Assembly (NCBI RefSeq): GCF_030269925.1
Contig: NC_085117.1
Location: 8,308,731-8,372,730, forward strand
From: Bombyx mori
Taxonomy: Eukaryota > Arthropoda > Insecta > Lepidoptera > Bombycidae
Reading direction: 5' to 3'
DNA: 64,000 nt
A program made the translations under genes and the position numbers. The notes below the pieces were generated by a model. It was not told the origin of the DNA, ran no database searches, and saw nothing but the letters and a program-made list of their open reading frames with translations. Every line of letters starts with the position of its first letter. Positions within the stretch are counted from its first letter, which is position 1. Of this stretch, positions 1-64,000 are shown one piece after another.

Positions 1-64
1 CGGTCCAGCCGTTCTTGAGTTATAGCGAGACTAACGAACAGCAATTCATTTTTATATATATAGA
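1..64 (-). mobile_element. Helitron 5'-part fragment, cut by window edge
   Basis: The reverse complement matches the segment at 57092-57145 almost base for base (AATGAATTGCTGTTCGTTAG and onward). That second copy runs on to a CTAGT Helitron terminus, so this is the leading part of a non-autonomous Helitron whose remainder lies left of the window. Confidence 0.5.
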
Positions 65-369
65 TTATTTACAAAGAGTTTGAGTGTATATACATATTTT
101 TTCTTACTAGTATACTAGATACTACCTAATCTATTACCAGTCTAGTTTCGTACCGTGCAACCGTACGTACCAACTGACGTAACATTGCTTCATATGGTTC
201 GATGGTGTCCATGAATGGATTGCGAATCCCATGGAACTTTATTAATGGTGGCAGATTAACCTTGTTTGTGCCGAGTGAAGATTAAATACTCGCAATGATT
301 CTGTCACGATTCCGACCTTTAGTAACCGAGCTGTAAAAGCTATTCGCACTAAGCACTTTTTTAATTAGC

Positions 370-613
370 TTTTTTTTATTGCTTAGATGGGTGGACGAGC
401 TCACAGCCCACCTGGTGTTAAGTGGTTACTGGAGCCCATAGATACCGACAACGTAAATGCGACACTTACCTCGAGACATAAGTTCTAAGGTCTCAGTATA
501 GTTGCAACGGCTACCCCATCCTTCAAACCGAAACGCATTACTGTTTCACGGCAGAAATAGGCGGGGTGGTGGTACCTACCAGTGCGGACTCACAAGAGGT
601 CCTACCACCAGTA
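370..613 (-). mobile_element. Bm1 SINE, 5'-truncated
   Basis: Starts with the T-run (reverse of the A-rich SINE tail), then GCTTAGATGGGTGGACGAGC, and reaches the CCTACCACCAGT block. The tRNA-like head is missing. A second 25-bp Bm1-like scrap (CACAGCCCACCTG) follows at about 622. Confidence 0.85.
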
Positions 614-1007
614 AAACATCGAGTTCACAGCCCACCTGATGTTAACGGATTAACACAACGAGGTGAATTCTGTCTCCCACCTCTGAGTAGTAAGTGGAGC
701 TGTCAATGAAATTTAAATAACAGATGCCATACTTTTCAAAATGGATCGTTTATTATTTCACCGAAAAAATATGCAGGACAGTGATATTAGTTCACTAAGA
801 ATGTAGCAGAGCTACTTACTGACAGTAAAAAAGGGAGGTTAAGTACTAGTGGTAGCGACGGAGCGTATCTTAATGATAGTCCAAATGTAAACAGAAGTTT
901 GTAAGGTTGCCAAATGTGATCATCAATGAGCCGTCCTGTTTCCAGCTGGTAGAGTCCAAGCCCTAGAAACTCCAACTAACGACATCACTGGATTGAGGAC
1001 GCTCTCT

Positions 1008-1212
1008 TGTGATACCTACCGACGTGGTCTCACAAGATGCCTGCACAGGTACCACATGGATGGGATATCGAAATCGTTCGCAGAGTATCTATGGGCGTAA
1101 GTCAGTGCTTTCTTTAGAAGCTCATAGAGCAGATAAAACTTTCTGTCCGTGCACGACCTCCCTGTCGCAAAATGGGTGGCGGCATTTACGTTGTTGGCAT
1201 CTATATGCTCCA
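1008..1212. repeat. Decayed Bm1-like scraps
   Basis: About 1010-1040 resembles the GTACCTACC..GACTCACAAGAGG part of Bm1 on the minus strand. About 1168-1212 (TGGGTGGCGGCATTTACG) resembles the central part on the plus strand. The two ORFs here are not convincing genes. Confidence 0.35.
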
Positions 1213-1599
1213 TAAAAAACCTATTATTGACAGCCAAAAAAAAATTTTTTGACCGGTAAACACTCTGTTGTAATACCACACGTAATATCTCTGAGACAAT
1301 GATCTTAGGATCTATGCACTTTCACTGACCGAATGACGTTGTTTGTATTAGCGAACAGATATGAACGACATTTCGTGGGTTTTTATGGTTTCAAAAAAGA
1401 AATAATGACTTTATTGGCCGTAAGGACCGTCCCCGTGTACTTAATCTATATTTAATTTTTAGCTTATAATTGTACTTATTTTTTCAAAAATAAAATGCTG
1501 GTCTAGCCATATTAGCCGGAAAACCGATAAGCGTTCGGGTGTGTTCTTAAGTGGAGACCAGAGAGTATTAGCAAGCACAGTGCAGGACACTTTTAGGCT

Positions 1600-1748
1600 C
1601 AGTGGAGTGATGATCTATGCAGGGTGGCTGGCAAGATCTGGTTGTAAGAAGGCGAGGATTGTGCTCAGTGGCGTGCAATTGCAGAGGCCTATGTCCAGCA
1701 GTGGACTGGTATAGGCTGATGATGATGATGATTATGATGATGAATAAA
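1600..1748 (+). mobile_element. RTE-type LINE 3' end
   Basis: One frame reads AEAYVQQWTG then a stop at the GAGGCCTATGTCCAGCAGTGGAC block, followed by a (GAT)n tail. This is the usual end of RTE-clade LINE ORFs in Lepidoptera. Only the last ~150 bp is present, with no intact reading frame upstream. Confidence 0.65.
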
Positions 1749-1813
1749 ATTCAAAGCGTAGAAAGGAAAACGGATGAAGTAAAAGAAACAACTAGAAAAG
1801 AAACAGCAAATAC

Positions 1814-3070
1814 CCTTTTTTTTTTTCGGGCCTGGGGCCGCGCCTCCTACGAGGTCCCCGCGCATAAGGGGCGCGCGGGGTATGTGAGACTCAACGATCT
1901 GCATGGTGTTGTGAGCAGACCGCCGGCCCAAGGATTTTAGGGCCCACCCACTAAACGACTCCCCTGCACTCTTACACCCGACATCCGATCCCCTCCGAGG
2001 CCAGAACCCGGATGAGGTAGGGGGGTTACCGCGGTCAACACTACAACCAGACGGCGCGGCTCATCCCAAGGACGCCCAGCCGACGGAGCCTTTGAGGCGA
2101 ATCGAAGGCTCTGAAACATCCGCCGTCTCAGTACGGCAGCCCGTCAGGCCGCCCAGACGGTGCCGCTGGTGTCCCGGAATACCCCGCTAGACCAAAACCA
2201 GCCTGCCGACTCGTGACGTGATACATCGCCAACCGGTCGCTCTATTTACTCCTCGGCAGCGCGCTAGAGTGCTGGTAGCGCGCCGCGCGGCCTCTACCCC
2301 CTCAGGTCGCCCCTTGACCTTCACCGGGGTAGGCCGCTACCTACAGGAGCCGGGACTTACGGGCGTATTCCCTCCTCCGGCCCCCGGCTCGATGGCGACG
2401 GATCAGTGCGGAAAGGGAAGAGCTCTCCCTCTCTCGCTCTCTCGAAGTCGAGCATTGCCTTCAAGGACTCGTGGCTGCCGAGCATCGTAGCCACGACGCG
2501 CGGCAGCGAGAGGTCCTCTCCTATGACCGCGACAAGGGCGGCGCGTTGCTCGTCGAATCCAGAGCAACGCGCCAATGTGCGTTCCGCTGTGTCTTCCTCG
2601 TCGCGGTCTGCGCAATGGTGGCACTGCTCCGTCGGTTCCCTTCCGGCTATCTTGAAAAGGTACCGGGTAAAACACCCATGGCCGGTCAACATTTGTGTCA
2701 GCCGGAAGGTGAGGCATCCGCGGTCGCGGCCCACCCAGTCCGCGAGAACCGGGCGGACCGCCTCGACGGTACGAATGCCGGCCGACGGGTTCGCCAAACG
2801 ACGAGACCACGCCTCCAGCACGGACCGCCGAGATTGTAGCTTCCGCGTTCTCACTACACCTTCGCCAGGGCGCTCTTCCCCCCTAGAGCGGAGGTCGCTA
2901 CGCCACCTGTAATCGGCAGCGAGCGCCTCCGCCTCCAGGTCCCAGGGTGGTGCCCCGGCGAGCAAGCACGTCGCCTCGAAGTAGACGGTGCGGTATCCTC
3001 GGATCGCCCTGACCGCGATCGCGCGCTGCGGAGGTCGCAGCGTGGCGACGTTCTCGCGGGTCAGGGCGTG
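1814..3070 (-). mobile_element. R1-clade LINE, 5'-truncated copy
   Basis: Closely matches, in reverse, the 3' half of the element at 27720-30154. The T-run (A tail) is on the left. A 12-bp target duplication AACAGCAAATAC sits at 1802-1813 and 3071-3082, so both boundaries are exact. It keeps the C-terminal third of the reverse transcriptase ORF (see 2357-2965) and the 3' UTR. The GC-rich block stands out sharply from the AT-rich surroundings. Confidence 0.9.
2357..2965 (-). pseudogene. R1-clade LINE ORF2 C-terminal fragment
   Basis: The 202-residue frame corresponds to about residue 424 onward of the longer copy at 27.7 kb. It carries the C-terminal zinc-knuckle region (CHHC..., final Cys in LARC). 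The conserved His of that motif is replaced by Arg (AERTLARC here against AEHTLARC in the other copy), so the knuckle is probably broken. All reverse-transcriptase catalytic motifs are lost by 5' truncation. Dead copy. Confidence 0.85.
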
Positions 3071-3106
3071 AACAGCAAATACTCTGCCTATGACACGTTA
3101 CAATGG

Positions 3107-3344
3107 TTTTTTTTTATTGCTTAGATGGTTGGACGAGCTCACAGCCCACCTGGTGTTAAGTGGTTACTGGAGCCCATATATATCTACAACGTAAATAAGT
3201 CACCCACCACGAGATATAAGTTCAAGTATAGTTACAACGGCTGCCCCACCCATCAAACCGAAACGCATTATTGCTTCACGGCAGAAATAGTGAGAGTGGT
3301 GGTACCTACCAGCACGGACTCACAAGAGGTCCCACCATCAGTAA
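3107..3344 (-). mobile_element. Bm1 SINE, 5'-truncated
   Basis: Starts 25 bp right of the R1-clade LINE target duplication. Carries the T-run, the central block and GTACCTACC..CACAAGAGGTCCCACCA. No tRNA-like head. Confidence 0.85.
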
Positions 3345-3453
3345 AATTTACTGCTGAAGATATAACCCTAGGAGGGTTGACGTGAGGCAGATGGTCGGCT
3401 TGCCAAATTTCTGTGAGCAGCATGATAAGTGGATATGTAGCGCCGATTCCACC

Positions 3454-3897
3454 TGTTATGTTATGCCCCTCATACTAGTACCTAAGTCATATATCAATTC
3501 TCATAAACACATAATGTACTCTAGCTTAAGTTAAGTTAAGTTAAGCTAATTAAGTTTTAGTTCTTAAGTTTTAAATTATTGTTACTATATAACATACTTA
3601 TATCCTTATGTTACTAAATGTTTACTTTACATCAAATCTTCATTTGTAATTAGAACATTAGGTAATATGTATTCCTTTCACATTAGTAATATCCTGTCAT
3701 TTACTACTTGCTTAGTAAATACTGTTTGTGTATAAATTCTCTTTTTCCTTGAAACTTAGGAGTTCGACATCGATCTTCAACATTACAGCATCCTAACTCT
3801 GTCCGTGTAACATCAGATTTTTGTAGAGGATAAATAAATTCAGTGTGTATTAAAATAAAGTTTTTGTTAAAACTACAAAACCGCTCACCGCGTAACA
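3454..3897 (+). mobile_element. Probable 5' LTR of a Ty3/Gypsy (errantivirus-like) element
   Basis: The segment starts TGTTATGTTATG and ends CGTAACA, giving TGTTA/TAACA inverted ends about 444 bp apart. It contains a TATA-like stretch (about 3584) and an AATAAA-type signal (about 3853). Two bases downstream is a primer-binding site, and a gag-like frame follows. The left boundary is by eye. I found no matching 3' LTR in the window. Confidence 0.55.
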
Positions 3898-3901
3898 AAT
3901 T

Positions 3902-3919
3902 TGGCGCAGTCGGTAGGAT
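3902..3919 (+). other. Primer-binding site, tRNA-Ser type
   Basis: TGGCGCAGTCGGTAGGAT directly after the LTR end. This form is known from the 17.6/297/ZAM group of insect Ty3/Gypsy elements, which prime with tRNA-Ser. It supports the LTR boundary at 3897. Confidence 0.65.
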
Positions 3920-4290
3920 TCCGCATAGAAATATTGCCAAGCCGAAGTTTTAACGGGCATCACCGCATCGCGACGGGACTCACATCGCCAAGCAACAGCA
4001 GCAGCAGCAAGACGACGTGAATCAAGCACGGTAGCTGAAGGCTTTTGAAATAACTTCGCCGAACAGACGAGAGCCCACACGCTGAATCAAATTTTAATTG
4101 TACTGTGGTAAGTGGTTTTTATATGTTCTGAATTCATCATAAATCCTTACTCTGTTACACAATCCTAAATCTTTGTTCTAAATCTTGTTCTAAATATGTG
4201 CATCTTAAATCAAATCAAATTCGCGACTTTTGGTAGATTTTTTTTCATTATTTCTTAAATCATATATTTTCTTAAATCAAGCCATTCAAA

Positions 4291-4935
4291 ATGTTTAGCG
4301 CAGAAAACAAAAATATGGCTTTAGAAATTACGATTGCTACACTCTTGCAATTAATACCAGAATTTGATACATCATCTTCTAGCCAAGTGTATCGATTTAT
4401 CAGATCGTGCGATTCCACGTTTAGTTTAGCGTGTGTTCAATAACAGATGGCTCTCTTAACATACGCGTTAAATAAAATTACTAGGCCAAGTTCATCCATC
4501 AGACGTTCAACCCAAACAGTTTTTAACATGGTCGGACTTAAAATGCTTGCTAATACAAAAGTTTTCTCAAACTAAAACGTTAGGACATCTTATGTTAGAA
4601 CTACAATCCATGTTCCAACAATCAAAAGAAACTGTAACTGACTATTTTCTTCGCGTGAATCTTTGTCGAAGTAAAATAATCGAAAAACTGTGTATCGAAT
4701 ATAACGATGACACTTTAGAAGGACGTAAAATTACTGCTGAGGAAACAGCTCTGAAGGTTTTTATAAATGGCTTTAATTTTGATATAGGCGTAATGCTTAG
4801 AACTAGAGATTTCAACAATCTAACTGATGCAGGAAATTTTGCTATTTAAGAAGAGAAATTTCGGAATATGAATACTGCTAGACAAAAACTTTTTAACACG
4901 AACCCCAGCACTGTTCAATATCAAAATCATAGTCA
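4291..4935 (+). pseudogene. gag remnant of errantivirus-like LTR retrotransposon
   Basis: An ATG at 4291 opens a frame containing IPEFD...VYRFIRSCD before a stop at about 4441. The match continues after a frame change in the 100-residue frame at 4547-4849 (FSQTKTLGHLMLELQSMFQQ, then VTDYFLRVN). These are capsid-like features of insect Ty3/Gypsy Gag. No protease, reverse transcriptase, integrase or env-like sequence follows. The copy stops at an AT hairpin and a Bm1. It is broken by at least one stop and a frameshift and is not functional. Confidence 0.6.
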
Positions 4936-5010
4936 ATCCAGAGAGATATATATATATATAGATAATTATCTATATTCATATTCCGAATATATATATATAT
5001 CTATCTGGAT
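4936..5010. repeat. AT-rich inverted repeat
   Basis: Arms ATCCAGAGAGATATATATA and TATATATATCTATCTGGAT face each other across about 25 bp, at the junction between the gag relic and a Bm1. It could form a cruciform and may mark where the LTR element was cut off. Confidence 0.6.
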
Positions 5011-5139
5011 TTTTTTTATTGTTTAGATGGGTGGACGAGCTCACAGCCCACCTGGCGTTAAGTGGTTACTGGAGCCCATAGATATCCACAACGTAAAATG
5101 CGCCACCCACTTTGAGATATAAGTTCTAAGGTCTCAAGT
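5011..5139 (-). mobile_element. Bm1 SINE, left piece (interrupted by a LINE)
   Basis: T-run to GGTCTCAAGT. The element resumes at 5582 with TCAAGTATAGTTACAACGG, so it is one Bm1 split by the LINE at 5140-5581. Confidence 0.85.
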
Positions 5140-5581
5140 TTTTTTTATTTTTTTTATTGCCCTTGTAGGCAGACGAGCATACGGCCCACCTGATGGTGAG
5201 TAGTTACCGTCGCCCATGGACTTCAGCAATGCCAGGGGCAGAGCCAAGCCGCTGCCTACCGCTTAATACTCTCCACAAGCTTCGTTTGAAGAAGGACATG
5301 TCATAGCGCTCGGGAAACACCGTGCAGGGCAGCTCATTCCATAGCCGGACGGTACGTGGCAAGAAAGATCTCTGGAAACGCACTGTGGATGACCGCAGTG
5401 GCTCCAGGTAGTATGGATGAACTCTAATCCGGTGGCGGGCGATGCGATGGTAAAAACGAGATGCCGGTATCATCTCGAACAATTCCTCAAAGCACTCCCC
5501 ATGGAACATACGGTACAAAATACAGAGGGAACCGAAGTCCCTCCGCAGACCCAGAGGTTCCAAACGATCCGTGAGATCCCG
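5140..5581 (-). mobile_element. 5'-truncated LINE nested inside a Bm1
   Basis: A T-run on the left, then GGCAGACGAGCATACGGCCCACC. It is bounded by a TCAAGT duplication (5134-5139 and 5582-5587). The minus frame 5204-5563 encodes a LINE reverse-transcriptase C-terminus ending LWNELPCTVFPERY...FKRSLWRVL, a form seen in Jockey/CR1-type LINEs. Related tails lie near 39808 and 61988. Confidence 0.75.
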
Positions 5582-5704
5582 TCAAGTATAGTTACAACGG
5601 CTGCCCCAACCTTCAAACCGAAACGCATTACTGCTTCACGGCAGAAATAGGCAGGGTGGTGGTACCTACCCGCGCGAACTCACAGGAGGTCCTACCACCA
5701 GTAC
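5582..5704 (-). mobile_element. Bm1 SINE, right piece
   Basis: Continues the Bm1 started at 5011 through TTCAAACCGAAACGCATTAC to CCTACCACCAGTAC. The tRNA-like head is absent. Very decayed Bm1-like scraps continue to about 5800. Confidence 0.8.
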
Positions 5705-5845
5705 AAAAGTCGAAGTTGGAGTCTCATATGAATAAATGCTGCTCTACCCTTAGAACTGGTGTACACGACTGCTTCACAGTAGAAACTGACAGGACCGGTA
5801 AGCAGATTAAATCGCGAAGTAGTTGCTCTTTAGTTGTTTGTCTCT

Positions 5846-5968
5846 GTTGGAGTCACTCGGGCAGCTGTTAGCAAATCCCATCCTCTCCGGGCTAATCCTT
5901 TGCTCGCCCATCAGTCCCGGTGAAAATGGAAATGCCACCGGGCCATCAGTAATCCTTGATTTAAAAAA
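5846..5968 (+). mobile_element. BMC1-like LINE 3'-UTR fragment
   Basis: Reverse-complement match to the tails at 40396 and 52916 (CAGCTGTTAGCAAATCCCA, then CCATCAGTAATCCTT and an A-run). It is a 5'-truncated plus-strand copy of about 120 bp. Confidence 0.55.
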
Positions 5969-5969
5969 G

Positions 5970-7550
5970 GCCGGTACGTGAAAAACAAACCAGATTTTTC
6001 GTTCTTCTAAGTAAATGATGAAGTCACGGATTGATATGCAATAAATTTCTACCGTCTACCACCAGTAAATGTCGGTTGAAGATGACATGCCGTATGTCCT
6101 CATTAGTTGGTTTCCTTGGTCGCTTATACGTAATCGTGGTGGAAGTAATTCATGAACACGTGCTAAGTACTTATTTCTGTAGGATTCGAAGTCTCATTTC
6201 GAAGTGATTGACGGTAATTCTATGCTCTGAAGCCGGAACCATTGACCACGGCAGAATTAGGCGGGGTGATTAAAAAAAAACTATCAATATCATATTCACT
6301 GTCTGCACACCAAATTTTTTTCTTCATAATTCCTGCTTAGTGCCGTTAGCTGTGTTAATTTAAAATTCCAATACGATCTTATAAAATCAATCTCTAATCA
6401 TTTATATTACGCATAAATCGTTATACTATTCGGTGATGTCATGAAACAAATGATAAATTGTATAATTTAAATAAATATTTCTCAAATTGTTATGTATTAG
6501 TGAAATCATTTTGGGCCCACACTTAAAACGATTATTTGTAATAGATTATGCTAAGTTACATCTGAGCCAGGCTTAAGCATTAATAGTCTATTTCATAAAT
6601 AGACTTGTACACACAAGCACAAAAGCTTTGTGTATCTTAATAAAATAAATTGTAACATGCTTCTTACGATATAATCTTCTTTTATTTCGAAACATTTAAA
6701 ACCAAAGGGTTTTGACCGTTTCTATGGCTTCATTATTACCTATTATTTCCTTTGTGACCTTTGACCTTTGGCATATGACCTTTGTTAATTTAATAAACGT
6801 ATACTTGTACAATTTAAAAAAAAAAAAATCGGATAGGTTGTGCTCCCTCTGGTAATCGTTATCTCTGGAACGAATGTTCTGAATTCAAAATTTAAACAGC
6901 GCGCTCGATTGTACGAGAAAAAGATTTCGTTCACGTTACACAGTCCACTTTCGATTTCAAAACAGCTAACCGTATCGCATTAACATAACCATAAGGTTTG
7001 CGTTTCGGCGGCCACGGCGGGCACAGAGCGTGGGCGAGCGCGGCCTAGCACAACCGAACTACATTTTGAATTAGGGTATTATTACGATAAGATTCGAAAT
7101 TCGAATTCTAAATCGTGGAATTCGCTGTTGAGAAATTGAAACTGTTCAAGAATCAAAAGGACGTATGAGACATGTAAAGGGATAAGAAAATATGCTCTAA
7201 GAAGTGCGACGTAAAACAAATTGTGGCAGCTTAGAAAGATATGACGTAAGCTTTATTTGAAAAAATCGTAATTGGCTAAATCATGGATATTAGCGTCGTG
7301 CAGCCTAATTCAATTTTATTATGCAATTATATCCAATTCTTAATTTAAGCCCCAAAATTGAATTGGTTTCAAAGTAATCGGTATTATAGTGTCTGTGGCT
7401 TTTTGGCGGGAACCCGAAGAGCGAAATTGTGAGAATGGTTTTATTTTTTAATATTAGTAATTTTACAGATTTAAGCGTGTAATAATGGAGGCCTATTAAC
7501 GGTTTAGCATCTGTATTAGTGCAAAGGTTTGGGAAAATGAAACAAGGTCG
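5970..7550. other. Intergenic, no gene seen
   Basis: Scattered Bm1-like scraps (about 6060, 6215). Otherwise AT-rich with an A-run at 6815. A GC-richer patch at about 6995-7055 (GGCGGCCACGGCGGGCAC) could be promoter or repeat. No ORF with recognisable content. Confidence 0.5.
6755..6784 (+). promoter_or_regulatory. Nuclear-receptor-type DR1 half-site cluster
   Basis: TGACCTTTGACCT is a perfect DR1 (two AGGTCA-class half-sites spaced by one base). A third TGACCTTTG follows 9 bp later. DR1 is the site class used by HNF4/USP-type receptors. There is no gene next to it, so function is speculative. Confidence 0.3.
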
Positions 7551-7779
7551 CTGGATGTGGATTTCTGGGTTCAACAAACAACAACAACAACAACAAATTT
7601 TACTGGGAAATTATTTCATCTCATCATATTTCATTCCATTTCAAATAAAATAAATTCATATCGATTCATTCTAATTTTTTTTAAGCAGATTTTCTGTTTT
7701 TATGTTTTGAGGATTTTTAACAATGGCATCGCAGGCAACCAACTGTGGTACTGAAAAAAAAAAACGGGTAATGATATTT

Positions 7780-7975
7780 TATCTTTCAAATTAACTGGAC
7801 TTTTACGTGCTAGTCTCAGTAAATGACCACCATTTTACTGAGATTATATTTCATACCATATCATCTTATCTCATTTCATTTCATATTATCATTTTTAATA
7901 AAAATAAACATATAAATGAAGATAAGACTTGACCTAAAGGTCTTAGTTACCGGGTCATAAAATTCCTTAAAAACA
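7780..7975 (+). repeat. Unclassified interspersed repeat, copy 1
   Basis: Shares the core CCTAAAGGTCTTAGTTACC plus a run of TCATTTCATNTCATTTCAT-like motifs with the inverted segment at 33795-34000. No coding content or terminal repeats identified. Confidence 0.45.
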
Positions 7976-8437
7976 TTATTACGTTCTAGATTCACGTTAA
8001 TAATTTATAGAGAATCTTCCGAGAGTACTGGTAAGGTCATTCGGTGTTTTGTCTATTCAATAAACTAAATCTGCATTTGTTCCGCAATGTTCTACATTTT
8101 TGATATTAAAGTGGAACATTCCCATTCTTAACATGGCTGTGTCACGATGCGCTCAGTTTCACAAAGACAATGCGACATGTTTTATGTGTGAATATTGCCG
8201 GGAATTTGCTATTGAATGTTGATTTTTGTGATTTATTAAGGAATAGATAGACACATTATATGGGATATCCGTGATATGATTGATGTTTTTGAAATTGTAT
8301 CGGATTTAATAGGCCAAGACTGACACTAACATCTTTATTTTTTGGGGCGATAAACAATCATGTTTTCTGGTGGTGCTACCCCCGCTGATTATGAGCTCCG
8401 AAACAACTTAACAAAAGTCAACTTAACAAAACTTAAC

Positions 8438-8869
8438 GAAGTCGTTGTGGCCTAAAGGATAAGACGTCCGATGCATTCGTATGTAGCGATGCACCGGTGT
8501 TCGAATCCCGCAGGCGGGTACCAATTTTTCTAATGAAATACGTACTCAACAAATGTTCACGATTGACTTCCACGGTGAAGGAATAACATCGTGTAATAAA
8601 AAATCAAACCCGCAAAATTATAATTTGCGTAATCACTGGTGGTAGGACCTCTTGGGAGTCCGCACGGGTAGGTACCACCACCCCGCCTATTTCCGCCGTG
8701 AAGCAGTAATGCGTTTCGGTTCGAAGGGTGGGGTAGCCGTTGTAACTATACTGAGATCTTAGAACTTATATCTCGAGGTGGGTGGCGCATTTACGTTGTA
8801 GATGTCTATGGGCTCCAGTAACCACTTAACACCAGGTGGGCTGTGAGCTCGTCCATCCATCTAAGCAAT

Positions 8870-8894
<25 letters not shown>
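8438..8894 (+). mobile_element. Bm1 SINE, full length
   Basis: Complete copy: tRNA-like head with an A-box-like TGGCCTAAAGG (8448-8458) and B-box GGTGTTCGAATCCC (8496-8509), the body, and a 26-base A tail. The internal promoter means it could be transcribed by RNA polymerase III. Its tail is the longest uninterrupted A-run among the Bm1 copies here, suggesting recent insertion. Confidence 0.92.
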
Positions 8895-8900
<6 letters not shown>

Positions 8901-10480
8901 TTGTAATTGTATTGGGTATGATATTAAAAAAAAAATGTGAGCCGTCATGGGACGCCTGGCAGATGTGAAACGTCGACATTATTTTGTAAAAGTAATATGC
9001 AGAAAAGAACAGATTGTGATAGGAACTAAATATTTCAAAATGATAAAATAAAATATTACGAAAAAATAATTTGTTTTCAAGTAAAACACAGGTTATGTGT
9101 ACTGTAGTAAACAACACTGTATACACTACGGAGTATACACTATAGGTATCCGAGCTCAGTGTAGCGAGAGAGATGGCTTAACGCCGGATCGAGTGGGAGA
9201 GAATCGCACAGTCGATTGCGCATGGCGACGCGTCGCCACGGCATGCATCGTCATCGGTTTTACGTGCGGCTATAGATGTTTCACATCAAAAACGCACACA
9301 CACACACAGTCCACACGCTGTAGAAGAGACATATTGAGGAGTATTCTATCTCATTCGCTCGCAAGCTACATCCTATACATTTATATGTTTGTCTCTTTTC
9401 AGTGTCGCCTTTTCGTTTCATCCAGCATCAAAAACGGCGATAATAAATAAGTTCTCACATCGATTTTTTTGTTTTATGGATTATTATTGCAGGACGCATT
9501 CTAACAAACGCGTTACACAAATTTAGAAGCTACTTTGTAATTCCTAGTCTGTCATTAAATAAAGCAGCGGAGTCGTTATGGGAACCGGAGAATCTTACTT
9601 TCATCACGACCTCACGACGTGACCTGGGAGCATGACAGAAACCTCTCAAACATAGTTACAGAAACTAATTGAAGGCTAAGAAGCCGCAACTTCACCTTTT
9701 GTTTTTTTGTGACACCAAAGTCAGACGAGAATGCTCCTTATTCGCGCTTCCTTCATTCACCTTTTCATTATTCGCGGATTAAAAAAAGATCGTGGGACAT
9801 CGGATAGGAACGAATTTCCTTATTATAAAAATATTAATTTTAAGTTCTATTCGAGGTATAAAGAAAATAAAACTAGGGTACCCCTCCGCATCGTCCTATA
9901 AGGAACTTCGTTCCAAAAATGTCACCCCATTCCTATATTCGCCGCTAAAGATTTCTTTATTCGCGAATCTAATCGGTACATAACATATTGATAAAAAGGA
10001 TTCTAATATGTAGGTATCCAACCGAATATGCTTTATAAACGCGTTTTTCTATATTTATGGAAAGAATCTATGCGGATAATACAGAGCTTTTACTGTATTT
10101 ACATTTATTCATTCAATTATTCTCGAAATTCAATCAAACAACTCACTAGGAAGTTTGTTTAAAATCAGAAGGTAAGTACTAAACGAACACGCAAAATGTC
10201 AAGCTATAACAAAGCACACTAAAATAAGCAATCTGCTATTTAGTTAAAGCAGTCTGTAAGCATAATCTTGCTTTCATCTCACCTCACGACGATGAGCAAA
10301 GGCACGCGTGACTCATAGATCGAACTTGGGGCGTGTTATTGTCTGTTTTGCTGAGGTAAACAGTTACTTTACTAGATCCTTGGCGAGGTAGGTTAGATCC
10401 GAAATTGCCGGGAACCAAAAACCAGATAAATATAAGGTTTGTTGTAAAATAACTATAATATAAAATTTTGGCATACTAAT
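8895..10480. other. Intergenic, mostly unique AT-rich DNA
   Basis: The ORF at 9097-9450 crosses (CA)n at about 9293 and a block near 9360-9440 that resembles 51305-51410 (CATCCTAYACATTTNTATGT), so it is probably repeat-derived. A small element with facing GGAACGAA.TTCC motifs spans about 9796-9930. No gene supported. Confidence 0.45.
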
Positions 10481-10489
10481 AACGGCGGA

Positions 10490-10838
10490 GAACGAAGTAA
10501 AGAACGGACCATACCCAATCCTGCGGACTGAATGGTAAAGTCGACGTCGCCCTTAACACGTAATTTCGGATCCTCCCGATCCACTAACGGTGCTTTTAGA
10601 TACCTCAAGCACCGGTCACCGGTTCGGCAAGTAAATTAACCTACAGACACAGCTCACTGAGTTTCTCACCCACAATAGTATTGTTTCCGATCCCTTGGTA
10701 GATTCTGCGAAGCACTGTTCTTGCTAGGGCTAGTGTTAGAGCTTAGTGTTAGTGTTAGAGCCCCGTAAGCTCACCTACTCGCTCGGTGACGTTGGCATAA
10801 CTTCTAAAGGCTATTGGCTTCGGTGGAAAAAAAGTAAA
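10490..10838 (+). mobile_element. L1Bm/BMC1-type LINE 3'-end fragment
   Basis: Contains the family landmarks TTTCCGATCC.TGGTAGATTC, GCGAAGCACTG and CTTGCTAGGGCTAGTGTTAG, ending near an A-run. Plus orientation, degenerate, non-coding. Same family as 12243, 16017, 18732, 31250, 48890, 62336 and 63466. Confidence 0.65.
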
Positions 10839-12240
10839 GCTTAAGGTAGTCGTGAAAAAGCGTGTAGTGGGCACGCACCTAAATTGTAAAAATGGAATTG
10901 TAAGTAAATCGGTACAGAATTAAGTAAACTACTGCAGTATGTGTGTTATTTCCTGTTTGGTGGAAGCGTAGTTTACACAAGGAAATGGCAGATTTAGGAA
11001 AATAAACAGTCCGTGTATTAATGCATCGTTGTGTAAAAACGATTGTATTCTGGAAAAAATCAAACAAGATGTTGATTCCGTGAATTGCGTGATTATTAAT
11101 TATTGAACATTACTTTTAACTAAATACACTTTTTTATTGTAAATGTAAAATTAAAATGGTTAAATTTATTAATAGTAAGATTAAAAAACATATATAATAA
11201 TTAATTGTTTGCTAATCATATAAATAGTGTTTTTTTTTATAATTATGTCTATAATAACTCGCGGAATCTAAAGAAAATACTGTACTATAATAAAAACAAA
11301 AAGTACATTACAGCTTGTAAATTTGTAGCTGGTATATATGAATGTAGTATTATAAATAAATAAAAGTTTATTGGTGGTATGACGTGAATACACAATCATC
11401 ATAAATATTTCTGCCGAGAAACTGTTCTTCCAAACAAGCGCTTCTGAAGGCAGTATACTGACACTTCAACCTAATCTCACCCTGCTTCGACTTGTAGACA
11501 CTACGAAATGAGTGCCGCCGTCTATAGCGAGACTTGAAGTTGGACGCTTTTATACGCAGCCCACTCGAATGTTAATATACCTTCATTGCTGAAGAGTCCC
11601 ATATCGACCCACCGCTGTACTTTCAGCTGGTGTGAACTGACTGTTTCAGGTGCTAGTAAGAGTTTGACACCAAAGTTGTTATAGTTATATAAAGTAAGAC
11701 CACTACGCACTTATGGAAGTATCGTGTGCCAGATGAGTATTTATAATTTTACTTGCCGCAGCCAATGTGTTAATTTTATGCCGGATTGTAGTATACAGGC
11801 ATACAGTAAACCCGCACAAATGAAGTTTCACCCAAGAATAGTTACCTGAAAAAATTAAAAAGAAATTATTAGTAAATGTTTTTTTTTAATTATTCAGAAA
11901 ATCAACACTACACCAATATAATTAAAACTACATTTACTTTAAAGTTTTAATGGTCACGTACGACAACGTAGGTACGTAAATGTAAACTTAATTACGATTA
12001 ATTATGATTCACGAAACCTGAAGAAAACACTACATCACTGAAAGGAAGATCATTTGCAAACAGAACTTTTGCCCAGAAAATGCAAAATACATAGATAGCT
12101 TTGGAGTATTTGAAGTACTGCAGAGGACTTCAGCTATTACAGACTTTTCCGATTCTATTAATAAAAATGGAGCTCATAGAAACACTGCTGACGAAAATAG
12201 AGCAAATAATAGATAATGGCCCGATTTCAAATGGCTTTCT
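10839..12240. other. Intergenic, no gene seen
   Basis: AT-rich. The 62-residue minus-strand frame at 11522-11710 has no recognisable motif. Nothing else supported. Confidence 0.4.
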
Positions 12241-12242
12241 TT

Positions 12243-12405
12243 CTCCTAGCCAGTCACCGGTAGCCTAAGGGGATATTCCAGCCACGACCAGACGGGTAAG
12301 CGAGCTCACGGGCTCAGCCTGAGAGAATTTCTTAACACTAGCCCCAGCGAAAACAGAATCTACCACCGGATCGGAATTGCAACACACAGAGAAAATCCGG
12401 CAAAT
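12243..12405 (-). mobile_element. LINE 3'-end fragment (L1Bm/BMC1 type)
   Basis: GTAGCCTAAGGGGATATTCC to ACCACCGGATCGGAA. Minus orientation, 5'-truncated. It stops abruptly at about 12405. Confidence 0.6.
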
Positions 12406-13200
12406 AGCATGTATTCAGAGAGACATTACCACAGATTTTCAAAATTCAGAACGTGTGATGATTGCCAAGTTGAATATGAGAGATTTTGTAGCAAGCACGT
12501 GTTTTGTTGCTAGCCTTTCCGTACGTCAATTAGCTGATAAAATTATAATTCCATCCGTCGTGGCGTCCTCCAATAACTTTATCCTGCGCCATTCCTGCCT
12601 TTCCTCGGCTGTGTGGATAGTAACGTGGACTGAAGTGTTGAAAGTGGATAGTATCCGGTCCGACCAGAGCATTAGACTTCTGCCTCTGGGCCTTCTTCCG
12701 CATATCTGGCCTGTTACCAGCGCGTGTCACGATATTGTAGCTTGATAAACAATGTTTATGTATAATATAAGTGGTATAGAAAACACCAATAGAAAAGCAT
12801 TTGAGAAAAGAAGTCAACATTAGGGCATGCCTTTATTTCTCAATCCTTGCAGATTTTTTTAAGTAAGTATATCAGATAATTGCTTCATGAAATCGGATCC
12901 GACCATCGATGGTCGTGATGCCCAGCGTAAGGTCAAGCGAGTTTTCCGATTCCGATCTCCGTCTCGGAGATGAACAGGCGCCGGAATGAATAACTTAGAG
13001 TGGGTTTATATTCTCTTCCACATAACACAATATGTATCCCTCGACACCTGAGAAAGATAGCAGTAACGTAATGATAAAAAGGACGACGAATTCAAAGCTT
13101 TCGATGTTGAAGAAAAACTTGCATTCCCATTTTATAAGCTCTACGATTGCAAGCTATGTTGCTCCTACTCCTCGCGTAGCTTTCCTCATTACTGAGGGTT
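12406..13200. other. Intergenic; unidentified decayed coding-like DNA
   Basis: Both strands are open for about 100 codons at 12377-12820. The minus frame (RAGNRPDMRKKAQRQKSNAL) looks like degenerate transposon coding DNA, but I cannot place it. No other feature. Confidence 0.35.
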
Positions 13201-13202
13201 TT

Positions 13203-13692
13203 TTTATTTTATTTTTATTGCATAGATGGGTGAACGAACTCTCAGCCCACCGGTGATAAGTGTTTACCAGAGCCCATAGACATCTACAACATAAACGCCG
13301 CCACCCACCTTAAGATATGAGTTCTAAGGCCTCAGTACAGTTATAACGGCTGCCCCACCCTTCAAACCGAAAAGCATTACTGCTTCACGGCAGAAATAGG
13401 TAGGGTAGTGCGGCCTCACAAGAGGTCCTACCACTTTCGATCAAAAATAGTAACCCTATCACCAGTAAAAAGTGCTTCGCAGAATCTACCACTGGATCGA
13501 AAACGCAAAGTAGAATTTTGCGGGTTTGATTTTTATTACGCGATGTTATTCCTTCACCGTGGAAGTCAACCGTGAACATTTGTTATTAGTACGTATTTCA
13601 TTAGAATAATAATTGGTACCCGCCTGGGATTCGAACACCGATGCATCGCTCAACACGAATGCACCGGACGTCTTATCCTTTAGGCCACGACT
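13203..13692 (-). mobile_element. Bm1 SINE, near full length with internal insertion
   Basis: Runs from the T-run through the body to the tRNA-like head (GGGATTCGAACACCGATGC; CCTTTAGGCCACGAC). About 55 bp not found in other copies (13440-13495) sits between body and head. Part of it (GCTTCGCAGAATCTACCACT) is a LINE-tail motif. Confidence 0.85.
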
Positions 13693-14254
13693 TTGACTTC
13701 AAACTCATGTTGTTGTGACTCATAGCATCATTTTCTCACGTATCATTTCAATTTCTATGTTATGTTATATTATATTGTTTATTAGTATGTTTTATATTAC
13801 CATGTTGCTAAACATTCCTAAATTTATTATTTGGGTGTTATATGTGTACAGTTATGGATAGCATAAATAAATTGTTCTCTTGTTGAAATGTATATTCCTC
13901 TGCTTGTGTATGTAACGTCAGTGTTAGCCATGAATGAGTCGCGTCATCCGAAGACGGGCGTAAGAAGGTCTCACAATGAGGCCGAGGTCCGACTAAATAT
14001 TTGTTGTTACGTCTTGTTTTCTGTTGTTATTTGTTGATTTTCTTTCTTACGCTTATTTGTCATGATGATTGGAATGTTTTTTTTTTATATTTTAGAGCAA
14101 GGTAGTTTTGTAATAGAATAAATAAAATTGTTGAGTGCTTTACTATTGAACAAAATCTAAGTAAGAATTTACAGATTGTTTCTGTTTTATTGTGATTAGT
14201 ATGTCTATGCACCAGATAATAAAATAAAAGAAGTCGTTTAAAAAAAAAGCATAT

Positions 14255-14507
14255 CGACGATTGAAAGGCAAACGTGACTAAGCGACAATGCGTGAACTTT
14301 ACAGTAGACTAATTTAAAGTTGAAATACCTAAAAAAAATTATTTTAACGAATCTAGCTGTAGTAGAATCTAGCTAGTAGCTGTAGGATTGAAATGATTTT
14401 AATAGACCTAGAAATATATATTTTTTGCACATCGAATATGGTTATTGACTATCATTTATATACAAAGCAGTTATTGTCGCTTAGTCACGTTTGCCTTTCA
14501 AGCGTCG
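14255..14507. mobile_element. MITE with 35-bp terminal inverted repeats, copy 1
   Basis: 253 bp bounded by inverted repeats (CGACGATTGAAAGGCAAACG... and its near-perfect reverse complement; one mismatch in 35) and a 4-bp duplication ATAT (14251-14254, 14508-14511). The interior is AT-rich and non-coding. A second, inverted copy lies at 48049-48306. Superfamily not recognised. Families with 4-bp target duplications include Chapaev and Ginger. Confidence 0.85.
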
Positions 14508-14509
14508 AT

Positions 14510-14725
14510 ATGAATTTATTAATAACTACCGACCCGTCCTCGCTTCGCTTCGGAAACTGTAATTTATTATTGATTTCTCAACTATTTAATGGTTGTTATT
14601 ATACATATAAACCTTCCTCTTCAATCACTCTATCTATTAAAAAAAACCGCATCAAAATCCGTTGCGTAGCTTTAAAGATTTAAGCATACATAGGGACAGA
14701 GAAAGCGACTTTGTTTTATACTAGT
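14510..14725 (+). repeat. Lepidopteran interspersed repeat (CGACCCGTCCTCGCTTCGC type)
   Basis: Starts ACCGACCCGTCCTCGCTTCG and ends GACTTTGTTTTATACTAG. The same leader occurs at 15725 and, decayed, at 55372. Non-coding, probably a non-autonomous mobile element. Confidence 0.5.
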
Positions 14726-14944
14726 GATAAGTCGTTTTACAGTAAATATCTGATTAGTAGGTATATCCAAAAAATTGCATGTATCATAGGTATTTAGGTA
14801 TGTATATAAAGTGTGATAAGTCTTCTTGGTTTATTTTTTCATGCGTAAATTAGTAGTTTTATAATGTAGTGTTTCTAGTAATTCATTATTTCTGCTCCTA
14901 TTAATTCTGCCCCTAGACTACAATATTGGAGCCACAGTTATTAT

Positions 14945-15127
14945 TATAATAATTTTCAGCCCATTGATAGCCACTGCTGGGGGCATAGGTTTCTCCTTTT
15001 TATACCATAAGATTGGATCGTCCGCCATTCTCATTCACGTCCTCCCCGCGTCCTGACCATGTCATCGGTCCATCGTGCCATATGTCTTCCGGCACCTCTA
15101 AGACATACGATTCCATCATTTCCTCTT
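14945..15127 (-). mobile_element. RTE-type LINE 3' end
   Basis: The reverse complement reads RWTDDM..., later LCPQQWLSMG then a stop, the decayed end of an RTE-like ORF. Short 5'-truncated relic. Confidence 0.55.
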
Positions 15128-15539
15128 GCTAAGTGCCCTTATCAACGAAGAACTTTTTTAATCTAGTAAATATCCAAATAGTACAAATTATAGTACATTA
15201 AAAAAGTGAAAATTTTTAATGCCTCCGTTTCGTCTAAACTTCAATATTGGCCATTTTACAAAACGCGCCGGACCCCACTCCTGTTTGTTGATAAACATCA
15301 TAGTTTGCAGCTGACTTAATCGCTCATCTTCCTGGATGCTCAGTGAATTTATTTCTAGGAATATCAAACGTCTAACCGCTGTTGAGAACGTGAAAATTGA
15401 CGTCTAATTGCATTCTTTGCACCTTAAAGCGTTTTAGTTTGTGTATACGTGTGTTGGAATGCTGTGCTATTCAGCGGACTCGCTCCGAGTCTCTCATTGC
15501 AATGCTTCCAGATACACGGCCATATAAACGAAAATGCCA

Positions 15540-15608
15540 TTTTTTTATTACATTGGTGGACAAGCTCATAGTCCACCTGGTGTTAAGTGGTTACCGGAGC
15601 CCATAGAC
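15540..15608 (-). mobile_element. Bm1 SINE, short 3' piece
   Basis: T-run, then GTGGACAAGCTCATAGTCCACC to GAGCCCATAGACC. Only about 69 bp remains. Confidence 0.7.
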
Positions 15609-15721
15609 CCATATTATATCGCGTTATGAAGTCTAATCAGCCATAAGACATTATTGACTTGAAAATCGCTGGTGCCATGGCGATAGGGCTTCTTATGAGG
15701 TAACTACGACTCTGTTTATTT

Positions 15722-15942
15722 TTGACTAGCGACCCGCCCTCGCTTCGCTTCGGAAACATTAAAACACACATGAAACGAAACAAAATAAAATAAAAAAATA
15801 TATAAAAAAAGTAGCCTATGTTCATCAGGGACAATGTCGGCTTCTAATGGAAAAAGAATTTTTCAAATCGGTCCAGTAGTTTCGGAGCCTATTCGAAACA
15901 AACAAACAAACAAATCTTTCCTCTTTATAATATTAGTATAGA
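15722..15942 (+). repeat. Lepidopteran interspersed repeat ending in TATTAGTATAGAC
   Basis: Leader GACTAGCGACCCGCCCTCGC, middle CCAGTAGTTTCGGAGCCTAT, then (CAAA)n and TTTATAATATTAGTATAGAC. A common silkworm repeat layout without coding sequence. Possibly Helitron-related. Confidence 0.5.
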
Positions 15943-16016
15943 CGTGAAGCAGTAATGCGTCGTGGTTTGAAAAATTGTGATTGAAAATTCATGTCTTCAG
16001 GTGATGATAGAATTTA

Positions 16017-16205
16017 CACAGCCCACTAAATTTCTCGCCGGATATTCTCAGTGGGTCGCGTTTCCGATCCGGTAGTAGATTCAGCGAAGCACAGCTCTTG
16101 CTAGGGCTAGTGTTAGCAACGTCCTCAGGTTAGAGCCCCGTGAGGTCACCTACTCGTTCACTGAATCTAGTATGACCTCTCGAGGTCACTACAATAGGTA
16201 GGAAA
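16017..16205 (+). mobile_element. LINE 3'-end fragment (L1Bm/BMC1 type)
   Basis: TTTCTCGCCGGATATTCTCA, GTGGGTCGCGTTTCCGATCC and GCTCTTGCTAGGGCTAGTG are all present in order. Plus orientation. Confidence 0.7.
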
Positions 16206-18076
16206 ATTACAGACGCCTGATGTGTCGTTAAGTGCGACTATACGCATTGGTTCAAATCGTATTCTCTAACAAATTCCACGATGAAAGAACAGTATTGCGA
16301 ATTAAAAATCGAACCTGTATAATTACGTGATTTGCGTAATCTCCGGCAGCGTGTCCGGAAAGTAAATAAGTTAAATAATTTAATAAGTCTTCTTAAATAA
16401 GTTACGTAACATAGAAACTTCGATCTTAATGTCTCAAGGGATCTACAGAGGTGTTTACATCACTTTGGAAACAGTACTTGAAACTGCCCTTCTCGGAAAT
16501 ATTCAAAAGATATCGATTGCACAGTAAATCACATAATTAACTTTTACCAAAGACATTATTACGAAATACGTTGAACGTTTTACGAACGAAATCTTACTTG
16601 AATTATTTAACGAACGCTTTTTTTTTTGTAGTTCACTTTTTGTGTTTTTTTTTTTTTTAATTTAAACAAATAAGTGCTTCAGTAAAAGTTGTTATCATTG
16701 AAGTCAAGACTTTTTGTAATGTTTCCACATACGTAATACGTAATTGGGCGTTTAATGAACGCGATTAATCAATTTTATATTAACTCAAGGCTCCGAGTAA
16801 AAAAATCGTCTTTTAGTTTCATAGGTAATTGAAGATAGTATCAATATACCTCTTTTGGTTTTCGCTCTTGATTGGTAGAACGAGCAAGGAAGCCTGGTTT
16901 TAAGTTATTATCGAAAACCACAAGTATCATAATGAGAATACCTGCTCTCAAACAAATACGCAGGCCGCTACTTCGAGGGTTAGGTCCGTAGTTAGCATTC
17001 CTGAATGTTGCGCTGAGGGTCGTGGGTTTGATTCCTGCATCGCCCAAAGATTTGCGGCTTACTTGCTCTTTGTTTGGCTGTTTATTATCTATGTAGGATT
17101 AATGAGAATGGAACGTATGAAAATAGTGTGGAGCGAAACGTTAATGTGTGAGTGAGAGAAAACAGTAAGAAATGGAAAAGAGAAGGACAGAGAGAAAGAA
17201 GATGGCGAGGACGATTAAAATGAGCAAGCCGTAAAAAAGTGTAAATTAATTTTTAATTATTAGAAGATTTTAGAAAAGAAGAGTAAAAGTGCAACAGGAG
17301 AATACCTTTATTTTATGTGTATATATGTATACATTTCAATGTATGTATGTATGTCAGTCTCTGGTGCCCATAACACAAGAAATCCTAAATTGGGGCCAGA
17401 TGCCCATATTATGTTCACAGTTGTTTATTATTTATTATACCTACCCGTCCTTTTCAATCACCAGTATGTTTCCTTAATACAAAACATGGTGTTTCCTGTT
17501 ACTAAAAATAACCTACCTACATATTTTTAATCTAAAAATATACATTAAAACTAACCATTAATACAACTTAGACAATACCTGCCTAATTTAGACTTAAATT
17601 AATAACGTTTTTCTACAAGGTATCCAATGTTACAGATCTTAATACTTCGTAACCGGTGTGACCAGTGTTCTGAATCCGAAATTCTCAAGGATAACGCGTC
17701 CATCGCCCACGCGTGGCTAATCAAACCGCATTATTGGCACGTTAATTTTTAATATGAATTTAAACTAGAAGTGACGCATTTGATAGTTTAGAAAAGAAGC
17801 AATTAAATTGACTTATCATTTAATGAGTAAATTTAGCATTTGTAATTTTAAACGACACTGGAACGCGATTGATGACAAGACTCAAGCATAATTCCGACTT
17901 CTAGTTTTATGATTTCCATACTAACATAGGCATTGACGTCAAATAAAACTTTTAAAAAAATTGGTATGCCTAAAAGGAGGTTTTTCTCAGGGCCCTCTCC
18001 GAAATCGTTGCTCGATGTGTTGACATTCAACAAGTACGCTGACAATTACGCTGATTCAATTTGAATAAAATTTAAT
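16206..18076. other. Intergenic; one possible tRNA-derived SINE head
   Basis: At about 16965-17045 a B-box-like GTGGGTTTGATTCCTGC lies about 45 bp after an A-box-like stretch, suggesting a decayed tRNA-derived SINE. The rest is AT-rich with no supported gene. Confidence 0.35.
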
Positions 18077-18247
18077 TACCACTACCCTGCCTATTTCTGT
18101 CGTGAAGCAGTAATGCGTTTCGGTTTGAAGAGGCAGCCGTTGTAGCTATACTTGAGACCTTAGAACTCATAGATGTCTATGGGCTCCAGTAATCACTTAA
18201 CACCAGGTGGGTCGTATGCTCGTCTGCCTACACAGGCATAAAAAAAA
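18077..18247 (+). mobile_element. Bm1-like SINE, 5'-truncated with a foreign tail
   Basis: CCCTGCCTATTTCTGTCGTG to TAACACCAGGTGGGTCG, then it switches to GCTCGTCTGCCTACACAGGC, the tail of the LINE family seen at 5140. It ends about 200 bp upstream of the metal-response elements of the metallothionein-like gene. Confidence 0.7.
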
Positions 18248-18448
18248 GAATGGGTGATTATATTCTAGACGCAACAGTATAGACCGAAAGATAACATCAG
18301 TAAAATATTTACTATGTTAAAAAGGACGTATGCGATATAATTATCTTTGTAGTTATTCGATTGAATGCTAAATTATCAGTTATCAGTTGCTTATCAATAA
18401 ACTACAACAACAAACGTATTCACACGGTACGCGCAGATGAATCATGTT

Positions 18449-18484
18449 TGCGCTCATCGCTTTGCGCACGAGCGTTTTGCACAC
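18449..18484 (+). promoter_or_regulatory. Cluster of three metal-response elements
   Basis: Three same-strand matches to the MTF-1 core TGCRCNC within 36 bp: TGCGCTC (18449-18455), TGCGCAC (18463-18469) and TGCACAC (18478-18484). MTF-1 is the zinc-finger factor that induces animal metallothioneins. The cluster lies 20-55 bp upstream of the TATA-like box. This is independent support for calling the downstream gene a metallothionein. Confidence 0.75.
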
Positions 18485-18545
18485 GATAGATAAGTCGCGT
18501 GTATTTAAACTGTCGGTACTTATCAATTGTTTTAGTACTTATCGT
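18485..18545 (+). promoter_or_regulatory. Core promoter of the metallothionein-like gene
   Basis: TATTTAAA (18502-18509) is a TATA-like box. About 30 bp downstream is TTAGT, close to the arthropod initiator. GATA-factor motifs surround it: GATAAG at 18489, CTTATC at 18519 and another at 18539. GATA sites are typical of insect midgut and fat-body promoters, which is consistent with metal handling there (inference). Transcription start predicted near 18533. Confidence 0.6.
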
Positions 18546-18595
18546 CGTGTCGAACTGTGTTTTAATAGCATCGCAACAATCTGCAAGTCGAACCG
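18533..18595 (+). other. Predicted non-coding exon 1 of the metallothionein-like gene
   Basis: Short leader ending AACCG before a consensus donor GTAAGTG (18596). It has no ATG in a good context. The matching acceptor is TTTTTAATTTTCAG ending at 19716. The start is inferred from the TATA position, the end from the donor. Confidence 0.5.
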
Positions 18596-19716
18596 GTAAG
18601 TGTCGTTCTAAATTATTACACCGTATCGGAAAATGATTGACAACATTTCATAACCGTACCATATTTTGAATTTCATTAGTATTTAATTTCAATATTACTG
18701 TTTTCCTTACTGTCATATTATTTATGTGTTGGGCTTTGCCCATTGAGTTTCTCGCCGAATATTCTCAGTGGGTCGCGTTTCCGATCCGGTGGTAGATTTT
18801 GTGAAGCACTGCTCTTGCTAAGGCTAGTGTTAGCAACACTTCCGGTTTGAGCTCCATGAACTCACCTACACGTTAAGGCGATGCTGAAATAGTTTCTCAA
18901 GGCTATCGACAAAGGTAGTTTGTGATTTGAAATCACAGTCTCAGTTTGAGAGCCGCTGTATTTTTCTTCAAACTGAAATCGATGAAAGACAGATTCTTGG
19001 ACTGACCTGGAGGGCACTCACTTATTACATATATAGGAGTGAAAGGCTGTTCACCCAACATTTATCTTTGTAATTAAAGGAAAGTTTTATTTGGTGTTAG
19101 CATCAACAGTTCGATGTTTTTGATTTAATTTCAATTAAGTTTATTTCATTCAAATAGCTGTAGAAATTTCTTTGTTATGATATATTTTTTAAATTTTATA
19201 CTTTAAATGGCTCTCTTGTAAAGTTGTAAAAATTTTGCTTAAAACAAATATTCTTGAACCTCTTGATATATAGTACCTACATAATAATATCTTTTTAAGC
19301 CATATTATTCCATTATCGTGGAAGTCATTCGTGAATGTGTATTAGGACCTTAAGTAACGTAATTACTTTTTTAATACTAATATCAATGTCGCAATTAAGC
19401 CTACTCTTACGGTTTAATCTTGCGTTTATTAGATTAAATTGGAAAAGTCGTTTCAATTATATTTACGACTAGGGATAAATGAAGATATTTTTCTTATGCC
19501 TGTAGCTCGATGGCATGTTATTATGTCTATAGGCTCTTTTGACCGTTCATATCCAAGAGAGCTCAGATAGATCTAGAGTAAAATAAGATCACATCTTATC
19601 ACAAGATATATCTCAATAAGTAGTAAATCTTCTATCTGTTGGAAGCAATTAAAATAATTTATGCTTGAATTTAATTGTATTCTAAGAATTTTAACTTTAC
19701 ATTTTTTAATTTTCAG
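18596..19716 (+). other. Predicted 5'-UTR intron
   Basis: GTAAGT donor to TTTTCAG acceptor, 1121 bp. It holds a LINE 3' fragment (18732-18916) and otherwise AT-rich unique sequence. The acceptor sits 12 bp before the chosen ATG. The Drosophila metallothionein intron lies inside the coding region, so this placement would differ. Confidence 0.5.
18732..18916 (+). mobile_element. LINE 3'-end fragment inside the predicted intron
   Basis: TTTCTCGCCGAATATTCTCA through GGTGGTAGATTTTGTGAAGC to CAAGGCTATCGACAAAGG. Plus orientation, non-coding, L1Bm/BMC1 tail family. Confidence 0.7.
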
Positions 19717-19728
19717 TTCAATAAAAAG

Positions 19729-21147
19729 ATGGCCTGCAAAACGAATATTTGTAAGCGTTTAACAAGTGAAGAGGATCAACGTAAGCAATGTAATATCAAG
19801 GTATGCAATGATTGCTCATGTACCCCTGCTCAGTCTAAAGAACTGAAATGTGACAAATCTGGTTGCATTTGTGTACCGACTGAAGGAAAGCCATGCGTTT
19901 GCATTTGTAAGGAAGATGGAAAGCTCCTTCGCTGTGACGACTGCAAGTGTGATGAAACTGGCAAATGTGATAAACCGGAATGTCTCTGTATACCGACTGA
20001 AGGAAAACCTTGTATTTGCCTGTGTAGCGATGACAAAGGTAATATAAAGGTATGCGATGATTGCTCATGTACTCCTGCTCAGTCTAAAGAACTGAAATGT
20101 GACAAATCTGGTTGCATTTGTGTACCAACTGAAGGAAAGTCATGCATTTGCATTTGTAAGGAAGATGGAAAGCTCCTTCGCTGTGACGACTGCAAGTGTG
20201 ATGAAAATGGCAAATGTGATAAACCGGAATGTCTCTGTATACCGACTGAAGGAAAACCTTGTATTTGCCTGTGTAGCGATGACAAAGGTAATATAAAGGT
20301 ATGCGATGATTGCTCATGTACTCCTGCTCAGTCTAAAGAACTGAAATGTGACAAATCTGGTTGCATTTGTGTACCAACTGAAGGAAAGTCATGCATTTGC
20401 GTTTGCAAGAAAGATGGGAAATTCGTTCGCTGTGACGACTGCAAATGTGATGAAAATGGCAAATGTGATAAACCGGAATGTCTGTGTATACCGACTGAAG
20501 GAAAACCTTGTATTTGCCTGTGTAGCGATGACAAAGGTAATATAAAGGTATGCGATGATTGCTCATGTACTCCTGCTCAGTCTAAAGAACTGCAATGTGA
20601 CAAATCTGGTTGCGTTTGTGTGCCGACTGAAGGAAAGTCATGCATTTGCATTTGTAAGAAAGATGGAAAACTCCTTCGTTGTGACGACTGCAAGTGTGAT
20701 GTGAATGACAAATGTGATAAACCGGAATGTCTCTGTATACCGACTGAAGGAAAACCTTGTATTTGTCTGTGTAGCGATGACAAAGCTAATATAAAGGTAT
20801 GCGATGATTGCTCATGTACCCCTGCTCAGTCTAAAGAACTGAAATGTGACAAATCTGGTTGCATTTGTGTACCGACGGAAGGAAAGTCATGCATTTGCAT
20901 TTGTAAGAAAGATGGAAAGCTCCTTCGCTGTGACGACTGCAAGTGTGATGAAAATGGCAAATGTGATAAACCGGAATGTCTCTGTATACCGACTGAAGGA
21001 AAACCTTGTATTTGCCTGCGAAGCGATGACAAAGGTAATATAAAGGTATGCGATGATTGTTCTTGTGCCCCTGGTCAGTCTAAAGAACTGAAATGTGACA
21101 AATCTGGTTGCATTTGTGTACCGACTGAAGAAAAATCTTATTCTTAA
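19729..21147 (+). CDS. Giant tandem-module metallothionein-like protein
   Basis: 472 residues, 98 Cys (about 21%). There is no His, one Phe and one Tyr, and no signal peptide or membrane segment, so it is likely cytosolic. After a 23-residue leader (MACKTNICKRLTSEED...) come five 83-residue repeats and a partial sixth. Each repeat has a 44-residue A module (Cys spacing C-2-C-1-C-9-C-4-C-1-C-7-C-1-C-1-C) and a 39-residue B module (same but 5 instead of 9). Both carry nine Cys, the count of a metallothionein M3Cys9 cluster. Modules share (V/I)PTEGK. Ten modules could hold about 30 divalent ions (inference). The fifth B module has Cys to Arg, and the last A module stops after six Cys. An upstream in-frame ATG at 19675 lies in the predicted intron, so 19729 is preferred. 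Typical insect metallothioneins are 40-70 residues. Alternatives are a structural Cys-rich protein or another metal store. Confidence 0.8.
   Translation: MACKTNICKRLTSEEDQRKQCNIKVCNDCSCTPAQSKELKCDKSGCICVPTEGKPCVCICKEDGKLLRCDDCKCDETGKCDKPECLCIPTEGKPCICLCSDDKGNIKVCDDCSCTPAQSKELKCDKSGCICVPTEGKSCICICKEDGKLLRCDDCKCDENGKCDKPECLCIPTEGKPCICLCSDDKGNIKVCDDCSCTPAQSKELKCDKSGCICVPTEGKSCICVCKKDGKFVRCDDCKCDENGKCDKPECLCIPTEGKPCICLCSDDKGNIKVCDDCSCTPAQSKELQCDKSGCVCVPTEGKSCICICKKDGKLLRCDDCKCDVNDKCDKPECLCIPTEGKPCICLCSDDKANIKVCDDCSCTPAQSKELKCDKSGCICVPTEGKSCICICKKDGKLLRCDDCKCDENGKCDKPECLCIPTEGKPCICLRSDDKGNIKVCDDCSCAPGQSKELKCDKSGCICVPTEEKSYS
19798..21144 (+). repeat. 249-bp coding tandem repeat (5 full units plus 102 bp)
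   Basis: Units start at 19798, 20047, 20296, 20545 and 20794, with a partial unit from 21043. They are nearly identical at nucleotide level, including many synonymous sites, which points to recent duplication or gene conversion. Expect copy-number variation between strains and assembly collapse. Confidence 0.95.
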
Positions 21148-21263
21148 TTATCCAGCGATCATAAAGGTACCGGGTAATCAGATGATGGGAAATTGTCGAA
21201 AACCATAGTGCTACCATGATCTGTAATTTCGGTTATTTTGTTCTATCATCGTATATTTTATTC

Positions 21264-21269
21264 AATAAA
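21264..21269 (+). terminator. Poly(A) signal of the metallothionein-like gene
   Basis: AATAAA 117 bp after the stop codon, with T-rich downstream sequence. It gives a 3' UTR of about 140 bases. Confidence 0.7.
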
Positions 21270-21289
21270 CAATACTTTTTATCTAATTC

Positions 21290-23278
21290 TGCGTTTATTT
21301 CAATGAATTAGAATGATGCTTTTTCAATTACTTCAAAATTGAGAAGAAAAACTAAAAGTGATTACGAAGCTAAGAGCTCATTTGCAATTTTAGCGACTTT
21401 CGGACCTCAAAAATGTAATGCATAAAGCAGTCTTGCCTCCACCCCCTTTCTTCTTTCCTTTCTTTCCCCTTCTAACCGATACTGATGTGCTCTACTACTT
21501 TGCGATAAAAATAGGCAATGGTAGTTACGCTTATTCTTGCGAGCTGATATTCATTCAGTTATTTTAAGTTCAATTCATATTGGAATTTAAAACAAATGCT
21601 ATGATTTATATTTTTTATATGACAGCGAAAAGTTTTTGGCTCTAGTTCTCGTTCTAGACTTAACCGCCTTAAACTATGAGGTTGAAGGCTTCCACTCTTC
21701 AAACTGGGAGCTTAACTTTGTGGAAAATCTTAATTTTATCTCCATATTAAGATGCATTACATAGTCTAGTCGAAAAAGAACCTTCTGAATGTTTTATTGG
21801 TAAACATAACAACAACCGTCTTAATCGGAACGTGAAATGAATGGAACTTTAATCCATCAAACTATTTCGAAAGATATCTATCTACACGTTAAATTTGTGG
21901 AACATTCTTCTTGGACATAGCAATCAAACAATAAAAACTAATATCAAAACTATTCAACTCTAATCAACTTTCATTGCTACACCACAAAAACTATTAATTG
22001 ACACATGTCATAAATTATTTGACGTTTGTTGACGTCCCGCGGGCGAGCTGTCATCGTGACAGCTACACGGCCGCCTGGCGCGCTTCTTGGGTGGTATACG
22101 TGTACATAATTCGAACATAGAGATTTTAATGAAACAACGTAATTACACGTTTAGTGACGATACCGGACTCTGCTTGACTGTATTATTATTCTTTACAAAT
22201 AAGAACGATAGTTAGTGGTTATTTTAATGATTTGCACCATTAAAGCCAACAGTTCTCTTTTATTTGACAGTATTATCTTGAATTAGATTAAGATCGTGTA
22301 TTGTTTTCATAATTAACCCTTTGATTGTCGTGTAGGTCGCCGGTGCACTACGCGGTGCACTGAAGTAATTATGTCGATTTCTGTTACTAAGCGCATGGAC
22401 TGCATAGCTTTGCCTTCTTTTGTTTTTTAATGTATATTTTAGTTAGGTGTTTTAGGAATAGATTAATTCTTAGTTACTTCGGATTCGGTCTTTCCCAGAA
22501 TCTACTAGATGTTCCTTAGTAAGAAGATCGAAGAGAAAAAGCGACATAAGTAAATCAGTGCGCCACGCAGGACACCGGTGAATTATATGGCAATTAACGT
22601 GTTAATTCTCCTCCTTTTCGGATTTCTGTATGGATTAATGGATGGCTGTCGAGTGTATTCTGACCGGTGATACCTTAGGGATAGCTACCATCGTCCTACC
22701 TCTCTTTATGCGTCCGACATGTGGACTGGAATAGTCGTTATTGAGACCTAATATCAACCAGTATTAATTGCGGCGAGAATTGAACGCATTGAAAATAGCT
22801 TTATTTTTAAATTAGATAATGTTTCCAAAACAATTCATACTAATCCAGAAAAATATATGAGTACCAACCCTATCCAAGAACAATAACCCAAATTCAAGCC
22901 AAACGTAACGTAACCAACGTACCAACGTAAAGAGCACAGATACAGTAAAGTCCAATTTCGCCAACCGTGTACACAATTAATCTAAAAAGTCACAGACTAA
23001 ATACGAACAAAGTTAGATGTGACGTGATAGGCGACCTCCTTAAACTTGAACTCCGAGTTTCAAGACACGACCGTGACGCTGCGCTCCCACATTATTCACA
23101 CACAAACAATGGAGTATTTAACTAATAGTTTTTTCACTCAAAAACTAAGTTACACTTACGGCATTAAAATATTTCGGCGCGTTTCTTTTGATGTTTCAAG
23201 ATAGAGGGAATGCTTGTCGTAACTAATTTGTAATAAAAAAAGTTTAAGTAACTTTAATAGAGAGTGCTTTAGCGCTGT
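21290..23278. other. Intergenic; promoter-like patch, no gene
   Basis: AT-rich except about 22020-22090, which is GC-rich and holds a perfect palindrome AGCTGTCATCGTGACAGCT (22046-22064), a TGACA/TGTCA arrangement like TALE-homeodomain sites. No ORF is recognised. Confidence 0.4.
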
Positions 23279-23490
23279 ATTTTTTTATAGCTTACATGGA
23301 TGGAAGTTTCCATGCTTCACCCGGTGTTAACAAAAATAACAACAACAACTAAAATGCCGCCACCTTGAGACATGAGTTTTCAGTCTTACCTTTATATTAC
23401 AACGGCTTCTCTACCATTCAAACTGAAACGCATTACTCCTTCATAGCAGATATAGGAAGGGTGTTGGTATCTACTCATGCGGGCTTACAA
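23279..23490 (-). mobile_element. Bm1 SINE, heavily decayed
   Basis: Follows the order of Bm1 minus-strand blocks (T-run, GGTGTTAAC, CATTCAAACTGAAACGCATT, TAGCAGATATAGG) with many substitutions and gaps. An old copy. Confidence 0.55.
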
Positions 23491-25889
23491 GACCAATCCA
23501 GTAAGACGGCCAGACGAGCTCACAGTACACCTAACTTTAGACATCCCAATGTAAATTCCATCTTATGAGACTGGGCGAAGTTTCGATTTTGTTTTGCAAC
23601 GATTGCCCGGGTAAGACAAGTCAATTCGAGTAGGTCAGGAAGGTAGAAAAACGCAGGGCTAAGAAATACGCAAGGAACCTACGGTGTGTCCTGCTACCAG
23701 TTATTATGTTAATTTAAGCAAAATCGGATTTCTTTTAATATCATTCCTGCATTGTAATCAAAATTTCTACAAGAGCCTAATTGTTATATAAACATTGTTA
23801 TACAATGTTGATATGATTCATTTTACAAAGATTCTTAAATAATACACTCGTACAATGAAAGCTGAATTGAACATCACTTTTTATGTTGAGATTTTTCGAG
23901 CATTTCAGAAGAAAATTATTCTGTAATGTGACGAGGGGACATCAATCTGTTTTTGGAATTCTAAGCTCAAAGTTATCATTGTTTTTGTTACAAAACGTTT
24001 GTGACTAAACCTTGTAGTTAATGTGACTGCTAATTTTCAAATCATTGGGGTTAATCACAAAGGTCTACTACTTCGTAATGATCTTCATAATAATCTAGGT
24101 CTTGAACCCATTCATGAGTATGATGGTGCTTACTATTTTTAAAAGTGGTAGCGACTCGAGAAGTGACAATTGATAGATGACAGATGACAGCTGATGTTGT
24201 TGTCACTTTGACACAGCTAATGTAGATTACGTGCGAGGCCTAAAGAACAAAGAGTAATCGGGCGGCATCGCGCCTGTGCATTGCGTGTTCGGTGAAGTTG
24301 TCTTAGAGAGATTACTAAGTGAACCGCGTTAATTATAATTACCACTTTATTACGGGTAATAAAGAGTTTATTGTTTGACCGAGTTATTTTGTAATAAATT
24401 CTCCTTGCTTACCGTGGTTTTTTTTTACGTACCGGTATACTTACATACAACATACAACTTGCAATGTCTCTGTCCTTGAGTTGATAGACCTCGGGCAGCT
24501 TTTAAGCTGAAAAGCTGCCGGTTCACAAATGTTCGTTCTGGCTCAAAATTTACTGATCGATCTAAGAGCACAAATTATTCAGATCTCACTGTGAAAATCT
24601 AACTCTCTACACCGGGATACTTTAACTCTTACGTCGTCAGGTCATTTTAGTTTTTTGACGACGATTCCGAACACGTCACACTAAATAAAAAGTGAGTATG
24701 GAAATGAAAGTATTACGAACAATATACCTCATCAAATTACAAGGTAATGTAGGTCAAATGATTCTACAATTAATCTGAATATCGTATCTGCGATGTACCT
24801 AACCACTATGTGTGTTTGTATGTGACGCCATTTTGCGATGTAGGTCGCATCCTCGGCTACTTGAATTTTGGCGAAACTTTCTAACCATATTGTGGTTTGA
24901 ACTTAATGATATCATTTTATTGTACTTATTGAAGTGAAACTTCCTTATCGGCGTTGGAAAAAAATTTACCGTCACATTTTTCGGTTACGCGTCACTTTTT
25001 TCCGTTACGCGCCATCTGTTTTGTATTCATGTCTATGATAATAAAATCCTTTTGTTTAAACTTTATCTAATTTAACTTTTTTGTATTCATGTCTATGATA
25101 ATAAAATCCTTTTGTTTAAACTTTATCTAATTTAACTTTATTTAACCAATTTCTAGAAAGTTGCATGTAGATCATTTTTCGAAAAATAAGGCCATAAACA
25201 AGTTTCACTTCTTACGTGTGTACACTAGTACACGCACACATTTTTTTTCATCATGTATGTATGCGATTTTTCAAATCATTTCAAATAACCTAAAATTTTC
25301 TATGGTAATGGTATTCCCATTTAATTTCTAATTTCATCATCTCTTTGAACCATATTTTATCTTGAATGAGTTTCTGTAAGAACTAAAGTTTCTACATTCT
25401 GTATACATATATTAATTTAGTTGCCTGCACCACTCTAGTCCAGAGACCACCAGTCGATTTGTAGATACGTGTTTTTTTAAGCTATGCTTATTATAAAAGC
25501 TATACTTTATCGCGGGCTTTGAGCGCGGCGACTGAATCAAGAAATTACGTAACTAAAATAACCTGACACCCCACTACGCCTACTATGTAGCTCGCGTTCA
25601 ACACATTCACACGTTGCGCTTGTGTAGTGTTTGTGAATAAGCGCGCGGCGTGACGTCGCACTGCCGCATGCACATCATGAAAAGTCTGCCCATCTCTCCC
25701 TCGCGCGGTCTAGTTTATGAGTGTGAAAGGGACAGTTAACGTTTTGCTTTTGTTAATGTTTATAAATATAGCGTGGTCTTATTTTATTGTTGTTTTAATA
25801 TTAAATTATTATTGTCGATTTATAATTGCATAAGTTGATAAAAAATTCTATGCAATAGCTTTACCGCGGCAGTTTCCAAGTGCCACACG
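23491..25889. other. Intergenic with two promoter-like patches
   Basis: About 24160-24330 has repeated TGACAG motifs, TTGTCACTTTGACA and a GC-richer leader (GGGCGGCATCGCGCCTGTGC). About 25590-25735 is CpG-rich with GCGTGACGTCGCA. Either could be a promoter or untranslated exon, but no coding exon is identifiable. A 60-bp tandem duplication lies at 25021. Confidence 0.35.
25021..25139 (+). repeat. Perfect 60-bp tandem duplication
   Basis: The segment from TTGTATTCATGTCTATGATA to CTAATTTAACTTT is repeated head to tail with no substitution (period 60). No mobile-element signature. Confidence 0.9.
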
Positions 25890-26132
25890 TGTTTTTTTTA
25901 TTGCTTAGATGGGTGGACGAGCTCCACAGCCCATCTGGTGCTAAGTGGTTACTGGAGCCCATAGACACCTACAACGTAAATGCGCCACCCACCTTGAGAT
26001 ATAAGTTCTAAGGTCTCAATATAGTTACAACGGCTGCTCCACCCTTCAAACCGAAACGCATTACTGCTTCACGGCAGAAATAGGCAGGGGTTGGTACCCA
26101 CCCATGCGGATTCACAAGAGGACCTACCACCA
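25890..26132 (-). mobile_element. Bm1 SINE, 5'-truncated
   Basis: Well-preserved body from TTTTTTTATTGCTTAGATGG to GACCTACCACCA, with no head. A one-base insertion (GAGCTCCACAGCCC) marks this copy. Confidence 0.88.
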
Positions 26133-26551
26133 CGTTTAAACGACAAACGACAAAAAGCATAATATGCCTTAATGCCCGGCATAGGATAATGTGCTATCGC
26201 TGTGCGAAATGTTTATGATTCGCGAAATCCTAATAATAAAAGAATACCGTCGATTTCTACTCATCAACCAGAATACAGTTCGCTCAAATAAATTCTCAGA
26301 CCGCAAACAGTAAATACGTACGTACAACATGGCGTTTACATTACTTGTTCACACATTCACATGAGATATACTCCGGTGATAGTGAAGTAAGTACTTGTGA
26401 CCGCAACGTGTGGTTGTCGTGCATTTGGCGTTCTAGAAACATCATGTTAGAATTGAAGTCTTGGTAGAATAAAAAAAACCCTTATTTAATTTTATCGTAA
26501 AAATAGTTTATATCAATGTTCAATGCCTATTCAAATCCTGCAGATAGATAT

Positions 26552-26822
26552 AGTATTTCTAATGAAATACGTAATTAAAATATATAATACAGGAATGAGT
26601 TTCATGGTGAAGGAATAAATGCAATAAAAATAAAATCTGCAAATATTATAATTAGCTTAATCACTGATAGTTGCGGGCATTTTATGTGCCCACACGGGTA
26701 GGTACCGTGGACTTTTTCTACGACGAAACAGTAATGCATTGAGAGTCAGCTTTCATGTCTCAAGTTGGGAAGCGTCATTTTTTGGGTTTCACTAATTACT
26801 TAACACCAGATGAATTGTGGTT
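26552..26822 (+). mobile_element. Bm1 SINE, decayed plus-strand copy
   Basis: TCTAATGAAATACGTAATTA, GTGAAGGAATAAATGCAATA, CACACGGGTAGGTACCGTGG and TTAACACCAGATG keep Bm1 order. Head and much of the centre are lost. Confidence 0.6.
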
Positions 26823-27404
26823 TCGAAAACTACTCAATGTAATTCAAAACAAAAATGTCCCGTTCATTCCATTTTATTATGCTATCAGAATAGCTTGATA
26901 AAGTTAAGACAATACCGTAGATAATGTTTGAAGAATCTATAGTACTGAAATTTAGAGCAATTTTCGAAAATCTCTCCGCGCCGGAAGCGACAAGGGAACG
27001 ATTACTATAACGGAGACAAACAGCTACGTCGATCAATGCGTCCCATCGCCTTGTGACAGAACCCCGTTATTTAGTCACACCGTTTGTTTTAGACTACGCG
27101 AGAAAAGTCCAAGAGAGTCAATAGAGACAATAAGAGTTTGGCTTGGACGAAGAAATGAACTGATAACTAAAATATCAGCAACATTTTAAAATTCACTTAT
27201 ATGATTAACAAAAAATAATCTCACTGAAGAAGTAGAAACAAAAGTTTTGAGAAATAACCAATTTGGCTATGACGTAGAGGAGAATTTTACAATCTCTCAA
27301 TTTATTAGCGTAGAGAGTGAAGCACAAGACTGAAGCACAATTTCCCGATTGTAATTTAATATGTGCAATTAAAACTGATTGTTGATTAAATAAATAAATA
27401 AATA
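26823..27404. other. Intergenic, nothing supported
   Basis: Unique AT-rich DNA. The 68-residue minus frame at 26830 has no recognised domain. Confidence 0.4.
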
Positions 27405-27648
27405 TATTTTTTATTGCTTAGATGGGTGGACGAGCTCACGGCCCACCTGGTGTTAAGTGGCTACCGGAGCCCATAGACATCTACAAAGTAAATGCCGCCA
27501 CCTATCTTGAGACATGAGTTATAAAGTCTCAGTTTTAACAGTACAACAGCTGCCCCACCCTTCAAACCGAAACGCATTACTGCTTCAGGGCAGAAATAAG
27601 GGTGGTGGTACCTATCCGTGCGACTCACATGATGTCCTGCCAGTAAAT
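27405..27648 (-). mobile_element. Bm1 SINE, 5'-truncated
   Basis: Complete body to about GTCCTGCCAGTAA. Ends 58 bp before the target duplication of the R1-clade LINE. Confidence 0.88.
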
Positions 27649-27719
27649 CATCACCATTTCCAGTATCTCATTCAAATATATAAAATAAAAACAGTTTTAT
27701 ATGCAGTATCACGGTAAGC

Positions 27720-29623
27720 CGGGGGCGGAGATCCATGCGGCCGTGTCCAAAATGAGAGCGAAGGACACGGCCCCCGGCCCTGACGGCGTTCACGGCCGGG
27801 TCTGGAGCTTGGCCTTCGAGGCCCTAGGGGACCGGCTCGGGGGGCTTTTCGAAGCGTGCCTCGAGTCGGGACGGTTCCCGTCGAAATGGAAGACGGGCAG
27901 ACTGGTCCTTCTGCGGAAGGACGGGCGCCCCGCGGACTCACCCGCGGGCTATCGCCCCATCGTGTTGCTGGACGAAGCGGGCAAGATGTTCGAGAGAATC
28001 GTCGCGGCCCGCATCGTCCGGCACCTGACCGAGACGGGTCCCGATCTTTCGGCGGAGCAATACGGCTTCAGAGAGGGCCGCTCGACTATCGACGCAATTC
28101 TGCGCGTGCGGGCCCTCTCCGACGAAGCCGTATCCCGGGGCGGGGTGGCGATGGCGTTATCCTTAGATGTAAGGAACGCCTTCAACACCCTGCCCTGGTC
28201 GGTGATCGCGGGGGCGCTGGAGTATCACGGCGTCCCCGCATACCTCCGCCGACTGATCGGCTCCTACCTCGAGGGCAGGTCGATCCAGTGCATCGGACAC
28301 GGTGGGGCGATGTACCGCTTTCCGGTCGAGCGCGGTGTTCCGCAGGGGTCTGTCCTGGGCCCCCTGCTGTGGAACATCGGCTACGACTGGGTCCTGCGGG
28401 GCGTCGTACGGGGTCCCCTCCCCGGGCTGAGCGTAATATGTTACGCCGACGACACGTTGGTCGTGGCTCCGGGGAGGGACTACCGGGAGTCTGCCCGTCT
28501 GGCGTGCGCAGGCGTGGCACACGTCGTCACAAGGATCCGACGGCGGGGACTCGAGGTGGCGCTCGACAAAACCCAGGCCCTGTTGTTTCACGGGCCGGGA
28601 CGAGCGCCGCCTCTGGGTGCCCACCTCGTGATCGGAGGCGTCCGCGTCGGGGTCGGGGTGACCGGTCTTCGGTACCTCGGCCTCAAACTGGATGGTCGGT
28701 GGAACTTCCGCGCTCACTTTGCGAAGTTGGGCCCTCGACTGATGGCGACGGCCGGCTCTTTGAGCCGGCTGCTTCCAAGCGTCGGGGGTCCCGATCAGGT
28801 GGCGCGCCGCCTCTACATGGGGGTGGTGCGGTCGATGGCACTATACGGGGCTCCCGTATGGTGCCACGCCCTGACCCGCAAGAACGTCGCGGCGCTGCGA
28901 CGTCCGCAGCGCGCGATCGCGGTCAGGGCGATCCGAGGATACCGCACCGTCTCCTTCGAGGCGGCGTGCTTGCTCGCCGGGGCGCCACCCTGGGACCTGG
29001 AGGCGGAGGCGCTCGCTGCCGATTACCGGTGGCGTAGCGACCTTCGTTCTAGGGGGGAAGGGCGCCCCGGCGAAGGAGTAGTTCGAGCGCGGAGGCTCCA
29101 ATCTCGGCGGTCCGTGCTGGAGGCGTGGTCTCGCCGCTTGGCGGACCCGTCGGCCGGCCTCCGTACCGTCGAGGCGGTCCGCCCGGTTCTCGCGGACTGG
29201 GTGGGCCGCGACCGCGGATGCCTCACCTTCCGGCTGACGCAAATGTTGACCGGCCATGGTTGTTTTGGCCGGTACCTTTTCAAAATAGTCGGAAGGGAAC
29301 CTACGGCGCAGTGCCACCACTGCGCTGACCGCGACGAGGAAGACACAGCGGAACACACATTGGCGCGTTGCTCTGGATTTGACGAGCAGCGCGCCGCCCT
29401 CGTCGCGGTCATTGGAGAGGACCTCTCGCTGCCGCGCGTCGTGGCTACGATGCTCGGCAGCGAGGCGTCCTGGAAGGCGATGCTCGACTTCTGCGAGTCC
29501 ACCATATCGCAGAAGGAGGCGGCGGAGCGAGAGAGGGAGAGCTCTTCCCTTTCCGCACCGATCCGTCGCCGTCGAGCCGGGGGCCGGAGGCGGGAATACG
29601 CCCGTACGTCCCGGCCCCTGTAG
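27720..29623 (+). CDS. R1-clade LINE reverse transcriptase (partial ORF2)
   Basis: Uninterrupted frame. Residue numbers count from the first in-frame ATG (27701), which lies in host DNA, so the real start is lost. RT motifs in order: APGPDGVHGR (24-33), YRPIVLLDEAGKMFER (84-99), EQYGFREGRST (119-129), SLDVRNAFN (154-162, first catalytic Asp), GVPQGSVLGP (212-221), YADD (248-251, catalytic pair) and GLRYLGL (322-328). A C-terminal knuckle C538-x2-C541-x10-H552-x4-C557 is typical of R1-type ORF2. The apurinic-type endonuclease that should precede RT is gone, so the copy cannot move itself. No stop in about 634 codons implies a young insertion. Confidence 0.92.
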
Positions 29624-30137
29624 GTGGCGGCCTCCCCCCGGTGAAGGTCAAGGGGCGACCTGAGGGGGTGAGGCCGCGCGGCGCGCTACTAGCACTCTAG
29701 CGCGCCGCCGTGGAGTGATTAGAGCGACCGGTCGACGGTGTATCGCGTCCCGACCCGGCAGGCTGGTCCTGGTCCAGCGGGGTATTCCGGGACACCAGCG
29801 GCACCGTCTGGGCGGCCCGACGGGCTGCCGTACCGAGACGGCCGACGTTTCAGAGCCTTCGATTCGCCTCGAAGGCTCCGTCGGCTGGGCGTCCTTGGGG
29901 TGAGCCGCGCCGTCTGGTTGTAGTGTTGACCGCGGTAGCCCCCCTACCTCATCCGGGTTCTGACCTCGGAGGGGATCGGACGTCGGGTGTAAGAGTGCAG
30001 GGGAGTCGTTTAGTGGGTGGGTCCTAAAATCCTTGGGCCCGCGGTCTGCTCACAACACCATGCAGATCGTTGAGTCTCACATACCCCGCGCGCCCCTTTT
30101 GCGCGGGGACCTCGTAGGAGGTTCGGCCCTCTACCCG
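29624..30137 (+). other. 3' UTR of the R1-clade LINE
   Basis: GC-rich and non-coding, matching 1825-2390 in reverse. It includes GCCGACGTTTCAGAGCCTTC and GATTCGCCTCGAAGGCTCCG, the segment also kept in the short tail at 49.1-49.3 kb. Probably carries the 3' structure recognised by the element's own reverse transcriptase (family knowledge). Confidence 0.75.
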
Positions 30138-30154
30138 AAAAAAAAAAAAAAAAA

Positions 30155-30660
30155 GTATCACGGTAAGCACGCTTTCGTTTATAAACGATACCATTAACGA
30201 CAATATCTGGTCGAGATCAGTGGAGTTACGGTAAGCGTCAAGTCAAACAAATCTGTGTGCCGTGAAGGTACGGGCCAGATACAATCTAGATCCGTTATTA
30301 CTGCAAATACTTTGAGAGTTCGTTTGTAAAAGACGATTTCAGGTCAAATTTTGCGAGGAGAATTCATTCGTTTTGTTCAATAGTTAGTTTCAAATGGTGT
30401 ATAAGGTTTGATTGGATTATACGTCTGCAAAGCTATATTCGGGGTTTTATAAATTTTCTCTGTTACTAAGGTTCTGAAGAAGCGCGTATATGTACGTGCC
30501 GTAATGACTATTTCTTCTGCAAAGCAGTCATTCATCTAGGCTTAAAGGGTGGAGCAGTTGCTACAACTGAGACTTTATTCTCATATTTCAAGTTTTAATT
30601 TATCGATGTGAGAAACTAAATAAAAAATACATCACGAATTTTACATTACAAATACCATGG
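30155..30660. other. Intergenic, no gene seen
   Basis: Unique sequence between the LINE and a Bm1. No coding or repeat signal recognised. Confidence 0.4.
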
Positions 30661-30661
30661 T

Positions 30662-31123
30662 GAAGTCGTCGTGGCCTAAACTGAAGTCGTCGTGGCCTAA
30701 AGGATAAGTCGTCCGGTGCATTCGTATGTAGCGATGCACCGGTGTCCGAATTCCGCAGGCGGGTACCAATTTTTCTAATGAAATACGTACTCAACAAATG
30801 TTCACGATTGACTTCTACGGTGAAGGAATAACATCGTGTAATAAAAACCAAACCCGCAAAATTATAATTTGCGTAATCACTGGTGGTAGGACCTCTTGGG
30901 AGTCCGCACGGGTAGGTACCACCACCCCGCCTATTTCCGCCATGAAGCAGTAATGCGTTTCGGTTCGAAGAGTGTGGTAGCCGTTGTACCTATACTGAGA
31001 CCTTAGAAATTATATCTCGAGGTGGGTGGCGCATTTACGTTGTAGATGTCTATGGGCTCCAGTAACCACTTAACACCAGGTGGGCTGTGAGCTCGTCCAT
31101 CCAACTAAGCAATAAAAAAAAGA
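30662..31123 (+). mobile_element. Bm1 SINE, full length with duplicated head
   Basis: The first 20 bases of the head (GAAGTCGTCGTGGCCTAAA block, with its A-box) appear twice in tandem, at 30661 and 30682. A normal full-length Bm1 with B-box (GGTGTCCGAATTCC, two changes from the usual form) and an A-rich tail follows. Confidence 0.9.
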
Positions 31124-31249
31124 AAAAAATTATATAAAAATAGTGGCAAAAAAATGTTAATACGATTGTTTTACAGCCTGGAGGATCATTATTTCAGTAA
31201 CGATCCCCCCAGACTTTGGATAATATGTGTATTTTTAACTTTGCTTCCG

Positions 31250-31508
31250 ATGGCTCGGAAATTTGTTATGGGAGCTTCCTCGTCGAACCCGTCGCTTGCG
31301 ACAAAGGGCTCGGCGAGTAAATTAACCCACAGACACAGGCCATTGTGTTTCTCGCTGGATCTTCTCAGTGGGTCGCGGTTTCGATCCGGTGGTAGATTTT
31401 GCGAAGCACTGCTCTTGCTAGGGTCAGGGTTAGCAACGTCGTCAGGTCTGAGCCCCGTGAGCTCACCTACTAATTCGGTGAATTTAGAATAACCCCTAGG
31501 AAAAAAAA
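31250..31508 (+). mobile_element. LINE 3'-end fragment (L1Bm/BMC1 type)
   Basis: CGTCGCTTGCGACAAAGGGC, ACAGACACAGGCCATTGTG, GGTCGCGGTTTCGATCCGG and GCTCACCTACTAATTCGGTG, ending in an A-run at 31500. Long for this family. The ORFs on both strands here are non-coding coincidence. Confidence 0.75.
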
Positions 31509-34380
31509 TGGGAGAATAGATATATTTGCCACAAGAGTGTCTGTATATCCTGTGACGTGTTAAAGACGTAGCTTCGTTTAATTGCGATATGTAAGACGAG
31601 ATTTGGCGGTGAACTGTCAAAACAAACTGTAAACGTTAACATAACATATGGTTATTTCGCTCGTATCCGGGTTCGAAACGCGTTCGAGAATTTTAATGAA
31701 TTCGCTCTTCTTATGTCTTCTCTGACAAATTCATGTGTAGTTCAGTTTAAATTCGAAAAACACAGTCGTTACATACCGTGGTGAAGATTATGAGGTGTTT
31801 TTAAGAAGAAAGCATATGTTAATTTAAGGTCTACAGATATGACTTCGCGTCTCGCTAATAATGATTATTGTCAACGTTAAATATCTGTATTTCATATACT
31901 TACTTAGTTGGCTCGTTGGTGAGCGAAACGAGATCATTCTATCCTGGATCTTGCGTCATTTTCGTTATCAGCTATCGACCTCATTGCGAAAAGCAGCCTC
32001 CACAGTACCGTACCAGCTTTATCTGGGACGAGCCATCAGTCGGCAACCGTGTGGTCACTAAAGATATCTTTCCTAATGCCCCAATCCCTTTCCCGCGTTG
32101 GACGTAATCGAAGCAGCGCAGATGCCCTGATTTAGTCTTACTATATGCAATATGCCTGCCATTATGCAATTTCAGCATTTTCTGATCTACTATCGTCTCA
32201 CTTTTGTGATTTAGGATCTTACGTGGATTTTCCTTGAGCGCTACCTTCCAAGAAACTTGATCTCAACACGGTTCTATAGATTCGTGAATTTAAAAATTCT
32301 AAATTTACTAATAATCACAAAACAACATCGAGAATTTATAAGATTAGATAAATATATTACAAACATTGTAATCTATTGTAAAGTGGTTATATGGGGATCG
32401 AACTCAATTCTCAGCCACAAATGCTACCAATATTAAACAAATTTAGCATGTGTTCAATGCACTTGTCTCGCATATATGTTTCTGGTACACAGATAATCCT
32501 AGCTCTGTTTTAAACGGTCCATTAAATTGTTTTTATTACTATTTATAAGCAAGTTCGATAATTAATGCCAGGATAATGTTACCATGCCAGTCCGCACAGA
32601 GTCCGTGTCTACAACGTGTTTAACCTCCGTTTAAAATTCTCCATTTAACAACCCTAACTTGATTGACGTGTAACAACCAGCTGTCATAATATGTGGTTTT
32701 TAGTGGGTTTGTAAATCAATTCAAATCGACACGGAATGTTTCGGAATTAAACCTGTTTCGTGTCCTCACGAGGTAACCCGGTGACCGTTCACGGACGATT
32801 AAGTAAACGATGTATAATTAGTGGTTTTATTGATTTTTTTATTGTTTTATGTATTGTTTGGATATGAATACGTTATGATACGCAACAAATTATAAATTCC
32901 GGTTAGAAAGAACATGGACTATGACTTCAGCTAGAAGTAAAGTAATGAAATCATTTTTTTTTATATTTTTGTTCCTAATATGATTAAGTCATCAATATAT
33001 ATCCTGGCTTCGAACAATGATACAATGGGGACTGAAATTACAAAAGAAACAACTCAGAAATGTTTGTTAGACAAAAACTACTGGCAGTGCTTACAGAGCC
33101 TCAAATAAACTGGCAGGAGAAAGAAGGAGATTATCTGCACTTATGATTATAAAAATTACTATTAAAATTATATATTTACGGCCTCATTTTTAGACAAAAT
33201 CATTGGAGTTTTAGCAATACTGTTGTAAGGAAAACAGTACGAAACCAAAATGCGAGAGTCATAGTCTTTTACTACGAAATTCCGCGTACACACCACAAAA
33301 CGATTTCAAAGAATTTTAAAGAAACTGTAACAGAATTAATACGTAAATTATTTCCAACAAAATTTTACTTTTCTACGCTCGAGCATTAACTACTTAGATT
33401 TTTTTAAACGTAAATTTTACTAAGACAAATATTTATCGACACTTTTTATAAATGTACCTATTTTGTTTTATATTTGTTTTATGTAAGCGCGTTTATTTTA
33501 ATTTTACATTTGATATATATAAATTTACAAATAAGTTTTATAATATATAAAGCCCTGGAATGACTTTGTCCTGTAAATGCCCCGGTGTTTGTTATTACGC
33601 TGGCAGAGTAGGTATGATGTAGAGCACGGTCCGAATTCTATGGGACTCTGTTTTCATTTTATATAGATGAGTTCACAACGGCTTTTCAAAGTTTTTTCAC
33701 CAAATCAAAGACACATGATTAATTTGGAAAATGTGCGCACGTAAATTTACTTCAAGATTAACTAACGCCCAATCGTCTCCTCAGTTTTTTTATAATGGAT
33801 TTTTTGACCTGGTAACTAAGACCTTTAAGGTCAACACTTATTTCAATTGATTTTATTTTTGATGGAAAATGATAGCATGGAGTGAAATGAAATGAAGATT
33901 ACTAATTTGAGACATTAATCAACTGGTATGAAATTAAATGAAATGAGATGAGATTATTTGTCTCCTCTATACATTTTAGCAGTAAAACTTCGCCCCATAG
34001 TCATAGTTACTTTACAACGATTTACTGAATCATATCATCAAGTCTTCACTAAACGTATTTTTTAGTATCCTTTTTTGCTCCCAAACCATTCACATCAGCA
34101 TGACTTAATGTTATCACAAAACAGTGCCCGTTTGATTACCGAGAACTGTTTTTGCGGGCGGCACGTAGAATTTTTTTTAAATAAAATAAGACATTAAATC
34201 TCCTAAGTATGTGTTTCTTGGTTTTTTTTATTCTCGTTACGACAATAACAGATGAATTTCTGCGGTCATGTAATTTTTTTTATTGGACTTAAATTATTTT
34301 GATCTTTGTCTAGCAAACGGACTAGATCTAGTTTTAAGGCAAGGGTAAAATTATTTTGTAAAATATCAGAATAAAAGTTC
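31509..34380. other. Intergenic, mostly unique AT-rich DNA
   Basis: 2.9 kb with no recognisable gene. ORFs near 31861-32107 lack known motifs. About 33795-34000 is the inverted partner of the repeat at 7780. Confidence 0.4.
33795..34000 (-). repeat. Unclassified interspersed repeat, copy 2
   Basis: The reverse complement shares GGTCTTAGTTACC.GGTCA and the ATTTCATNTCATTTCAT-type run with 7780-7975. Confidence 0.45.
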
Positions 34381-34384
34381 GCGT

Positions 34385-34556
34385 AGACAGGTGAGCGAAT
34401 TTACGATCTATCTAGTGTAAAAAGGAATCAAAGATATCACGACATGAAAGCCACCACCGACCTTGAGAAAGAGGTCCAAATCTCAACTGTATGCTATGGC
34501 TGCCCCTTTCATACCGGAATGCATGACTGCTTCATGAAAGAAAACATAGACAAGAT
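34385..34556 (-). mobile_element. Bm1 SINE, heavily decayed
   Basis: Ordered weak matches: CCACCGACCTTGAGA, AAATCTCAACTGTATGCTAT, CATACCGGAATGCATGACTG and CTTCATGAAAGAAA. Confidence 0.5.
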
Positions 34557-34892
34557 AGTGATGCTTATCCTCGCAGGCTACAATTTATAAATAATACGAA
34601 AAAAACATACATACTTTTGTCATTATTACGTAATGTTGTTTCATTCAAATTCATGAGAAAAATTAAACTCGCAATATTTAAGAATAACATATTATGTCAA
34701 CAGGATTTCTAATCAATATTATTAATGTTTTTAAAACTAAAAAAAAAACATGATGACATCAATTGCTGATCAGGTTTGAGTCACTAAAGAGTATTCTTGT
34801 TTGTACAAGATTTTATAGGTATTCTTTTATTAATGTTCACTTTGTTTTGATTGTGGGTTTTTTTCAATGCCACTAAAATTCTTAAATATGTG

Positions 34893-34965
34893 CTATGATG
34901 ACGGAGATCGGTAATTATGTCCGCCTCTATGTCTAGAGGGGATCTGTTTCGATTCCTGGCTCAAA
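34893..34965 (+). repeat. Possible tRNA-derived SINE head
   Basis: A B-box-like GTTTCGATTCCTGG about 35 bp after an A-box-like segment. Its body is not recognised and a Bm1 begins 100 bp later. Confidence 0.3.
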
Positions 34966-35071
34966 TTCGGTATCTTTTGTTTACATATATGGTCTGGGCA
35001 TAAATCATTTTTCTTTTTGTGTGCTTGCTTATTGCCGTTGAATTTCAAACATGTTCGAATTTCGAATTTTT

Positions 35072-35287
35072 CTGATGGTAGGACCTCTTGTGAATCCGCG
35101 CGGGTAGGTACCACCATCCCGCCTATTTCTGCCATGATTTAAGGGTGGGGCAGCCGTTGTAACTATACTTGGGATCTTAGAACTTATATCTCAAGGTGGA
35201 TGGCGCATTTACGTTGTAGATGTCTATGGGCTCCAGTAACCACTTAACACCAGGTGGGCTGTGAGCTCCTCTACCCAACAAAAAAAA
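35072..35287 (+). mobile_element. Bm1 SINE, 5'-truncated
   Basis: GATGGTAGGACCTCTTGTG to GTGAGCTCCTCTACCC and a short A tail. About 20 bp (GAAGCAGTAATGCGTTTCGG region) is deleted internally. Confidence 0.85.
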
Positions 35288-35774
35288 TGTGTTACTTGTT
35301 TGATTCATTCAAAGAAAAACCATTTTTGCTATATAGAAGGTGAAGTCTTGGAATTTGCAATAAAATTGCGACAGTTAATAACTACGTAGTAAACAACTTA
35401 CGTATAACACTATACGGACAGATGTAGGCGATCTTTCAAGGAAAAATACTCACTCGGAGAGACTTCTACACCAATAACTACGAATTACCTGCTTTTGCAT
35501 CATCCCCACTATTATTCCAAACTAAGCTCATATTAGTTTTAATACTGATTTGATTCGGAAGCAGGATTTCAGAATTCGGATATTAAACACAAATCTGAGA
35601 CATATTTCAAATACTTGTATATAGTGAACATTAATATGTCGTCATATGACGATAAGTTTGATCTCAATTGATTATACTTTCAAAATGACAATAAAAATCA
35701 CGACAATAGATCGGATATTTCACTTATTTTCATGAAACATAAAAAAACATCCAATGATTATAATTATATTAATA

Positions 35775-36202
35775 TCTATATATTAATACGTGAAGCAAAA
35801 ACTTTGTATCCCTTTTTATGAAAATTGCGCGGACGGAGGAGTATGAAATTTTCCACATTTATAGAGAATATAGAGAAGAAGTGCACAATGCTAATATTTT
35901 TTTAAAATAATGCACAAAAGATACATTAAATCAATAAAGAAAACATTACACACACTACATACCATGTATTGGTATATAGACGCACACACGCATGCATACT
36001 GTTTATTGTCAAACTTTTGTTCTTGACGTCTGTGGTCAAATTGAGAATAGATTAAATTTTGTTTGTCTTTATTAATATTTTTTTATAGAGTAGCCTTGGC
36101 GAAATTTGTGATTATAGAAGTATAAAATACAATCATAATAGTGTACAAACTTACAATTCCAATTAATTATAGTCGAATTTCGACTACTGTGGGACCTCTA
36201 GT
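35775..36202 (+). mobile_element. Non-autonomous Helitron
   Basis: 428 bp starting TC (TCTATATATTAATACG) and ending CTAGT, inserted between A (35774) and T (36203) as Helitrons do. A hairpin TAGTCGAATTTCGACTA sits about 11 bp from the 3' end, the usual Helitron terminator. No coding sequence. A truncated relative of its 5' part lies at 56885-57070. Confidence 0.8.
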
Positions 36203-36688
36203 TATTGATAGCTACGTAACAATTGTCTGGATAACATTTGTTTTTAAAATAGATTTAACTGTGCAGAATATAGATCAGGCTAAAGAAATCCCAAGTAGAA
36301 GACGGTAAACTAAACACAAAATATCACGATTGAACTAAATAAAAGCGATTTTTGCAAGAATGGACCTTATAATTAAAATTGAATATTTCATTCCCTTCAA
36401 AGCAAAAATTTTCAAACGCTTAATCATACAATGAACATTCAAAACAAACGTTTAATATAAGCTATTGTACATAGCGTAGATATAATCGAAGCAAGAGGCA
36501 ATACTTACGGTCCATAACTACCCATTGTTACAGACAAAAGAATTTAATTGCGTCACACAGAATCGAATTGTATCAATACGTAGGCAGGTGGAGGTAGGTG
36601 TCTTACGAATGCCGCGACCTTGGCATAGATAACGATGAGCGGTATTCATAATGATAATATGTTCAATAAGGATGACAGTACATTTTTT
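36203..36688. other. Intergenic, no gene seen
   Basis: Unique AT-rich sequence between a Helitron and a Bm1. Confidence 0.4.
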
Positions 36689-36689
36689 A

Positions 36690-36928
36690 TTTATATTTTT
36701 TATTTATTGATTAGATGGTTGGACGAGCTCACTGGTGTTAAATGGTTACTGGAGCCCTTCGATATCAACAACATAAATGGCGCCACCCACTTTAAGCCAT
36801 GGGTTCTAAGTCTCAGCTTTTACAGTACAACGGCTGACCCACCCTTTGAACCGAAACGCATTATTTCTTGACGGCAGAATTAGGCAGGGTGGTGATACCT
36901 ACCAGTGCGGGCTCACGACGCCCTACCA
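36690..36928 (-). mobile_element. Bm1 SINE, 5'-truncated
   Basis: ATTTATTGATTAGATGGTTGGACGAGC to CGGGCTCACGACGCCCTACCA, with an internal deletion in the GCTCACAGCCCACCTGG block. Confidence 0.82.
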
Positions 36929-37600
36929 TAAGTTCGAAATCCTCTTTGGGTCGTTGAGCTAGACGAATAACAATTAACCTTATTGTGATCCAATAAGAAC
37001 CAGTATTGTTTATACACCCATACAGAACAAAGGCATTGTGAATAACAATAATAATAAAAACGTAATTTCGATAATAGCCAAAAGTCTAAAAGGAGTATAT
37101 TATAAAAACAACAGACTCGTTAAATGAGGTAATTAACATTAAAATTAAAATATATGTTTATTTTTTGGGATCAAAAAATTGTTTATATACACGTACACAG
37201 CTTCCTGAGAGGTTACATGTGGAATGATAAACAGACGCGGGGTTAGTGACGCGTGAACAATGCACTTGGCGCGAATCCAGATTGTTTTCATTGTTTTAAA
37301 CGATACGGGAAGTTGAGATTTGAGTATCGATTTTACAGAAGCAATAATCGGTTCTTCTAGGATTCGGGGAACAGAATTTGCAAAATAAACATTGTTTTGA
37401 CTATTAATTTGTTAAGGTTGTGTGTGTGCAGTTTGTTTTTTAGAATATTTCTTTCGTTTGTGGTCGACATATTGGTGGTTGGTTCGCTAGCTACTTGTTC
37501 TTGTACAATTGCGAAAATTCATATTTTATCAAAGCATATACCTAGTCCAGCCATAAGTAATATAATATTATTAAAATTTATACCTACATATATATTAAAG
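36929..37600. other. Intergenic, no gene seen
   Basis: Unique AT-rich DNA. The 89-residue frame at 37397 is low-complexity and unsupported. Confidence 0.4.
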
Positions 37601-37624
37601 TCTCAGCAAAAAAAAAAAAAAATT

Positions 37625-37747
37625 CTATTCGTATTGGCCACCTTTGGCTTTTATACAGGCCTTTAATCTCTTTGGCCACGAATCTATGGATTTACGCACT
37701 GTTTCCAAGGGAAATTTCGCCACTGCTTGCTGCTTGCTTCAAAGATT
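37625..37747 (-). pseudogene. Tc1-family transposase C-terminal fragment
   Basis: The minus-strand frame ends ETVRKSIDSWPKRLKACI followed by KAKGGQYE and a stop, the standard C-terminus of Tc1/mariner-type transposases. About 40 codons remain. The catalytic DDE core and both terminal repeats are missing. Confidence 0.7.
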
Positions 37748-37759
37748 TTTTAAGAGACT

Positions 37760-38040
37760 ATGTCGCAGTGTCGTTTATGTATGTATATGTCGCATCCGGA
37801 AAAGACAAACGAAGCGAAAGTGTGCCAGCTAGTCGATGCGAGCCGCCACTACTCGTCAAACATCGGCTCAATTCGGGGGGTGTGCTTCGGCCACAGGGTT
37901 GTCTGTGGCTTCGGCAGAGTCGAGGTCTCATTTCTCGAGTGGAATCGAGATACATTCGTTGCCTGACTTAGGAAGAGTGAAGACGTCTAGGAACTGTCAT
38001 CGTTTCCTACTGGCCAACCTCTTTGCACGATGACCCACAA
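37760..38040. repeat. Unidentified GC-rich block
   Basis: Several overlapping short ORFs on both strands and a GC jump (CTCAATTCGGGGGGTGTGC...) mark an inserted fragment of unknown origin, possibly LTR or LINE untranslated sequence. Confidence 0.3.
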
Positions 38041-38079
38041 TACTGACACCACTATATCAATAATATAATTGTAAATAGA

Positions 38080-38432
38080 CATGCTTTAACAAAAACCGAC
38101 TTTAAATAGAAAAAAAGATATTCCAAAACAAATTAATATACACTACAAACAATAATCATCGAAATCGGTTGGCGTGATATTGAGTTATTTAGTTATTCAT
38201 CTATTTGTCGCGCACGTTCTTAATGCAAATTTAAGACTTATATGGCTATCTCATGGATACCATTATCAGAACTGAACTAAATTGAAATGGGACCACACGG
38301 GAAGCGTCAGCCTTCTAATAAAAAAAGAATCATCAAAATCGATTCACCCAGTCAAAAGTTATGAGGTAACAAATATAAAAAAAAAACATACAGTCGACTT
38401 GAGAACCTCCTCCTTTTTTGAAGTCGGATAAA
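38080..38432. repeat. Short-TIR interspersed repeat (CCGACTTT...GAAGTCGG)
   Basis: AAAAACCGACTTTAAAT on the left faces TTTTTTGAAGTCGGATAAAA on the right, about 350 bp apart. The middle (CGAAATCGGTTGGCGTGAT) is non-coding. A familiar lepidopteran non-autonomous element layout. Confidence 0.5.
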
Positions 38433-38545
38433 AAATAATGAAGATATCGACCAATAACAATCATAAGCAGTTCACGCGCTTGATTCATAATGTCGTTACA
38501 TTTTGTGTTCGGAAGGTTTCAACATTCTAAAATTCTTACCCCTTG

Positions 38546-38830
38546 GCCACAGCCGAGAGCGGTGCGAATTGCGGTGCGTCGTGAGGCGCGGCAAGCGGGA
38601 GCGGCGAAAACAAATGGTAGACAACCTATGAAGTATGCCACAGCTACTGGCGGTGCGTTTTGCGGTGCGTTGCGAGGCGCGGTGAGAGGCGCGTGACATC
38701 TGGCGGCGACGAGCTGCGCCATGTGCGAGTGAAACAAATGTACTAGACAATATGGAGGTGGCCACAGCTCAGAGCGGCGCGCGCGGCGGTGTCGGTGGAC
38801 GCATTGAGGCATCGCGCGACCGAAACAAAT
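38546..38830. repeat. Three successive Harbinger-type terminal-repeat units
   Basis: GGCCACAGCYN-AGCGGTGCG-type sequences start at about 38546, 38637 and 38759, each followed by a GCGGTGCG..GCGAGGCGCGG-like stretch. The middle one matches the right terminus at 39740-39801 best (CCACAGCTACTGGCGGTGCG). Looks like nested or tandem insertion of related elements. Confidence 0.55.
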
Positions 38831-39801
38831 CATTTTGTTTTTACCGCGCGTTGAGCTAATAAAATATAATGGATGTTGAACAATTAATTAGTTAAATACT
38901 GAGTAGACCAGAAATATGGATGTCAAAACATCCACATCATAAATATAGGCATGTTATAAAAAAATGTGGGACGAAATAAAACAACAATTTTCTGGTACTA
39001 ATGGTTTCCTAGATACTCTTGGATAGGATTATTGAAATAAAATTTGAAATTTGAATTGATTTCGTATTCTAGATGCTTGAACCGTTGCTCGATTATTCCG
39101 TCTTGATCTGCGTACGCTATTGTGAATATTGGAGTCTCCAAACTGGGAAACAAACTGCTGAAAATCTGCATCTCTGTCTCCATCACTTTCTTTTAAGGCA
39201 CGAAACCTTTACTTATAATCAATGTCGCGTGCTTTTTGTTTGCCTTTACACTTTTCGTAAAAATACGAAAATTATTAGTTAGAATACCAAACGCGTACTG
39301 AATTGTGACACTTGCCCGGGATAATGTTTTGTCGAAAATTATTTGTTCCGCATTTAAGCCACCCGGTGGATATGGGCGCATCAAATAATTTTTAAGAGGA
39401 TAGGCTTTATCAGCAATTAACACGTATGGTAAATTGAGATTTGAACCTGGTAATCTCTGTGAAGGTTGAATCTATTAATAATCTATTTATCGGGATAGTT
39501 CTTATATTCCTAATATTCCTAATATAATACCTAATAAATAGGGTGAAATTCGCCAAGTTCTCTCTTTTTCTAACTGGGTGCGCTTCTATTCTTGATTGAA
39601 TAATATCTTCAGCTAAGAACGCACTTATTTCAAGGTAATATCGTGCCACTTTTGAAAGGGAAATTGATAGGGCTTTCTAAATACGTGCACCTCTGACGCC
39701 GCCGCCGTCGCAACTAGTCTAGCTGTGGCATACCCCCGCAAATCACGCCGCCCGCCGCGCCTCGCAACGCACCGCAAAACGCACCGCCAGTAGCTGTGGC
39801 C
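38637..39801 (-). mobile_element. PIF/Harbinger DNA transposon relic
   Basis: Facing terminal repeats at 38637-38690 and 39740-39801 (GCCACAGCTACTGGCGGTGC and onward, with reverse complement). Between them is a minus-strand DDE transposase relic. Length about 1.17 kb, shorter than autonomous members. Confidence 0.65.
38998..39649 (-). pseudogene. Harbinger transposase remnant
   Basis: The frame at 39193-39423 reads ADKAYPLKNYLMRPYPPG, then LSRASVTIQYAFGIL, which matches the end of the Harbinger DDE domain (family pattern DxAYPL...LMRPYP...LSRAR..VENAFG.LK.RFRIL). The catalytic Glu is replaced (IQYAFG instead of VENAFG). The frame breaks on both sides (38998-39186 and 39410-39649 in other frames). 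Non-functional. Confidence 0.65.
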
Positions 39802-39807
39802 AGGCCC

Positions 39808-39905
39808 TTAAGGCAGGCGAGTATATGTTCCACCTGATCGTCAGTGATTACCGCCGCCCATAGACATCAGCAACTTCAGGAGCATAGTCAAAACGCTGTC
39901 TACCG
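39808..39905 (-). mobile_element. LINE tail fragment (family of 5140-5581)
   Basis: AAGGCAGGCGAGTATATGTTCCACC then CGCCGCCCATAGACATCAGC. Very short, 5'-truncated. Confidence 0.5.
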
Positions 39906-39919
39906 TATTGCTATTGTGT

Positions 39920-40110
39920 TTTTTTTCCGGGTATATAGTATTTGTATAGATGAACGAACTCGCGACGGACTTGTTGTGTGACCCTAAAAATATCACAAAG
40001 TAAATCCTATCACACGCCTTGAAATTTGAGGCTGAACTCTCAATTGCATTTGGTATAACAGCTGTCCCACCCACCACACCGGAACGCATAACAGTTTTGG
40101 GACAGAACTA
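39920..40110 (-). mobile_element. Bm1 SINE, decayed
   Basis: T-run, GTATAGATGAACGAACTCGC, CACGCCTTGAAATTTGAGGC and CACACCGGAACGCATAACAG keep Bm1 order at low identity. Confidence 0.5.
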
Positions 40111-40395
40111 ACCAGGACAATTACTAATATAAAAAAAAAAAAACACAATTGTTTTGTTCAAAAACTTTGGTTGTATCTGCCCCAGTGATATATGAGCCTA
40201 CGTTCGTTCGCATATCACACATGCATTATACACAAACCATGACATCATATCCAAGTTACCGTATTAAGAAATATTCCATTTACGGAGAACTTTATTCAAA
40301 AACCGTGCTGATTTCGTTGTGGTTTTTCGAAACATGTTTGGTATGTTTCGTCAATGTGATACGTAAGTATATGAGTTCCCATTCGGTCTAATTTT

Positions 40396-40630
40396 TTTTA
40401 TGAATGAAGGATTACTGGTGGCTCTACGGCCTTTCCTGTTTCAACAGGACAGGTGGGCGAGGAAAGGCTCAGCTAGGAGGGGTGGGATTTGCTAACAGCT
40501 GCTCAAGCGCCTCCGAAGGAGACCTAACGGCTCAAGGGCAGCTTCTTCACGAATGCATCTACTAACGAATCGGAATCGCGACTCGCTGAGAAGATCCGGC
40601 GAGAAACTCAGCGGGCTGATTTATTGTGAA
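40396..40630 (-). mobile_element. BMC1-like LINE 3'-UTR fragment
   Basis: AAGGATTACTGGTGGCTCTA, GGGATTTGCTAACAGCTGCT and AGATCCGGCGAGAAACTCAG. Minus orientation with T-run at 40393. Same family as 52916 and 55786. Confidence 0.7.
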
Positions 40631-40737
40631 TGGTGATGTATGGACGGTCGAACAAAAAAAGAAGCTATGACTTTATTTCAGTTTATTAAATGTGTTTGTA
40701 TTTAAGACTTTGTTCGCGTAGCTGGATAACCGATAAC

Positions 40738-40878
40738 ACGGTGTTAAGTGGTTACTAGAGTTAATGGGCATTCTAACATGAATACCCTACCCTATAGATA
40801 GTACCTTGCGACCACCGGCAGGAACAGGAAGTTAGGCGGTGCCTACCCGTGCTCATTTACTACCGTCAGTAAACGCCA
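40738..40878 (-). mobile_element. Bm1 SINE, decayed
   Basis: ACGGTGTTAAGTGGTTACTAGAG then GCGGTGCCTACCCGTGCTCA. Internal parts are lost. Confidence 0.5.
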
Positions 40879-41082
40879 GTTGGCGATTGTAGTACGATGC
40901 CATAAATACTCACAGGAGGTCGCTGTCCCCGGTGAATCCATTAGTCGCATTTCGCGACGCCCACATCAAGAGATGGGATGGTCTTATTCTAGGTCGACAT
41001 CTCGCATTTCGTCAACATTACCGCGCATATACACCAAACATATTATTCTCTAATGCTATGAACAGCACTAATCTGGTTTCAG

Positions 41083-41350
41083 TGGTGGCAGGACCTCTTG
41101 TGGTCACTGGTGGTAGAACCTCTTGTGAGTTCGCACGGGTAAGTAACACTACCCTGTCTATTTAAGCCGTGAAGCAGTAATGCGTTTCGGTTTGAAGGGT
41201 GGGGCAGCCGTTGTAACTATACTGAAACCTTAGAACTTATATCTCAAGGTGGGTGGTGCATTTACGTTGTAGATGTCTATGGGCTCCAGTAACCACTTAA
41301 CACCAGGTGGGCTGTGAGCTCGTCCACCCCTCTAAGCAATAAAAAAAAAA
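41083..41350 (+). mobile_element. Bm1 SINE, 5'-truncated, start block duplicated
   Basis: The block TGGTGGYAGRACCTCTTGTG occurs twice at the start (41083 and 41105). The body then continues to CTCGTCCACCCCTCTAAGC and an A tail. Confidence 0.87.
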
Positions 41351-42315
41351 CACTACAAAAATGCGCGTAAAGTGCTTAATGACGAATTATCGTGAGAAAC
41401 TAGACCCAAATTAATTCACGAAAGTCATTATCTACGTGCGTTTTTTTATTTGCTTAATCTGTGACATTAACCTTCTTTTTTATTACTGCGGGCTAGTTGA
41501 TTTGTTTTACGGGAGTCGCAACCTTGAATTTAGTGGTAAACGGTGTTAAAGATAAGCTAAGTTGCAGCGAACTTTATGTTATTTTTCAATTGTGGTTTTC
41601 GCCGTGTATATCACGAAATAAGATCGGCAAATCACAGATCTGTTAAGATTCCTCTTGTAATACTGGTTTTTAAGTTAATGCCACCAGAAATGCGCTCTGG
41701 TTGGCCAACGATAATTATACAAAGCCTCAACTGAATTGGATAAGTGACGAACAAACAATAGAATAACTAAAAGTCACTCAGTTCACTCTGCACAAACGGG
41801 AGTAAGCCCTGTTTCAAATCAACTACATGATACAATAGACGAACTATTTTCAATATCATACATTTTTTTTTAAACCTGAACTTGTATTAAATTATTCTTG
41901 AAAAAATACTTTTACAAATTTACTTTAAGCGCCATTTCCTTTTTTACATTTAACACAATCGCTTGTTATGTTATCGATATGAAATAGTTTAATACGGACT
42001 AATAATTTAGACAAGGAGTGAGTGATTCCGGTATGCAAAAACAGAGCTTCGACATAAAATTTATATGGCGGATAATTGACATTGCAGTGTCCTCTCCTTC
42101 TACCATGACAGTTAAAATGCCCAAACTACGATTTTTTTTAGAAAATTAGCATTATTTAACATGAACATTACTTTTTAATAAACATAAAATATAGTGTGTC
42201 CAGTTTCGAACCAGCGATCACGTGGTTCGGGTCCGCCACTCCTCAGCCACGAGACCGTCTCAAACCCAGCTCAAACCGGATTGGTTTACAGTCGGTCGTG
42301 AACAGCTAAGCCGGG
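41351..42315. other. Intergenic, no gene seen
   Basis: Unique AT-rich DNA. At about 42205-42245 a GATTCGAACC-like inverse B-box fragment may be another SINE head. Confidence 0.35.
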
Positions 42316-42318
42316 CAG

Positions 42319-42588
42319 TATAAATTGCATTATTTTAATTCGACAATACAGTTAGTTCGTGCAAATGATAATGGGACCTAAGTTTGTTTTGTGATTTTCG
42401 TGACCGGTACACCTTATTGAATAATTTAATTCGGTTAAAACACAATGGCCATTGTGATTCGAAGATCCGTGCTATCTGTGCACATCTCCAAGATACTCAT
42501 GAACTTATTTGGGTTTTGCTTAGTGGCGATATATAATTTACATGTAAAATTTTCGATTCAATATTCAAATTATCACGTTGTAAAGTAG
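42319..42588 (+). CDS. Candidate TATA promoter with a short ORF
   Basis: TATAAATT (42319-42326) precedes an initiator-like ACAGTTAG about 30 bp on. The first ATG in a good context (ACAATGG) is at 42445 and opens a 47-codon frame (MAIVIRRSVLSVHISK... stop 42586-42588) with a hydrophobic stretch LMNLFGFCLVAIY. No homology is recognised and splicing cannot be excluded. It may be a first exon or chance. Confidence 0.25.
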
Positions 42589-42879
42589 CGAATACACATA
42601 ATAAATAAATAAATTCAGCGGGGAACGACAAAGCCGCGTGGGTTTTTGAATTGGTATTCACAGCAAGAGCGTTGAGCATTTATTTGGTCAGGTCTTAGCA
42701 TTATATACCTGTTTCTCCTTACTAAATCATAGTTAGATTACGTTCGCTTGTGACTAATTTACAAAAAATAAACCTGTATTGAATGAAAGTAACGAATGCT
42801 TAGTTTGAAACGAGTTTCATGCTAATTTTAAATATAAATCTAAGGTAGCGAAGATTCGTAAAGTCACCAATTATAATGT

Positions 42880-43155
42880 TTTTTATTTTTTATTTTTTTA
42901 TTGCTTAGTTTGATGAACGAGCTCACGGCCCACCTGATGTTAAGCGGTTACCGGAGCCCATAGACCTCCACAACGTAAATGCCGTCACCTACCTTGAGAT
43001 ATAAGTTCTAAGGTCTCAGTGTAGTATAGGTATAATCAGTATAATTACAACGGCTGCCCCACCCTTCAAACCGGAACGCATTACTGCTTCACGGCAGAAA
43101 TAGGCAAGGTGGTGCTACCTACCATGCGGATTGACAAGAGGTCCTACCACTAGTA
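42880..43155 (-). mobile_element. Bm1 SINE, 5'-truncated
   Basis: T-rich start and a conserved body. A 16-bp insertion-like repeat (GTATAGGTATAATCAGTATA) interrupts the AGTATAGTTACAACGG block. Confidence 0.87.
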
Positions 43156-43429
43156 ATGTACAACATAATTGTGTGATGAAATTATTGGATGGTGGGAGTT
43201 TGATTGACTCGAAGGCGATTTATACGCTGTTATTAGGTTATGTATATACTGATAGATATATATGTGTATATATATCGGCATACACAAAACTGTGTAGTTA
43301 TAAATTAAAATTAAAAAAATAACAATTAAAAAAAAATTACCAACAATATTAACTACTAGATATATGAGGTACAAATATTCAAAACAAATTTCAAAGTTAT
43401 TACGGCTAATGTTACTGAATTTTCACTTT

Positions 43430-43766
43430 TATTTCAAAGACAAAAGAAGCTGTTTGACGGGGCCACACAGTCTGAGGCTATCGTAGGTCGAAGGTACCGG
43501 GATGATCAGCTTTGATGAGTGGAGGGAGCGATGATGCCGTGGAGATCACGAGCTTCAGACAAACTCTAGGATATGTTTGTGCTCGGGGGACCCTTAGTCC
43601 TGAGCACCCGTGGGGGGCGTGGTCGGTTACATCTGCTGCGTTGAGTTACCGTTCCAGGTGTTGTTGTCGTCGCTGGCCCCGGTGTCCCCGGGCAGGCGGT
43701 GCACGTTCCCCCTCCGGCGCAAACTTATATACAACTACACAAAACTGTGTAGTTTTATATAAGTTT
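43430..43766. repeat. GC-rich block ending in a hairpin
   Basis: GC-rich stretch (GAGTGGAGGGAGCGATGATG ... CCTCCGGCGC) abutting a 21-bp inverted repeat at 43721-43741/43746-43766 (20 of 21 paired, loop AAAC). Origin unknown; probably mobile-element untranslated DNA. Its loop and right arm (CACAAAACTGTGTAGTT) also occur at about 43284. Confidence 0.4.
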
Positions 43767-44755
43767 AAATGTAAATGTACATGATGTATGAATTCTGTTA
43801 TGATATTTTGTGAAACGTTGCGAATCGGCGCTAAAGTGGGTATATTGGAAAAAGTTTGTAAAGGCCGACATGGATAAAAAACTGTCTTGGATCCAACGAA
43901 ATCATAATATTTATTAATCGAAAATCCGCAAATAAAATGTGGTCTTAAGAAACACGTTGACGCGTTACATTCGAAACGTAACGGACGTATTAAATGCCGA
44001 ATGGTCCTTGAAGATATGAAGAAGAATATTCGTAATAACCACGAAATTTTGAAATGCTTTCATTTGTTTCATCTATTTTTACGAGCTTATAGTTTCAACC
44101 TCAGACGATGAATAGTAGACTTGTGATATTTACGAAAACAATACTAAAGTCTATAATAATTGAAAAGAAAATATTTTCTTATTCGAAAATACACTCTGTT
44201 AGTTTTTCAAGCCGAAACGCTTTCATTTTGGAGAGGCTTATGCACGACCGGAACCAGGAACTTTTTTTTTTTTCAAGTGATTTTGAAATGCTGCGAAAAA
44301 TATGTTTTTTTTTTTTAATTAATTTAATAAATGTAGTATTTGACTAGTGATTGAAAATCGAACGTTGTCACTGATATTTGAAGGTTAAAATTTATCATTT
44401 GTTTTAAACTTACTCATTTGTCGAGCTATTTATTATTTGAAAAAATATATATATGGAAACCAACTAAAACTTGGGTAGCATTAAAGCTCCTTAATATAAA
44501 TAAAAAAATCGATTGATAAACGCAGGATAAAATGACACTTTTCTGTTATGCCTTTGCCTATTTATAACCCAGATAGTTTAAATAAATTTATTAAAAGATA
44601 GAATTGAAGTGTACCTTTATGAAACGGTAAGTAATGCAACGGGATTAGGCGTGGCACAGGATGCTCCGAATACCATGCACCGCTATGAGAACTAACAAGT
44701 CCATTTTAATACAGTTAAAAAACAAAAAAAAAGCTCTCTGCCATCTGGAAAGACC
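43767..44755. other. Intergenic, no gene seen
   Basis: AT-rich. The 79-residue frame at 44108 is low-complexity. Confidence 0.4.
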
Positions 44756-44756
44756 G

Positions 44757-44993
44757 TGTTTTTTTTATAACTTAGATGGGTGGACAAACTCACAGCCCAC
44801 CTGGTGCTAAGTGGTTACTGAAGCCCATAGACATCTACAACGTAAATGCGCCATCCATCTTGAGATATAAGTTCTAAGGTCTCAGTACAGTTACAACGGC
44901 TGCTCTAACCTTTAAGCCGAAACGCATTACTGTTTCACGGCAGAAATAGGCAGGGTGGTGGTACCTACCCGTGCGGACTCACAAGAGGTCCAT
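44757..44993 (-). mobile_element. Bm1 SINE, 5'-truncated
   Basis: TTTTTTTATAACTTAGATGG to GACTCACAAGAGGTCC. Directly followed by an RTE-type LINE tail. Confidence 0.87.
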
Positions 44994-44999
44994 CAGTTA

Positions 45000-45232
45000 A
45001 AGAGCTTCTTAGGACACATCATACGGTCTCCCAGATAATCCAGATATGAATCAGAGAAAGCAAACGCGCCGTGAGCAGAACACTATCCAGATGGTCAGAT
45101 CTGGTTAAGAGGGCAGTTGGTGGTAGTTTATACCATGCGCTCCATGCCGCCCATGACCGAGCACTATGTAGGTAAGTCACATGTGGTCGCGATCCTCAGC
45201 AGTGAGGGAACGATGAAGAAGAGATCTAATGC
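45000..45232 (+). mobile_element. RTE-type LINE 3' end
   Basis: A frame reads RWSDLVKRAVGGSLYHAL then HAAHDRALC, a stop, then VTCGRDPQQ and a stop. It resembles the C-terminus of RTE-clade ORFs. One premature stop; 5' part absent. Confidence 0.55.
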
Positions 45233-45672
45233 AAAATTGAATCGAAGTTTTATTTCGATCGTGATTGAAGTTTTTTTTTTAAATATATAATGGTTGTGTC
45301 ATTTTTTCATTTAGCATATTTGATTCCAAACGGGTAGGTATGGTCGGCCTTTACTGCTTAATGGGTCTATCGACCCATACACAATGCAAATGAGTCTTTA
45401 ACCTTATTCGTGTTTCAAATGAGGCACGGCATTGAAGTTCTGTCAAAATTCATTTAAAATTTCGTTTCATTAGACGACAAAACCCCTCAATTATGTGGAA
45501 TCTGTTGATAGTGCAATTATTCAGTGCAATTATTTAAGAACATACGTTCAGTGACAGTTTGAAATGCTACTTGCTCTGAAATGTTAACAGCATTGACATT
45601 AAAATGGGTGAGCCCGATTAAATATTTAACTCAATGCCATTACATGCATGCAATATGAAGCAGTCAATCTTA

Positions 45673-45974
45673 TCTTATACCTTTAAACGAGCAATTCTTG
45701 TATATATAGGTATATAATCTGAATCTCGGAAACGGCTCCAACGATTTTCATAAAATTTAGTATACAGGTGATTTCGGGGGCGATAAATCGATCTAGCTAC
45801 GATTTATTTCCAGAAAATGTGGTCTTATTCGTGTTTTCAATAATCAACTCTTCCCGACATCTATTGGCGAATAATAATACTATTTTTCTTAATTGAGGGC
45901 AACTAACCGCTTTAAAGACACAACAAGATGGCGTTATAAAAAAAAAACCAAGCAAAGCTCGGTCATCATCTAGT
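45673..45974 (+). mobile_element. Non-autonomous Helitron, second family
   Basis: Starts TCTTATACCTTTAAACGAGC and ends GGTCATCATCTAGT, with the base before the start being A. A decayed inverted copy of the same family lies at 63138-63409. Confidence 0.6.
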
Positions 45975-47490
45975 ACTCATAATATAACAAATTATTTTTC
46001 GCTTATTTCGAACGTACCAAAGTCCCATGCTAGCACACTGAGAATCAGTGGACCGGGGATCATTATAGCGCTCAGTTATGGGAGAAACAAAAAGAAATAT
46101 TTCTTCAGGTACAAGGTATTTCTTTTTATAATTGAAACTTAAAATGAAATAGAAACCGTGTTGCGAGGGTGAGGATACAGGGCTGATACGGGTGGAAGGG
46201 ATTACTGGTTGATGTTACCAGAAATGCTGAGAGAGGAAATTTGGATGGATGAGAGAAGGAAACGCATTGATCGGTAGTACCTTTAACATCACGATTACAC
46301 AATTTCGTCACCTACCCCAGACACCGGGCAGTTTTAGTGCTACGAATGATTGCCTTTCTGGTCGGCATGCTATCACCGGAATACCCCGCTCGGCTAGAAC
46401 CTGTGAAGCTTGAAGAGTGCGACCATCCACCGACCTTGTGGCCTTTCTCCCACTTTAACATAAACTCACCTTATCTATTGTTATTAGCTACTGAAACCCT
46501 AGCCCCTCATTGTGACTAGTTTTTGTTTACTGCTTAGACAACGTAAACGCGCTGCCTTCCTTGGGACATGAGGTCTAAAGTCTCAAGTCAGTCTATAGTG
46601 CAATAGCCGTTTCACCCTTTCAACTGGATCGCATTACTGCGTCGCGATAGTATTAGATAAGATCCAGTAAAAATTTGGAACTTCGACATAATATACAGGC
46701 GGTTATTAGAACTGCCAAGTTTATGATACTATACCTTAAATCGTAACTGAATCGTGAACAACTGTATACAATGCGACCTGTGAGCGCATTGGTCTATAAC
46801 TCACAAAAATCTTATGAATAAGCCGCATATTACTAGATATCTTTTAACTCTTAATACACAACTGTACTTCGCCTACTAGTTATTCAATTTGCTATTCGAT
46901 AAATTCTATTCATCGATTAAACTCAAGTCGTGTTCCCAGATTTACGATCATTGTAAATCTTAAAAAGAAATTGCGTATCGTAACTTTAAATTAGGTAATA
47001 ATGAACGTCCGGATTGATCTTATTGAATTTAATTACGAGTTACGCAAATTTGGAATTTCTCTTCAAACCGTGTAGTCGAACAGGTTTGTGCCGCATTCTT
47101 GATCGTTTCCGTAGTAAAACTCACTTATCTCTACAATTATTAGGGTTCGATTTTGTGATAAGAAAAAAAAAAGAAAATATTTGAGAAAAACAAAAAAAAG
47201 TCCGCTGAGTTTGTTTCGCCGGTTCATCTCAGGACTGTGGCTTTTTTTCGAACCCGTGGTAGAGTTAACATTGTTATTTATATTTTGACATTCAACAAGT
47301 GTGTTATACTGACATCTAAGTTGAAATAAATGATTTTGAAATTTGAATTTTGAAATTTGATAAAGAACGGCATATTTTCGCCTCGTTTTCTTTTTCGATT
47401 GGAATCAGTCGAAGTTGTTAAAGACTTTAGATAATGGCTCTCGGTGTTCCTCTGGTGTCGTGTGTGTGAATTGGTTAGCCGCGTCGCAGC
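45975..47490. other. Intergenic; decayed Bm1 only
   Basis: A decayed minus-strand Bm1 at about 46530-46655 (CTTAGACAACGTAAACGC...CAACTGGATCGCATTACTGC). The small ORFs at 46126 and 46337 are unsupported. Confidence 0.4.
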
Positions 47491-47491
47491 T

Positions 47492-47741
47492 GGTGGTAGC
47501 ACGATGTGAGTCCGTATGGGTAGGTACTACCCCTCTGCCTATTTCTGCCGTGAAGCAATAACGCGTTTCGAAGTGCTGGGCAGCCGTTGTATTGTAAAAA
47601 CTGAAATCTAAGAACTCATGTCTCGAGTTGGGTGGCGGCATTTACGTCGTAGATGTCTATGGGCTCCGGTAACTACTTAATCGGGTGGGGCGTGAGCGCG
47701 TCCATACACCGTATAGCATATAACAATATAAAAAAAAAAAA
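47492..47741 (+). mobile_element. Bm1 SINE, 5'-truncated
   Basis: TGGTGGTAGCACGATGTGAG to GGGCGTGAGCGCGTCCATAC and an A tail. More diverged than most copies here. Confidence 0.82.
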
Positions 47742-48048
47742 CGAAAATTCTGCGGGAACCATCTATTTTTATCTTACACTGACTTTATACTGGTTATTCA
47801 CCTTAAAGCTAAACAAAGAAACGTAGGTAAATTATAATATGTACTCGCAAAATAGCCTTCATGGATGTGAAAATACCCTGATACTTTTCTTCTGCCATAG
47901 GTAAGTTTTAAGACACTTTGGTATAGTTATCTTTCGGTTGTCGTGACGCTAACTACCCTCTTTTTCCTTTTATAACATGATTTCTGGGTTTTTACCTTTC
48001 GTTTAACGCAGAACGAACCAACATTATCTTGAGCGGTTTGTTTCACTT

Positions 48049-48306
48049 CGACGCTTGAAAGGCAAACATGACTAAGCGACAATAACTGCTTTGTACACAA
48101 ATGATAGGCAATAACCATATTCGATGCGCAAAAAAAATACATATTTCTAGGTCTATTAAAATCATTTCAATCCTACAGCTACTAGCTAGATTCTAGTACA
48201 GCTAGGTTCGTTAAAATAAATTTTGTTTTCAGGTATTTCAACTTTAAATTAGTCTGCTGTAAAGTTCACGCATTGTCGCTTAGTCACGTTTGCCTTTCAA
48301 GCGTCG
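48049..48306. mobile_element. MITE with 35-bp terminal inverted repeats, copy 2
   Basis: 258 bp, inverted relative to copy 1 at 14255-14507. It has the same ends (CGACGCTTGAAAGGCAAACA...) and its own 4-bp duplication ACTT (48045-48048, 48307-48310). The different duplication shows an independent insertion. Confidence 0.87.
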
Positions 48307-48889
48307 ACTTGTTTTTCATATTCACGATAAAAAGATTCAAGTGCTAGATAAGCTATAGCCATCTTCTCTGTAAAATGTAGCGTGTTTTTTATATCAATAG
48401 CTTCGAAGCCATACGCAGAATTAGCTTACTCTTTAGCGAGTATTTGGCTTATGTCATAATTTTATAAATACATTTTTTTCAAAACCCGAACGCCCACTAT
48501 TTAAACAAGCAAACTCATCCGACACGCGCAAGCTCCGGAAGCCGTACTGGAATGCCTTAATGATCTGAAAATAATATTTTCGTGTAAACACGCAAAGTTT
48601 ATGTTTCAATAACATATATATGTGACTAACACTCATTGTTTATGATATGCAAATAAAATACTGACGCACCGTTTTCATTGTAAGCTAGCTATTCGAGGGC
48701 GCCTGTTCATACGTGTGAGCTATGTTTAATTATACTGAAGTTTCTGTTTTAGTGGAAACGTCTAGAACGTCATTCGACGGTGATTTATGTTCTATCTCCG
48801 ACTTGACTCTCTATTATTATATTCAACAAAGTTCACCCTTGTATATCTTGAGCTGCAGGATATTAATTCAAGTTTGCATCTTTTACTTA
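48307..48889. other. Intergenic, no gene seen
   Basis: AT-rich unique DNA. Short ORFs at 48454 and 48722 are unsupported. Confidence 0.4.
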
Positions 48890-49092
48890 CCTATTCGCTG
48901 GTAGCCTAAGGGCTATTCTAGCTACACCCGGACGAATAGATGAGCTCACGGGCTTAACCTGAGAGAATTTGCTAACACTGCTCTAGCTAGAGCAACGCTT
49001 CGCAGAATCTATCACCGGATCGGAATCACGACCAATTGAGAAGATCCGACGAGAAACTCGGTGAGCTGTGTCTATGGGTTAGTTTAGATCTA
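48890..49092 (-). mobile_element. LINE 3'-end fragment (L1Bm/BMC1 type)
   Basis: CTGGTAGCCTAAGGGCTATTC to GAGAAACTCGGTGAGCTGTG, adjoining the insertion site of the R1-type tail. Confidence 0.7.
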
Positions 49093-49110
49093 TTAGATAA
49101 GCTAGCTTCT

Positions 49111-49316
49111 TTTTTTTTTTTTTGAGCTGGGGGCCGAGCCTCCTACGTGTTCCCCGTGTCTAGGGGGCGCACGGGGTATGTGGGACTGATCCGCGACTGC
49201 GAGACCGCGGGCCCAAGGGTCACCACTACAACCAGACGGCGCAGCACACCCCAAGGACGCCTGGCCAACGGAGCCTTCGAGACGAATCGAAGGCTCTGAA
49301 ACGTCAGCCGTCTCAG
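49111..49316 (-). mobile_element. R1-clade LINE 3' tail, strongly truncated
   Basis: An 18-bp target duplication TTAGATAAGCTAGCTTCT flanks it exactly (49093-49110, 49317-49334). The insert is a T-run plus about 190 bp of the 3' UTR of a relative of the 27.7-kb LINE (CCCAAGGACGCCTGGCCAAC, GAATCGAAGGCTCTGAAACG). Inserted in or beside an older LINE tail. Confidence 0.88.
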
Positions 49317-49334
49317 TTAGATAAGCTAGCTTCT

Positions 49335-51660
49335 CTAGCCTCATTTTTTAATTGTATATTTTATATTAATTTTAATTAGACAACGTGATAATCTGGTATA
49401 TTAACATTTTTGTGATTAATCAAAGACGAATTTCGTTTCATAAGGTTCTCAATTAGTGCATTATTATTCTTTTTTTTAATAATAAATTTCGCATCTGTTT
49501 AACGAAAATTAGTTTAGGCGAATTTTTGTTTTGTGACGAGATAAACGTGTAAAAATACGCAACGACTACCCGTAAGTAGGTTCTGAAAGAAAACCGATAC
49601 TATGATGTGTCTTTTCTAAGCCATTTTTGCCACGAAACCGTTCTGCATTCAGGTTTGAAGTGTGGCACTGCTATTGGACATCTTGTCTTAAAGTGAGTGG
49701 CAGCAGAGGTGATGTCTATCTTTTAACTAAGCGGTACTGGTTTGCCCTTCTAGAGTAATAGTAATGGGGTGCATCGCAAAATAAGCTTCAAACTAGAAGT
49801 GAGAGAGTTCAAATTCATATTGATCTAATCTTCCGCCGCGCCGTTATAAATTGCAACGGACGTGCGTTTGCACTTTCAATTAAAAGTTCCGTACCTGTGG
49901 TGTTTATAGATATCAAATCATCAACTTAAAAAAAATGTTTGTCCGTATTAATGTCATTCATTATGATTTTCCGGATTGGCTAATGAATCCCTTATGACAG
50001 CGCCAAGCGAGTCCCTTTTGGGCCGATGGGCTTGATCCCAAACTAGGTGACACATCAATATAATAATATATTATCAGTATTTTTTGGTTTAGTATATGGG
50101 AGTTCAGACTACAGTTTAGACAGCTGTTCAGTACAGGGGCCAGATAATACTGGTTTACTAACTTCGCCGAATACCCCAACGGACGCCAAACCGCGCGGTT
50201 GGCGGAATAGCAGCCTTCACCTTATACGTCTTTTGTTTAAAATAAATAAACATCTAAAATAGTCGTAGAATCGGAACTTATCGAAATACTAAAACGAATC
50301 CAAAAGCTCTCGAACACTCCCGACGCAAATCCAATGAATTTATAATACTTCGGTGGCTGATCAAAAACACTGTGCCCGAAAAAAACATAACGTAAAAAAC
50401 TAAAATAAAAGAAGCCTTAAACGAAGCAATCCGCACGATGGTTACCGTTGCACAGTAATCACCGTTCCGGGTCGTTGGTCGTCCGGAAACGGTCACCGTC
50501 CGACGTCACCACCTGTCGAACATTGTATCCCATAATGTTGGCCAGCTGGTATACGATAACACTTAACACTTGTACTAATAACGCTCCGATAAACTTTGGG
50601 TCGATTGAACAAAAAAAAAAGCAGGCCATTTATAAAGTGCCATGGTAGACGCTATTAAATAATCCAACATATAGAACAACAAAAAAAATCCTCCTACGGC
50701 AGTTTTCAATTTCACTCGGTCAGAATTTACACAGTTAAATGACATATTAATTATTCAATTTAATTTTAATTTAATAATACATCTGTCCACGCAAAAGCGT
50801 TTTTATGATTTTAAAAACAATAGTTAAAGTGATAATAGTTTTGATGTAAGCTATGATATTACTCCAGTTATACAGGAAGAATAGTCGTTGATTGAGTTCA
50901 GTTGCAGCGTGTGTATTACCGTTATTTGTGGAAGAAATTAGGGAGGAAAGTAATGCGGAAGCTAAGGGCAGTCGTCGTATGGGCTGGTTACATAACCGAA
51001 TCCTATGATTAATACGCGAACTCCATATCGTGTCTGGTTCTCGACACAAATAAAAAAATTACATGTGTGCAATTCACACGTGGTAGAAGTGAAACCTTCC
51101 AAAATTAAAATACAATTATCCTAAACGTCTTAAATATATGTAAAATTTTGTCATTAGTAAATAATTGTAAGGTAGCGCCTTCTGAGAAATGATATTTTAA
51201 TTTCACGTATAATCCTAAATTAAAATTCACTACAAGAGCTTTCATACACACGTTAGTATTAAAAAATCTCACAGATGGCGCTGTATTAAATAGTATGTAC
51301 ATTTCTGTCTCATTCTTTGCTGGCTTCATCCTACACATTTTTGTATTTGTGTCTCTTACCTGTCGTTTTTTCCGTTGCATCCGGTTTGAAATCACAACGA
51401 TTCTAAAGAAGTTTTCACTTCAATAAACAATTCACAAATAAACTCGAACTATGTAACGTTTAGTTTCTTATAATCATCATCAAATAAATTTTCAACAAAA
51501 CGATTCCTTTGTTAGGCACTTCGGGTCCGTGACCTAGATTTTTAATTAGTGTTTATTTATAATCAAAGTGTATTAACGGGCAGTTACACGGCCCACATGT
51601 TTTAAACGGAGTATTTTGAAACAATTTAACCGTTCAACATTAAATTCTCAACGCCAATCC
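49335..51660. other. Intergenic, no gene seen
   Basis: About 2.3 kb without a recognisable gene. A decayed Bm1-like segment lies near 49620-49740, and 51305-51410 resembles 9360-9440. The small ORFs (49961, 50047, 50278, 50771, 51105) are AT-rich and unsupported. Confidence 0.4.
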
Positions 51661-51674
51661 CGATTCGCTGTAGC

Positions 51675-52286
51675 CGGATTGAACCGAGCATTGTTACTGA
51701 TCTCATAGCAGACTACAAAATTGCATAGTGCACATGCAGGTTTTAATCGGGAGACAGATTTTTAATTTTTTTTTAGCGCTCTCATGGGTGAACAAGCCCA
51801 CCTAGTGTTAAGTGGTTACTAGAGCCCATAGACATCTGCAACGTAAATGCGCCACCCACCTTGAGATATAAGTTCTAAGGTCTCAAGTATAGTTACAACG
51901 GCTGCCCTACCTTTCAAACCGAAACGCGTTACTGCTTCACGGCAGAGACAGGCAGGGTGGTGGTACCTACCCGCGCGGACTCACAAGAAGTTTTACTATC
52001 AGTCCTTACGTAAATTATAATTTACCGGGTTTGATTTTTATGAAGACGTTATTCCTTCACCGTGGAAGTCAATCGTGAACATTTTTTTAGTACGTATTTC
52101 ATTAGAAAAATTGGTACCCGCCTGAGATTCGAACACCGGTGCATCGCTCAACACGAATGCACCGGACGTCTTATCCTTTAGGCCACGACCACTTCAAAAT
52201 TGAACGGATTGAATGAGCATTGTTACTGATCACATAACAGACTACAAAATTGCATAGTGCACATGCAGGTGTTAATCGCGAGACAG
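51675..52286 (+). repeat. About 83-bp direct repeat flanking a Bm1
   Basis: 51675-51757 and 52205-52286 are about 90% identical (both contain GAGCATTGTTACTGATC and CTACAAAATTGCATAGTGC), separated by a full-length Bm1. Confidence 0.85.
51765..52191 (-). mobile_element. Bm1 SINE, full length
   Basis: Includes the tRNA-like head in reverse (GAGATTCGAACACCGGTGC; CCTTTAGGCCACGACCAC) and a T-run at 51768. A small deletion replaces the CCTACCACCAGT block. Confidence 0.9.
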
Positions 52287-52915
52287 TTACGCGGTTTTCA
52301 ATCGATTCATACACTCGAACGAGTTTGCGGCGCTTCTGCTCTTAAGCTGTCACTGTAGCCCGTGGACAGCGTGTTCTGAAAGGAAATGTTTCACTATTGC
52401 TTTGCGCTTAAAATAGGAAAGACGGTACTAATGGTATAACGTATGCGTAATTCGTTTTTGTATTGTCGAAAACTCGCAATGTTAAATTTGTAATATTTTT
52501 ACCCTTATCCCGCGTTATTTGGAGTCGACTGAGGATGTCCTATTATCGTGATTGTTTAAAGAAACATAGTAATGTATTTTTTCGTTGAAACCCTGGGATA
52601 GATAGGATAGTGAGATTGTTTAAAATTAAATTATCAAGTACATATTATCAAATTATTAGACGCATCGCACGAAAAGACTATGCGATTAACTTTAAGCTAC
52701 ACGAGGAAAAGCTAATTTGTCTTGGATGCCGACATCAAAATTGATCAGAAGGCGATACGAGGCGTAGGAATTTGATTTACGACGAAAGCTGCAATGGCGC
52801 TTAGCCAAAAGCCGAGACGACAATATTATGCATTATAGACCATTTACAAGTATAGAATGGAACAGGAAAAAATTACTTTAGTAATGACATAATACACTAA
52901 TTTTCTTTAAAAAGG
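52287..52915. other. Intergenic, no gene seen
   Basis: Unique AT-rich DNA. Confidence 0.4.
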
Positions 52916-53335
52916 TAGGATTACTGTTTCCCAAAGGCCTTTCCAGTTTCGCTAGAACAGGTCGGCGAGCAAATGCTCACCCAGGAGGGATGGGATTTGC
53001 TAACAGCGCTTGAGCGCCTCCAAAGGAGACCTAACAACTCAAGAGCAGCTGCTTCGCGGATGAATCTAGTACCGGATCGGAATCGCGTCCCGCTGAGAAT
53101 ATCCGACGAGAAATTCAGTGGGCTGATGTATGGGTTACATTGCATGTGGAACTTTTACGGTACGGTTACTTGGCACTCTAAGCCGGCTCCTAATATCAGA
53201 GCTAAAGGCATCTAGTGCTAAGGTTAATAGATCTGAGGGATCCGTAAGGACGTGTCTAGGGCGTGGACGGTGACTGGCTCCTGCCTGAACAGGAATCGAA
53301 GAGTAGTCAGCGGCAGCAACGATAATACACATCTC
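52916..53335 (-). mobile_element. BMC1-like LINE 3' end with ORF remnant
   Basis: The 3' UTR (AGGATTACTGTTTCCCAAAG, GATTTGCTAACAGCGCTTGA) is followed, reading minus, by the end of ORF2: IIVAAADYSSIPVQAGASH and RPRPRHVLTDPSD. The same residues occur in the copy at 55786. Confidence 0.8.
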
Positions 53336-53990
53336 ACAAGCCGCTACTATGTTCTCATCGTCCATCAAACATACTTTTTTAGCAAATTGATATCCATAAT
53401 TGCCATCCACGCCTACGATTCCATTGTTCCAACATTGCTCTCAAGCTTAAAATTATAATAATAAGACCAATCAGAATATAATCTGGAAAGATATTATTTC
53501 ACCTAAAGAAAATGTTGAAGAGATAAAGAAAAAAGAAAGGTTGTGTAATACTTAATGTCGTGAAAATTCTTCCCGAAAGCTTGTAGTAGGACGATCGTCT
53601 GATGTTTTAGAATATACGTAGTATGTAAACAATGGTTGGTAAGTAACTACGATATTGTAATTAAGATAATGCTTTTAAAGTTTTAAAGCTGACTGCTGAT
53701 TTCTGGTGCCTTATGGAACTGGTCAGTGGTGGACAGTGTTGTCTACCATAAGTAAAAGAACATTTGCTGTCATCTATAGATATAGTCAGGTCAGTATTGT
53801 ATTAAACTTCGATTTATCCAATTCAATTAGTTTGCAAAACAATTTTATCGACATTCCGGCTTAAGTTCTGTTTAAGTTCTGTTAAGTTTAATCTTAAGAT
53901 TAGTGTATATAAGTTTAAATTTAATAAAACGTAAAAAAAATACGCGAAAGATTAAGGAAAATTTATGCAAAAACAAAACATCTCTCACCT
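53336..53990. other. Intergenic, no gene seen
   Basis: AT-rich, nothing recognised. Confidence 0.4.
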
Positions 53991-54245
53991 CAAATTAATC
54001 CTCTTATTTTGACAGCTGGAACATTGAAGACAACGAAAACTAAGTCACTACTATTAAACCATTTAATAATCAACTGAACAACTTAATGTACTAGCACTGC
54101 ACTTAAACAATAATTCGTGTATATTTCGTTTATTTATATATTACGTCGATGTTATTTCGCGCCAATGGCGGCGTGCGCACGCGCTCTCATCCGTAGACTA
54201 CTGAAGCGCGCGCCCGCCATTTTCTCCACGCGAATGGAGGGGATG
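53991..54245 (-). promoter_or_regulatory. Possible minus-strand promoter and 5' exon
   Basis: CpG-rich core at 54155-54245 (GCGCGCGCCCGCCATTTTC, with a second CAATGGCGGCGTGCG). On the minus strand it would start near AAAATGGCGGGC. A donor-like GAG/GTGAGAG lies at about 53990. GCCATTTT/AATGGCGGC motifs are common at housekeeping start sites. No coding exon was found downstream. Confidence 0.3.
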
Positions 54246-54249
54246 AACG

Positions 54250-55045
54250 TGCAGGAAATAAAGAATGAAAAATAAGGCTTTTGTTTTGTTTTCAATGCGG
54301 AAACGATAATCATTATTTGCGTTTCATAAACACAGTCTGGTCACAAATATGGTTACAAAAAAAAAATGTATGGTGTTACCGTTGAATTTGGAACTACATT
54401 CGCACACGAATTTTTCATGTGTTTTCGTTTTCACGACTATTTTTGATGAATACACTTGTGATATTCAAATTGGGCGGGGCGATAAACATAACGAAATTGC
54501 TGTGGTAACATATACATAAAATACTAAAGGTGCCAAAAGTAATACATATTTGAAACTCTATCCGGTTGGTATAAGGCGAATATTCGTGTACCAATCTATT
54601 GAAAGTTATTATGAAAAGTTCTCTGTGACAGAAAATGATCTGGCCGTCCATGAAGTGTTCTTATAAAAACGCTATCAAAGTATAAATAAAAAAAAGGGTG
54701 CGTGTACTTATGTACGTGCGTAAGAAGTTATACTTTATTTTTATTAAATTTATTTCTTTTTTTATTTAAATTTTAATCAATTTGAAAAAAATCGATTAAT
54801 CAACATCCTCAAACACGCATATCTTTTCTTGACATCGTATAAATTCGGTAATTCTCGGTACGGTTCAGAAGACTCGCCAAGTTACGTCGGTCGTATTGTA
54901 ATGAGCGATTTAGTGGGCAACTTCATTTCTGTTAATTTTGTGTCACGGTGCGCGCGCATCGTAAAATTTCACACATCAATTTTTCATAACGCGCCTAAAG
55001 AAGTATAACTTCAAAAAACGTATCCGAAAAGAAAATATTTTGACT
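54250..55045. other. Intergenic, no gene seen
   Basis: AT-rich unique DNA. The 78-residue minus frame at 54415 is unsupported. Confidence 0.4.
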
Positions 55046-55047
55046 GA

Positions 55048-55150
55048 CTTTATGGTGCAGCAATTAATTTTATTAGTGACCCTGATTGCCGGGCCAAGAG
55101 TCCCGGGTTCGATTCCCAGAAACTTTCAACCGTTAATTCACACTCATCGG
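55048..55150 (+). mobile_element. tRNA-derived SINE head
   Basis: A-box-like TGGTGCAGCAATTA, then GTGACCCTGATTGCCGGGCC and a B-box GGGTTCGATTCCC. Acceptor-stem pairing is absent, so this is a SINE or pseudo-tRNA rather than a tRNA gene. Confidence 0.45.
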
Positions 55151-55653
55151 AAAAACAATTTTTAAAACATGTACATACAGCGGTTAATCCCCTAATTTTC
55201 CTTTAAAGCGTGATTTAAAGAAAAAAAACTACATTTGTTAATGTTTACGACATAAACGACATCGATATGACTATATTTCAAAGTCAGCTGTCTCAGTGTA
55301 GTTTAACTATATATGTTTTTATAAAGAAGAAGAAGAAAGAAACTATGCTGTCCTTATAAAATAATAATATAGCGAGCCGCTCTAGCTTTGCTTCGGGAAC
55401 GGTAATTGATCTTATTGAATTTTCTTTTTAATTCATTATACTTTTTCTTTTAAATTTTCAAGTAAATCTGGCCCAGACAGTAACAAACACAATAAAAAGA
55501 ATGTGACAACCAAAAAATCTAATCTTTCCTCTTCTTATATTCATGGTTCACTATTTTGGGGATAATTGCTTACACATAAAAGATAGATTTAAGCCGTTAC
55601 GGGCTTTTTTGTGAGACTATTTATGATAAACGTTTCCATTTTACATTATATGT

Positions 55654-55785
55654 GAAGTCGTCGTGGCCTAAAGGATAAGACATCCGGTGCAAAGGATGTT
55701 GCGATGCAACGGCGCGGCGTTCGAATCCCGACGACAGGTGCAAATTTTTCCAATTAAATACGTACTTAACAAATGTTCACGATTG
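55654..55785 (+). mobile_element. Bm1 SINE, left piece (interrupted by a LINE)
   Basis: Head with A-box (GTGGCCTAAAGG) and B-box region (GGCGTTCGAATCCC) through ACAAATGTTCACGATTG. It continues at 56465. The anticodon-like arm differs from other copies (CAAAGGATGTTGCGATGC), marking a subfamily. Confidence 0.87.
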
Positions 55786-56464
55786 TTTTTTTTTTAAGAT
55801 TAAAGGATTACTGGTGGCTTGAAGGAAGGGTGGGATTTGCTAACTGCTGACCGAACGCCTCCGAAGGAGACTTAACAACTCAAAAGCAGCTGCTTCGCGA
55901 ATGAATTTACTACCGGGTCGCAATCGCGACCCGTTGAGAAGACCCGGCGAGAAACTCAGCGAGCTGATTCATGGGTCAGGTTGCACGATGAACTCTTTGC
56001 CGAGTTCGACGAGTACGACTACCGGGGTCACTAAGCCTGCTCCTAAGGCGTTTAATGCAAAGGTTTATTGGATCTGATGGATCCGTTAGGGCGTGTCTAG
56101 GGCGTCGACGGTGACAGGCTCCTGCGTGATCAGGATTCGGGGAATAGTCAGCGGCGGCAACAATAAGACGATTATCATGACGCATATCCTTATCGAAGTA
56201 CCGTTCTGACGCTGACTTCATGTATTTCTGGATTGATTCGAGGCCCAGGTCGTCGTGTAGCTCAACGTTCCTCACGAACCACGGAGCTCCAACGGCTAAC
56301 CTGCAAAAGCGGGATTGTAGAGATTGGAGGGCGTCTATGTGCGTGCGGGCCGCGTGAGCGAACACAACACTCGCGTAAGTCATGACGGGCCTTATGCAAG
56401 TTTTGTAAAGTGTCACCTTGTTCCGAAGGGACATTTTACTCCGATTACAGATCATGGGGTAAAT
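55786..56464 (-). mobile_element. BMC1-like LINE nested inside Bm1
   Basis: T-run at left and a TCACGATTG duplication (55777-55785 and 56465-56473). It contains the 3' UTR and an ORF2 C-terminus. 5'-truncated to 679 bp. The SINE is therefore older than this LINE insertion. Confidence 0.88.
55976..56464 (-). pseudogene. LINE ORF2 C-terminal fragment
   Basis: The frame reads MSLRNKVTLYKTCIRPVMTY, later ALQSLQSRFCRLAVGAPWFV and LIVAAADYSPNPDHAG. This is the Jockey-type LINE C-terminus found in silkworm BMC1-like elements. The first codons overlap the SINE target duplication, so the apparent start is not real. RT catalytic motifs are absent. Confidence 0.85.
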
Positions 56465-56530
56465 CACGATTGTCTTCCACGGTTAAGGAATAACATCGTG
56501 TAAAAAAATCAAACCCGCAAAATTATAATA
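56465..56530 (+). mobile_element. Bm1 SINE, right piece
   Basis: TCACGATTGTCTTCCACGG to CAAACCCGCAAAATTATAAT, after which the Bm1 body is missing. Confidence 0.8.
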
Positions 56531-56884
56531 ACCAGAATAGCTTGCAGATGGCAGAAATTTTCTTACTTACTTGACATTTATCGTGATATTTTGGGTAATT
56601 CACAATATATCTTTATAAATATAACCTATGTATTATTCTGATGTGCAAGCTTTATTATTGTAAACTTTCATCAAAATCGATTCAGTACTTTTTGAAGGAG
56701 AAACAAACATACATGCGCACATTCTTACAAACTTACTTACTTACTTACTTTCGCGTTTATAATATTAGTAGCATTTATGTCAAAACTAAATACTTAACGC
56801 CTAGTCAATTAAGAATAGCAATGGAATCAGATATTTCTAACGGCGTAACCATGGACGTATAAAAAATAATATTAAGTAAACATT

Positions 56885-57070
56885 AATCTATAAATTAATA
56901 CGTGGAGTGAAAACTTTGTTGCCCTTTTTACGAAATTTGACTGAGGATTATGAAATTTCCCACACTGATAGAGAATATAGCGAAGGAGTGCTGAATGTTA
57001 ATTTTTTTTTTCTATTTTGCATAAAAAATTCAGGAAATTAATAATAAAAACATTACACACATTACACTTA
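56885..57070 (+). repeat. Helitron 5'-part (family of 35775)
   Basis: TAATCTATAAATTAATACGTGGAG, GAGGATTATGAAATTTCCCAC and AGAGAATATAGCGAAGGAGTG match 35770-35950. The CTAGT end is absent. Confidence 0.6.
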
Positions 57071-57370
57071 GAAGTCGTCGTGGCCTAAAGGCAAATGAAT
57101 TGCTGTTCGTTAGTCTCGCTAAAACTCGAGAACGGTTCGACCGATTTGGCTAATTTTGGTCTTGAGTTATTTGTGAAAGTCCGGTGAAGGCTTAAAAGGT
57201 AGATAAATATGAAAATGCTCGGAATTAAATGAAAATAACAATTTTGTTTTCCGTTTGATGTGTCCCCCGTCGGACGGATTCCTTTTGTTTGTTTCAAGTT
57301 TATTTTATACAAAAGTTTAGGTCTTTTATTTAGCGATTGAGGCACTACGACGTCTGCCGGGTCAGCTAGT
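57071..57370 (+). mobile_element. Bm1 head fused to a Helitron 3' portion
   Basis: The 21-bp Bm1 head (GAAGTCGTCGTGGCCTAAAG) runs straight into AATGAATTGCTGTTCGTTAG..., which ends GACGTCTGCCGGGTCAGCTAGT, a Helitron-type terminus with a short hairpin. A SINE should not be 3'-truncated by its own mechanism, so the junction reflects a later insertion or deletion. Confidence 0.65.
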
Positions 57371-57647
57371 AGTTGATATAATTGTTGTAAATATAAGAAA
57401 CAATACTAAATGTCGAAAAATGTTTTTGTTTTATTGACCTAGTCAACCGACTCGGACTACAATTATGACTATCTCGTATTCTAGCTGAAGCTGATTATTG
57501 TATTTCGCAACTGCTAAATCTAATGTATTCGTTCTGAAATAGATTACGAATATTAAAAAGTTACCCGTATACTCGAAATAATGCAAATACTATTTAAAAT
57601 ATAGATGCAGGCTATGAATATAGGGACACACAGCATGTTGACAATTT

Positions 57648-57885
57648 TTTTATTTTTTTATATTGCTTGGACGGGTGGACGAGCACACTGCCCACCTGGT
57701 GCTAAGTGATTACTGGAGCCCATAGACATCTACAAAGTAAATGCTCCAGCCACCTTGAGATAAGAGTTCTAAGGCCTCAGTATAGTTACAACAGCTACCC
57801 GTCCTTCAAACCGAAACGCATTACTGCTTCACGGCACAAATAAGAGGGGTGGTGGTACCTACCCGTGCGGACTCACAAAATCTAT
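57648..57885 (-). mobile_element. Bm1 SINE, 5'-truncated
   Basis: TTTTTTTATATTGCTTGGACGG to GTGCGGACTCACAAAATC. Confidence 0.86.
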
Positions 57886-57934
57886 TGTTTGTTACTTAGC
57901 CTTTAAAATATACAGGAGTATATAAATTTTATTC

Positions 57935-58065
57935 GTCATCATCATCATTAGCCCACATCCATTAGGAAATAGGCCTCCCCTAAGGTTCGCCAGTCGGTCT
58001 TTTTTCCCCCTACCTATTCGCTGGTAGCCTAAGGCCCTATTTCAGCTACGCCTGGAGGGGAAGTC
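57935..58065 (-). mobile_element. RTE-type LINE tail plus LINE-tail scrap
   Basis: (CATC)n-like start then AGGAAATAGGCCTCCCCTAA, the reverse of an RTE-type end. At 58009 a scrap TATTCGCTGGTAGCCTAAGG of the L1Bm/BMC1 tail adjoins it. Confidence 0.5.
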
Positions 58066-58410
58066 GGTCCATCCTGTGGTAAGACTATCAGTATTGTTCA
58101 GTAATCACTTCATGCGTGAATCAATATATATTATTAGCCATAATAATATATTATTCTTGCCCTTATCCCACATTTTGTGAGCTCGGCACAGCATGCCCTC
58201 TTATTATGCACAAGGACTTGGCACTAGTCATCCAACTGTGCCTGACGTCGACCATCCTCAGATTATATCTCCACTAGTATATCTATTAGAACGTAACAAA
58301 CGGAGGAACGGAGCGACATGGCCACATAATGCATTATCAGAAAATTTTATTTCTGTTACTTCATAATAGTTATAAAAACGAATGATGGGAATTTATTTAG
58401 GATTAGAAAT
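58066..58410. other. Intergenic, no gene seen
   Basis: Unique DNA ahead of the first secreted-type ORF. Confidence 0.4.
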
Positions 58411-58498
58411 GCAAGAATGAAAACCATTCACTTAGGATTATTGCTGTTATTCTTCCATCAGGCGTTTCATTTATTTCAGTGCAATAATAATAACACGA

Positions 58499-58720
58499 AT
58501 GATAGTTACGGAAAGAAGATCTTCCTCCTATTGTGCTATTGCTTGCTTGCTGTTGTTGTTCGGAACTTGTATGCCAGTCAGCCTTCTAAATGTCGTTGGT
58601 TCAGGTTTTTGTTCAATTTATTGCAATGCTAAGACAACTATCGCTAAGCTACAAAATTATATGAACTTCTGCATTATGAATTCAGAAGAAAAAGCAAAAA
58701 ATATATTAATTAAAATATAG
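58499..58720 (+). CDS. Candidate small secreted peptide
   Basis: A 73-codon frame with a strong hydrophobic segment (CAIACLLLLFGTCMP, residues 12-26) and three later cysteines (GFCSIYC, NFC). An acceptor-like TTTATTTCAG ends at 58479. A second frame from 58417 (MKTIHLGLLLLFFHQAF) also begins like a signal peptide and overlaps out of frame. Either could be real, or a frameshift joins them. No homology recognised. Confidence 0.25.
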   Translation: MIVTERRSSSYCAIACLLLLFGTCMPVSLLNVVGSGFCSIYCNAKTTIAKLQNYMNFCIMNSEEKAKNILIKI

Positions 58721-58758
58721 GTATAGAGTTTTTAAGACCATATATTTCACAAAATTTA

Positions 58759-58998
58759 CTGGTGGTAGGACCTTTTATGAGTCCGCCCGGGAGTTACCAG
58801 CACCCTGCCTATTTCTGCCGTGAAGCAGTAACGCGTTTCGGTTCGAAGGGTGGGGCAGCCGTTGTAATTATACTGAGACCTTAGAACTTATATCTCAAGA
58901 TGGGTGGCGCATTTACGTTGTAGATGTCTATGAACCCCAGTAACCATTTAACACCAGGTGGGCAGCGAGCTCGTCCACCCAATTAAGCAATAAAAAAA
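58759..58998 (+). mobile_element. Bm1 SINE, 5'-truncated
   Basis: TGGTGGTAGGACCTTTTATG to CTCGTCCACCCAATTAAGC and a short A tail. Confidence 0.86.
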
Positions 58999-59058
58999 TT
59001 TGTGTCTCTAACATATTTTATTCAATAAATCTTTTGGAAATAGTTTTTAATCGTAAAG

Positions 59059-59123
59059 TTTTTTTTGCTTAGATGGGTGGACGTGCTCGCAGCCCACCTG
59101 GTGTTAAGTGGTTACTGGAGTCC
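59059..59123 (-). mobile_element. Bm1 SINE, 3' end only
   Basis: About 65 bp (TTTTTTGCTTAGATGGGTGG to TGGTTACTGGAGTCC). Confidence 0.7.
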
Positions 59124-59372
59124 TGGAAAGATAACAGTTTGTTTTTAAAAAAAATTAGCTGTACTCGCCCGTTTCGCTGGGCATTTAAAATTAACATTAT
59201 TATTAGGGAGTCCAACGCTCATATAAATATTAGTCTATCCATTAAATGCATGTATTTTCTACACGGATACCAAGTTTCAAGTCAATCGGATGCATGGTTC
59301 AGTAGTTATAACGGAACATCCGTAAAAACCACTGTAGATTTATATATTAGTATAGATTTAGTGATACATTCC
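59124..59372 (+). repeat. Unclassified lepidopteran repeat ending TATATTAGTATAGAT
   Basis: CTCGCCCGTTTCGCTGGGC near the start, then ACCAAGTTTCAAGTCAATC and TTATATATTAGTATAGAT at the end. The tail resembles that of 15722-15942. Confidence 0.4.
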
Positions 59373-59618
59373 TAAACATGTGTGTTAGAATGAATGTAAA
59401 GCTTGTGACGTCAGTGGTTGTTGGCGAATCATTCCTTGAACAATTTTTTTTTTAAATACGAAATTAGAAAATATTATAAAGAGGTCCGTTGAAAAATCGT
59501 GCATTCAAACAGGTCCAACCCTAACATTACCGACGCAAATATTTTTCTTATCAATGAATATTCACCGCGCGGAAGAATTGCTCGAACAATTTTTCTTGCG
59601 ACACACAAAAGTTTCGCG

Positions 59619-59718
59619 ATGTCGCAACCCGGCTGGTTTATTTCCGTACTATTAATTTTCTTCCAGAACAATCTGACCGATGGCGGGAACGGAATTCTAG
59701 AATTTACGAATTCAGAAT
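59619..59718 (+). CDS. Candidate first exon of a secreted-protein gene (A)
   Basis: The ATG at 59619 opens MSQPGWFISVLLIFFQ, a signal-peptide-like start, then NNLTDGGNGILEFTNSE. A good donor GTGAGTG begins at 59719, one base into the next codon (phase 1), which begins with T. Upstream codons from 59499 stay open, but the signal peptide favours 59619. The remaining exons are not identified. Gene B (62986) has the same layout. Confidence 0.4.
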
Positions 59719-60530
59719 GTGAGTGTTAACCTCTTTAACTATTATTTTTTTGCCATGGGCCGAAGATCTTAGACGCCGTAACTGGGCGAAGTGGGATCAG
59801 GTCTCTATCTCTCCTTCTGCCGCCTCTGCAGAAGTCGAGCATTGTCTACCAAGCACATTTAGTTAATGGTTATTATTGTGTTTTTTTAATACAATAATAG
59901 GCCGAGGTATGTTGAAAAATTTAATAATAATATCTAAATGAATCGCGAATGCTGACGCAGTAAGGAATTTACTAATATTGCGGATCGTCTCCTGTTCAAA
60001 GTTCGAAAGCACCACGAGGACGAGGACTTGGTGTACACCAGGTCATTCACCAGTTTGTAATCTACAAATAAACTTTCTACCCTCTGCACTTTTTTACCAC
60101 TTTTACTTGTCTTCGCATCAAATGAACGATCTTTCAGTCGCAAACGTTCGCTAGTGAGTCATGACACTTGTAACTTGTAACTAGTTTTTTTTTTTTTTTT
60201 TAATACCTTGGCCGAATAGCCGCACTTTAAAATTATATTATTTACCTTTCAAATTTTAGACTCGCGAGGTGATTGCTTTATCTACTTTTTTACCCATGTT
60301 TGTGAAGAGAGCTGATTATTTTGTTATTATTGAACAATTATAGTACCAATTGTTGCTTTCCAAATTTCTTATTCATTTTTCAAAACTTTTTTCAGGATAT
60401 TCGTAGTGACTACTATAAATAGGGATTGATTTCGATATATCGATGCGATATTTGGATTGATGTTGAAGATGTTGAATACTTTTATATTTATATTTTATTA
60501 AAATTAAAAATAATTCTCCTTTTTCGTTGT
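59719..60530. other. Possible intron or intergenic DNA
   Basis: AT-rich. No repeat recognised except T-runs. It would be intron 1 of candidate gene A if that model is right. Confidence 0.3.
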
Positions 60531-60535
60531 GTAAA

Positions 60536-60715
60536 CGGGTGACAGAGCTCACGGCCCGCCTGCTGTTAAGTGGTTATCAAATTCCATAAACATCAACATC
60601 ACTGCCGCCAGTCATCTTAGATAGCAATGTCTTATTTACATCGTGTCACTTGTTCCACTCCCCAAACCTGAACACGTGAGTGATTTATGGTAATACCTAT
60701 TCGCGTGGACAAAAG
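60536..60715 (-). mobile_element. Bm1 SINE, decayed
   Basis: GGGTGACAGAGCTCACGGCC, CTGCTGTTAAGTGGTTATC and AATACCTATTCGCGTGGAC keep Bm1 order. Confidence 0.55.
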
Positions 60716-60719
60716 CCCC

Positions 60720-60960
60720 ACAGGTAAAAATTTCGTGTTGATTTTACCTTTTAAATTCAAGTACAAAGATAAACGCACTGATAGGAACTCAGAAGCTACT
60801 TTGTACTGTGACCAATACCTTGTATGTCAAGGTGGACAAACAATTTGTTGTAAAACACACACGAAACCGCTAAGTTCTTCGAAGAAGTTAAAGGACGAGA
60901 TAAAAACAAGCAACAAATATCCTATTTCGTTGATTTGTGTTAATGTATGTGTTTTTTGTT
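60720..60960 (+). CDS. Possible Cys-containing exon
   Basis: Open frame continuing past the decayed Bm1, encoding ATLYCDQYLVCQGGQTICCK followed by a Lys-rich stretch. An AG at 60720 would join in phase 1 to exon A at 59718, restoring a Cys codon, but it lacks a pyrimidine tract. Could be exon 2 of candidate gene A or chance. Confidence 0.2.
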
Positions 60961-61069
60961 ACTATGTATTTAAAAAAAACACACAACAAAGGTAATTATA
61001 AATTTGACTCCTTGATGATACAGGTTTCCAGCGAAGATCAAACCTTTTTATCAATAAATAAATATTTAC

Positions 61070-61312
61070 TAACAATCACGCCACGTTAACTGGTCCCGTG
61101 CTAAGTTCGTAAAAAACTTGTGTTACAGGTACCAGATAACGGAAATAAATGTAATATTTTTATTATACACATACATATATTTAATATACATCCATAACCC
61201 TGGAAAAGACATTTTTATATTTATCATACAAATATCTTCCCTTGGCGGGATTCGAACCCGCGACCCCCTTGTGTAGTGACCATGTCACTTACCACTACAC
61301 CAGACGGCCGTT
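61070..61312 (-). mobile_element. tRNA-derived SINE (non-Bm1)
   Basis: The reverse complement starts with A-box TGGTGTAGTGGTAAG and B-box GGTTCGAATCC, with a perfect 5-bp T stem. The acceptor arms do not pair (CGGCCGT against CAAGGGA). A lepidopteran SINE body follows (GTACCTGTAACACAAGTTTT; GTTAACGTGGCGTGATTG) to an A/T-rich tail. Confidence 0.7.
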
Positions 61313-61985
61313 AACTTTGTCGTGGCGTTGCAATTCCAATGAGTATCCCTAGAGCCTTCTAAGGGTGTTTGCGTTCTCGGGGTCGACTTTTCGATCGATG
61401 TTCAGTATCAGAGTCATTCGGAGGGTAAAGTCAAGTTAGCATCTAAAATGCTGGAAGTCCTCAATAGAGTAAAGCGGTACTTTACACCTGGATGAAGACC
61501 TTTGCTTTATAAAACACAGTTTGGCTTTGAACGGAGTACTGCTCCCATCTCTGGGCCGAGGTTCCCAAATACCAGTTAATTGATTCCATACAGAGGATGG
61601 TCGTTCGAATTATCTATGGTACCGTTCTCACGAATCGTTTGGAGCGTTTGGGTTTATGGGTGAACTTTAGGAAGGACTTTTCATCTTAGGACTCCATTAC
61701 CCATACAATAAAAAAAGCACGTAAGCTTCTACAGTTCTAAGATCATTTTCAGTTTTTTTACATTAAGCCTTGCATTGAAATCACCCTCCCGTTTTCTTCC
61801 ACATGTACTTATTTCAATTATTATATGTTTTAAAAGAGTTTAACTTGGCAGTGCCTTATTATGTTTCTGGTAGTTATTAATGATAGCAATAAAAGAAAAT
61901 AACAGATGATCTGACTTTGGGTTCATTTTGCCTTGCATTAATTGTTTAAGCACTTCAAATCCTGTTGGGTTAATTTAACTGCTAT
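61313..61985. other. Intergenic; decayed LINE-like coding DNA
   Basis: About 61460-61700 has coding-like remnants (TTGGCTTTGAACGGAGTACT) resembling a LINE RT C-terminal region, but frames are broken. Otherwise unrecognised. Confidence 0.3.
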
Positions 61986-61987
61986 TA

Positions 61988-62098
61988 GCTAAACACTGGC
62001 ACTAGGCAGACGAGCATACGGCCTATCTAATAGTGAGTGGTTACTGTCGCCCATAGATTATAGCAATGCCAAGGGTAGAACCAAGCCGCTAATTACCA
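61988..62098 (-). mobile_element. LINE tail fragment (family of 5140-5581)
   Basis: GGCAGACGAGCATACGGCC to GAACCAAGCCGCTAATTACC. 5'-truncated. Confidence 0.6.
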
Positions 62099-62109
62099 CC
62101 GAGTAATCT

Positions 62110-62322
62110 ATTTTTGGAACGAAGTTCCTTACGGCAGGCTTGGAGGAGATAGGGATTTTGCTGCGCGACCGAACTGAAAAAAATGTGATAGTAAAAACGG
62201 TAAGAAAAAGTCCGTGGAATAAGGCCTTGTTTTCCGCATAGCTATATTTCACCGCGCGATTTTTTTCTCGTAATTCTTTTTTTTTATATATGGAACTTCG
62301 TTCCTATCCGGTGTCACACGAC
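62110..62322. repeat. Short non-autonomous element with facing GGAACGAAGTTCC motifs
   Basis: TTTTTGGAACGAAGTTCCTTAC on the left, ATGGAACTTCGTTCCTATCC on the right. The interior (GAGATAGGGATTTTGCTGCG) is non-coding. A related shorter pair is at 9796-9930. Confidence 0.45.
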
Positions 62323-62335
62323 ACCACACATCTTT

Positions 62336-62690
62336 TTTTCCTACCTATGCTGATAGCCTTGACAGGCTATATTAGCTTCGCCCTAACGTGTAGATAAGCT
62401 CACGGGGCTCAAACCGGAGTGTTGCTAACATTGGCCCTAGTAAGAGCAGTGCGTCGCAGAATCTACCACCGGATCGGAAACGCGACCCACTGAGAAGATT
62501 CGGCGAGAAACTCAGTGGGCTGTGTCTGTGGGTTAATTCGCTCGTCGAGCCCTTCGTCATGAGCGACGGGTTCAACGAGGACGGTGAACGGTGCTTGTGG
62601 TACCTAAAAGCACCGTTAATGGATCTGGAGGATCTGTAATGACGTGCTTTGGGCGACGTCGATTATTTACCATTCAGTTTACAGGATCGG
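62336..62690 (-). mobile_element. LINE 3'-end fragment (L1Bm/BMC1 type), longest copy
   Basis: CCTATGCTGATAGCCTTGAC through ACCACCGGATCGGAAACG and GAAACTCAGTGGGCTGTGTC to GGATCTGTAATGACGTGC. Confidence 0.78.
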
Positions 62691-62961
62691 GTATGTAGCG
62701 AGCAATCCAAAACAACGCGTCTCAAAGGAAGTCGCGTTGGGGGAAGATCGCGCATTAAGGTTTTGCGTTCCAAAAGGATCAAAAAGGACAACAAAGTCCG
62801 GTGAACAAGTTAGTTGAGTACACCTAATCTTTTGTTTGTCATGAGCGTTCGCATTGCACATTCGCAATTAAACTTTAACATCGTTACATTCAAGACGTTT
62901 CGTTATATTATTAATATTGAAGAGTGAAAAAATATCCCTTTTTTTCCCCTATCAAAGTGTT

Positions 62962-62973
62962 TGACAGCTGTCA
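62962..62973 (+). promoter_or_regulatory. TGACAGCTGTCA palindrome upstream of candidate exon B
   Basis: A perfect 12-bp palindrome 13 bp before the ATG at 62986. TGACA-NN-TGTCA palindromes are bound by TALE homeodomain factors (TGIF/achi/vis, Meis/Hth class). Its closeness to the ATG suggests a promoter with a very short leader. Confidence 0.4.
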
Positions 62974-62985
62974 GTGAATTCGAAC

Positions 62986-63097
62986 ATGGCAAGGGGATTT
63001 TGCTTGATTATGTACTTTTCGGTGGTGGTACAGTCTATTACGCCGTTTTACAGTTCGAAGTCATTAGAAGGATATCCTGCCGGCTATTTGAGTGACT
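62986..63097 (+). CDS. Candidate first exon of a secreted-protein gene (B)
   Basis: ATG in a good context (CGAACATGG) starts MARGFCLIMYFSVVVQS, a signal peptide, then ITPFYSSKSLEGYPAGYLSD. The 37-codon exon ends in phase 1 at a consensus donor GTAAGT (63098). A TGACAGCTGTCA palindrome lies just upstream. If read through, it stops within two codons, so splicing is required. The acceptor is not found in the remaining 900 bp, so the gene probably continues beyond the window. Not assigned to a family. Confidence 0.5.
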
Positions 63098-63137
63098 GTA
63101 AGTAGGTCTTAGACTATTATATTTAAATTAATGCTAT

Positions 63138-63409
63138 ATGATGACCAGTTTTTTTTATAACGCCATCTTGTTGTGTCTTTAAAGCGGTTTGTTGCCCTCA
63201 ATTAAGAAAAATATTATTATTCGCCAATAGATGTCGGGAAGAGTTGATTATTGAAAACGAATAAAACGATATTTTCTGAAAATAAATCGTAGCTAGATCG
63301 ATTTATCGCCTCCGAAATCTCCTGCGTACTAAATTTTATGAAAATCGTTGAGACGTTTCCGAGATTCGGATTGTATATATACAAGAATTGCTCGTTTAAA
63401 GGTATAAGA
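63138..63409 (-). mobile_element. Helitron (family of 45673), decayed inverted copy
   Basis: The reverse complement begins TCTTATACCTTTAAACGAGC and keeps the middle of the other copy. The hairpin and CTAGT end are deleted. Lies just inside the predicted intron of candidate gene B. Confidence 0.65.
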
Positions 63410-63465
63410 TTCCTGAGGGATACAGACCGCACAACATTTAGAAACAATTTCTTAATAAAAAAAAA

Positions 63466-63640
63466 TCCTTATCTATTCGCTTGTTGTCTAAAAGGATATT
63501 TCAGCTATATGTTGGGTGGGTGAGCTTAAGAGAATTTATTTTGCTAACCCTAGCCATAGCAAGAGCAGTGCTTCGCAGAATCTACCGCCTGATCGAAATC
63601 GCGACCCACTAAGAATATTCGGTGAAAAACTTTTTAATCA
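63466..63640 (-). mobile_element. LINE 3'-end fragment (L1Bm/BMC1 type)
   Basis: CCTTATCTATTCGCTTGTTG, then GCAAGAGCAGTGCTTCGCAG and AATATTCGGTGAAAAACT. Confidence 0.65.
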
Positions 63641-64000
63641 TTAATACAGTTTTAAATAGTTATATGGGCCTTACGTATCTGTTGTTTATTCGACTCGCTT
63701 CATTTTTACTTCTGTCCCATTGCGTTGTTTTTTTTCAATTCATTTTCCTTATGACATATTCACTTTTCAAGGAACGCTAATGAACCATTAAATTTATACC
63801 TTGTAAGCAAACTGAGTCGTCATTTTTTATAATTGCATACTATTTATTTTTAATAACTATTAGCCTTAATTCGCAGTCGTTTTAAGACGTTTTAAGTTAA
63901 GTACTTTTAAAATTCCGAGCGTCGCAATTCAAGTGCTCTTGTAACACTTAACTCTATCTTCATGTCACTTTCTTACTTAGCTCCCTACCTCCAGTACTTT
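63641..64000. other. Intergenic or intron, nothing recognised
   Basis: AT-rich unique sequence to the window edge. It could be intron of candidate gene B. Confidence 0.4.

Follow-up and report, generated by a model that had tools for sequence, protein, structure and literature searches.

The window analyzed here, a stretch of 64,000 nucleotides of the Bombyx mori genome (contig NC_085117.1, positions 8,308,731 to 8,372,730), contains a reading frame at positions 19729-21147 whose product is rich in Cys and built of repeats. The question raised by this locus is whether the protein is a metal buffer of the metallothionein type or whether its Cys residues serve some other purpose. The counts that first drew attention to the frame (472 residues, 98 Cys, no His, repeats of 83 residues) were all reproduced. 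Cys makes up 20.8% of the chain (98/472), which further contains 70 Lys, 54 Asp and 12 Asn; aromatic residues are limited to one Phe and one Tyr (2/472), Trp being absent like His. The CxC motif occurs 41 times, and the N-terminal 25 residues carry three additional Cys outside the modules described below. Such a composition, with abundant Cys placed in CxC and CxxC motifs and few aromatics or His, is that of a metallothionein, although the Cys share falls below the 25-30% found in short metallothioneins. Among the stop-to-stop frames of at least 25 residues in the window, three reach at least 7 Cys per 40 residues: this one, with 10, and two unrelated frames with 8 and 7.

When the genome (461.7 Mb in 30 contigs) was searched with the protein's own sequence, 19729-21147 was the only match found among the matches listed. 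The same locus was the only one below E 0.001 when a 131-residue relative or a Papilio protein (see below) served as query, the second place for the Papilio query lying at E 0.10. The gene is probably single-copy. Neighboring genes gave no Pfam match at E 0.01 in six frames over about 12-27 kb of the window. Further along, at 25019-25139, 60 bases are duplicated perfectly in tandem (2.0 copies). The only Rfam match at gathering threshold, mir-3389 at 28322-28390 on the minus strand (95 bits), is antisense within a 640-residue frame (27701-29623) that by eye resembles a non-LTR retrotransposon reverse transcriptase (YADDT, GVPQGSVLGP). Given this location, the mir-3389 "microRNA family" may be transposon sequence.

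Most of the coding sequence is a tandem array with a period of 249 nucleotides (Table 1). Five copies of 300 nucleotides were compared at this period; the other four are 94-97% identical to the first. Each 83-residue unit comprises two modules. In the five copies of module A the Cys residues follow the pattern C-x2-C-x-C-x9-C-x4-C-x-C-x7-C-x-C-x-C (gaps 2,1,9,4,1,7,1,1), and in the four intact copies of module B the gaps are 2,1,5,4,1,7,1,1. The near-identity of the two spacings seen in the initial annotation thus comes down to a single difference, a loop of 9 residues in A and 5 in B. The same annotation had counted ten nine-Cys modules and a broken eleventh. Here the number of complete modules is nine (five A and four B), not ten, because B5 has only eight Cys: it terminates in CICLR, the codon for the ninth Cys being CGA as opposed to TGT in the four other B copies. 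The broken eleventh module, A6, stood as described, with six Cys. A complete Cys module is repeated in tandem within one chain, the feature by which multi-domain metallothioneins are recognized and from which metal binding would be expected.

Table 1. Positions in the window of the coding sequence, its modules and the surrounding candidate control and processing signals.
Feature	Position	Strand	Basis or remark
GATA-type sites (seven)	18289..18525	.	densest such cluster in the window
Metal response elements TGCRCNC (three: 18449, 18463, 18478)	18449..18484	+	motif scan; all on the gene's strand
TATA-like TATTTAA	18502..18508	+	17 bases past the last metal response element; putative role
Putative non-coding leader exon, start approximate	18530..18595	+	ends at GTAAGT donor
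Putative 5' UTR intron, 1121 nt, GTAAGT...TTTTAATTTTCAG	18596..19716	+	donor and acceptor motifs
Coding sequence, single coding exon	19729..21147	+	472 aa with 98 Cys; His and Trp absent
In-frame tandem array of 249-nt units, 5.4 copies	19790..21134	+	83-residue A+B unit; array score 2424
Module A1, 9 Cys	19804..19908	+	residue positions converted to bases
Module B1, 9 Cys	19933..20025	+	Cys-spacing match
Module A2, 9 Cys	20053-20157	+	residue positions converted to bases
Module B2, 9 Cys	20182-20274	+	Cys-spacing match
Module A3, 9 Cys	20302-20406	+	residue positions converted to bases
Module B3, 9 Cys	20431-20523	+	Cys-spacing match
Module A4, 9 Cys	20551-20655	+	residue positions converted to bases
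Module B4, 9 Cys	20680-20772	+	Cys-spacing match
Module A5, 9 Cys	20800-20904	+	residue positions converted to bases
Module B5, 8 Cys (aa 401-431)	20929..21021	+	ninth Cys replaced by Arg
Shortened module A6, 6 Cys (aa 441-472), plus stop	21049..21147	+	repeat alignment
AATAAA	21264..21269	+	117 bases past stop codon

The DNA following the stop codon holds the register of the B repeat for 23 bases, 16 of which match (equaled in 2 of 9000 placements); beyond this point the register is lost, the next 34 bases matching at 10. A search for a post-stop repeat match without fixed register gave no significant result (44/500 shuffles equal or better). Since the B register persists past the stop and then decays, the broken eleventh module looks like the front half of an A module fused to the decayed back half of a B module. 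The state of this 3' end, with the Cys-to-Arg change in B5, the stop in A6 and the decayed register downstream, would also fit a gene that is degenerating or recently dead, in which chance or conversion has preserved an open array, and the 472-residue protein itself was absent from the matches listed in the protein collection search. We consider a dead gene very improbable, however, in view of the 472 open codons and of the differences between units: replacement differences are fewer than silent ones, with a pooled pN/pS of 0.25, a rough figure because the units compared lack independence and have perhaps been homogenized. In the five full units the variable columns of Cys codons are all synonymous apart from the Arg in B5, the one Cys replacement they show; the shortened sixth unit has one further Cys replaced. 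A promoter-like region, a splice donor, a splice acceptor and an AATAAA are all present, and homologues exist in four named species.

The first of these homologues is a Pieris rapae protein (P0002, called MEGF10 in its source), found at E 4e-23 with the 472-residue protein alone as query. A Papilio xuthus protein (P0003) scored E 3.6e-9 in a protein search, later protein searches added proteins from Pieris brassicae (P0004, source name KAP5-3-like) and Papilio machaon (P0005), and an unnamed ENA protein of 131 residues (P0006) is a further homologue. All of the named source organisms are Lepidoptera. As the first search scored the 8000 candidates sharing most words and each search admits one length range, more relatives may exist. 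Residues other than Cys agree beyond chance in three module comparisons (10, 5 and 7 of 20000 permutations were as good), which argues for homology and not merely for a shared Cys content. In the two Pieris proteins the exact B spacing occurs in 3/3 strict modules each, with degenerate modules between the intact ones. Complete nine-Cys modules number zero in the two Papilio proteins, whose Cys content is 13-14%; the cluster is therefore not kept in every member of the family, and the metal capacity of the swallowtail relatives may be reduced. These two proteins partly retain PTEGK-like loops and some CxxCxC stretches. The initial annotation had known of no lepidopteran protein of such an architecture, a statement that the Pieris and Papilio relatives correct, with the qualification that those of Papilio are without an intact nine-Cys module.

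The ENA protein has 27 Cys. One of its modules has nine of them, a second module contains one Cys more, and the tail accounts for 7; the loop, counted from the third Cys to the CxxxxCxC core, is 8 residues long in the nine-Cys module and 5 in the other. It may resemble an ancestral two-bead form. The A-B order is read here from loop length only, since by alignment score its module 1 is slightly closer to B (129) than to A (122). A tree built on 17 module sequences (7 out of the 10 full-length modules in the window, 6 from Pieris, 2 from the ENA protein and 2 from P. xuthus) separates A, B and Pieris modules but adds little, with 1/14 inner branches well supported.

The names attached to P0002 (MEGF10) and P0004 (keratin-associated 5-3-like) bring up the possibility that the protein is secreted or structural, as in eggshell, cuticle or keratin-associated-like proteins, and cross-linked by disulfides. 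The stretch CxxCxC...C....C, which bears some likeness to EGF-like or von Willebrand type C modules, would be in line with this. Yet in none of the six family members does any Pfam or NCBIfam model reach its cut-off; with no EGF model and no hydrophobic N-terminal stretch, membership of the EGF or MEGF10 families was rejected, as was membership of the keratin-associated, eggshell and cuticle families, for which no Pfam model was found in any of the six, and models for VWC and chorion proteins were equally without a match. Homology to a structural Cys-rich family, which the initial annotation had named as an outcome that would tell against its reading, was thus sought in Pfam and not found. A simple hydropathy calculation predicts no hydrophobic N-terminal stretch in 6/6 proteins. 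The putative leader exon contains no ATG, and stops in frame upstream close the reading frame, so that such an upstream exon could not add a signal peptide. Chorion proteins are rich in Gly and Tyr; the present protein is rich in Lys and Asp, with its 2 aromatics in 472 residues. Together with the triple of metal response elements in the promoter (see below), these results make a secreted or structural protein unlikely.

Metallothionein models, Metallothio_5 included, did not match the 472-residue protein in Pfam either, at E up to 10. This silence does not count against a metallothionein, because three joined copies of the repeat consensus from the multi-domain metallothioneins of the snail Alinda likewise have no Pfam match (E up to 1). 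A search with PF02067 for a short canonical metallothionein elsewhere in this genome found nothing, and the same model also finds none in 14 control genomes (0/14). Several matches were discarded as effects of composition: Mala_s_1-like, at E 6e-6 but with 26.6 bits where the cut-off is 27.5, and with no stretch passing; the weaker Imm-NTF2-2, SGL and QLQ matches to the 472-residue protein, below their cut-offs; and PterinBD-DUF4346 and PRK00872, below cut-off in the Pieris proteins. A viral relative was likewise rejected, 0 of the 200 stretches that fitted the patterns in one IMG/VR scan being confirmed.

The Cys pattern would also be compatible with a zinc-cluster protein doing a different job, that is, a regulatory or scaffold protein with Zn3Cys9 clusters of the CXC or pre-SET-like kind, in which the metal would have a structural role and would not be stored. 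The segment CxC-x5-C-x4-CxC-x7-C of the B spacing is near the CXC consensus (CxC-x4-C-x4-CxC-x6-C), and the PTEGK loops are unchanged across 8 aligned stretches of the window. On the other hand, no CXC/TCR or pre-SET model matched at E up to 10 (although the filters of HMMER let few matches beyond about 0.1 through), no relative of the 472-residue protein was found among solved structures, and the matches of a module profile to the PDB were insignificant (best E 0.065, then 0.11). Near-identical tandem copies with 21% Cys would suit capacity over specificity, and the promoter holds the triple of metal response elements. A zinc-cluster role of this kind appears quite unlikely to us.

The region upstream of the gene was scanned for TGCRCNC, the consensus for metal response elements (MREs) applied to a springtail metallothionein promoter (PMC1913499). 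The motif is not enriched in the window as a whole (25 observed, 36 expected). Three of these copies, however, lie within 36 bases on the gene's strand. Clusters of three within 60 bases were obtained in 2/300 shuffles of the window, in 0/300 with all three on one strand, and in 1/5000 shuffles of the 2 kb upstream. At least three MREs anywhere in these 2 kb, unclustered, occurred in 270/5000 shuffles, and it is therefore the clustering and not the number of MREs that is notable. No such cluster turned up in 22 further stretches of this genome, which add up to 220 kb and contain 90 MREs. A slightly narrower form of the pattern was found genome-wide at 223 places, versus 316 for the reversed control, so that it is not enriched overall in the genome; a single TGCGCGC repeat family accounts for many of the places listed, but at this frequency about 0.001 would be expected in any given 2 kb. 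Several contigs carry a dispersed tandem repeat based on TGCGCGCACTGCTCGCGTGCCGCTGGC that contains MRE-like words, among other places at C1:3907435-3908557, C5:5351597-5352124 and C11:18261231-18261510. The GATA cluster at the site of the MREs has 7 sites in 237 bases, as compared with a maximum of 5 for any such length within the 220 kb sampled elsewhere. Sought with a hypothesis in mind, the MRE triple and the GATA cluster would point to metal-responsive control.

A TATA-like element and a candidate leader exon follow the MREs. The GTAAGT at 18596 is the sole one from 16 kb to the start codon, and the putative acceptor, TTTTAATTTTCAG, ends at 19716. Two SINE-like copies, 90% identical, lie at 16021-16120 and 18738-18837, the second within the putative leader intron.

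The best reading of these data is that the protein would act like a multi-domain metallothionein, a claim separate from membership of the insect metallothionein family. Nine Cys arranged in CxC and CxxC motifs are able to hold divalent ions in M3Cys9 clusters of the type found in the beta domains of snails and vertebrates. Each module of 31-35 residues would fold round a metal-thiolate cluster via its nine Cys, most likely taking up three divalent ions (Zn or Cd), and linkers of 8-9 residues would join the modules into a string of beads. The load of the chain would then be roughly 27-32 ions, 27 in the nine intact modules and some more in the incomplete ones. At high metal, MTF-1 acting at the three MREs would raise transcription, and GATA factors might set the tissue, conceivably the gut or the fat body. 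Unequal exchange among the 249-nucleotide units may have multiplied the two-module A-B pair, in which case capacity would grow with the number of units. The ratio of Lys to Asn is 70/12, and an excess of Lys over Asn is given as characteristic of snail metallothioneins that select for Cd (PMC7084494); as Lys is well above Asn here as well, Zn or Cd is predicted to be preferred over Cu. The metallothionein-like reading proposed in the initial annotation has gained from the MRE triple, the nine-Cys spacing that recurs in Pieris, the missing hydrophobic N-terminus and the excess of Lys over Asn, and has been trimmed in its module count to nine; metal binding is predicted. Overall, we consider it likely that this lepidopteran gene encodes an intracellular, MTF-1-regulated, multi-module metallothionein-like buffer.

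A literature search of open-license papers listed no title or abstract opening that described a lepidopteran multi-module metallothionein. Liu et al. are said to have published a paper in 2021 (reportedly Chemosphere 273:128522) whose title speaks of "a novel metallothionein in silkworm"; Purac et al. reportedly identified a metallothionein gene in Ostrinia nubilalis in 2021, and Luo et al. are said to have written on insect metallothioneins in 2020. The silkworm metallothionein of Liu et al. may be the gene at 19729-21147, provided that it is the long protein; if it is, the finding is partly known already, and this is the main limit on its novelty. Should the protein bind metal, Lepidoptera would join snails and tunicates as animals whose metallothioneins lengthened through multiplication of a cluster module, they would gain a candidate metal-detoxification gene unrecognized by Pfam and NCBIfam, the database names MEGF10 and keratin-associated protein, both misleading, would be corrected, and an insect open to genetics could be used to test capacity against bead number and copy number against exposure.

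Insect metallothioneins (Drosophila MtnA-type, Metallothio_5) are Cys-rich proteins with CxC motifs under MTF-1 control, normally about 40-70 residues long. The moth protein differs from them in its 472 residues and in giving no Metallothio_5 match. Closer parallels in architecture are found in a snail and a tunicate. The 9md-MT and 10md-MT of the snail Alinda biplicata consist of nine and ten domains, with 81 and 90 Cys in 287 and 319 residues; their capacities are put at 27 and 30 Cd by the authors' extrapolation, and the multi-domain genes are transcribed and were studied under Cd (PMC7084494). The moth protein resembles them in the lack of His, the near-identical tandem copies, the intronless sequence from start to stop and the excess of Lys over Asn. 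It differs in spacing (3,4,1,3,1,3,1,2 in Alinda, counted from the printed consensus, versus 2,1,9 or 5,4,1,7,1,1), in its longer modules with PTEGK loops, in lacking a distinct C-terminal domain and in its total length of 472 residues. Multi-domain forms are described as having originated independently in two snail clades and, on unpublished data, as string-like (PMC11101346). It is quite possible, if short of probable, that Lepidoptera separately evolved a metallothionein family on their own nine-Cys module and that in this moth it grew to 472 residues by A-B multiplication; giant modular metallothioneins would then have arisen independently once more, in addition to their origin in tunicates and the two within snails. 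Strains may differ in the number of units, which might adjust metal capacity, much as the number of repeats differs between populations of the tunicate Oikopleura. There, OdiMT2 of O. dioica carries a two-module unit (t-12C/12C) in tandem and stands beside a bi-modular relative; the repeats number 3 to 7 between populations, and capacity climbs with their number (PMC8283569). Both proteins are tandem repeats of a two-module unit, the modules having 12 Cys in OdiMT2 and 9 in the moth. Metal binding has been measured for OdiMT2, whose six-repeat form of 399 residues has the longest metallothionein length found in print in the sources drawn on here, whereas the moth protein exceeds it at 472.
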